Positions 1 through 29,472 of a DNA stretch of 29,472 nt are shown here, piece by piece. The position numbers and the translations under genes were made by a program. Positions within the stretch are counted from its first letter, which is position 1. Every line of letters starts with the position of its first letter. The notes below the pieces were generated by a model that searched no databases, was not told the DNA's origin, and saw only the letters and a program-made list of their open reading frames with translations. The DNA is from a virus: positions 1 to 29,472 of the IMG/VR virus record IMGVR_UViG_3300021438_000057; one strand, given 5' to 3'.

Positions 1-972
1 CTTGATTTCATCAAACAAATCATAAGGAACAGCACCAAGACGCTTGCCAACCCCTGGACTACTTGTGCGATACACTTGATTTTCAACTTCCTTGTTATGC
101 GCGTTAAGTACTGAGTTTACGCCTTGAGTTGCATTAACAAGAAACTTACCTGGATCTGCATTTTGAATGTTGTTAAAAATCTGTTTAATTGTTTGATCTT
201 TATCAACTTCATTTCCTTTTTCAAACAATCTATTAACCCATACTCTTGGATTAAAAGTGCTGGAATTTGTCAATTGTGCGTATTGAGTACCAGTTAAAAG
301 ATCTGGATACCGAGTAATCATTTCACTCAACTGAATTGCGTCATTTGACACAATGCTGTTTAGCGTCTTTATGAAATTGGTCTTCATAAAATCAGTTGCT
401 TCTTTGGACTTTTTTTCAAATCCAGCTAAATCGCCATTAGCTTTAAACTGCATGGCTTGATCATAAATATTTTGAGCCGTTTGAAGTTGCTCTTTTGCAA
501 TATCAAGATTTGGCTGTTTCTTTTTAAGAACATCCCAGTTTTCAGTAGCAATTTTATATTGTGGAGTTTCTTCAAATGGTTTTAATTTTCCAGCAAATTG
601 ATTATCTAACAATTTTGATTCATTTTTAATATACGACTGTGCAGCATTTTGCTCCATGCCGTATGAACTTAACTCAAGCAATCTGCTGTTAAGTCCATAA
701 TCAAGCATTGCCTTTTCGCGATTTATGTCGTGCTGAACAGCAGGATATTTTTTTAAATCTTCTGGAGTTGATTGAATTTCTTTGTTTAACGAATCAACAT
801 TAGATTGATACTGAGATTGAAGTGCCTGCTTTTGATCCAATAGCTGTTGTTGAACAACTTGTTGCTGTTGTGCCTTCATCTCAAGTGCAGCTTGAGCCAT
901 GGGCCGCACTGACTCTGGCGCATACTTCAAAACATTCGTATACGAATCTGGAAGTGTAAAATTAGAATCCAT
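1..972 (-). CDS. Gln-rich helical virion-type protein, C-terminus cut by window edge
   Basis: The frame is open from an ATG at 972 to base 1 (324 codons, no stop), so the C-terminal part lies outside the window. The protein starts MDSNFTLPDSYTN. Residues about 30-60 are very Gln-rich, and the rest is mostly charged, helix-favouring sequence with few cysteines. The start overlaps the end of the 221-aa gene by 11 nt, as is usual in this genome. It is the third protein in a row with Gln/Ala-rich helical composition at the end of the structural operon. In podoviruses that position is often held by internal virion (ejection) proteins. I see no enzymatic motif such as a transglycosylase in the visible part. 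Internal virion protein is inference from position and composition; I do not recognise the sequence. Confidence 0.75.
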   Translation of the reverse strand, partial: MDSNFTLPDSYTNVLKYAPESVRPMAQAALEMKAQQQQVVQQQLLDQKQALQSQYQSNVDSLNKEIQSTPEDLKKYPAVQHDINREKAMLDYGLNSRLLELSSYGMEQNAAQSYIKNESKLLDNQFAGKLKPFEETPQYKIATENWDVLKKKQPNLDIAKEQLQTAQNIYDQAMQFKANGDLAGFEKKSKEATDFMKTNFIKTLNSIVSNDAIQLSEMITRYPDLLTGTQYAQLTNSSTFNPRVWVNRLFEKGNEVDKDQTIKQIFNNIQNADPGKFLVNATQGVNSVLNAHNKEVENQVYRTSSPGVGKRLGAVPYDLFDEIK

Positions 973-1627
973 GAGTTTGAGAAAATCTGCTTGGAGTAAA
1001 TCCCTGTATTTGCATTGCTCCAGGTTGACTTCCAATCATAGGTTGAACTACACCGCCACCATATCCAGCATTTTTGTTGGGATACATTCCACCCAAATTA
1101 CCTTGCTGCAATACTGCCGCTGAACCTTGTATCCAAGGCATGGCTTGCTGACCTTCAATTTGCATTTTAGTGCGCTCAGATGCTGCTCGTTCTGCCTCTA
1201 GTGCCCTCCAGTTTTCTGCTGCAATACGATCTGATGCAAGTTGCTTTTCAGTATCAGTCTTTTGTTGAAGTGCGTTTTGTTGCAACGTCATTGGAATAAA
1301 CGTGGAAAACAAATTGTGCTTTTCTTTTGTTCCAAGATTGTCGGCTTGCATCAAAAACTGTTGAGCAGTGTCGGCATTTAAGCCAAGAGCTTTTTGAGCG
1401 ACAGGATTCTTGACCAAGTTCTCGTAAGCCTTGTTGGTCTGCTGCATCTCTTTATGCTTGGCGTAAGCATCTGCAACACTGGCGATACCCGCTCCAATGC
1501 CTTTAGCCATGCCCTCATAGCCAGCAAGCGTACTGTTGGCAATGCTCGCTCCAACTTGAGGCCAACCAGCACCCATCTGAGCCATTGCTGCTGGTGCTTG
1601 TCCTGCAAACATTTGTTCTGGTTTCAT
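962..1627 (-). CDS. Virion-associated protein, Ala/Gln/Gly-rich, unknown
   Basis: This is a 221-aa protein. The N-terminal ~55 residues are Ala/Gly-rich (MAQMGAGWPQVGASIANST, then GIGAGIASVADAYAKHKEMQ) with small-residue spacing that could form an amphipathic or membrane-active helix. The middle (about 60-150) is helical and rich in Gln, Lys and Glu. The C-terminus is Gly/Pro/Gln-rich and probably flexible. It starts 2 nt past the stop of the 356-aa gene and overlaps the next gene by 11 nt, so it is translationally coupled on both sides. By composition and place it looks like a small internal virion protein that could interact with membrane during DNA ejection. That role is inferred; no family is recognised. 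Confidence 0.75.
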   Translation of the reverse strand: MKPEQMFAGQAPAAMAQMGAGWPQVGASIANSTLAGYEGMAKGIGAGIASVADAYAKHKEMQQTNKAYENLVKNPVAQKALGLNADTAQQFLMQADNLGTKEKHNLFSTFIPMTLQQNALQQKTDTEKQLASDRIAAENWRALEAERAASERTKMQIEGQQAMPWIQGSAAVLQQGNLGGMYPNKNAGYGGGVVQPMIGSQPGAMQIQGFTPSRFSQTHGF

Positions 1628-1629
1628 AA

Positions 1630-2700
1630 TTAAGCAGCAATTTTAGAGTCCATCCATTTACGGATTATAGCTTTTAAGCGAGGCTTGTTGCTAATAAACT
1701 TAGCAAACTGTTCTCCAAATGCAATATACATAGCAAGTAGCCATTTAGGAGCATCATTTAACATCCAGTCACGGAATAACAACCAAGCTGGGTTTTCTTC
1801 GCCATAAACCTCGCGAGCTACCCAGCAAAACTTTATTGCGCCAAGTCCTCCACCAATAATCGAGCCAAACATACTGCTACGCCCTGCATTCTGTGCTGCT
1901 GCTGCCTGCTGCTGTGCGCCAGCATAGCCCATTTGAGCGTTGTACGCACCATAGATCGATCCCATGCCTGTCTGAGACTCTGGGTTGAAGTACTGTGGCC
2001 CAGCCTGCTGTTGAGCCATTAGTGAGGTCTGTGCCGTATTGCCAGCAAAGTTTTGGGCATACATGGGCTGCTGGTAGAACGAGGTTAGTGCAGCGCCAGA
2101 TTGTCCGCCGAGATGTGATGCAATTCCGCTCATCTGCTGCAAGCCTTGCGCTTGACGTTGCTGCTGAAATTGATAGCGGTTTAAGACACTGGAAAGATTA
2201 GCCTGTTGTCCAAGTGCAGTTCCGCGCCCAGCGTATCCAGACAAACTAGCTTGATCGATAGATCTTCGCTGTTCTGGAGTAAGTTGAAAATCATTCTGCA
2301 TCTGCTTTGCAAGATTGTTTTCGGCATAATCCTGCAAGGACTTGTTGATGCCATAAGTCCCTTGAGCCCTCTGAAAAGCTTGTATGTAGGTGGGCGCACG
2401 TTCCTGTAACCCTTGAAGCTGGTTTGCTTGCGTTTGTCTGGTGTACGCATTTTCAAGATCAGACATTCCAGGCTGCAACTGCTGATACGTTGCAAGTTGC
2501 GACTTAGCCTGCTGCGCCTGTATTTGGTTCTGAAGATCTTGATATTTGGGCTGATACTCGGCCTCCTTTTGGTACAATTGAGGAGCAAGGTCGATCTGTG
2601 CCTGTAGCACATTACGCATCGACTCTCCGTACTGTGGAGCGGCGGGAGCAGCAGGAGCAGATTGCTGCGGTGGGTTAAAAATACTAGATAGCCAGCTCAT
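1630..2700 (-). CDS. Gln-rich virion protein with glycine-zipper and conserved-looking C-terminal module
   Basis: This is a 356-aa protein. Residues about 1-230 are Gln/Ala-rich helical sequence (QYGESMRNVLQAQIDLAPQL, several AQQ runs). Around 275-290 is a small-residue segment (SMFGSIIGGGLGA) resembling a glycine zipper. The last ~65 residues differ from the rest: KFCWVAREVYGEENPAWLLF, then aromatic and basic sequence ending IIRKWMDSKIAA. I recall this CWVAREVYG-type ending as a module found at the end of otherwise unrelated phage virion proteins; this is memory, not a search. The gene sits in the tail and internal-virion end of the operon. A likely role is an internal or ejection protein with a membrane or assembly anchor at the C-terminus (inference). 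Confidence 0.8.
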   Translation of the reverse strand: MSWLSSIFNPPQQSAPAAPAAPQYGESMRNVLQAQIDLAPQLYQKEAEYQPKYQDLQNQIQAQQAKSQLATYQQLQPGMSDLENAYTRQTQANQLQGLQERAPTYIQAFQRAQGTYGINKSLQDYAENNLAKQMQNDFQLTPEQRRSIDQASLSGYAGRGTALGQQANLSSVLNRYQFQQQRQAQGLQQMSGIASHLGGQSGAALTSFYQQPMYAQNFAGNTAQTSLMAQQQAGPQYFNPESQTGMGSIYGAYNAQMGYAGAQQQAAAAQNAGRSSMFGSIIGGGLGAIKFCWVAREVYGEENPAWLLFRDWMLNDAPKWLLAMYIAFGEQFAKFISNKPRLKAIIRKWMDSKIAA

Positions 2701-2703
2701 AAT

Positions 2704-3252
2704 TTAGTTTCCGATAAAGTTAGCCATCACGATGATAGTCTGCCCAGTTGTTTCAAGTGGTTGTCCAAATGTTACCTGAAGTCTTGAGGAATCAACAGCA
2801 TCACTCCATGGATATGCGGTAGGTTTTCCAAACGAAACTGGAACAGCAACAGTGTCTTTTTGAACTGAAGATATGCCGTTCATGTTGTAGTAAATATTGG
2901 AAAAAGGTTGCAAGAAATTTACTGTAAAAATAGCACCACCAGATCCAGCAGTTACTAAATTAACCGCACTTACATTATTTTGATTTCTAATTATAATAGA
3001 ATTTCCATTGTAATTATACTCAAAGTAAACAAATGCACGAACAGGCTGAATATCAATGACACTCTGTACGGTTACCTTCTTTAGTGAATTGTTTTTAGAT
3101 ACCAAAAGAAGATCACTTCCACTTGCCAGTCCAGATGCTTGATCTGTGATTGCTCCAGACAAAAGGATAGCACCATCGACATGAGCGTTTAAATTGTCGC
3201 CCGTGACGACCATTCCAGTAGAGAAGGTAACTCCTTTTTGTATCTGCGACAT
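2704..3252 (-). CDS. Putative tail-associated / receptor-binding protein
   Basis: This is a 182-aa protein, predicted mostly beta-strand. Residues about 25-65 read ILLSGAITDQASGLASGSDL followed by LLVSKNNSLKKVTVQSVI. This resembles the adaptor segment at the N-terminus of the two fibre-like proteins at 9451-13104 and 14090-14779 (a 'D-x-hydrophobic-V...T-K' pattern). The remainder is Asn/Ser/Gly/Val-rich without catalytic motifs. It lies 1 nt downstream of the 647-aa tail gene's stop and 3 nt before the 356-aa gene. I read it as a small virion spike or fibre component. Moderate confidence in the class, none in a specific name. Confidence 0.75.
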   Translation of the reverse strand: MSQIQKGVTFSTGMVVTGDNLNAHVDGAILLSGAITDQASGLASGSDLLLVSKNNSLKKVTVQSVIDIQPVRAFVYFEYNYNGNSIIIRNQNNVSAVNLVTAGSGGAIFTVNFLQPFSNIYYNMNGISSVQKDTVAVPVSFGKPTAYPWSDAVDSSRLQVTFGQPLETTGQTIIVMANFIGN

Positions 3253-3253
3253 A

Positions 3254-5197
3254 TTATTCCTCGGAAATCATGTTTCTGTTAGCAACGATGGCATAGATCA
3301 CAGCAGTTTTCAATGCTGGTCTTCCTGTGATGAATTGTACTTCAGAATCCATGCACGCGCCTCTAAGGCCGATTCTTGGACGCAATGTTGAATCTGCGGT
3401 AGTTGATCCAGTAAACTCGTATTCCATAATAAAGTCAGCAATGTCAGGATCATGTGTTCTTATTAGGATTTTGATGAAGTCACCAGCTATGTTGTTAAAC
3501 TGGTATTCAGCACGGGAAAACCGCTTTTCATTGACGTTGTCAAAGGTGTACTGCCTAGACCGTATCCTTGCGTCAATCGGGATTGTTTGAAGTGTGTCTG
3601 GAGTCAGCGTTGCTGGTAATACAAAATCAAGCACAGGATTGCCAAACAATGGCGAAAATTCGTCACCACTTTCCGATTCTTCTGTTAAAAAGATGCCACC
3701 ATACGAGGATGTCCCCGTGAACCTAGTCAGTATGAACAGCCGTCTTTTTTGCTGATACTGACACACGGCATAGTTGTCAATGTACAGCCCATCTGGGTAG
3801 GTATCTATCGTCTCCCATGCTTGATTTAACGTGTTGTACACGATAATCGCATTTGGTCGTGCGCTTCCATTGATTGGAAGTGCCATAAAAAATCTGTTGT
3901 CGTAGTAACTCGACACGGTCTTACCAGCAGCATTGAAGTTTACAGAATCAAAGAAGTCATCAATTGGCTCACTAAGCGGAAGCGTGTTGCCAACCAGTTT
4001 AAGGTCAAGAGCTGGAGTAAGCATGTTTACTCCCTTGCCAGACATGAAGAATATGAACTGTCCAGCACTTGCAATGCTTTTCCTAGACAAGCAACCCACT
4101 TGAGTAGTGACCACGGTCACTTGGCTTTGGTCTGGAGCAGTAGGATCAAAACGTGGATCAAGGTATGCAACGTAAATAGACTTCTGCATGAAAACCACAA
4201 ACTGGTTTTCGATCCAAGGCAGTACGCCAACAATAGTGTCGTTACCACCTTGATTGATAATAAAGTTATTTAACGTAAAATCAAATACGTCAGATAATAT
4301 ATCGCTAACTACAATCTCTGTTCTTGATACCTTGCAAACAAGTCGATTCTGAAAATAGAAACCAAAGTCAGCGGGAGGTACAGATCCAGTACCAGCATCG
4401 TCTACACCTTCAGTAGTTTGACTGTTTCCGAGTATGGAAGACTGCTTTGCTAGCGTGACTAGGTTTGTCTCAGAGTCCCAAATCAACGGTGGCTTTACCT
4501 TAACGCAACAAGAATTTACAGTTTGAGCAGGTATAGTTGCGCTGGTTGTATTCTTGAAGCTAAAAGTAAATCCGCTAGAACTTGCTGATCCAATAATATA
4601 ACTATTATTAACAGATTTTGCGCCAGTTGTGTTGATGTTAAAAATGGTTACCTCATTACCATTGGCATACCCAGTTAAGACATTTCCATTAACTGTTGTT
4701 GCGGTGATTGTCTTAGTTTCACCAACTTGAACCTCTGGAATGTCTAAGCTTAATCCAGCAGTTTCCGAGGTGATTCCAGTGCCAATCCGAGGATTTGTTT
4801 CCTCTCCTCTCCAAACGTAAAGACGACCAAGTGCTTGAGTCACCTCTGCAACATCATCAACCTCAATAATACGACCAGCAGGAAAGAAGTACTCTGCCGT
4901 TGCTGCCGTGGAAGTGTTGTAAAAATAAAGGAAGTCTTTAAAAATTAAGACGATATTATCATCTCCATTTTTATCCACAAATACACCAGATCCAACCATG
5001 ATCTCAGACAACAAAGTGTCATCTGTGAGCCGCTTTGTGCCCTTACGAGGCTGCGCTGTGCCTCGTTGCAACCTTACATTCCTAGAAGCCTGTGCATATC
5101 CTGGCTGTAGATTTGACGGGTCGAGACGACTGTTAAATCCAATGAAGTTGTTATCAACTTCTTGTAAGACATTCGTTGCAGCTTCAGGCTTAGGCAT
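3254..5197 (-). CDS. Tail nozzle / DNA-stabilisation-type protein (podovirus tail)
   Basis: This is a 647-aa beta-rich protein. The N-terminus carries the pattern typical of such tail proteins: NFIGFNSRLDPSNLQPGYAQ, then ASRNVRLQRGTAQPRKGTKR. The middle has the usual 'source/start-up message' style motif: TQVGCLSRKSIASAGQFIFF, then MSGKGVNML. Later comes a SYYDNRFFMALPI segment and an IVYNTLNQAWETID strand pair, typical of propeller-like blades in podovirus nozzle or stabilisation proteins. Length fits this group. It probably forms the distal tail tube below the portal and adaptor complex. The start at 5197 (ATG 2 nt from the neighbour's end) leaves the conserved N-terminus complete. Class is fairly sure; the exact homologue is not determined. 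Confidence 0.85.
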   Translation of the reverse strand: MPKPEAATNVLQEVDNNFIGFNSRLDPSNLQPGYAQASRNVRLQRGTAQPRKGTKRLTDDTLLSEIMVGSGVFVDKNGDDNIVLIFKDFLYFYNTSTAATAEYFFPAGRIIEVDDVAEVTQALGRLYVWRGEETNPRIGTGITSETAGLSLDIPEVQVGETKTITATTVNGNVLTGYANGNEVTIFNINTTGAKSVNNSYIIGSASSSGFTFSFKNTTSATIPAQTVNSCCVKVKPPLIWDSETNLVTLAKQSSILGNSQTTEGVDDAGTGSVPPADFGFYFQNRLVCKVSRTEIVVSDILSDVFDFTLNNFIINQGGNDTIVGVLPWIENQFVVFMQKSIYVAYLDPRFDPTAPDQSQVTVVTTQVGCLSRKSIASAGQFIFFMSGKGVNMLTPALDLKLVGNTLPLSEPIDDFFDSVNFNAAGKTVSSYYDNRFFMALPINGSARPNAIIVYNTLNQAWETIDTYPDGLYIDNYAVCQYQQKRRLFILTRFTGTSSYGGIFLTEESESGDEFSPLFGNPVLDFVLPATLTPDTLQTIPIDARIRSRQYTFDNVNEKRFSRAEYQFNNIAGDFIKILIRTHDPDIADFIMEYEFTGSTTADSTLRPRIGLRGACMDSEVQFITGRPALKTAVIYAIVANRNMISEE

Positions 5198-5198
5198 A

Positions 5199-5513
5199 CT
5201 AAGATTTCATCGAACGCGGCCCTTGACGCACCCAAGTGGTGGTCATTGCTGGTTCTTGCTGTTGTTCACTATCCTCAGCAGCATTATCAACAATCATACG
5301 GTCAATCAATTTGATGGCAGATTGAAGAGTGTCACGCAGATCAAGCATAGTTTGAGTTTCCATGCTTTCGTGTTCTGACTCCATGTCATCCTCTTCTCCG
5401 TAACCGCAATCAGAACAACAGCCATTTGAGCCAATTGGACTGCCACAATCTGGGCAATAATTCTTAGAAGAAACAGCTCCAAGTGAACCAAGCGCAAGCA
5501 TCAATTTTTTCAT
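5199..5513 (-). CDS. Small zinc-ribbon protein
   Basis: This is a 104-aa protein. After a hydrophobic N-terminus (KLMLALGSLGAVSS) come two CxxC knuckles, CPDCGSPIGSNGCCSDCG (about residues 20-37), the classic zinc-ribbon layout with an extra Cys. An acidic stretch follows (GEEDDMESEHE), then a helix (LRDTLQSAIKLIDRMI), then a basic end. The hydrophobic N-terminus could be a weak signal or membrane anchor. It lies directly upstream of the 647-aa tail gene with 1 nt between them, so it is probably cotranscribed with it. A candidate promoter is just upstream (5532-5559). Metal binding is clear from the pattern; the role is unknown. Confidence 0.75.
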   Translation of the reverse strand: MKKLMLALGSLGAVSSKNYCPDCGSPIGSNGCCSDCGYGEEDDMESEHESMETQTMLDLRDTLQSAIKLIDRMIVDNAAEDSEQQQEPAMTTTWVRQGPRSMKS

Positions 5514-5531
5514 AAAACAAGATCTTTCGAG

Positions 5532-5559
5532 AATATATACATAAACTAAAACAAATCAA
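5532..5559 (-). promoter_or_regulatory. Candidate sigma70-like promoter
   Basis: On the minus strand TTGATT (5559-5554) and TATATT (5537-5532) are separated by 16 nt, 18 nt upstream of the start of the zinc-ribbon gene at 5513. The surrounding 55-base gap is AT-rich and is one of few gaps between structural genes. A related string, TTGATTTTAGTT, occurs in the gap before the scaffold gene. No transcription evidence; weak by itself. Confidence 0.3.
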
Positions 5560-5568
5560 CCAAACTAT

Positions 5569-5835
5569 CTAGCCCTGCGGTATGCGATAATAAGTTGTCA
5601 CTATAATTTTCCCATCAGTTCTAGCAAATTTGAATTTGCGAGATTCAGCATTTTTGTCTTTGAGAATCTTACGAATTGTTTGGTGATCACGTTCAGTTTG
5701 TTCGCAAATTTCACTCATTGTATACCATCCTTTCCCTTCTGGAGGAAATGGAACATTAACTTCATCAACCAATTGTTGCAACCAGCTTATACTGGAAGGC
5801 GGAATGTCCCGCTCTTTGTTTCTTTTGCTAGCCAT
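5569..5835 (-). CDS. Small winged-helix/HTH-like DNA-binding protein
   Basis: This is an 88-aa basic protein. Residues about 40-65 read YTMSEICEQTERDHQTIRKI, which fits a helix-turn-helix ('-S-E-I-x..-D-x-x-T-I-R-K-' recognition helix). The following DGKIIVTTYYRIP could form the beta-wing. The start overlaps the end of the metallophosphoesterase gene by 49 nt in a different frame. That is long for this genome, but the HTH-like sequence and the lack of any other good ATG support it. It could be a small regulator of late genes. The target is unknown. Confidence 0.7.
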   Translation of the reverse strand: MASKRNKERDIPPSSISWLQQLVDEVNVPFPPEGKGWYTMSEICEQTERDHQTIRKILKDKNAESRKFKFARTDGKIIVTTYYRIPQG

Positions 5836-6530
5836 ATTTGAGTTTCGTTATCGCAATATTCCCCCCAAGCAAAACCTCTGCTCCAGGACGATGTTGCTCG
5901 GCGGTTTGCTGCATAGCCTGCCTGCTTGGGATCACCGAGCCAACCTGTGCAGTAGCCCGTTGGATGCGCTCGGTTACGTCCCTCGGCCTGACTTACCCTG
6001 TGTAAATGTGCGATTAGTACCTTATTGTGCTGATTGCTACAAATAGCTTCTGCATGATCTCTTACGGCCATTTCGTTGACCATATAGCCATGACCTGCGA
6101 GCGTATCTCCAAATGAATACCATCCGTCCTGAAAATTGTAATCTATCACTTTGCATTTAATTTCTCGCGCACGATCTTGAATTTGTTGATATACTCTACA
6201 TGCTAAGGCAGAAACGATGGCTTTAGGCGACTCCATCAAATGTCGGAGTCGAGCCTCATGGTTGCCGAGTAAATAAACCTGTGGGCGAAGTTGAGATAAA
6301 AACGCTAACCCATCGTTAAGGTCACCTTCTGGATCAGCAGCTTCATCTGCGCTACCAGCAGCTCCAGTGCGAAGGCATGCCAAGTCAATAGCATCACCAA
6401 GATGAATAGTAAGCTGTGGTTTAAACCGTTCTTTAAACGTCAATACTTGGCGCAATAACGCTTGATCTGCCATGTGCCCGTGAGAGCAACCAACCGCTAG
6501 GAATCTCTTCCATTTGCGAGTTATGTTCAT
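5787..6530 (-). CDS. Calcineurin-like metallophosphoesterase
   Basis: This 247-aa protein has the motif series of the metallophosphoesterase family. They are GCSHGH at 14-19 (motif I, but with Cys where Asp is expected), LGDAID with GDxxD at 45-49, GNHE at 89-92, AGHG with His at 147, and AHLH at 175-177 (GHxH-like). The family uses these residues to bind two metal ions and hydrolyse phosphomonoesters or diesters; phage members can act on nucleotides or DNA ends. The start overlaps the stop of the lysozyme gene by 4 nt (ATGA). Its place between lysis and tail genes does not explain its job. Fold assignment is strong; substrate and full activity are uncertain because of the motif I change. Confidence 0.85.
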   Translation of the reverse strand: MNITRKWKRFLAVGCSHGHMADQALLRQVLTFKERFKPQLTIHLGDAIDLACLRTGAAGSADEAADPEGDLNDGLAFLSQLRPQVYLLGNHEARLRHLMESPKAIVSALACRVYQQIQDRAREIKCKVIDYNFQDGWYSFGDTLAGHGYMVNEMAVRDHAEAICSNQHNKVLIAHLHRVSQAEGRNRAHPTGYCTGWLGDPKQAGYAANRRATSSWSRGFAWGEYCDNETQIWLAKETKSGTFRLPV

Positions 6531-7111
6531 GCAGTTGTAAATAAATCTGCTTCACGATCACGCCTATCACGCAAGCCACGGGTATCGGGCCATAGTCGTT
6601 TCATTCCACGAAACAAATCGGGAATCTTATCAAGGTCATCGCTTGCTAGTGCTTTTTGAATATCCAGCATCTCTTGCCTTCGTGGCCCATTCAAAGAACT
6701 GCCACGATTAAACACTAAAGACAATAATGCAGCAGTTTGCTCTGGTTCAAGCGAATCAGCTTGAGGATAAATCTTAAGCATTTGTGCATAAAACTTTGGA
6801 ATGGTCACATCTCTAAACACTTCCAATGCTGCGCTCCACGGAATAACCATATCCTTAATCAATGGCAATTTAGCGTGCGCTTCTTCACCTTTAAGTCCAG
6901 ATACAGCAACTAGTCTGGCTAAATCAATTCTATCTACATGACCACTCCAATCGCGGCTGATCTCGCTTGCTTGATTATATCCGCAGTCATACCCCACGCC
7001 TACGGTGATCCCGCTTGCCTCTCCAGGCCATTCAGGATGCTTGTTGTACTCGCTTTGTCCGCCTGTTTCTTGGTCGATTATGAACTGTATTCCTTTGCTG
7101 TTTAGATTCAT
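6527..7111 (-). CDS. Endolysin: T4/pesticin-like lysozyme
   Basis: This is a 194-aa protein from ATG 7111 (MNLNSKGIQFIIDQETGG). A longer reading to 7171 adds a hydrophobic 20-residue N-terminus but starts inside the neighbour without added support. E15 in the DQETGG motif is the likely catalytic glutamate. T36 and D42 in GITVGVGYD match the Thr-x5-Asp spacing of pesticin and T4-type muramidases. The C-terminal half has LLSLVFNRG, a helix typical of these lysozymes (as in LxSFxFNxG). It should cleave peptidoglycan glycan strands. It ends with an ATGA overlap with the phosphoesterase gene, and its N-terminal 80 nt overlap the preceding membrane-protein gene. It lacks a clear signal peptide from the 7111 start, so release would need a holin. 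Confidence 0.85.
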   Translation of the reverse strand: MNLNSKGIQFIIDQETGGQSEYNKHPEWPGEASGITVGVGYDCGYNQASEISRDWSGHVDRIDLARLVAVSGLKGEEAHAKLPLIKDMVIPWSAALEVFRDVTIPKFYAQMLKIYPQADSLEPEQTAALLSLVFNRGSSLNGPRRQEMLDIQKALASDDLDKIPDLFRGMKRLWPDTRGLRDRRDREADLFTTA

Positions 7112-7394
7112 GGAAAGGTTTTGGTTTCGGAAAAAGTAGTGCAACAGAAATAAAATTACATGCAACAGCAAAACTCATAAGAGTTTCAGTTAGAGTTGGA
7201 TCATAGGCTGTAATTATGTTTCCAATTGCTGCACAGATAGTTATGCAAAGTCCAGCCTTGCGAATAAAACACAATAAAGGAGAATCGTGAACGCCACTTC
7301 CCTTGTCTAGCCAGATGCGCCATAGCAGATAATACACTGCACAGGCTGTGCAGGCATTAGCGACCGCGTTTAGTAAGATGTTCGGCGTCCACAT
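7032..7394 (-). CDS. Three-TM holin-like small membrane protein
   Basis: The start at 7394 (MWTPNILLN) gives 120 aa; an upstream ATG at 7484 would run deep into the previous gene. Three hydrophobic segments are visible: about 5-30 (AVANACTACAVYYLLWRIW), 40-65 (AGLCITICAAIGNIITAY) and 70-90 (MSFAVACNFISVALLF). A strongly basic tail follows (KPFHESKQQRNTVHNRPRN...). This is the topology of small holins with a cytoplasmic charged tail. The tail coding region overlaps the lysozyme start by 80 nt in another frame, and the start overlaps the previous membrane gene by 38 nt. The function is inferred from location and topology; it could instead be an antiholin or other lysis accessory. Confidence 0.65.
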   Translation of the reverse strand: MWTPNILLNAVANACTACAVYYLLWRIWLDKGSGVHDSPLLCFIRKAGLCITICAAIGNIITAYDPTLTETLMSFAVACNFISVALLFPKPKPFHESKQQRNTVHNRPRNRRTKRVQQAS

Positions 7395-7659
7395 ATTTAT
7401 TGACGATTCGTTCAACAACTCGTAATCCTGCGAAACCGAGTAAAAATGCAGTGGCATAACTATATTGTGTTTCGTTGCTGACATTGATCCACTTTAAAAC
7501 AAGTGGAGTTAGATAGTTTGCCGATGCTGCACCACCAATAATTGAAACAGCAGACTGCCAGATGGTCTGCTTTTCGTGCCTAGCAGAAGTCGTAAGCAAC
7601 GCACCAAACAAACCGGCAATAGCTAAAGATGCATCAACTCCGTATTCTTTTAAGCTCAT
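7357..7659 (-). CDS. Small membrane protein, holin/antiholin candidate
   Basis: Starting at 7659 (MSLKEYGVDASLAIAGLFG) gives 100 aa. That start overlaps the upstream stop by 4 nt (ATGA), which supports it over the longer reading to 7761. Hydrophobic segments lie at about 8-24 (VDASLAIAGLFGALL), 33-52 (SAVSIIGGAASANYLTPLVL) and 67-80 (YATAFLLGFAGLRVV). The C-terminus is charged (VNKYVDAEHLTKRGR). It lies between a 3TM-holin-type gene and another small membrane gene, just ahead of the lysozyme. It resembles LydA-like holins in general shape, but I do not claim the family. Membrane protein of the lysis cassette: likely. Exact role: unknown. Confidence 0.7.
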   Translation of the reverse strand: MSLKEYGVDASLAIAGLFGALLTTSARHEKQTIWQSAVSIIGGAASANYLTPLVLKWINVSNETQYSYATAFLLGFAGLRVVERIVNKYVDAEHLTKRGR

Positions 7660-8129
7660 TTTGAAGGTTGTTGATGGCTTGCGCCATAGTAAAATGCTAT
7701 CACTGCTGTTACTGCTCCAGTCAGTTGGCCGAGCAACATCGTCAATGTCTGGTTGTCCCATAACTTCATGTCACCAGTAAGCAACATGCAAATGATTGTC
7801 AGGAACGTGCCAACCAATGTAAACCCCAATATTGCCGGCACTCGCGAGTTGGTAGCAGTTTGCATTGCCCTGGCGTCTGCTCGATCTTGTACTGCTAACT
7901 TTTCAGACTCGATACCAAGATCTGCGAGACGTTGTTTAAACGCAATATCAGCGGCTTGAAGACTAGCCATTTGTTCTGGCGTTAATCCTCCACCAATAGC
8001 GCGTTCTACAGCCGCTTTAGTCTTATCAGATAGACCAAGTGCATCTGCAGCTGCTGAGGCGGCAGCGCCCCCTAGCGGCCCACCAAGAAGGTTTCCTATG
8101 GTTGGTATGATTTTGTTTAACCAGTCCAT
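7656..8129 (-). CDS. Holin of the 3TM / GTA-holin-like type
   Basis: This is a 157-aa protein. The N-terminus is Gly/Ala-rich (IIPTIGNLLGGPLGG). The middle is a charged helix with VQDRADARAMQTAT, the DRxDAR motif typical of phage proteins annotated as 3TM holins. Two clear membrane segments follow: PAILGFTLVGTFLTIICMLL (about 98-117) and LLGQLTGAVTAVIAFYYGAS (about 131-150). A short polar end (SHQQPSK) completes it. Family members sit in phage lysis or tail-end clusters and are thought to permeabilise the inner membrane. It starts 3 nt after the 438-aa gene and overlaps the next gene by 4 nt. Confident in the family-like pattern, less so in actual holin activity. Confidence 0.8.
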   Translation of the reverse strand: MDWLNKIIPTIGNLLGGPLGGAAASAAADALGLSDKTKAAVERAIGGGLTPEQMASLQAADIAFKQRLADLGIESEKLAVQDRADARAMQTATNSRVPAILGFTLVGTFLTIICMLLTGDMKLWDNQTLTMLLGQLTGAVTAVIAFYYGASHQQPSK

Positions 8130-8132
8130 AAA

Positions 8133-9449
8133 TTAAATTGCTGGTGGTGCAGTTGCGCCAAAATTCAACAACAGTTGCGTGCCGCTGATCGCTTTGGGGA
8201 GACTTGTTGGAGCAGCAAAATTAGATGTATAAACTGCTGTGCCTTTTACAATCCGCAATCCTGCTAATGTGCTATTCCAAAAATTTGGAACACTTTGATT
8301 ATAGCCTATATTTAAAGTAGTTGCTGCATTAAAAAATTGTAATGTTGTAGATACAAGAGTTCCATTTACATATACAAGTTTTGATCCACTAGAAAAAACA
8401 ATTGCAATATGTTGCCACACATTTAATGACACCGTAATTTTTGCATCTTCAGCAACTCCATTGTTAATCCACAATTTACCATCCGTAAACATATGGACTG
8501 CAATTGAATTTAAGGAATATAAAATATTTTTATAAGAAGTATCAGTTGGCTTAAAGAAAAACTCTATTGTTGAGTTTCCAGAACTTAAATCAAATCCACC
8601 ATTTGTTGCTGTTGTGGATAAATAACCGGTACTGCCATCAAACGCAGCAACCCTTACATTATTTCCTAAATCAACTTGAGTTACACTTCCAATAGAAGAG
8701 ATGGTGCGATTATTTGCAGATAAATCACTTAACCAACCAGATGAATTGTTAGGAAACGCAGCAGTTGGCACAACATTTGGACGCGCTATTCCGCGAGTAA
8801 AACGGAAATCATCAATTTGACCACTCCATTGATTGCCCTGTGTAGATCCCTGATAGCCAATTTTTAAATCAGTAAATGCCGTGTATGCATCTGGAAAATA
8901 AACAGTACTTTCTTCAACTCCATCAAGTCTAAGCTTTAATGTTCCAGATTCGCGAACAACTTGTGCAAAGTGCCAGTTTCCATCATTGCACGATGTCGTT
9001 GAAATAACATCAACATCAGATCCTCCATATGTCGAGCTTGTAAATTGCAGCTTAGTTCCATCAACGCTCATCCTAAACATCCACCCCAAACGACCAACTG
9101 TTTGCTCGTAATTTGATGAAATGTTTTGATACGATATTGTTGCTGAAGTTTTAAACCATGCCTCAATGGTAAAATCTTCATTATAAGCTGGAGCAAACCT
9201 GGCTGTATCAAGAAAACTTACATATCCACTTCCAATAAAATTACCACATCCATTTCCAAATTTTGGATTTGTAGATGTAATTGTTGGCCCAGCGTTAACT
9301 GTGCCCGTTAATGGAATAGGAGATAAGTCTTGAAAGTAAGTAGATCCATTTCCGCCATCAAAGTGCAATAGCAATTTGACATTGGAAAAATAAGGATCAG
9401 TTACAGCAGCAATTGCTTGCCGTTTTAAATTTGCTCCAGTTACAAGCAT
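8133..9449 (-). CDS. Double LamG/concanavalin-like domain virion protein (adhesin)
   Basis: The start at 9449 (MLVTGANLKRQAI, right after TAAT of the fibre gene) gives 438 aa. Two LamG/ConA-like jelly-roll domains are visible. The first spans about 25-220, with VKLLLHFDGGNGSTYFQDLS, FTIEAWFKTS, NWHFAQVVRESGTLKLRLDG and IDDFRFTRGIAR. The second spans about 235-430, with STIEFFFKPTD, NVWQHIAIVFSSGSKLVYVN and LAGLRIVKGTAVY. The 'W-x-H-x-A-hydrophobic-V-R/F' and 'DGV/NGT' strands are the usual landmarks. Such domains bind carbohydrate or protein, so this is a good candidate for a tail spike tip or receptor-binding component working with the 1217-aa fibre just upstream (1 nt gap). Confidence 0.85.
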   Translation of the reverse strand: MLVTGANLKRQAIAAVTDPYFSNVKLLLHFDGGNGSTYFQDLSPIPLTGTVNAGPTITSTNPKFGNGCGNFIGSGYVSFLDTARFAPAYNEDFTIEAWFKTSATISYQNISSNYEQTVGRLGWMFRMSVDGTKLQFTSSTYGGSDVDVISTTSCNDGNWHFAQVVRESGTLKLRLDGVEESTVYFPDAYTAFTDLKIGYQGSTQGNQWSGQIDDFRFTRGIARPNVVPTAAFPNNSSGWLSDLSANNRTISSIGSVTQVDLGNNVRVAAFDGSTGYLSTTATNGGFDLSSGNSTIEFFFKPTDTSYKNILYSLNSIAVHMFTDGKLWINNGVAEDAKITVSLNVWQHIAIVFSSGSKLVYVNGTLVSTTLQFFNAATTLNIGYNQSVPNFWNSTLAGLRIVKGTAVYTSNFAAPTSLPKAISGTQLLLNFGATAPPAI

Positions 9450-9450
9450 A

Positions 9451-12400
9451 TTAGAACAAGGTAAATGCTGCTTTTCTCCAGCTATTGGGCGCAATGCAGT
9501 AATAGATCCCAGTGCTATCAATCATGGTTTGTCCTAATGCACCCAACGAAGTGGTAGTCAACGCATGAGTTGCAGCAGTAGTCAATGGCTGGATCGCGGA
9601 TATATTAACCTTACGTAGCGCACCAGTGATTGTTGTTGCACTGCCAACAGTTTGTGAAACCGAAATCGTATAAGTGCCAGTTCCTCCAACGCCAGTGCCA
9701 AGTGCAGTAATTTGAGCGGCAGTAACTCCAGTGCCTGAAATATACATTCCAATGCGCAAAATACCCACAGGTGTACCTGTTACAGTCATTGTTGTGCCAG
9801 AAATCGTTGCGGTAAATGTTGCAGATTCACTGACATATTCCAACTTTCCATCCCATTCAATGCTTCCAGCGGTAGGCGCTGTCATCAATGGCTGTGAAGA
9901 GTTTACATTAAATCCTGCTGTGGCTGTTCCAGTTGAATTAACTGCAAAAGTTTGTTTGCCGGTAAATGTATTGCTCGTAAGCGTAGGTACTGTGCCGCGT
10001 TGGTAAATGTTGTGCGCGCCAAGCGACTGCAATCCAACTGCAATATCAGTGTTGCCAGCAGTTCCAGAAGTAATTGAAGCGATAGATCCTTGTGCGGTCG
10101 TGCCTTTTAATGATGAAATTAAAATTGAAGGCGATGTTCCGGTGAACCATGATGGCCTGGTCATCACTTGCGACACACCAACGGCACCAGCTACTGTACA
10201 GACCCATGGGCCGTTAGTTGCAGTTGGAGTTTGGGATGTAAATGCAACAATGTCTCCAACAACAACTTGATAACCATCTAATGGAGCTTGTACTCCAGCC
10301 GGATAAGTAAATGTAGTTGGTGTAGTTGTGTGAATTGTAATTGAAGCAGCAGATGCTTGCGTAGTGCTTGGTACTTGAGAAACAACAAATTGCGTGGAAT
10401 TAGTGATTGATATTATTACACAATTTGTCAGTCCTGTAGTAGAAAATGTCATGCCTTGCGCCAGCAATGTCGTGTCGCCGGTTGCAAGCGTTACAGTTGT
10501 TGATGCAGTTGACCATGTTGCTGTATATGGCCCAGCAAGAGAAAGAGGAGTCTGTGCAGCACTGGAGCGAAGTGTCACATAGTGAAATGGACTGCCAAGA
10601 TTATAAAGCGCATCTTGAGCGTTATTTGCGCCTGTTCCGCCCTGCGCCACAGTCAATGCACTTGGCGTTAAATCACCACCAAGTGCCCATGTATCGGTTC
10701 CAGTTTTGATTAGCGAAACCATCGCAAACCGATTACTGGTCGTATATGCTGCTGCATTAGCCTCAAAAGTCACGCCACTAGCAGGAACAAACGTGATTTG
10801 CCCAAGACCCTGTTGACGCACAATAATCTGTGTTCCAACTGGGAATGGCACAGAAGAATCAAGCGGCACAGTAACAGTTGCCGGAGAAGCACTGGTTATG
10901 GTGACGGTTGAATTTGCATCACCCAAAGCAAGGACTACACCATCAGCTTGTGTAGAAGTTCCTGGCGTAATGGGTGCTGCTCCAAGGGCAGTTAAAGCTG
11001 CCGCGGCTGTGGTAGATCCAGTTCCACCATTGATAATTGCAACTGGAAGTGCAGGAATCTGCGCTGTCGTGGCGTAAGCACCAATCTGAGCAGTGCTAAT
11101 GTACGAAGAGCGTTCACTGGTGGCCATTGCTCCAATACTGTTTGGAGTGATAGCTGCAACCTGAGAAGTTGTTGCAAGGTAGCTAAGTGCAGTTGTAGCG
11201 ATAAAGCTACCAGCCTGCGAAGTAGCAAGTGCACCAATAGATGCTGGGGTAATTGCTGCAACTTGAGTTGTGGTAGCTAGTCCCTGAATTTGCAACGTGC
11301 TAGCCGCGCCAATACTGCTTGGCGTAATTGCCGCTACTTGTGCAGTGGTTGCCAAGTAACTCAGTGCAGTTGTAGCAATAGCGCCAATGGAATCAGGCGT
11401 AATTGCTGCAACCTGAGAAGTTGTTGCAAACCCTTGAATCTGCAAGGTAGATGCAGCACCAATGGATGCCGGTGTCAAAGCGTGAATTGCAGAACTTACT
11501 ACATCAACACTTGCCACACTGGCAGCACCGTTAATTTTATCGAGTGCGATTGCTGCATTGGTGGCGATGTCAGTGTCAACAATCAATCGAGCTGGAGACT
11601 GGAATACCCCATTGACTACAAATACGCTTCCTGAGCCACCCACAGATGGCAGAGTTGTGTGGACGTGTGCAGGAGTCCCATCACCAAATTTGAACGTGAT
11701 TGTACGATTGTTTGTCGTAGCTTTTGCACGCAACTCAATATAAAGACGATCATTAAGAGCAAGTGTAGTCTGAGGAACAACCACAGACATGATATACTGT
11801 GCAACTACAGTAGGATCATAAACACTAACATCATCAGAAGTAGCAAGAAGCGTTGGTGTAGTGCCATCATACTTGTACACACGCAACTGCATGATGGTCT
11901 GGTTTGCGCTATTAGCGTTGCTACTTGCCCAGATGTTAAAATCCCACAAACCAGCAGGCAAACTAATCGTATCAGGATCAAGAACGTCAGTTACAAATCC
12001 AGCTACTAAATCGTAATTAACTTCAGAAAGAACTCCAGAAGTGTAGGTGGTTTGTGCAATATTACTAACGCGTCCAAGTTCATAAGGAACATTTGGAGTT
12101 ATTGGCAAACCGGTGATTGGATTATCAGCAGCGGTGCCAAAGTTTAAATAAAAGGTAACTCCACCACCACCAGATCCACCCGTAGGGACTGCGCCAGGAA
12201 CCCATGCTGAATTATTCCATTGAAGTGTCTGTCCGTTAGTTGGAGTAACAGAAGAAATTGCATGACCTTGTAGTCCTACAACCTGTGCAGTTACAGAACC
12301 CGCCAACATCGAAATATCACCATTAAGCGCAGGTAACTGGTTTGTTACCAATATTCCACTGTTGTCTAGTTTTGCTAAGGTAGAAAGTTGCGATGTAGGA

Positions 12401-13104
12401 ATTGCGCCGATTGAAGCGGGGGTGATCGACGCAACATCAAGTGTAGTGGCTAATCCCTGAATCTGTAGCGTAGAAGCTGCACCAATGCTGGCAGGAGTAA
12501 GTGCTGCAAAAGCGGCTGTAGTCGTGTATGATCCGCGCTCAGACGTTGCCATGGCCCCAATGCTGTTGGGCGTAATGGCAGAAACTTGTGCTGTAGTTGC
12601 GAGATAACTAAGAGCAGATGTCGCAATAAAAGATCCAGCCTGAGATGTTGCCAATGCTCCAATAGAACTTGGAGTGATTGCAGCTACATCCGCGGTGGTT
12701 GCCAGACCTTGAATCTGAAGTGTACTGGCAGCTCCAATGCTAGCAGGAGTAATCGCAGCAATTTGAGCAGTAGTAGCAAATCCTTGGATCTGCTGAGTAG
12801 TCGCAAAACTTCCTGCTTGAGCCGTACTAAGTGCTCCAATACTTGCAGGTGTGATAGCCGCTACTTGTGCTGTAGTGGCAAGGCCTTGAATCTGTTGTGT
12901 GCTTGCAAAGCTGCCAGCTTGCGATGTCGCTAAAGCGCCGATAGATGCCGGTGTAATAGCAGCAACCTGCGCAGTAGTAGCAAGTCCAGCGACAATTAAA
13001 GAGCGTGATGCAGTCTTTGTGGTCGCACTCTGATCCATCACAAAGATGTCTGAATTTCCTACGCTGGTTGCTGCTGGCAACTCGGAGATTTTAATATCGG
13101 CCAT
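9451..13104 (-). CDS. Large modular tail fibre protein with degenerate repeats
   Basis: This is a 1217-aa protein. The N-terminus (ADIKISELPAATSVGNSDIF) resembles the virion-anchoring start of phage fibres. Two blocks then repeat a unit built around A-I-T-P-x-S-I-G-A followed by TSQAGSF or STLQIQG. I count seven copies in the first block (about residues 50-235) and five in the second (about 545-670). Between them are the fibre motif GQTLQWNNSAWVPG, a Gly linker and a beta-rich domain. After the second block come GGTGSTTAAAALTALG and QGGTGANNAQDALYNLG, both of the 'GGTG...A..NLG' fibre type. The C-terminal ~350 residues are Thr/Ser/Val-rich. It is probably a trimeric fibre for host binding. 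No chaperone or peptidase domain is visible at the end. Confidence 0.9.
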   Translation of the reverse strand: MADIKISELPAATSVGNSDIFVMDQSATTKTASRSLIVAGLATTAQVAAITPASIGALATSQAGSFASTQQIQGLATTAQVAAITPASIGALSTAQAGSFATTQQIQGFATTAQIAAITPASIGAASTLQIQGLATTADVAAITPSSIGALATSQAGSFIATSALSYLATTAQVSAITPNSIGAMATSERGSYTTTAAFAALTPASIGAASTLQIQGLATTLDVASITPASIGAIPTSQLSTLAKLDNSGILVTNQLPALNGDISMLAGSVTAQVVGLQGHAISSVTPTNGQTLQWNNSAWVPGAVPTGGSGGGGVTFYLNFGTAADNPITGLPITPNVPYELGRVSNIAQTTYTSGVLSEVNYDLVAGFVTDVLDPDTISLPAGLWDFNIWASSNANSANQTIMQLRVYKYDGTTPTLLATSDDVSVYDPTVVAQYIMSVVVPQTTLALNDRLYIELRAKATTNNRTITFKFGDGTPAHVHTTLPSVGGSGSVFVVNGVFQSPARLIVDTDIATNAAIALDKINGAASVASVDVVSSAIHALTPASIGAASTLQIQGFATTSQVAAITPDSIGAIATTALSYLATTAQVAAITPSSIGAASTLQIQGLATTTQVAAITPASIGALATSQAGSFIATTALSYLATTSQVAAITPNSIGAMATSERSSYISTAQIGAYATTAQIPALPVAIINGGTGSTTAAAALTALGAAPITPGTSTQADGVVLALGDANSTVTITSASPATVTVPLDSSVPFPVGTQIIVRQQGLGQITFVPASGVTFEANAAAYTTSNRFAMVSLIKTGTDTWALGGDLTPSALTVAQGGTGANNAQDALYNLGSPFHYVTLRSSAAQTPLSLAGPYTATWSTASTTVTLATGDTTLLAQGMTFSTTGLTNCVIISITNSTQFVVSQVPSTTQASAASITIHTTTPTTFTYPAGVQAPLDGYQVVVGDIVAFTSQTPTATNGPWVCTVAGAVGVSQVMTRPSWFTGTSPSILISSLKGTTAQGSIASITSGTAGNTDIAVGLQSLGAHNIYQRGTVPTLTSNTFTGKQTFAVNSTGTATAGFNVNSSQPLMTAPTAGSIEWDGKLEYVSESATFTATISGTTMTVTGTPVGILRIGMYISGTGVTAAQITALGTGVGGTGTYTISVSQTVGSATTITGALRKVNISAIQPLTTAATHALTTTSLGALGQTMIDSTGIYYCIAPNSWRKAAFTLF

Positions 13105-13162
13105 AAATTAAGAAGATTGATGCATCGCAAATGCCTGACTACAATTTCAGTTATCTTTATAT

Positions 13163-13384
13163 CTATTCTGCTGGATGTAAAGCGGAATCACAACAGCCAC
13201 TTACCCTTTGAATATGCTGTGGCCATGCCTTTTCCCAGCGCATTTCATCTTCAAGTGATGGATGTGCGTTAATTGGACAAGTGGTGTTTTCTTGCATGAT
13301 TGTGTGCGATACCTTGCAACGGCGTTGCTGATGACATGCCTGGCACACAGAAAACCTTTTGTCGATAAGCCAACGCGGTATCAT
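13163..13384 (-). CDS. Small Cys-rich, probable metal-binding protein
   Basis: This is a 73-aa protein. Cysteines are arranged CQACHQQRRC (14-23), CP (36-37) and GCC (63-65), with several His residues (H18, H27, H41, H57). The spacing suggests one bound metal, perhaps zinc. SLEDEMRWEKAWPQHIQRVSG between them is helical. The start overlaps the upstream gene's stop by 4 nt (ATGA), which supports translation. A gap of 58 bases separates it from the fibre gene. The position between two adhesin-type genes suggests an accessory to fibre assembly, but I cannot assign a function. Confidence 0.65.
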   Translation of the reverse strand: MIPRWLIDKRFSVCQACHQQRRCKVSHTIMQENTTCPINAHPSLEDEMRWEKAWPQHIQRVSGCCDSALHPAE

Positions 13385-14088
13385 GTGATTGTAAGATTGG
13401 CTATTGTTGCGGTTCCAAATGGAAAATTTGGATTTCCATCATTCATTATACCAACAGATCCAGTTTCAATTGATGTAAATACAATATATAAACTATATAT
13501 AAGACCATTAACAGGTCCATATTTTAAATAAAATTCATGTCTATTAGATTGATTATCTTTACAAAATTGACTTGTTTTTTGAGTTGTTAAATTTGGTATA
13601 TTTAATGAAAAGTTTTTTGTTCCATTTATCCAAAGTCCGTTTTTGGGAACTGTTTCATTATTTATTGCATATGGACTTGTTTCTGTATTTTGATTTATTT
13701 TAAATTTAGACCAACAAACAGATTCAGATTCATTTAATTGATATGTTTTTCTGTTACCAATTGGCCCAGCTATGCATGTTCCAGTCATTGTGTAGTTTTT
13801 TATTTTTCCATACAAAGAACACCTTGCGCATAATCCTGTAGGCGTAAATGGATGCACAAGTTTATTGCCCCTATATGTAAATGCAGAAACTACACAATTT
13901 TCGGTAGAGTTATCTGCTGCTATATCAAATGCATTAACACATAAAATCTGTCGTTTAGTTAATTGTTTTAACGCAGAATTTGTTGAATAATTAAATTGAT
14001 AAGATCTAAACGAATCACCATCTCCAGTTGATCCGCTGGCGTTTATTTCAAGCTGAAATGAGTTTATCTTACAACTACATGGATTCAT
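13381..14088 (-). CDS. Cys-containing unknown protein in adhesin cluster, AT-rich
   Basis: ATG 14088 (MNPCSCKINSFQLEINASGS) gives 235 aa; a longer reading to 14115 would overlap the fibre-like gene. Sequence is beta-prone with many Asn, Thr, Ser and Tyr. Cysteines fall as CSC near the start, single Cys, GLCARCS around residue 110, then single Cys later. Coding DNA is visibly more AT-rich than the flanking genes, with runs such as TTTTTTG and many ATT/TTT codons. It lies among fibre genes and ends with a 4-nt overlap into the Cys-rich 73-aa gene. It may be a receptor-binding or decoration protein acquired as a module; function unknown. Confidence 0.7.
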   Translation of the reverse strand: MNPCSCKINSFQLEINASGSTGDGDSFRSYQFNYSTNSALKQLTKRQILCVNAFDIAADNSTENCVVSAFTYRGNKLVHPFTPTGLCARCSLYGKIKNYTMTGTCIAGPIGNRKTYQLNESESVCWSKFKINQNTETSPYAINNETVPKNGLWINGTKNFSLNIPNLTTQKTSQFCKDNQSNRHEFYLKYGPVNGLIYSLYIVFTSIETGSVGIMNDGNPNFPFGTATIANLTIT

Positions 14089-14089
14089 A

Positions 14090-14779
14090 TCATGTAAATT
14101 GAAGATCACATACACTTGGATATGGCTGTTGACATGAGTTTGTAATGGTTCTTACACCATCAATTTCATCTAAATAACCAGCAGCATAATACGAATTTGT
14201 TGTGGTATTTGATGGCAATGATTCCTGTCCAAATAGAATGTCAATGCTAGAAATTGTTACGTCATTGGTAACAAAAAAGCATTTAAACAATACCCATCCA
14301 ACAATCCAATCATTATCAAGACCAAGTGTTGGGTCCATGCCATTTGGAAGGACTGGCGGACTACCAATAGTTCCCGCCTGCATGTTTACTTTAATGGCCC
14401 CATGCTCATCTGTAAACAACGTCATTTTAAATGGACACGTTGCTCGTTCGGCAGAAATCACACCACTACCATTTACAGTAATGCCATCTCCAATGATCAC
14501 AGATCCTCTTGTAGAGGCATTTGCAATTGGTATCGACAATGATCCACTACCATCTACAAGTGTCCCAGAACCGGCCTTTACAGCGCCAACATTAGAAGAA
14601 GTTGCAATGGGCAACCTGGCTTTATTTACTGTCCCAGTTACAAGATCACCAGCATCAGTTGTCTTGAGTTGTACTGATGTTGTCTTTTTTGTTACACCGT
14701 CTTGAACAAGCGGTATTAACTCGTTGCCAACCAATTCATTTGCATTGATTAGCTCTGAAATTGGAACTTGATCAAACAT
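14090..14779 (-). CDS. Short tail fibre-like protein
   Basis: This is a 229-aa protein. The N-terminus (FDQVPISELINANELVGNEL, then IPLVQDGVTKKTTSVQL) resembles the anchor of the 1217-aa fibre: 'ISEL...D/E-x-h-P/V-h-V/M-Q-x-G-x-T-K-K-T'. Residues 45-110 contain two short fibre repeats (SSNVGAVKAGSGTLVDGSGS, then NASTRGSVIIGDGITVNGSG). The C-terminal half (about 115-229) is a separate beta-rich domain with four Cys. It is probably a short fibre or adaptor that uses the same attachment point as the long fibre. It lies 2 nt from the 71-aa gene and ends 1 nt before the 235-aa gene start. Confidence 0.8.
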   Translation of the reverse strand: MFDQVPISELINANELVGNELIPLVQDGVTKKTTSVQLKTTDAGDLVTGTVNKARLPIATSSNVGAVKAGSGTLVDGSGSLSIPIANASTRGSVIIGDGITVNGSGVISAERATCPFKMTLFTDEHGAIKVNMQAGTIGSPPVLPNGMDPTLGLDNDWIVGWVLFKCFFVTNDVTISSIDILFGQESLPSNTTTNSYYAAGYLDEIDGVRTITNSCQQPYPSVCDLQFT

Positions 14780-14781
14780 AA

Positions 14782-14997
14782 TTAGCTTATGGTTAATCTA
14801 TTTCCTAGTTCATCAGTGATAAACAAACCTTGCTCGTTCAAAATTCTACTATTTTGAGATGGAGGTACTACGCCAGTATCACGCTTAGTAAACTTAAAGG
14901 TTTGCGAACCATTTGCATGAACTTGTATGCGAGCAAAGTTCTTAGAGAACGGTAAGTTCGTGTTTACGTTGCGCTTCCTGATGAATTTAGTAACCAT
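14782..14997 (-). CDS. Small basic structural-operon protein, unknown
   Basis: This is a 71-aa protein with a strongly basic N-terminus (MVTKFIRKRNVNTNLPFSKN) and a beta-prone remainder (ARIQVHANGSQTFKFTKRDT; LNEQGLFITDELGNRLTIS). It starts 1 nt after the end of the 412-aa gene and lies 2 nt ahead of the short fibre gene, so it is part of one operon. No Cys or catalytic motif is present. It may be a small connector or fibre-attachment protein; I do not recognise it. Confidence 0.65.
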   Translation of the reverse strand: MVTKFIRKRNVNTNLPFSKNFARIQVHANGSQTFKFTKRDTGVVPPSQNSRILNEQGLFITDELGNRLTIS

Positions 14998-14998
14998 A

Positions 14999-16237
14999 CT
15001 AGTAAGTGTACACCATGTTCATGCGTTGCACTTGGCCTTGTTGTCTAATCAACACATCAATCTGCTGCTGTAGAGCCATTTCTGCTGATCCATCAAGCAT
15101 GTTTGCCTCTTCCGCTCGACCTTCAGAGCGCATAAAATCAGCAGAGATACCGTTGATCAAGTAGTCCTTAAAACGATATGGAATAGAAATCATTTTCCAA
15201 AATTGACTGTCTTCTGCTGGTGCATGTGCGCCAGCAACTGGAACAGTTTGCCTAGCAATGAAAAAGTTGCCGCGAGATGGCAATTGTTTCTGAGTTGGAT
15301 TGTAGGCACTGCTTGCCTGACCAGTGTCGTAATACACTATAGACCCAGTTGAGTACTGAAGATATGGATCATACTTAACTCCAGTAAACCTTGGGCAGGT
15401 AGTGCGGTACTTAATGTGCTTGCGTCCGTTTGTAAGAAACCGCAAGTACGAGTATTCTTCCTGAATAATGCCACCTTCAAATCCAGTATCATTCCTGTCA
15501 TTAAAGTCCTCAACCAAGAATGACTCATTCTTAAACCGTGTGCTGTTTCTGTGATCGCCGCTAAAAGCTTCTAGCCCTTGAAGTGCATCAGACTCAAGCT
15601 GAACAAGAAGGTTTAGATTAGAATTAAATACGACCTTTGTGGTAAAGTCAGAGTTTGGCCCCTTGTATGTGTAGGGATACTCAACAGTTCCAGGCACAAG
15701 AGACAAGATCTCAATTGTGTTTATAAACGGCCCACGTTCACCTTCAAGCGTGGTGTAATTAAACGTATAATTCTTGTCTGTAATAGGAACTCTTGTGCCG
15801 TCATCCTTTAATATATAAAAAGGATTGTTAAAGCTTACATACGTTTGTTCAATTGCATCACGCTTGTATGCATTATCCGTAAAATCAATCAAATAAATAC
15901 GCTGAAAATCAATATCAAGATTTAACCGTATCAGCATGGAATTGCCACCTTGCGGATCAGTCACAATCTGCTCATTTGTAATTTCGGTGATGATTGGGTC
16001 TGAGTTTTCAGTAATTAGCACTCTGGAAATAAAGTCGATAGACTTAATTGGGTTTCCAGTAAACGTATTAATTCTACGCTCGGAGTCAGGCCATTCTTCC
16101 CTGTCCCAAATAGAGCTGATGCGCCTACCGCAAAAGTCTCTGATAGTACCAAAAGACTTGTCATTCAGTGAAGGACGATCAAGGCCGATCAACTGACACA
16201 CTTGACCTAAAATATCACTAAATGGAACAGTTTTCAT
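14999..16237 (-). CDS. Head-tail / tail tubular-type structural protein
   Basis: This is a 412-aa protein. The N-terminal ~50 residues (PFSDILGQVCQLIGLDRPSL, SFGTIRDFCGRRISSIWDRE) form a helical unit like those of phage proteins annotated as neck or tail tubular A-like. A long beta-rich region follows. Near the C-terminus are helices with acidic and Gln-rich sequence (ADFMRSEGRAEEANMLDGSA, EMALQQQIDVLIRQQGQ). It is placed between the capsid/105-aa genes and the fibre genes, where podoviruses carry the adaptor and tail-tube genes. It probably sits under the portal and contacts the 647-aa protein. The class is inferred from position and general shape. Confidence 0.75.
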   Translation of the reverse strand: MKTVPFSDILGQVCQLIGLDRPSLNDKSFGTIRDFCGRRISSIWDREEWPDSERRINTFTGNPIKSIDFISRVLITENSDPIITEITNEQIVTDPQGGNSMLIRLNLDIDFQRIYLIDFTDNAYKRDAIEQTYVSFNNPFYILKDDGTRVPITDKNYTFNYTTLEGERGPFINTIEILSLVPGTVEYPYTYKGPNSDFTTKVVFNSNLNLLVQLESDALQGLEAFSGDHRNSTRFKNESFLVEDFNDRNDTGFEGGIIQEEYSYLRFLTNGRKHIKYRTTCPRFTGVKYDPYLQYSTGSIVYYDTGQASSAYNPTQKQLPSRGNFFIARQTVPVAGAHAPAEDSQFWKMISIPYRFKDYLINGISADFMRSEGRAEEANMLDGSAEMALQQQIDVLIRQQGQVQRMNMVYTY

Positions 16238-16240
16238 GCG

Positions 16241-16558
16241 TTACTTACCAGAAGTCCAGCCAACAGAGATTTCCTTGGTTCCACCACTATTGACTTTAAG
16301 TTCTGGATTGTCACGAAGAAACTCATCCATAAACGCCTGATCGTTCCAGCAGCCATAACCAAGCTTTTGTCCCCAAAAATGGAATGCAGTCATTGGGATT
16401 CTAGCTTTAAGCTGACCGAGTCCTTCAACGGACTTGTGGCGTTGCTTGTTGATCTCTCCAATTCGTTTAGCCTCAATCTCAGCTTGTACCCTATTTTGGT
16501 TCCAGCCTACACGAAGTTCTTTATCCAGTTGATCAGCAAGTTTAGCGTCTAGTTCCAT
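16241..16558 (-). CDS. Small conserved-type phage protein, unknown
   Basis: ATG 16558 (MELDAKLADQLDKELRVGWN) gives 105 aa. The frame stays open into the tRNA gene up to 16624, but a start there would lie inside the tRNA, so I reject it. The N-terminal half is a charged helix (AEIEAKRIGEINKQRHK). The C-terminal half contains ARIPMTAFHFWGQKLGYGCW followed by NDQAFMDEFLRDNPELKV, aromatic-rich and globular. I have an impression of similar short proteins near phage head genes, but no name. It is located between the tRNA and the 412-aa gene and possibly acts in head completion. Confidence 0.75.
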   Translation of the reverse strand: MELDAKLADQLDKELRVGWNQNRVQAEIEAKRIGEINKQRHKSVEGLGQLKARIPMTAFHFWGQKLGYGCWNDQAFMDEFLRDNPELKVNSGGTKEISVGWTSGK

Positions 16559-16563
16559 AAAAG

Positions 16564-16638
16564 TGGTTGCGGGGGCAGGAATCGAACCTGCGACATGTTG
16601 CTTATGAGACAACCGATCTACCATTGAGCTACCCCGCG
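16564..16638 (-). tRNA. tRNA with CAU anticodon (Met; initiator-like acceptor end)
   Basis: This is a 75-nt cloverleaf on the minus strand. The acceptor is CGCGGGG paired with CCCCGC, with C1 opposite A72, then A73 and an encoded CCA. The D arm is GCTC/GATC with a C11xT24 mismatch. The anticodon stem is GTTGT/GCAAC with loop CTCATAA (anticodon CAT). The T stem is GCAGG/CCTGC with loop TTCGATT. C1xA72 is the hallmark of bacterial initiator tRNA, and this acceptor matches the E. coli initiator acceptor as I recall it. However, the three consecutive G:C pairs of the initiator anticodon stem are absent. It could be an elongator Met, Ile-lysidine or divergent initiator tRNA. Confidence 0.9.
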
Positions 16639-16641
16639 ATT

Positions 16642-16665
16642 AAAAATTGTGCTGTCTCTCCAGCA
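16642..16665 (-). terminator. Possible intrinsic terminator / processing hairpin after capsid gene
   Basis: On the minus strand TGCTG (16665-16661) pairs with CAGCA (16654-16650) across a 6-nt loop, and TTTTT follows at 16646-16642 after two bases. It lies about 55 bases after the major capsid stop and just before the tRNA. A second small stem, TCGA...TCGA, lies upstream in the same gap. The 5-bp stem is weak, so it could equally be a processing signal for tRNA release. Confidence 0.35.
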
Positions 16666-16719
16666 GTCACACCACTTTTACTCGACAAGGTCGAAGCACG
16701 CAGGTGTCGCGGAAGTGAA

Positions 16720-17796
16720 CTAAGCAGCAGAGCTGTAGTCAAACTTGCCAAGACCCAATGGGTTCCCGACAACCAGACCAGCAACTGCTTCGATCAAACG
16801 AGCAGGGCCACCACCAAAGTCAGGCAATGCCGTGACTTGGGCAACATTACCACCATAACGCACTTCGATGAGGTTCATGTCAAGAACCAGACCTTTGTAC
16901 GGAGTGGCAGTGTAGCTGCTTCCGCTGACCGTTCCGAGGAACGTGGTAGGATGCAAGCGCACCGTACCAAAGTCACCCTGGAATACATCCATGGACTGGA
17001 TGTAGGTATCAGCAGCAGCATCACGCTGGAAGGTCTGCACCTTCGTTGCGCCTGCGCCAGTAACGGTGGAACCAGTCGTTGTGGTCAACGCAGTAGTGCC
17101 CAGCAAGCCCGTGAAGGCACGCTTCAAGTCAGTTCCGACAATACAGTCAAAAGACTTGTACTGACCAGTCTGATCGAAGATGGACTTCAGCAAACCCTGC
17201 ACGGCAGTGTCCGTGATTGTGGAAGCAGCATCACCAGTTCCAACGATAGAAGCAGAAGGCGTGATGAACGAAGGAGTCTTGGAGCCAGAACCGATATTTA
17301 GTCCAGTGCCAATATTATCTCCACCGATCCATGCCTGTGCGCCAGCCGTAAGGTAAGGAACGCCACCTGCACCAGTGTCCTGTTGACCAAGCTGATTGGA
17401 GGTAAAGGTCACTTCCATGTCACGCTTGAGGCCGATGATGGCTTTCGCCACGTTATCGGACAGCGAGTCACGCACGCCAGCAACATCTGCCAAGTCCTGC
17501 GCGAGTTTGGAAACACGCACCTGGCGGCGGAAGATCTGCGCGTAGTTAGCGAGTTCCTTACGATAGCCATCAACGTAGTTGCTGTAGCTGGAAACATCCG
17601 TACCGTCAATGGTTCCACCGACAACAGGCTGTGGGTTTTGATCTGCCTGCCAACGGAAATACATATTTCCAGGCTTGCTGCCCTTGCGGGCCATAGAGGT
17701 GAAAGGCGTGTCGCGAGCGTCCACAAGGGCGATCATGTCAGCCAAGTCTTCGCGTTTACCGCGACCAGAGAGCGTAGGTTCAGTTAAAAGAGCCAT
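16720..17796 (-). CDS. Major capsid protein, SU10-like
   Basis: This is a 358-aa protein. The N-terminus has the SU10-type capsid pattern: REDLADMIALVDARDTPFTS, then MARKGSKPGNMYFRWQAD. The next region (YAQIFRRQVRVSKLAQDLAD, VAKAIIGLKRDMEVTFTSN) is typical of this family's E-loop and spine helix. The C-terminus has ARLIEAVAGLVVGNPLGLGK. The length is about that of the family. It forms the HK97-fold shell, building on the scaffold encoded just upstream (23-nt gap). Codon use is visibly more GC-rich and even than in neighbours, consistent with high expression. The start at 17796 leaves the N-terminus intact. Confidence 0.92.
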   Translation of the reverse strand: MALLTEPTLSGRGKREDLADMIALVDARDTPFTSMARKGSKPGNMYFRWQADQNPQPVVGGTIDGTDVSSYSNYVDGYRKELANYAQIFRRQVRVSKLAQDLADVAGVRDSLSDNVAKAIIGLKRDMEVTFTSNQLGQQDTGAGGVPYLTAGAQAWIGGDNIGTGLNIGSGSKTPSFITPSASIVGTGDAASTITDTAVQGLLKSIFDQTGQYKSFDCIVGTDLKRAFTGLLGTTALTTTTGSTVTGAGATKVQTFQRDAAADTYIQSMDVFQGDFGTVRLHPTTFLGTVSGSSYTATPYKGLVLDMNLIEVRYGGNVAQVTALPDFGGGPARLIEAVAGLVVGNPLGLGKFDYSSAA

Positions 17797-17819
17797 AAGA
17801 ATGAATTGAGTTGAAAGGG

Positions 17820-18803
17820 CTACACAAGCCCCATTGCTTTGACCAAATCTGTCAATCCGCCTTTGTCAGAAGTATTCTTAGCGAAGTTCTGACGCGCTTT
17901 TAAAAGATCCGATTGAGTACTAGGTGCTGGAGTCGCACGAACGCTTGGTTGCACTGGAGCGCGTTTAATTGGAGTAGGTACATTGGATTTCTTCTTTGTT
18001 TGCATTTCGGCATATGCCTTAGCGCCCAAAACAACCAATCCAGCAACATGCTTCCAATCTGCTCTTCGCTTCTTTAGTTCTGGAAACTCACGCAAAACCT
18101 GTTGAGCAACTTGATACTCTTCAGTTTCTGGCTTGTTCCACCAAGGAAAGTTCTGTGCAATTTCGGGTTCTGCGGCAGCTACCTGCTGCAAGAACCGCAT
18201 ACGTTGCGGCAATTCAATTTCCTTGCGCTTCATTGCTACCTTCTTCATAGCGCGAACTTCACTTGAGGTAAGCTCTTGCTCTTCACCGTTAGGTAAAGGA
18301 ATTACTCCACCATCAATATTATCTTCGCACCACATTAGAACTTCCAAAGCTTTGCTGTATTCTTCTTCTACACGTTGAACGGTATCCAAAGATTCAACAA
18401 ACTGTGAAATGTCTTGTTGCTTTACTGGCGTTGAATTCTTTGCAGATTCCAATTCTGCCTGTAATTTAACAAGAGTAGCTTTTTGAGCATCTAATTCAGC
18501 TTGAGCGGCTTTCTTCGCAGCAACCAACTTGTTGATGCGCTTCTGCACGCCTTTACTCAAAGATCCTTCATCAGCTTCAGGCTGATCGGTGACTTCTTCA
18601 GAATGATCGACATCCTCTTCAGAGGTATCGGTTTCTTCAGTAGTCTCCTGTTGCTCCACTGGAGCGGGAGCAGACTGCTCCTCCTCGTTAAGGAAGCCAT
18701 CAAGCAGGCTTGTTAGGCTTGCGTGATCTAAACCGAGTTTTGGTGCAACGGAATTATCTGCCTCCTGACCCGCAGAATCAGGCTGTGTAGTTTCATCATT
18801 CAT
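17820..18803 (-). CDS. Scaffold-like capsid assembly protein
   Basis: This is a 327-aa protein. The N-terminal 90 residues are very acidic and low-complexity (ETTEETDTSEEDVDHSEEV). A coiled-coil region follows (about 85-150: GVQKRINKLVAAKKAAQAEL, DAQKATLVKLQAELES). Then come a helical middle and a basic, Pro-rich tail (PTPIKRAPVQPSVRATPAPS). An acidic start, coiled coil and basic C-terminus placed directly before the major capsid gene is the usual layout of phage scaffolds; the basic tail would bind the capsid inner face. No protease domain is visible. The upstream 69-base gap contains two hairpins and an AT-rich element. Confidence 0.8.
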   Translation of the reverse strand: MNDETTQPDSAGQEADNSVAPKLGLDHASLTSLLDGFLNEEEQSAPAPVEQQETTEETDTSEEDVDHSEEVTDQPEADEGSLSKGVQKRINKLVAAKKAAQAELDAQKATLVKLQAELESAKNSTPVKQQDISQFVESLDTVQRVEEEYSKALEVLMWCEDNIDGGVIPLPNGEEQELTSSEVRAMKKVAMKRKEIELPQRMRFLQQVAAAEPEIAQNFPWWNKPETEEYQVAQQVLREFPELKKRRADWKHVAGLVVLGAKAYAEMQTKKKSNVPTPIKRAPVQPSVRATPAPSTQSDLLKARQNFAKNTSDKGGLTDLVKAMGLV

Positions 18804-18842
18804 GGAGTTTAGGTTCCAAGATCCTTTATAACTAAAATCAAT

Positions 18843-18874
18843 CCAGTAACGCTGGAAAGCCCGTTAGTGGCTTT
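18843..18874 (-). promoter_or_regulatory. Two adjacent hairpins in portal-scaffold gap
   Basis: On the plus strand CCAG-TAACG-CTGG (18843-18855) is followed immediately by AAAGCC-CGTTAGT-GGCTTT (18856-18874), which reaches into the stop codon of the 84-aa gene. Downstream on the minus strand comes TTGATTTTAGTTATAAAG. Stems of 4 and 6 bp without a clean T-run are weak for a terminator. The position between portal-side and capsid-side genes suggests partial termination, RNA processing or a promoter for capsid genes. Confidence 0.35.
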
Positions 18875-19127
18875 ATGCCAAATCTTCTTCAGAAGTCAAC
18901 CCATTTAATACCCTGGCTTCTTTTCTTAATGAAATAAGTAACGAATAAATCATGTTTACACCATCAGCTTGACCACAAGCATGTACTCGATCTTCGCCTT
19001 TAACTTCAGAGCTAATCGCCTGCATCCAAAGTTGTTCTTGAGTTTGTTGAATAACCTTAATTATCTCTTTCCATAAAAGAGATTCTTCTCCACCAAATGC
19101 CTTGTACTGATCTTCAGTTATATTCAT
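18873..19127 (-). CDS. Small helical protein between portal and scaffold, unknown
   Basis: This is an 84-aa protein (MNITEDQYKAFGGEESLLWK...). It is largely helical and charged, with LLWKEIIKVIQQTQEQLWMQ and VNMIYSLLISLRKEARVLN, and a single Cys. Its start overlaps the portal stop by 1 nt (TAATG), so translation is coupled to the portal. Position suggests a head assembly accessory, for example a small chaperone or minor head protein, but nothing in the sequence identifies it. Confidence 0.7.
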   Translation of the reverse strand: MNITEDQYKAFGGEESLLWKEIIKVIQQTQEQLWMQAISSEVKGEDRVHACGQADGVNMIYSLLISLRKEARVLNGLTSEEDLA

Positions 19128-21241
19128 TAAGCAGGTTGTTGCTGAATTGGACTAACACCAATACGGCCAATTTGCGCGTTTTGTTGCTGCATAATCGACA
19201 TCTGCAAACTCTTCACATAGTTCTGGAACAACTGCTGGAAGTTAGGATCACTCTGCAAAGCCTGCTGCGCTTTAGGGTTCTGCTGCAAAATTTGCTGCGA
19301 GTACTGTAATTTCATTTGCGCGGCAGGATCGTTCTCTTGATACAAAGCCTCGTTACCAAGCAACATCATTCCGATGTCTGTCTGAACGTCCTTGTACATC
19401 TTCTGTGATGCCTGTGCTTGATTCATCACAAGCTCCTGAGCCATTTCTGGTGCAATAGCTTGAATCATCATTTCAGTAAGACGATTGCGATTAAGCACAC
19501 CACCAGCATCCATCTGTGCAATCTGACTTAGGAACTGAATCTTCTGAGCAACATATTCTTTATCCATGTTCATCACATCAAACCTGACATTGATGTCAAA
19601 TTCATCGTGAATAGCAGAAATGTTTTGCGGCAATTGTGCCCCAGTAATTTTGTAAATCTCGTCAGGGGACATGTACTGGCAACACAACGAGAACATCTGT
19701 CTAAACACTGCTCTCCATGCTGTAAGCCATGAATTAACCAACGATTGTTGGGCAAGTTGTGTCTTAATTGGGGGTACTGCTTCGTTAGCTGTACCAAAGT
19801 AAGCCGCATGATTAGCTTCAACGCGGTTAATCAAGTTAAACGCCACAGTAGGTTCACGGGCAGGCGGCTCCATAAACGTATAATCGTTCATGTTAGTTAC
19901 AGGCAAACTAACGCCTGGGCCAACCTTGTTAATTGATCCTATTCTTTTGACGACCTTGATGGGTGGAAGTGTCGAAAAGGCTGTGTGATCTCGGATCGAG
20001 TCATGCTGCGCTTTAATCTCATCTTGATCAGTGCTGGAAAGCTCAGGAATACCACGGGTATCCACGATAGCACGTCTAAGTTGCTCGCGGCGAAACTCAA
20101 CAAAGGGATACTCTCCATGGGCATAATCAAGTCGTTCATGTTTCGCCCAAGATGCAGTGTCTTCTTTGCGATTTGATGCTGCTTGCGGACAAATTACAGT
20201 ATAAAAGATAGCTGGAGCATTGCCGTCGATCTGCTTCGTATAGCAATAAACAACTTCAACCATGTTGTTATAGTTGATGCCGTTATATACGAGCATTGTC
20301 GTAGTTGGCAGCAGATTGATATTGTAAAATGTGCTACTCTTACCGAGTTGCTGAAGCGCACGTTCAACCCAATCTGGATTCCAGCCTTCAGTCGTGATTT
20401 TTTCACGCAATTCAACCTCGGACATCCATGTCCTACGAAAAATAACACGCGCACGCTGAAGGTCAGCTACTTCTGGAGGGAAAATAATCTCGTCCCATGG
20501 CTTTAGGGCAACGATTTCAGGGAGGTTGCGACTGACGTACTCCTGATCATAAGAAGTATTGCCAGTCGCACCCAATTCCTTGACCATTCTCTTAGCCTCG
20601 GACACGCCGAGGTCAGGAATAGCAGCATCTAAAATTGCAGCGGCCTCTTCAGGCGCATTCATAATCAACTGTGGCAACTCCATCAGTGTCTGGCTGCCAG
20701 TCTGCTGGGCCATTTGCATAATCTCTTCCAAGCTAATTGGCTGTGTGCGCTTGGAGATATGCTGTTGCCAACCTACAAAAAAAGCACTCCAGCCATACTG
20801 CATGGCATATTGAGCGCCTAACTCAGCCTCTTTACGCAGTTGTTGAGGCATTTTAGCATCACGAACCCAACGCAATAGTGTAGTTGCTACACTTGACACT
20901 ACAGCATCATTTAACTCGTTTGGATTAGCGCGTATATCGGCCTTTTCAAACGCAGAAACAAGTAAGTTGGTAAGTTCGTTGCAACTTGAGTCAATCAAGC
21001 GGTTACGAACGTCAGAAGCACCTTCAAAAGGCCAAGCTGGGCTACCTTCTGGACGGTTTTCGCTATGCTTTTTGCCGTCATCAGTTTGTCCAGGCCACCG
21101 AGAAAAGCGGATATTATCAAACTTAGTTACCAAATTTCCCTGACTGGAATTTACCATTGCGCGATTATATTCATCAAGCAAATCGCCTACATGCGGGATA
21201 ACAGAGGCAATGGCTAAAGGATCAGTCTTTGAATTTGGCAT
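19127..21241 (-). CDS. Portal protein
   Basis: This is a 704-aa protein, a large portal as in several podovirus groups. The N-terminal part has PAWPFEGASDVRNRLIDSSC and the stretch LGAQYAMQYGWSAFFVGWQQ. The middle contains beta-rich stem/wing sequence with PWDEIIFPPEVADLQRARVI, then TSSTDQDEIKAQHDS-like helices (ELSSTDQDEIKAQHDSIRDH). The C-terminus is Gln-rich and helical (AQMKLQYSQQILQQNPKAQQ), as in barrel or crown extensions. It forms the dodecameric DNA entry ring and lies 3 nt after the terminase gene, the standard terminase-portal order. Assignment rests on order, length and overall pattern. Confidence 0.88.
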   Translation of the reverse strand: MPNSKTDPLAIASVIPHVGDLLDEYNRAMVNSSQGNLVTKFDNIRFSRWPGQTDDGKKHSENRPEGSPAWPFEGASDVRNRLIDSSCNELTNLLVSAFEKADIRANPNELNDAVVSSVATTLLRWVRDAKMPQQLRKEAELGAQYAMQYGWSAFFVGWQQHISKRTQPISLEEIMQMAQQTGSQTLMELPQLIMNAPEEAAAILDAAIPDLGVSEAKRMVKELGATGNTSYDQEYVSRNLPEIVALKPWDEIIFPPEVADLQRARVIFRRTWMSEVELREKITTEGWNPDWVERALQQLGKSSTFYNINLLPTTTMLVYNGINYNNMVEVVYCYTKQIDGNAPAIFYTVICPQAASNRKEDTASWAKHERLDYAHGEYPFVEFRREQLRRAIVDTRGIPELSSTDQDEIKAQHDSIRDHTAFSTLPPIKVVKRIGSINKVGPGVSLPVTNMNDYTFMEPPAREPTVAFNLINRVEANHAAYFGTANEAVPPIKTQLAQQSLVNSWLTAWRAVFRQMFSLCCQYMSPDEIYKITGAQLPQNISAIHDEFDINVRFDVMNMDKEYVAQKIQFLSQIAQMDAGGVLNRNRLTEMMIQAIAPEMAQELVMNQAQASQKMYKDVQTDIGMMLLGNEALYQENDPAAQMKLQYSQQILQQNPKAQQALQSDPNFQQLFQNYVKSLQMSIMQQQNAQIGRIGVSPIQQQPA

Positions 21242-21244
21242 ATA

Positions 21245-22966
21245 CTAATAAGTTCCACACTTAGCGGCATTCTGCCACTGTTTTTTCCACTTGTCACTAT
21301 CTGTGTGTTTGGGTTGCATTACCACTAAATACCCCAAGGCATCAATAGGATCTTTTGTAGCACCTTTTTGCCCATCTGCACCTGTCCATTCTCTCAGCGA
21401 GTATATCAAGTTTTGACAGTCAGCATGCACCATTAAGCGTGGATAATTTGTTTTTGCATCAAGTGGCTTTTCTCGATCATAACACAAAAGATCGTTAATT
21501 ATAAGCACACGCTCATCCACCGTGACCGCTACACTTGGCGTAAAATGTAGAGGATCGGTAGCATCAGCAAGTAGGTCTAACAATGTTAAACCACCTTCTT
21601 TGCTGACAGTCTCCGAGCCTGCGCTTCTAGGGTCAATATATCGCTCGGCAATTTCTTCCCGTTTGTCAGCGTGAGTCTCAAGATCCCAGATTAACTCGGT
21701 ATATTCATTCACTCCACGGCCAGCTCCTTGGCGTTGTGCAGGGCCAGGTTTACCATCAGCTTTCTCGCTAGGCACAGCCCATTCACCGTAACTGGCATCG
21801 GGAAACTCACGATACACCCAAATTATACCATGCTCATCTACTCGCGCCCAAAGCATGAACCAGTTTCGGGCACCTGCTGGATCTGCTACCATGTAGTTTG
21901 TGCCAGAGACTGCTAGCGTACTGACAGGCTCATGAAAAATGTTTACGTCACCAAAAAGCGGAAATTGACTGCCAGCAGTTTGCTCTGCCCAACCATAAGC
22001 ACGAATCTTAATGTCATGGGTACTTCTGGTCTTGAGCGTCTGCTTCATGCGCTCCCAGTTATTGTAGGGATTTAACTTTGAATGAAACCAGATACAGCCG
22101 TGCTTACCATACACACTCTCGGCGGTATACGGCATGTTGCCAGCAGGTACACCAATCACGTTGTTGTTTGGTAACAACTCAGATTCTTTCCATGTCTTAA
22201 TCTTGCTGGTCGAGATGAACTCCTTAACGACCTGCGTATATCCAAGGATCGGCGTGAAGGTCACGATAAGCTTACCGTTGCGCGTTACTAGTCGATATCG
22301 CAGCGTCTCTAGCCAATCTGCAGGTACAAGTTCGTCACACCATACAAAGTCTACCTCACCACCTTCCACAACCTTGATGTCCTGGCTGTAGTTAAGGAAC
22401 CAAATCTGGTTACCATTATAAACAGCCGTGTTATCCGAGAAGCCGTTCTTCTGCGTCCAGCTTACTTGCGTGTGTCTGCTGCGCTTGGCTTCTTTTAATT
22501 CTTGAGGAAGGTATTTATGAAACACGTTCTGTTGCATACTCACACTTGTCATGTGAGTGGTGTGCAAGCACCAGATGTTTACACCACGCTTGCCAGTCTT
22601 TTCCCGAACCCAAGCTGGCATATTCCCAGAAAGATCAGTTCCCACAAACGCCTGGGCAATTCTTTTGGCAGCATACTCAGTCTTACCAGCTCGATTGCCA
22701 CCAAGAATAAGCAGTTCGTTCTGACGGTCTAACAAACCATCCGCATCAGGCCAAGCCGTCAGTTCCGTTCCATACCTATACGGATCAGTAACTTCTGCAC
22801 GAATACGTTGCTCACGTAGCAAAAACAGGCGCATCGTTTCCTCTGGCCCCACGTTTTTTATCATCTGCAATCGCTGCTCCTCATCTGGAGAAGGCATAAG
22901 TGGATGATCCTGAAGAGGAAAGCCAAGTATCTTTTGTAGCAATTTTTCTTCCGAAACCATTGACAT
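21245..22966 (-). CDS. terL: Terminase large subunit (ATPase/nuclease)
   Basis: This is a 573-aa protein. Walker A is GGNRAGKT at 89-96, the T7 gp19-like form. Walker B with catalytic Glu is VDFVWCDE at about 205-212. A motif III-like coupling segment follows (LIVTFTPILGYTQ, about 233-245). The RNase H-like nuclease domain starts at about 350, with YMVADPAGARNW (first Asp), AERYIDPRS (second acidic site) and KDPIDALGYLV near the C-terminus (third Asp). It pumps DNA into the prohead through the portal encoded 3 nt downstream. Two ATGs are close (M1, M3); I use the first, following TAAAT. It is complete and not frameshifted. Confidence 0.95.
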   Translation of the reverse strand: MSMVSEEKLLQKILGFPLQDHPLMPSPDEEQRLQMIKNVGPEETMRLFLLREQRIRAEVTDPYRYGTELTAWPDADGLLDRQNELLILGGNRAGKTEYAAKRIAQAFVGTDLSGNMPAWVREKTGKRGVNIWCLHTTHMTSVSMQQNVFHKYLPQELKEAKRSRHTQVSWTQKNGFSDNTAVYNGNQIWFLNYSQDIKVVEGGEVDFVWCDELVPADWLETLRYRLVTRNGKLIVTFTPILGYTQVVKEFISTSKIKTWKESELLPNNNVIGVPAGNMPYTAESVYGKHGCIWFHSKLNPYNNWERMKQTLKTRSTHDIKIRAYGWAEQTAGSQFPLFGDVNIFHEPVSTLAVSGTNYMVADPAGARNWFMLWARVDEHGIIWVYREFPDASYGEWAVPSEKADGKPGPAQRQGAGRGVNEYTELIWDLETHADKREEIAERYIDPRSAGSETVSKEGGLTLLDLLADATDPLHFTPSVAVTVDERVLIINDLLCYDREKPLDAKTNYPRLMVHADCQNLIYSLREWTGADGQKGATKDPIDALGYLVVMQPKHTDSDKWKKQWQNAAKCGTY

Positions 22967-22968
22967 AT

Positions 22969-23064
22969 TTAGCCCAATCTAGTACCTTTCCCTTGCAGGT
23001 CAATTGATAGATCTGCCGCGTACCCACTGAACAACCTGAAACACGGACTCACTGGTGAAGACAT
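22969..23064 (-). CDS. Possible 31-aa leader peptide upstream of terL
   Basis: The frame starts MSSPVSPCFRLFSGY at ATG 23064 and stops 2 nt before the terminase start, matching the tight spacing used elsewhere here. On the minus strand its ATG follows a hairpin (23069-23090) whose loop carries AAGAGGAAT, an SD-like string. The peptide has no recognisable domain. It is short enough to be chance; a leader or small regulator is only a possibility. Confidence 0.25.
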   Translation of the reverse strand: MSSPVSPCFRLFSGYAADLSIDLQGKGTRLG

Positions 23065-23068
23065 GGTT

Positions 23069-23090
23069 CCAGCTATTCCTCTTGAGCTGG
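23069..23090 (-). promoter_or_regulatory. Hairpin with SD-like loop before mini-ORF and terL
   Basis: CCAGCT pairs with AGCTGG (6 bp), enclosing CAAGAGGAAT on the minus strand. The ATG of a 31-aa frame follows 4 nt later. A purine tract of this quality is rare in this window. It may control entry of ribosomes for the mini-ORF and terminase gene. Confidence 0.3.
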
Positions 23091-23240
23091 ATTAAAAGTT
23101 GTGGGTGTCGAAGAACTCACAAGTGCTACACAGTCGTCCGCGATAGAGACAATGCTAGGCTCAACGGGTAGCCATGGGCAAAGACTGTGATTGCGAAACG
23201 AGAACGACAACTTATACGAATCGTTATGGTTTTAAAAGTA

Positions 23241-23287
23241 TAGTATTCCCCCAAGATAGGCAGTAATGCTGAGTCTTGGGGGTACTA
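23241..23287. repeat. Long imperfect hairpin
   Basis: TAGTA (23241-23245) and CCCCCAAGA (23248-23256) pair with TCTTGGGGG (23274-23282) and TACTA (23283-23287). That is 14 bp in all, with a 2-nt TT bulge and a 17-nt loop. It lies in the 577-base non-coding stretch between the 152-aa gene and terL, ahead of a chain of smaller hairpins. There is no T-run typical of a terminator on the minus-strand side beyond a short TTTTAA. Function unknown; an RNA structure or protein-binding site is likely. Confidence 0.6.
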
Positions 23288-23337
23288 TGCTCACTCGAAG
23301 TCTTCCTTACCGAATTGATAGGTTTTAGTATTAGTGA

Positions 23338-23473
23338 ACAGTACGCTTCGTACTGTGAGAGCGGAGCAAAGCGTAGCGGGTGAGCGATAGCGAACAACTT
23401 AAGTATCTGCGAGCAGCAGATGCTTACTTTGGCTACAGTAGCCAATGTAGCTACTAGATGCAGCAAAGCTGCA
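23338..23473. other. Chain of short hairpins in non-coding region (candidate structured RNA or replication/packaging site)
   Basis: Several perfect or near-perfect inverted repeats follow each other in 136 bases. They are ACAGTACG-CTT-CGTACTGT (23338-23356), AAGTATCTGC-GAGCA-GCAGATGCTT with one G.T (23401-23425), TTGGCTAC-A-GTAGCCAA (23429-23445), the palindrome GTAGCTAC (23447-23454), and TGCAGC-AAA-GCTGCA (23459-23473). The spacer 23357-23400 repeats AGCG/GAGCG-like strings. The rest of 22967-23543 has no convincing gene. This density is far beyond the rest of the window. It could be a non-coding RNA, an origin, or a packaging site next to terL. Confidence 0.65.
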
Positions 23474-23543
23474 CCCACTTAGCTAGGGAGATTAAAAGTA
23501 TAATGGCATATACTTTCAATTGCTTGTTATGATTGAAACATAA

Positions 23544-24002
23544 CTAAACCCGCTTTAAATATAATTCACCGTTCTTAACGCGAATTACTTGGTTTACTCT
23601 CATGTTAGAGCCTTTTAAGCCAACAAAGACGCGGCCCTTATCTGTTTCGACCCACTTAAAGTTGGCGTGTATCTTCTTAATCTTACACAACTTTACCTGG
23701 CAATGCTCGGGAAACAAGCCATCCAAAGCTGTTGTTTTAGGCGTGTCTAGCGTCATTATAGGCCATTCTTGGGCCGTTTCCTCTGTGGCAGCAGTAGCCA
23801 CACTGACAGGTTGTGCGTCTTGTTTATGTTCAACCCTACTTGGATCAATCACACTTACTCCAAGTATATCGCACCTAAACATGTTTTTAAACGTCTTGAA
23901 GCACTTGCGCTCGACATAATCAACGCCCTTAACATAGTTGCTCAAATTATACGCAGCACCGTCACGCAACTTAACAGCACTCTCGTTAACATTGTATTTC
24001 AT
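23544..24002 (-). CDS. Unknown 152-aa protein with OB-like C-terminus
   Basis: ATG 24002 (MKYNVNESAVKLRDGAAYNL) gives 152 aa; a TTG upstream at 24041 would add 13 residues. The N-terminal ~55 residues are charged, with Cys at two points (ERKCFKTFKNMFRC). The middle (about 60-95) is a Pro/Thr/Ala-rich linker. The end (about 100-152: HCQVKLCKIKKIHANFKWVE, then KGRVFVGLKGSNMRVNQVIR) is basic and beta-stranded. It stands alone between two long non-coding stretches. An RNA/DNA-binding role is suggested by the basic beta end but not shown. A 7-bp stem (24024-24042) lies in its leader. Confidence 0.65.
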   Translation of the reverse strand: MKYNVNESAVKLRDGAAYNLSNYVKGVDYVERKCFKTFKNMFRCDILGVSVIDPSRVEHKQDAQPVSVATAATEETAQEWPIMTLDTPKTTALDGLFPEHCQVKLCKIKKIHANFKWVETDKGRVFVGLKGSNMRVNQVIRVKNGELYLKRV

Positions 24003-24227
24003 ACGCTTTAAAGTCAGACGACTATTGAGAATGTGTCTCAATAAGGAAAAATAGCGCCCAATCTACACAGTAAATCGGCCCTGTAGCCACCTATTCTCGC
24101 TAGCTCAACCAAAGATAACGATTTCAGTGACCCACAGAGGAGCAATATGCTCGCGCTACTCGCTTTTCACATCCCGCTCACATCTGTAGCAACATGTGCC
24201 ACAGTAGTCAAGTGGCAGCAGTAGCCA
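23785..24227. repeat. 16-bp direct repeat, one copy in a gene and one in non-coding DNA
   Basis: GTGGCAGCAGTAGCCA occurs exactly at 23785-23800 (inside the 152-aa gene, coding for part of its linker) and at 24212-24227 in the non-coding stretch upstream. A shorter relative, GCAGTAGCCAC, is at 27965-27975 within the DnaB-like gene. The core GTAGCCA is also enriched around 23.1-24.3 kb. Confidence 0.55.
24024..24042 (-). promoter_or_regulatory. Leader hairpin of the 152-aa gene
   Basis: ATTGAGA pairs with TCTCAAT (7 bp) around a 5-nt loop, 22-40 nt upstream of the ATG at 24002. There is no T-run after it. It may shape the leader transcript; no known class. Confidence 0.35.
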
Positions 24228-24583
24228 GGGTAGCAACACAAAGAGCGGCGGCCAGTTGCGCGAAAAATTTTTAGATGGGGGGATGCGTCTACAACGGCAC
24301 CAGCGCACAGATTTCAACCCCCTCCCCCCATGCTAGGAAATGGCACTTTTTACCCCTCAATTCCATATTACATGTGTTGTATTGTGTTATTAACAGTGCA
24401 AATCGGCAGGGTTTGCCTAGTTTGTTGGCGTGTTTGGGCGTGTTTTGTAGTGAATTAGCGTAGGTTTGCTCTGTTAATTGGTCAAAGCGGCTGCGGAAAT
24501 GCATTCCCATCCAATGTGTTCAATTTCTTTACACTCCCGTTTGCGCCGTTTTTTGCAGCCTGCCCACTCCCATACCACTACGC
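24043..24583. other. Repeat-rich non-coding stretch
   Basis: No gene is supported here. Visible elements are GTAGCAACA twice (24186-24194, 24230-24238) and a 9-bp inverted repeat ATGGGGGGA/TCCCCCCAT (24275-24283, 24323-24331) next to a CCCCCTCCCCCC tract. A tandem GGCGTGTTT pair 10 bp apart is at 24427-24445, inside a T/G-rich plus strand. A 73-aa minus-strand frame (24289-24510) crosses these repeats but shows no protein-like features. Origin or packaging functions are possible. Confidence 0.5.
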
Positions 24584-24615
24584 AAAAAAGCCCGCCCAGA
24601 TTGCTCCGAGCGGGC
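24584..24615 (-). terminator. Intrinsic terminator ending the small-gene operon
   Basis: On the minus strand GCCCGC (24615-24610) pairs with GCGGGC (24595-24590) and is followed directly by TTTTTT (24589-24584). It lies 16 bases after the stop of the 23-aa membrane gene. GC-rich stem plus T-run in the right orientation is the best terminator in the window. It likely separates transcription of the right-hand operon from the terL side. Confidence 0.8.
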
Positions 24616-24631
24616 CCTTGCCTTGCCTTGT

Positions 24632-24703
24632 TTAGTGTCGCAACCAATACACCACCGCCACAAATAAGGGAAACATAATAGCACTATAGACTAGCTCACT
24701 CAT
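24632..24703 (-). CDS. 23-aa single-pass membrane peptide
   Basis: ATG 24703 overlaps the stop of the 45-aa gene by 4 nt (ATGA). The peptide MSELVYSAIMFPLFVAVVYW ends in LRH. Residues 5-20 are hydrophobic enough for one membrane span with a short basic end. The terminator follows directly. The overlap and operon end make translation credible despite the size. Function unknown; it may partner the 45-aa membrane protein encoded just before it. Confidence 0.5.
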   Translation of the reverse strand: MSELVYSAIMFPLFVAVVYWLRH

Positions 24704-24837
24704 CCCCATGCTCCCTCTTTTTTAGCCCAAACTACCAACGCCACAATCACCACAAGCGCCAACGCTACTTGCCAACCGAGCTCACGATAAGCAGCAGCCT
24801 CTGCTAGTGCTGGGAGGTCAATGTTTGTTATATTCAT
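24700..24837 (-). CDS. 45-aa single-pass membrane protein
   Basis: ATG 24837 starts 1 nt past the preceding stop (TAATATG). The N-terminal 20 residues are polar/acidic (MNITNIDLPALAEAAAYREL). Residues about 22-38 are a clear membrane span (WQVALALVVIVALVVWA). A short charged end follows (KKEGAWG). A tandem small-membrane-protein pair with ATGA overlap is reminiscent of spanin or superinfection-exclusion genes, but the lysis cassette is elsewhere and no lipobox is present. Unknown. Confidence 0.6.
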   Translation of the reverse strand: MNITNIDLPALAEAAAYRELGWQVALALVVIVALVVWAKKEGAWG

Positions 24838-24838
24838 A

Positions 24839-25018
24839 TTAGGCGCAAATCGCTGTCTCAATGCGGGTTACAAGCCCAATCTCTCCGTGTTTGCGGATGA
24901 TCCGTTGCGCTCCAATGTACGTTAGTTTGTATGGTCTACGCAACCATAAGGTGCTCTCATGGTACGCGTTACGACTAGGGATGTAGGTGCTGATTGTGAT
25001 GATGTTGTAGATTTTCAT
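24839..25018 (-). CDS. Small basic protein, 59 aa, unknown
   Basis: ATG 25018 follows an A-rich leader (CAACAAACAACAAAATG). The protein MKIYNIITISTYIPSRNAYH continues with ESTLWLRRPYKLTYIGAQRI and then IRKHGEIGLVTRIETAICA. It is basic and looks like a small folded beta/alpha protein rather than random sequence. It lies 28 bases after the gene product 88-like gene and ends 1 base before the 45-aa gene start. No known family. Confidence 0.6.
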   Translation of the reverse strand: MKIYNIITISTYIPSRNAYHESTLWLRRPYKLTYIGAQRIIRKHGEIGLVTRIETAICA

Positions 25019-25046
25019 TTTGTTGTTTGTTGATGATTTGTTGCTG

Positions 25047-25688
25047 TTAGTGCCAAAAATAGGAGACGACAGGGACGGACCTATCCCAGCAAGCGCGACA
25101 GTCGCCGCATTTGTTGCCCCGGTCTTTACTAGGGCAAGGGTGGCCTAATGGCGCAGCGTGATCCGTGACGATAGAGCTTGGCAGGTGCCGGAGAGCTTGT
25201 GGTGTTGGGGCGGCTGTGTCTCGTTTGTAAGCACTGAGACGCACGGTTAAATTTTCCGGAAACTCCCCATTTGTTTTAATCCATTGCGATACAATGCCAT
25301 ACTCCTTAGTCGGCAACCAAAACACACAGTCTGGCACGCTAAGCGCAACGTGCACAATGGCTTCGAGCATTTCAAGGGACTGCAGATCCCCTGAATCAAA
25401 CCAACGAAAAAACGCAAGACCCTTGCGCTTAATAAGTTCTGCCATGTTGCAAGCCCACGTTGTTGAGTCTGCTAAAAAGCACGCAAGTCTCCGCTCAAGA
25501 GCATCTTGCACGTTTCTAAATGCGTACATCCCTTTTAATGCATAGCAACCCTCACAAATTGAGCCCTGAACCTTCGCCAGCTTAGAGCCTACACGGCAAT
25601 GTTTTGCGCTAATGCTCCAAGAGGGACACGGCATTTTGCCAGTTTGAGAGAGTCCCCCAACTGCGTTTTCCAACTCGTTGATTTTCAT
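25047..25688 (-). CDS. Gene product 88-like Cys-rich phage protein
   Basis: This is a 213-aa protein. The N-terminus has MPCPSWSISAKHC (Cys21, Cys31) then GSICEGCYALKGMYAF (Cys45, Cys48), the signature I associate with the phage/actinophage 'gene product 88' group. Alpha/beta sequence follows (LAFFRWFDSGDLQSLEMLEA, VFWLPTKEYGIV, NLTVRLSAYK), like a small TIM-type barrel. The C-terminus has another cluster, HPCPSKDRGNKCGDCRACWD. The four-Cys groups at both ends suggest bound metal or an iron-sulphur cluster. Function is not known for the family. It overlaps the upstream zinc-ribbon gene by 1 nt (TAATG). Confidence 0.75.
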   Translation of the reverse strand: MKINELENAVGGLSQTGKMPCPSWSISAKHCRVGSKLAKVQGSICEGCYALKGMYAFRNVQDALERRLACFLADSTTWACNMAELIKRKGLAFFRWFDSGDLQSLEMLEAIVHVALSVPDCVFWLPTKEYGIVSQWIKTNGEFPENLTVRLSAYKRDTAAPTPQALRHLPSSIVTDHAAPLGHPCPSKDRGNKCGDCRACWDRSVPVVSYFWH

Positions 25689-25900
25689 TATTCTCGCCCC
25701 CCTTTAAATGCTCTCATGATGAGCACGTTGTGAGTTCCATACACTTCGCGAGCACCACAGCTTCCGCACGTATATTTCGCCGCATCCGGCTCAATACCAA
25801 AAGCTTCCGCGCCGCAGCTTAGACAAAACCCTTCGCAATCATCGCATTGCAATTGTGCCTCTACTTGTTCCCAAATCGGGAAGTTGTTCGGATTCATCAT
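25688..25900 (-). CDS. Small double-knuckle zinc-ribbon protein
   Basis: This is a 70-aa protein. CDDCEGFCLSCGAEAFGIEP (about 19-38) and TCGSCGAREVYG (about 44-55) give a CxxC...CxxC ribbon with an additional upstream CxxC. The remainder is short and polar. Such ribbon proteins often precede or accompany other Cys-rich phage genes, here the 213-aa gene coupled by TAATG. It may bind zinc for protein or nucleic acid contacts; no specific role. Two ATGs in tandem (MMNP) make the first residue uncertain. Confidence 0.75.
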   Translation of the reverse strand: MMNPNNFPIWEQVEAQLQCDDCEGFCLSCGAEAFGIEPDAAKYTCGSCGAREVYGTHNVLIMRAFKGGRE

Positions 25901-25916
25901 TTTACAAATTAGGCCC

Positions 25917-26069
25917 TTACCCTCTCGCCGTGTTTATGGTTCGGTACGGACTACCTTCGGGGGCGTCCCCTAAACCAGTGCGACGGCACCGGCCTGTCTC
26001 TGTTATCGGCGCCCGTGCTCCAGTTGTATAGCGTTTTTTTGTGTTTTTTAGCGTGCTGTCCTGGTGCAT
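25917..26069 (-). CDS. Small basic protein, 50 aa, unknown
   Basis: The frame from ATG 26069 to TAA 25919-25917 encodes MHQDSTLKNTKKRYTTGARA then PITETGRCRRTGLGDAPEGS and PYRTINTARG. The 'ThrThrGlyAlaArgAlaPro...Thr-Gly-x-Cys' stretch distantly recalls small bacterial/phage proteins with a 'G-x-x-A-P-x-x-G-x-Y' core (YjzC-like), but I would not name it. It ends 16 nt before the zinc-ribbon gene start, with normal operon spacing. The region is also GC-rich with a GGGG-ACG-CCCC stem, so a structured leader RNA is an alternative. Confidence 0.4.
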   Translation of the reverse strand: MHQDSTLKNTKKRYTTGARAPITETGRCRRTGLGDAPEGSPYRTINTARG

Positions 26070-26234
26070 TAACCTATTTTTACTAGGTAAAAATTGCCAT
26101 AGGCTTTGCCTTAGGCTTTGCCCTAAGTTTGCACGTAGCGCACTTGTATTAAATCACCAAATCTCCTATTTGCGTTTTTAAAATTTGAATTTGAAATTTG
26201 CATTTGTGAATTTGAAATTTGAAATCTGAATTAC
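26070..26234. promoter_or_regulatory. Candidate control or origin region: hairpin, tandem repeat, 21-bp-spaced iterons
   Basis: Three elements sit in 165 non-coding bases. ATTTTTAC-TAG-GTAAAAAT is a perfect 8-bp palindrome (26076-26094). TAGGCTTTGCC is repeated in tandem at 26100-26110 and 26112-26122; the second copy also forms CTTAGG-CTTTGC-CCTAAG. TGAATTTGAAATTTG occurs at 26186-26200 and 26207-26221, exactly 21 bp apart (two helical turns), in very AT-rich DNA. This fits binding sites for a phage regulator or replication initiator. A 26-aa frame (26123-26203) is not convincing. Confidence 0.5.
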
Positions 26235-26426
26235 CTATTCCTCTTCCTCCTCATATTCATCCTGCACTGCTGCTTCTGGACACTGCCGCAGTATATGTAT
26301 GAGAAACCTGGCACCATCATGTTCTGAACCGCTTAGTCCAACTTCCATTACCCACTCGTTGCAATCAGTCTCACTCATCATCTCGCAGAGTGTACCAACA
26401 GCATTTGTTACTCTATGCTTACTCAT
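26235..26426 (-). CDS. Small acidic protein, 63 aa
   Basis: ATG 26426 (MSKHRVTNAVGTLCEMMSET) overlaps the end of the HTH gene by 8 nt. The longer reading to 26477 lies inside that gene. The protein is helical, and ends with a run of glutamates (DEYEEEEE), giving a strong negative charge. The acidic tail might mimic DNA or bind a basic partner, such as the HTH protein translated just before it. Unknown family. Confidence 0.65.
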   Translation of the reverse strand: MSKHRVTNAVGTLCEMMSETDCNEWVMEVGLSGSEHDGARFLIHILRQCPEAAVQDEYEEEEE

Positions 26427-26964
26427 CTTTAGGTTTAAGTGCTGCCATAAAGGCGTTGTTAAGTTCGGCAGGTGCATGCATGTGTATATGCTGATGCAGC
26501 GTGTCAGGACCGTTGTTCTTGTCCATTGACATCACCTTATCAAATGCGATGCCCAACGCTAGGACGCTGTCCTTAGCTGACATCTCGGGCATGAGTTCAG
26601 CCACACGGTCAGCAGCAGACTCGACTACGCTTTGAAGCTTGCCACGCAGGTTAACTTTGAACATGGCATTGCGAAACTGTGAATCGTGATCGAGTGCAGT
26701 CTGTTTAACCTCCATGCACACTTGGCGACTTAAGCCAGTAATTTCCTCGATAGCACGCAGGCTCATGCCTTTGCAGTACAGATCGATGATCTGCTTTCGC
26801 ACATCTTCACTGACGCTGGCTAGGGGGCCAGCGCCATTGATTTTTTGAATTCCAGTGCCCATTACATGATCCTCAATCCGCACGCCAGAGAGTCCAGCAA
26901 GCTGCCTAGCACGCGATTCAGGTGAGCGATAAGTCTGTTTACGCTTTGGCTTTGGCTTTTTCAT
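26419..26964 (-). CDS. HTH DNA-binding protein, terminase small subunit candidate
   Basis: This is a 181-aa protein. The N-terminus is very basic (MKKPKPKRKQTYRSPESRAR). An HTH lies at about 50-85: SEDVRKQIIDLYCKGMSLRA, then IEEITGLSRQVCMEVKQ, a resolvase/transposase-like helix-turn-helix. A long helical region follows (about 100-150: LRGKLQSVVESAADRVAELM). The tail is Gly/Pro/His-rich (NNGPDTLHQHIHMHAPAELN). HTH followed by a helical oligomerisation part is the plan of many small terminase subunits, and no other candidate is in this window. It is about 3.5 kb from terL, which is unusual. A transcription regulator is the alternative. Confidence 0.7.
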   Translation of the reverse strand: MKKPKPKRKQTYRSPESRARQLAGLSGVRIEDHVMGTGIQKINGAGPLASVSEDVRKQIIDLYCKGMSLRAIEEITGLSRQVCMEVKQTALDHDSQFRNAMFKVNLRGKLQSVVESAADRVAELMPEMSAKDSVLALGIAFDKVMSMDKNNGPDTLHQHIHMHAPAELNNAFMAALKPKDE

Positions 26965-27457
26965 ATTTGAATATCATTGCACATTGTGCAGAACAGGTGC
27001 GTCTATCACGATCTCTAAGACGATTTGTATTACACACTGGACACATTGGCAGTGTTGGTGGTTTAAGCTGTTGAATGCACTTTACAGAACATGCCTTTGC
27101 ATCTGGCCCTTTAAGGCGCTCCAGTCCACACACAGGACATAGTGGCCGAGTAACACGCGCCTTAGCGGCACGGGAGCGCAGTTCTGTTGTGCATGCTGGT
27201 GAGCAACCTTTAGCTACGCTAGAAATTTTGCACTCAAACTTACCCTGACAAACATGACAAGAGCGAGTCTCTACCTTACTTTTGTTGGTGCGTGACTTAT
27301 ACGGTGTAAGTTCTGATGGTGGCCCATCTACAATCTGACCGCGTTCCTTGGCACGTTTTATAGTTTCACGAAAGTCTTCGTAATCAAAGCCACTATACTT
27401 AACCAGCGGAGCAAGACTGCGCCTGCTGTACACTGGTTGACCGTTCATCAAGTTCAT
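26939..27457 (-). CDS. Triple zinc-ribbon/HNH-like Cys-rich protein
   Basis: This is a 172-aa protein. The N-terminal 60 residues are helical and basic (SRRSLAPLVKYSGFDYEDFR). Three Cys modules follow, each C-x2-C-x10~16-C-x3-C. They are CHVCQGKFEC...GCSPAC (about 67-89), CPVCGLERLKGPDAKACSVK (106-126) and CPVCNTNRLRDRDRRTCSAQ (138-159). The tail is basic (YEKAKAKA). The internal repeat suggests duplication of one zinc knuckle. It probably binds nucleic acid. It overlaps the HTH gene by 26 nt and the 58-aa gene by 4 nt. No endonuclease HNH triad is visible. Confidence 0.75.
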   Translation of the reverse strand: MNLMNGQPVYSRRSLAPLVKYSGFDYEDFRETIKRAKERGQIVDGPPSELTPYKSRTNKSKVETRSCHVCQGKFECKISSVAKGCSPACTTELRSRAAKARVTRPLCPVCGLERLKGPDAKACSVKCIQQLKPPTLPMCPVCNTNRLRDRDRRTCSAQCAMIFKYEKAKAKA

Positions 27458-27630
27458 TTCTTTAATTTTACTTTAGGTTTAGTGCCAGGTTCAATAATGC
27501 CCATGGCCTTGAGTTTGGCATGCATTACCATCCACTGATCAGTAGTGTGCGATAGATAGAGTTGCTTGATCAAGTCTTTCAGCAACTTATTTTCTTGCTC
27601 AAGCGTTAAGGAAGGAGGCTGTTCTGCCAT
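27454..27630 (-). CDS. Small helical protein, 58 aa
   Basis: The frame from ATG 27630 to TGA (27456-27454) encodes MAEQPPSLTLEQENKLLKDL, IKQLYLSHTTDQWMVMHAKL and KAMGIIEPGTKPKVKLKK. Residues 8-45 are helical with a leucine pattern; the end is basic. The start overlaps the DnaB-like gene end by 32 nt, and the stop overlaps the next start by 4 nt (ATGA). The overlap pattern and sequence character support a real gene. Function unknown; it may assist the ATPase or zinc-ribbon protein. Confidence 0.6.
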   Translation of the reverse strand: MAEQPPSLTLEQENKLLKDLIKQLYLSHTTDQWMVMHAKLKAMGIIEPGTKPKVKLKK

Positions 27631-28189
27631 TGAATCTTAGGTTGGTCTCTACGCCACAAGGGCCGTTGCGTTGATAGGGTATGCTGATCGTTCGGAGTTC
27701 ACCAGCATCTTCATCGAGTTTGATAGCAAGAATACAAGTAGCATCTTGCTGGATGGCTCGCGATTCACGGGCTTTGCCCTGCTCGTTAAGCTGGGTAATA
27801 CCGATGACCAAGCAACTGAGTTCTAAGCCAAGCAAGCGCAGCGAGCGTGACACCTCTGCAACCTCACGCTCGCGAGTTCCTTCACGGCCTAGCTCGCAGC
27901 GCACTAGCTGGATGTAGTCAACTAGCAAGACCTTTAGTCCGATAGGTGACTTAGCCATAGCCCTAGCAGTAGCCACGATAGAAGCAATATCATACAAATC
28001 ATCCCGTACCACTAGGTTGTTGTTGCTGATTATGTTAATTGCTTTCTGCACACCAGCAACATGAGCTTGAGTATCCAGCCCCTCCGCAAGAGCGCGGAGA
28101 GGCACGTTTCCAAGCTTTGCCACAAGCCTGTCGATGATCTGGCTGGCAGGCATCTCAAGTGAAACTACGAGTATGCCTATTTTTGACAT
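27599..28189 (-). CDS. DnaB/RecA-type helicase domain lacking the Walker A part
   Basis: This is a 196-aa protein. It starts at the strand normally following Walker A: MSKIGILVVSLEMP (SLEM at 10-13, catalytic Glu12). It then has LLVDYIQLV (Walker B, 88-96, Asp91), GITQLN (sensor strand, 130-135), ESRAIQQDA (142-150) and YQRNGPCG (Arg finger-like, 172-179), the order of the DnaB C-terminal ATPase domain. No GxxxxGK(S/T) exists in it or in the frames just upstream. So either it is a truncated helicase, or it works with a partner supplying the P-loop. The start overlaps a 34-aa coiled-coil gene by 13 nt. Family clear; activity doubtful. Confidence 0.8.
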   Translation of the reverse strand: MSKIGILVVSLEMPASQIIDRLVAKLGNVPLRALAEGLDTQAHVAGVQKAINIISNNNLVVRDDLYDIASIVATARAMAKSPIGLKVLLVDYIQLVRCELGREGTREREVAEVSRSLRLLGLELSCLVIGITQLNEQGKARESRAIQQDATCILAIKLDEDAGELRTISIPYQRNGPCGVETNLRFNGRTASFLNA

Positions 28190-28281
28190 AGCGCACCTTT
28201 AACAATTGCCTTTTTGAGATCTGCCAGTTCTTTTCTCAATCGCTCCACCTCAAGCCTTAGGTTTTGTAATTCTTTTTCCAT
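28177..28281 (-). CDS. 34-aa coiled-coil peptide
   Basis: ATG 28281 to TAG encodes MEKELQNLRLEVERLRKELA, then DLKKAIVKGALCQK. Leucines at heptad spacing over residues 5-25 give a short coiled coil. It overlaps the 91-aa gene end by 32 nt and the DnaB-like start by 13 nt. It occupies the place where a helicase N-terminal domain or linker would end. It may be a small oligomerisation peptide or a relic. Length makes this tentative. Confidence 0.45.
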   Translation of the reverse strand: MEKELQNLRLEVERLRKELADLKKAIVKGALCQK

Positions 28282-28525
28282 TATCTTTTCTAGTTGATGT
28301 TACTGTTTTTTGTCCTCTATATGGCACACACACAAGATCAACTCGTATGATGTCCGTGGATTGATTGCTTGAAAGTTCGGACTGCTCTTCCAATATTTCC
28401 ATGCACGTTGTCTTGTCACCAATGACAATTACCTCTTGTGTTAGCTTTGGCCGAGGTAGTTTCGCACTCTCGTCAATCACCTCGGTGCGCCTAAGCACTA
28501 CCCATGCTTTGAGAATTCTAGGCAT
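28250..28525 (-). CDS. Small unknown protein, 91 aa
   Basis: ATG 28525 (MPRILKAWVVLRRTEVIDES) overlaps the exonuclease stop by 1 nt (TAATG). The sequence is beta-stranded (EVIVIGDKTTCMEILEEQSE, RVDLVCVPYRGQKTVTS) with a basic end (RKDNGKRITKPKA). It is in the DNA-metabolism operon between the nuclease and DnaB-like genes. No motif known to me; a small DNA-binding accessory is a guess. Confidence 0.65.
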   Translation of the reverse strand: MPRILKAWVVLRRTEVIDESAKLPRPKLTQEVIVIGDKTTCMEILEEQSELSSNQSTDIIRVDLVCVPYRGQKTVTSTRKDNGKRITKPKA

Positions 28526-29292
28526 TACCAAGTTCTTGGAAGGATTACCTTAAACTCAGGCAGTCCAGGCCAAATGTCCGATTCAACACAAGCGATGAAA
28601 TGCTCCAACTCTTCATTGATACGGTCATTTGCCTGCTTTAGCAGCCCCGTAGAGGCTTTCATTAACTGGCACAGGTGTGGAGCCTCGGTGTCCACTACAA
28701 GGAACCAAAATGCTGCTTCCACGCCTGAACCAATGCTTTCGCGCAATCCGCGCTGATACCAAGCAGCCTGCACGTCATATCGGAATGCAAAGAACTTGGA
28801 ATCAAACGAGCGAATATCGTTGGTGGTTTTAAGATCAACAATAGCAAGTTCACCGTTAACCTCACCGATCAAATCTGGACGGCCCTTGCATTGAATGCCA
28901 GAGCGTTCCCAAAACATGCTGTTCTCAATACCGCTAGCATCATATTTAACCTTTTCCAGCAATGGTTCACATGCTGCCTTGCAACCGAGGATCACTGTCT
29001 CTTCATCCTGCGTGATGATCGTCTTGCCTACATTCTCATAGCAAAACCCAGCCCACTCGGCTTTACCGTCCTTGGTGCGTTTGTCCACGTTTGGCCCTAC
29101 GGCATAATCTATACGATTCTCTAGTACAAGTGAGTGGATGAGTGTGCCCAACTCCATGGAGCGAGATGGCTTCCACTCTTGCCCCTTTCGGTGAATGTAA
29201 TAGCTTGGCGCAACCGCAAAGTTGTCCAGTTCATGTTTGCTGAGTCCTGCCATTGCACGGTACTCGGCCATTGGTAAGTCTTTCTTAATCAT
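28525..29292 (-). CDS. PD-(D/E)XK exonuclease (exodeoxyribonuclease VIII-like / DUF3799 type)
   Basis: This is a 255-aa protein. Key residues: ELGTLIHSLVLE (47-58), GRPDLIGEVNG with Asp140, LAIVDLKTT with Asp153 and Lys155 (the D-x(n)-D-x-K active site), and YDVQAAWYQRGL (about 170-181), matching the Q-Y motif of the RecE/AddB-type nuclease family. It should digest double-stranded DNA with metal ions, making 3' single strands for recombination or degrading host DNA. No single-strand annealing protein is seen in the window; one may lie upstream. It overlaps the neighbouring kinase-like gene by 4 nt (ATGA). Confidence 0.88.
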   Translation of the reverse strand: MIKKDLPMAEYRAMAGLSKHELDNFAVAPSYYIHRKGQEWKPSRSMELGTLIHSLVLENRIDYAVGPNVDKRTKDGKAEWAGFCYENVGKTIITQDEETVILGCKAACEPLLEKVKYDASGIENSMFWERSGIQCKGRPDLIGEVNGELAIVDLKTTNDIRSFDSKFFAFRYDVQAAWYQRGLRESIGSGVEAAFWFLVVDTEAPHLCQLMKASTGLLKQANDRINEELEHFIACVESDIWPGLPEFKVILPRTW

Positions 29293-29472
29293 TTTAGTAT
29301 ATCTAGTATTTTTTTGTGAAGGTCTTCGATGGTGCCTCCGTTAACCACCTCGTAGTCTGCTACGATGTCGTACTGGTTTAGTTCAGATTCGTGAGAATCG
29401 GAAGAAATTTGTTGAGGTTTTTTTATGCGGATGATGATGCCACCACATTTACGGACGTAATTTGCTTCGTTC
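29289..29472 (-). CDS. Deoxynucleoside monophosphate kinase, C-terminal part only
   Basis: The frame is open from the window edge to a TGA at 29291-29289 (about 61 codons). It reads NEANYVRKCGGIIIRIKKPQ, then DSHESELNQYDIVADYEVVN and GGTIEDLHKKILDILK. 'NEAxxVRxxGGxxIRI', a following H-x-S-E and 'D-x-x-h-x-N-x-G-T-h-x-D-L' are the C-terminal landmarks of phage dNMP kinases that I recall (T4 gene 1-like, also called deoxynucleotide monophosphate kinase). The role would be making dNDPs for phage DNA synthesis. The P-loop half is outside the window, so this is based on the tail alone. Confidence 0.7.
   Translation of the reverse strand, partial: NEANYVRKCGGIIIRIKKPQQISSDSHESELNQYDIVADYEVVNGGTIEDLHKKILDILK

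Follow-up and report, generated by a model that had tools for sequence, protein, structure and literature searches.

A conserved, pseudoknotted non-coding RNA and a chain of hairpins beside the large terminase gene of freshwater phages

The window analysed here, a 29,472-nucleotide stretch of viral DNA (IMG/VR record IMGVR_UViG_3300021438_000057), carries capsid and portal genes that resemble those of the SU10 type, and its annotated-like genes are all on the minus strand. Between the large terminase gene terL and the gene upstream of it lie a structured non-coding RNA and a chain of short hairpins (Table 1). AlphaFold2 predicts an N-terminal helix-and-wing part and a C-terminal OB/SH3-like barrel (Z of about 6, insignificant alone) for the product of the upstream gene; the matches listed were all to the barrel, with none among them to the N-terminal part. 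We found no significant Foldseek match for this protein in the PDB and no Pfam or confident PHROG family, and it does not match small-terminase profiles; its position, where a small terminase would usually be encoded, and its predicted HTH-like domain are only suggestive of a small-terminase-like protein. A Shine-Dalgarno-like motif is missing from most gene starts in the window, a trait of some host phyla, and two related contigs (L178 and L179) sit in Verrucomicrobia bins; on these grounds the host may perhaps belong to Verrucomicrobiota. We screened 196 genomes akin to a Verrucomicrobia bin for prophage copies, and the sole hit was a phage-like contig of that bin itself. Amid the structural genes, at 16564-16638 on the minus strand, lies a tRNA-Met gene with a CAT anticodon, and a tRNA is also found in L021 and L064.

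Table 1. Coordinates of the features at the terL locus, as positions in the window.
Feature	Position	Strand	Remarks
terL, large terminase subunit	21245..22966	-	PHROG 2, Terminase_6N
-35 box TTGACA	22960..22965	+	candidate; overlaps terL start codon (ATG on minus, 22966-22964)
-10 box TACCTT	22983..22988	+	candidate; 17 nt downstream of -35 box
Structured non-coding RNA	22994..23317	+	about 325 nt; both ends approximate, set from conservation
P1 hairpin	22995..23016	+	5' end of RNA; 93% of cells paired; double changes in 5/6 pairs
Pseudoknot PK2	23017-23019 with 23140-23142	+	100% paired
P2 hairpin	23024..23055	+	98% paired; double changes in 4/6 outer pairs
Pseudoknot PK1	23062-23066 with 23172-23176	+	crosses P5; 98.7% paired; double changes in 3/5 pairs
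P3 hairpin	23068..23091	+	100% paired; double changes in 7/7 pairs
P4 hairpin	23099..23122	+	95% paired; double changes in 7/7 pairs
P5 helix	23129-23134 with 23184-23189	+	encloses P6 and P7; 97% paired; 3 pairs double-changed
P6	23136-23150	+	inside P5; 79% paired; double changes present
P7	23153-23155 with 23178-23180	+	inside P5; 87% paired; double changes present
Concerted direct repeat, copy 2	23217..23223	.	CGATTCG on minus
Long hairpin	23242..23286	+	98% paired on plus reading
Concerted direct repeat, copy 1	23311..23317	.	CAATTCG on minus
Hairpin chain	23338..23544	.	six perfect stems, 6-8 bp; between conserved RNA and stop codon of minus-strand gene
Hairpin 1 of chain	23338-23356		8 bp, perfect stem, loop 1-8 nt
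Hairpin 2 of chain	23405-23421		6 bp perfect; about 10-11 bp counting one G.T pair
Hairpin 3 of chain	23429-23445		8 bp, perfect stem
Hairpin 4 of chain	23459-23473		6 bp, perfect stem
Hairpin 5 of chain	23495-23516		8 bp, perfect stem
Hairpin 6 of chain	23526-23544		6 bp, perfect stem
Gene upstream of RNA and terL	23544..24041	-	165-aa protein; N-terminal wHTH-like part and C-terminal small beta barrel (predicted)

A sequence-only reading of the window had described at least five consecutive small-loop hairpins beside terL, in a stretch without a gene, and had remarked that the rest of the window has very few such elements. Scanning the whole window for perfect stems of at least 6 bp with loops of 1-8 nt bore this out: six hairpins lie in 23315-23545, roughly ten times the density predicted from the remaining window (0.57 per 230 nt), and dinucleotide shuffles of the chain interval yield 0.4. 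Three of the stem lengths given for the chain (8, 8 and 6 bp) stood, and an 8-bp stem that had been placed after it is present and counted here as its fifth hairpin; the 10-bp stem is perfect over 6 bp and reaches about 10-11 bp with its G.T pair, and the 4-bp stem is trivial. A 14-bp stem reported ahead of the chain (23241-23287; the long hairpin of Table 1) is real but is part of a separate conserved RNA. The absence of a gene also held, in that the 84-aa open reading frame at 23224-23478 (minus strand) overlaps this RNA, and in homologues of the RNA no frame stays open. Stems no more stable than shuffled sequence had been named as a ground for refutation; folded as RNA, 23330-23545 proved more stable (z of -3.2 for the plus strand and -5.7 for the minus strand); folding as DNA gave six hairpins in the chain region. 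A multi-stem non-coding RNA had been among the meanings offered for the chain, and this holds for the region next to it; the named hairpins themselves lie 3' of the core of that RNA and their sequence is not conserved. Of the other meanings offered, neither a replication origin nor an anti-defence decoy gained support from the analysis.

The conserved RNA is a block of approximately 300-340 nt, with about 72-80% identity, that lies directly upstream of terL in relatives of this gene, of which we collected 80 loci and then 80 more (terL identity mostly 66-99%). Homologues were found with nhmmer and covariance models; with a profile, 162 of the 169 loci having enough upstream sequence proved to carry the RNA at this place, the seven negative loci being six from an RNA-less group and one 42% relative. 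A DNA-pattern scan independent of terL recovered 42 stretches, all 42 upstream of terL, and a second, looser pattern recovered 14 loci carrying the RNA, all of them with terL. Each record examined had exactly one copy (20/20). Many freshwater phages carry the RNA between two packaging-region genes. Strict linkage of this kind would also fit a cis element. Some of the loci from the looser pattern have intein-like inserts in terL: in L236 (4413-6527, plus strand) and L275 (211-2889, plus strand) the gene is interrupted in frame exactly at Walker A (GGNR / GKTE) by inserts of two sizes that begin with C and end with HN or KN before S, and the insert in L275 also holds a 237-aa HNH-like open reading frame on the opposite strand.

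As expected of a structured non-coding RNA, the block has no protein-coding signal: none of the 44 sequences has a fully open frame, and the length of an indel run is not a multiple of three in 431 of 459 cases. Rfam 15 (4,227 families), searched at the gathering score on both strands of the window, matched only a tRNA outside the RNA region. The Rfam search that the sequence-only reading had called for thus matched no family in 22960-23560, where lax settings gave only CRISPR-DR34 (E value of 2.2, 17.2 bits versus 35), and eight relatives yielded tRNAs only. A literature search found no paper that describes such an RNA, and DNA similarity searches found no meaningful relatives among named phages and plasmids. 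The closest terL among named phages, at 30%, is that of phage C75C1, in which the upstream genes abut terL and the covariance model R2 detected no RNA. The RNA appears to represent a family of large, pseudoknotted RNAs of phages that has not been described before and is absent from Rfam 15.

We evaluated covariation first on a 31-sequence alignment with a 65-pair structure that includes two pseudoknots. In this structure 94.5% of cells were paired, compared with 80.6% after shuffling and 32-42% when partners were slid; both sides had changed in 36 of the 65 pairs, with a covariation score of 0.426 versus 0.170. On the tree, branch-level double changes numbered 93, and 0-4 once partners had been slid. 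For the plus-strand core, 95.3% of cells were paired, with a covariation score of 0.549 versus 0.197. One pair of PK2 is C-G in 20 sequences and U-A in 11, the remaining two being invariant, and the inner helix of the long hairpin shows double changes. Some pairs are weak or wrong, such as one in P6 with 26 mismatches, and no helix around the second repeat is consistent across clades. Compensatory changes are therefore present beyond what phylogeny and shuffle controls produce. Covariation, which the sequence-only reading had proposed to look for, is overwhelming in this RNA, next to the chain; the chain itself offers a single compensatory series (see below). With the strand evidence that follows, these data show by computation that the RNA is conserved, non-coding and pseudoknotted, that it has been kept by compensatory changes and that it is better explained on the plus strand.

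Our initial model was that the block is a minus-strand leader of terL, that is, a cis-acting 5' leader for autoregulation or translational control. The RNA always lies immediately upstream of terL and in its orientation, with a gap of about 15-50 nt to the start codon, the genes of the window share this strand, and a U.G intermediate in the hairpin chain suits it. We dropped the model because, on the minus reading, tree events from Watson-Crick pairs to A.C outnumbered those to G.U by 33 to 11, and because the plus strand folds better; an A.C on the minus strand is a G.U on the plus strand. The consensus fold reached -157.8 kcal/mol on plus, with 208 G.U and 28 A.C cells, and -143.9 kcal/mol on minus, with 116 G.U and 108 A.C cells, and the median z for single-sequence folds was -2.63 on plus and -1.75 on minus. 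The raw cell count on the minus reading (99 G.U, 60 A.C) points the other way but is misleading, because a few weak pairs are fixed as U.G. The strand evidence therefore favours plus, opposite to terL.

A candidate promoter on the plus strand is in keeping with this orientation. Among relatives, the -35 box is exactly TTGACA in 41 of 49 and TTGAC in 46 of 49; the aligned -10 hexamers, chosen as the best of three spacings (16-18 nt), have A at position 2 in 44 of 45 and T at position 6 in all 45. A promoter score of at least 9 was attained by 36 of 49 relatives on plus, by none of 49 on minus and by 3% of shuffles. P1 follows the end of the -10 box by about 6-7 nt. By sequence alone, this is what a sigma70-type promoter looks like: TTGACA, a spacing of 16-18 nt and a TATAAT-like hexamer at a fixed place. 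Because the terL start (ATGTCAA) and the -35 box overlap in sequence, part of the conservation of the box could be coding; in L160, L161, L168 and L236 the box is retained as TTGACG or TTGACT outside the terL start codon. The data favour a candidate sigma70-type promoter with a -10 box of the TANNNT type, overlapping the terL start codon, that would drive the RNA on the plus strand, and because of this overlap transcription of the RNA would diverge from terL. A terL leader is accordingly unlikely: the G.U/A.C asymmetry and consensus energy point to plus, the promoter is on plus with none scoring at least 9 on minus in that stretch, and the conserved structure does not contain the terL start. 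The earlier hint of plus-strand transcription, taken from one G.T pair in the chain, turned out to apply to the conserved RNA, for which both the asymmetry and the promoter agree with it, and the chain itself is mixed.

The RNA contains two 7-nt direct repeats that change in concert. The 5-nt core is identical between the copies at 130 of 133 loci, or 43 of 44 after removal of redundancy, compared with about 31% expected by shuffling. Eleven variants of the repeats occur, the copies lie 88-104 nt apart, and L002 provides a half-changed case. We rejected the idea that the repeats form a promoter or iteron in wide use, as there was no enrichment within the window. In nut boxB sites and operator pairs, two copies are recognised by one protein, and by analogy the simplest idea is that one protein might recognise both copies here. 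A pair of identical, fast-drifting 7-nt segments might instead mark a regulatory RNA aimed at host or rival functions, such as a decoy, a defence inhibitor or an antisense regulator with the repeats as seeds, and the RNA is optional in one clade. We consider this improbable: a pairing partner for the repeats was found neither in the RNA, terL or the flanks nor as an enriched motif in 16 near-complete phage genomes, and the strict linkage to terL is unexpected of a decoy.

In a midpoint-rooted terL tree, the phages without the RNA form one clade (support of 0.996) that branches from within the RNA-bearing phages, which makes one loss the simplest history. Searching whole records of this clade with blastn and the covariance models R1 and R2 detected no RNA; the same models recovered diverged copies elsewhere at 75-124 bits. 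In these phages the upstream gene abuts terL, which lacks ATGTCAA at its start and begins ATGAATCC or ATGTCTGAT, and the TTGACA box is gone. Loss in one clade means that the RNA is dispensable for this terminase type.

We compared the RNA with known phage RNAs. GOLLD and ROOL, the large, ornate RNAs known from phages and prophages, are located near tRNA islands and exceed ours in size, with more than 800 nt in many members of GOLLD (PMC12286853). The RNA described here is likewise phage-encoded, large and multi-helix, with pseudoknots and strong covariation, but it has about 325 nt, is fixed between an HTH-type gene and terL and has no Rfam match. The manA and wcaG motifs of cyanophages are cis-regulatory and occur in the 5' UTRs of a variety of metabolic genes (PMC2864571); they too are structured motifs that first came to light in phage sequences from metagenomes, whereas our RNA is tied to terL and apparently runs the opposite way. 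With the phi29 pRNA it shares a packaging-related context, and intermolecular loops are conceivable; however, the pRNA loops are complementary and the repeats here are identical, and we found neither an Rfam match nor two complementary loops, the RNA containing no complementary partner. By the features tested, the RNA belongs to neither GOLLD/ROOL nor phi29 pRNA. Motors of the phi29 type are not known to have this terminase. That the RNA functions as a component of the terminase packaging machinery, in a pRNA-like role though unrelated, with its repeats held by the HTH/OB-like protein or TerL, is quite unlikely in our estimate. A DNA-level packaging site (cos or pac), with the repeats as small-terminase sites and the hairpins as extruded DNA, is very unlikely, though it could be an additional role: the position between an HTH-containing gene and terL, the six hairpins on DNA folding and repeats that may resemble protein sites co-evolving with a protein would suit it, but G.U is tolerated far above A.C on one strand, which is unexpected for DNA hairpins, a promoter would be superfluous and the repeat spacing is variable.

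The chain behaves differently from the RNA. Its sequence is common only to near-identical phages, alignments with other relatives starting further in, so that the conservation looked for by the earlier reading was not found. Hairpin richness recurs: in the interval that separates the conserved RNA from the upstream gene, 42 non-redundant relatives have 60 perfect hairpins versus 12.5 expected, with a median fold z of -2.5. The hairpin sequences vary by clade, however, 10 of the 42 have none, and L043 and L048 have an interval of just 2-7 nt that lacks them, which indicates that the hairpins are dispensable. In alignments, read by eye, with L001 and L002, the two nearest relatives possessing the interval, the outer pair of hairpin 3 forms a compensatory series (window T-A, L002 T-G, L001 C-G), and most remaining differences lie outside stems. 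This series is G.U-tolerant when read on minus. The strand evidence from the chain is therefore mixed, the G.T pair pointing to plus and the series and fold z-score to minus. Among the hairpins, the minus strand of 23354-23392 has repeated CGCT units (CGCTATCGCTCACCCGCTACGCTTTGCTCCGCTCTC), and similar CGCT-rich stretches occur at the equivalent place in L004, L005, L075 and L080.

Taken as a whole, these observations are probably best explained by a stand-alone plus-strand RNA with its own promoter, a 3' hairpin chain and action in trans. A sigma70-type promoter of its own would transcribe the RNA of about 325 nt from the plus strand. With the RNA on plus and the upstream gene on minus, the chain lies tail-to-tail between them and would be the interval 3' of the RNA where its transcript meets the convergent transcript of that gene. 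Its hairpins may stop both transcripts or protect their 3' ends, and the chain is most likely a 3'-end or stop region for both. Like intrinsic (rho-independent) terminators it is located between converging transcripts, but it has no U-tract, and no G+C-rich hairpin followed by a T run was called on either strand of 23338-23544, so it would not act as a classic terminator. The missing U-tract, the better z-score on minus and the minus-tolerant T-A/T-G/C-G series speak against this overall explanation. Our best guess, made tentatively, is that the RNA may act in trans, alone or as an RNA-protein complex, to serve the packaging region, and that a phage protein, either the neighbouring HTH/OB-like protein or TerL, may recognise the twin repeats.

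Covariation across dozens of distinct sequences supports an apparently new RNA family. The fixed place of the RNA, a candidate promoter in the terL start, a clean natural loss and the concerted repeats make direct tests feasible. If the RNA takes part in packaging, RNA involvement would extend from phi29-type motors to terminase motors.
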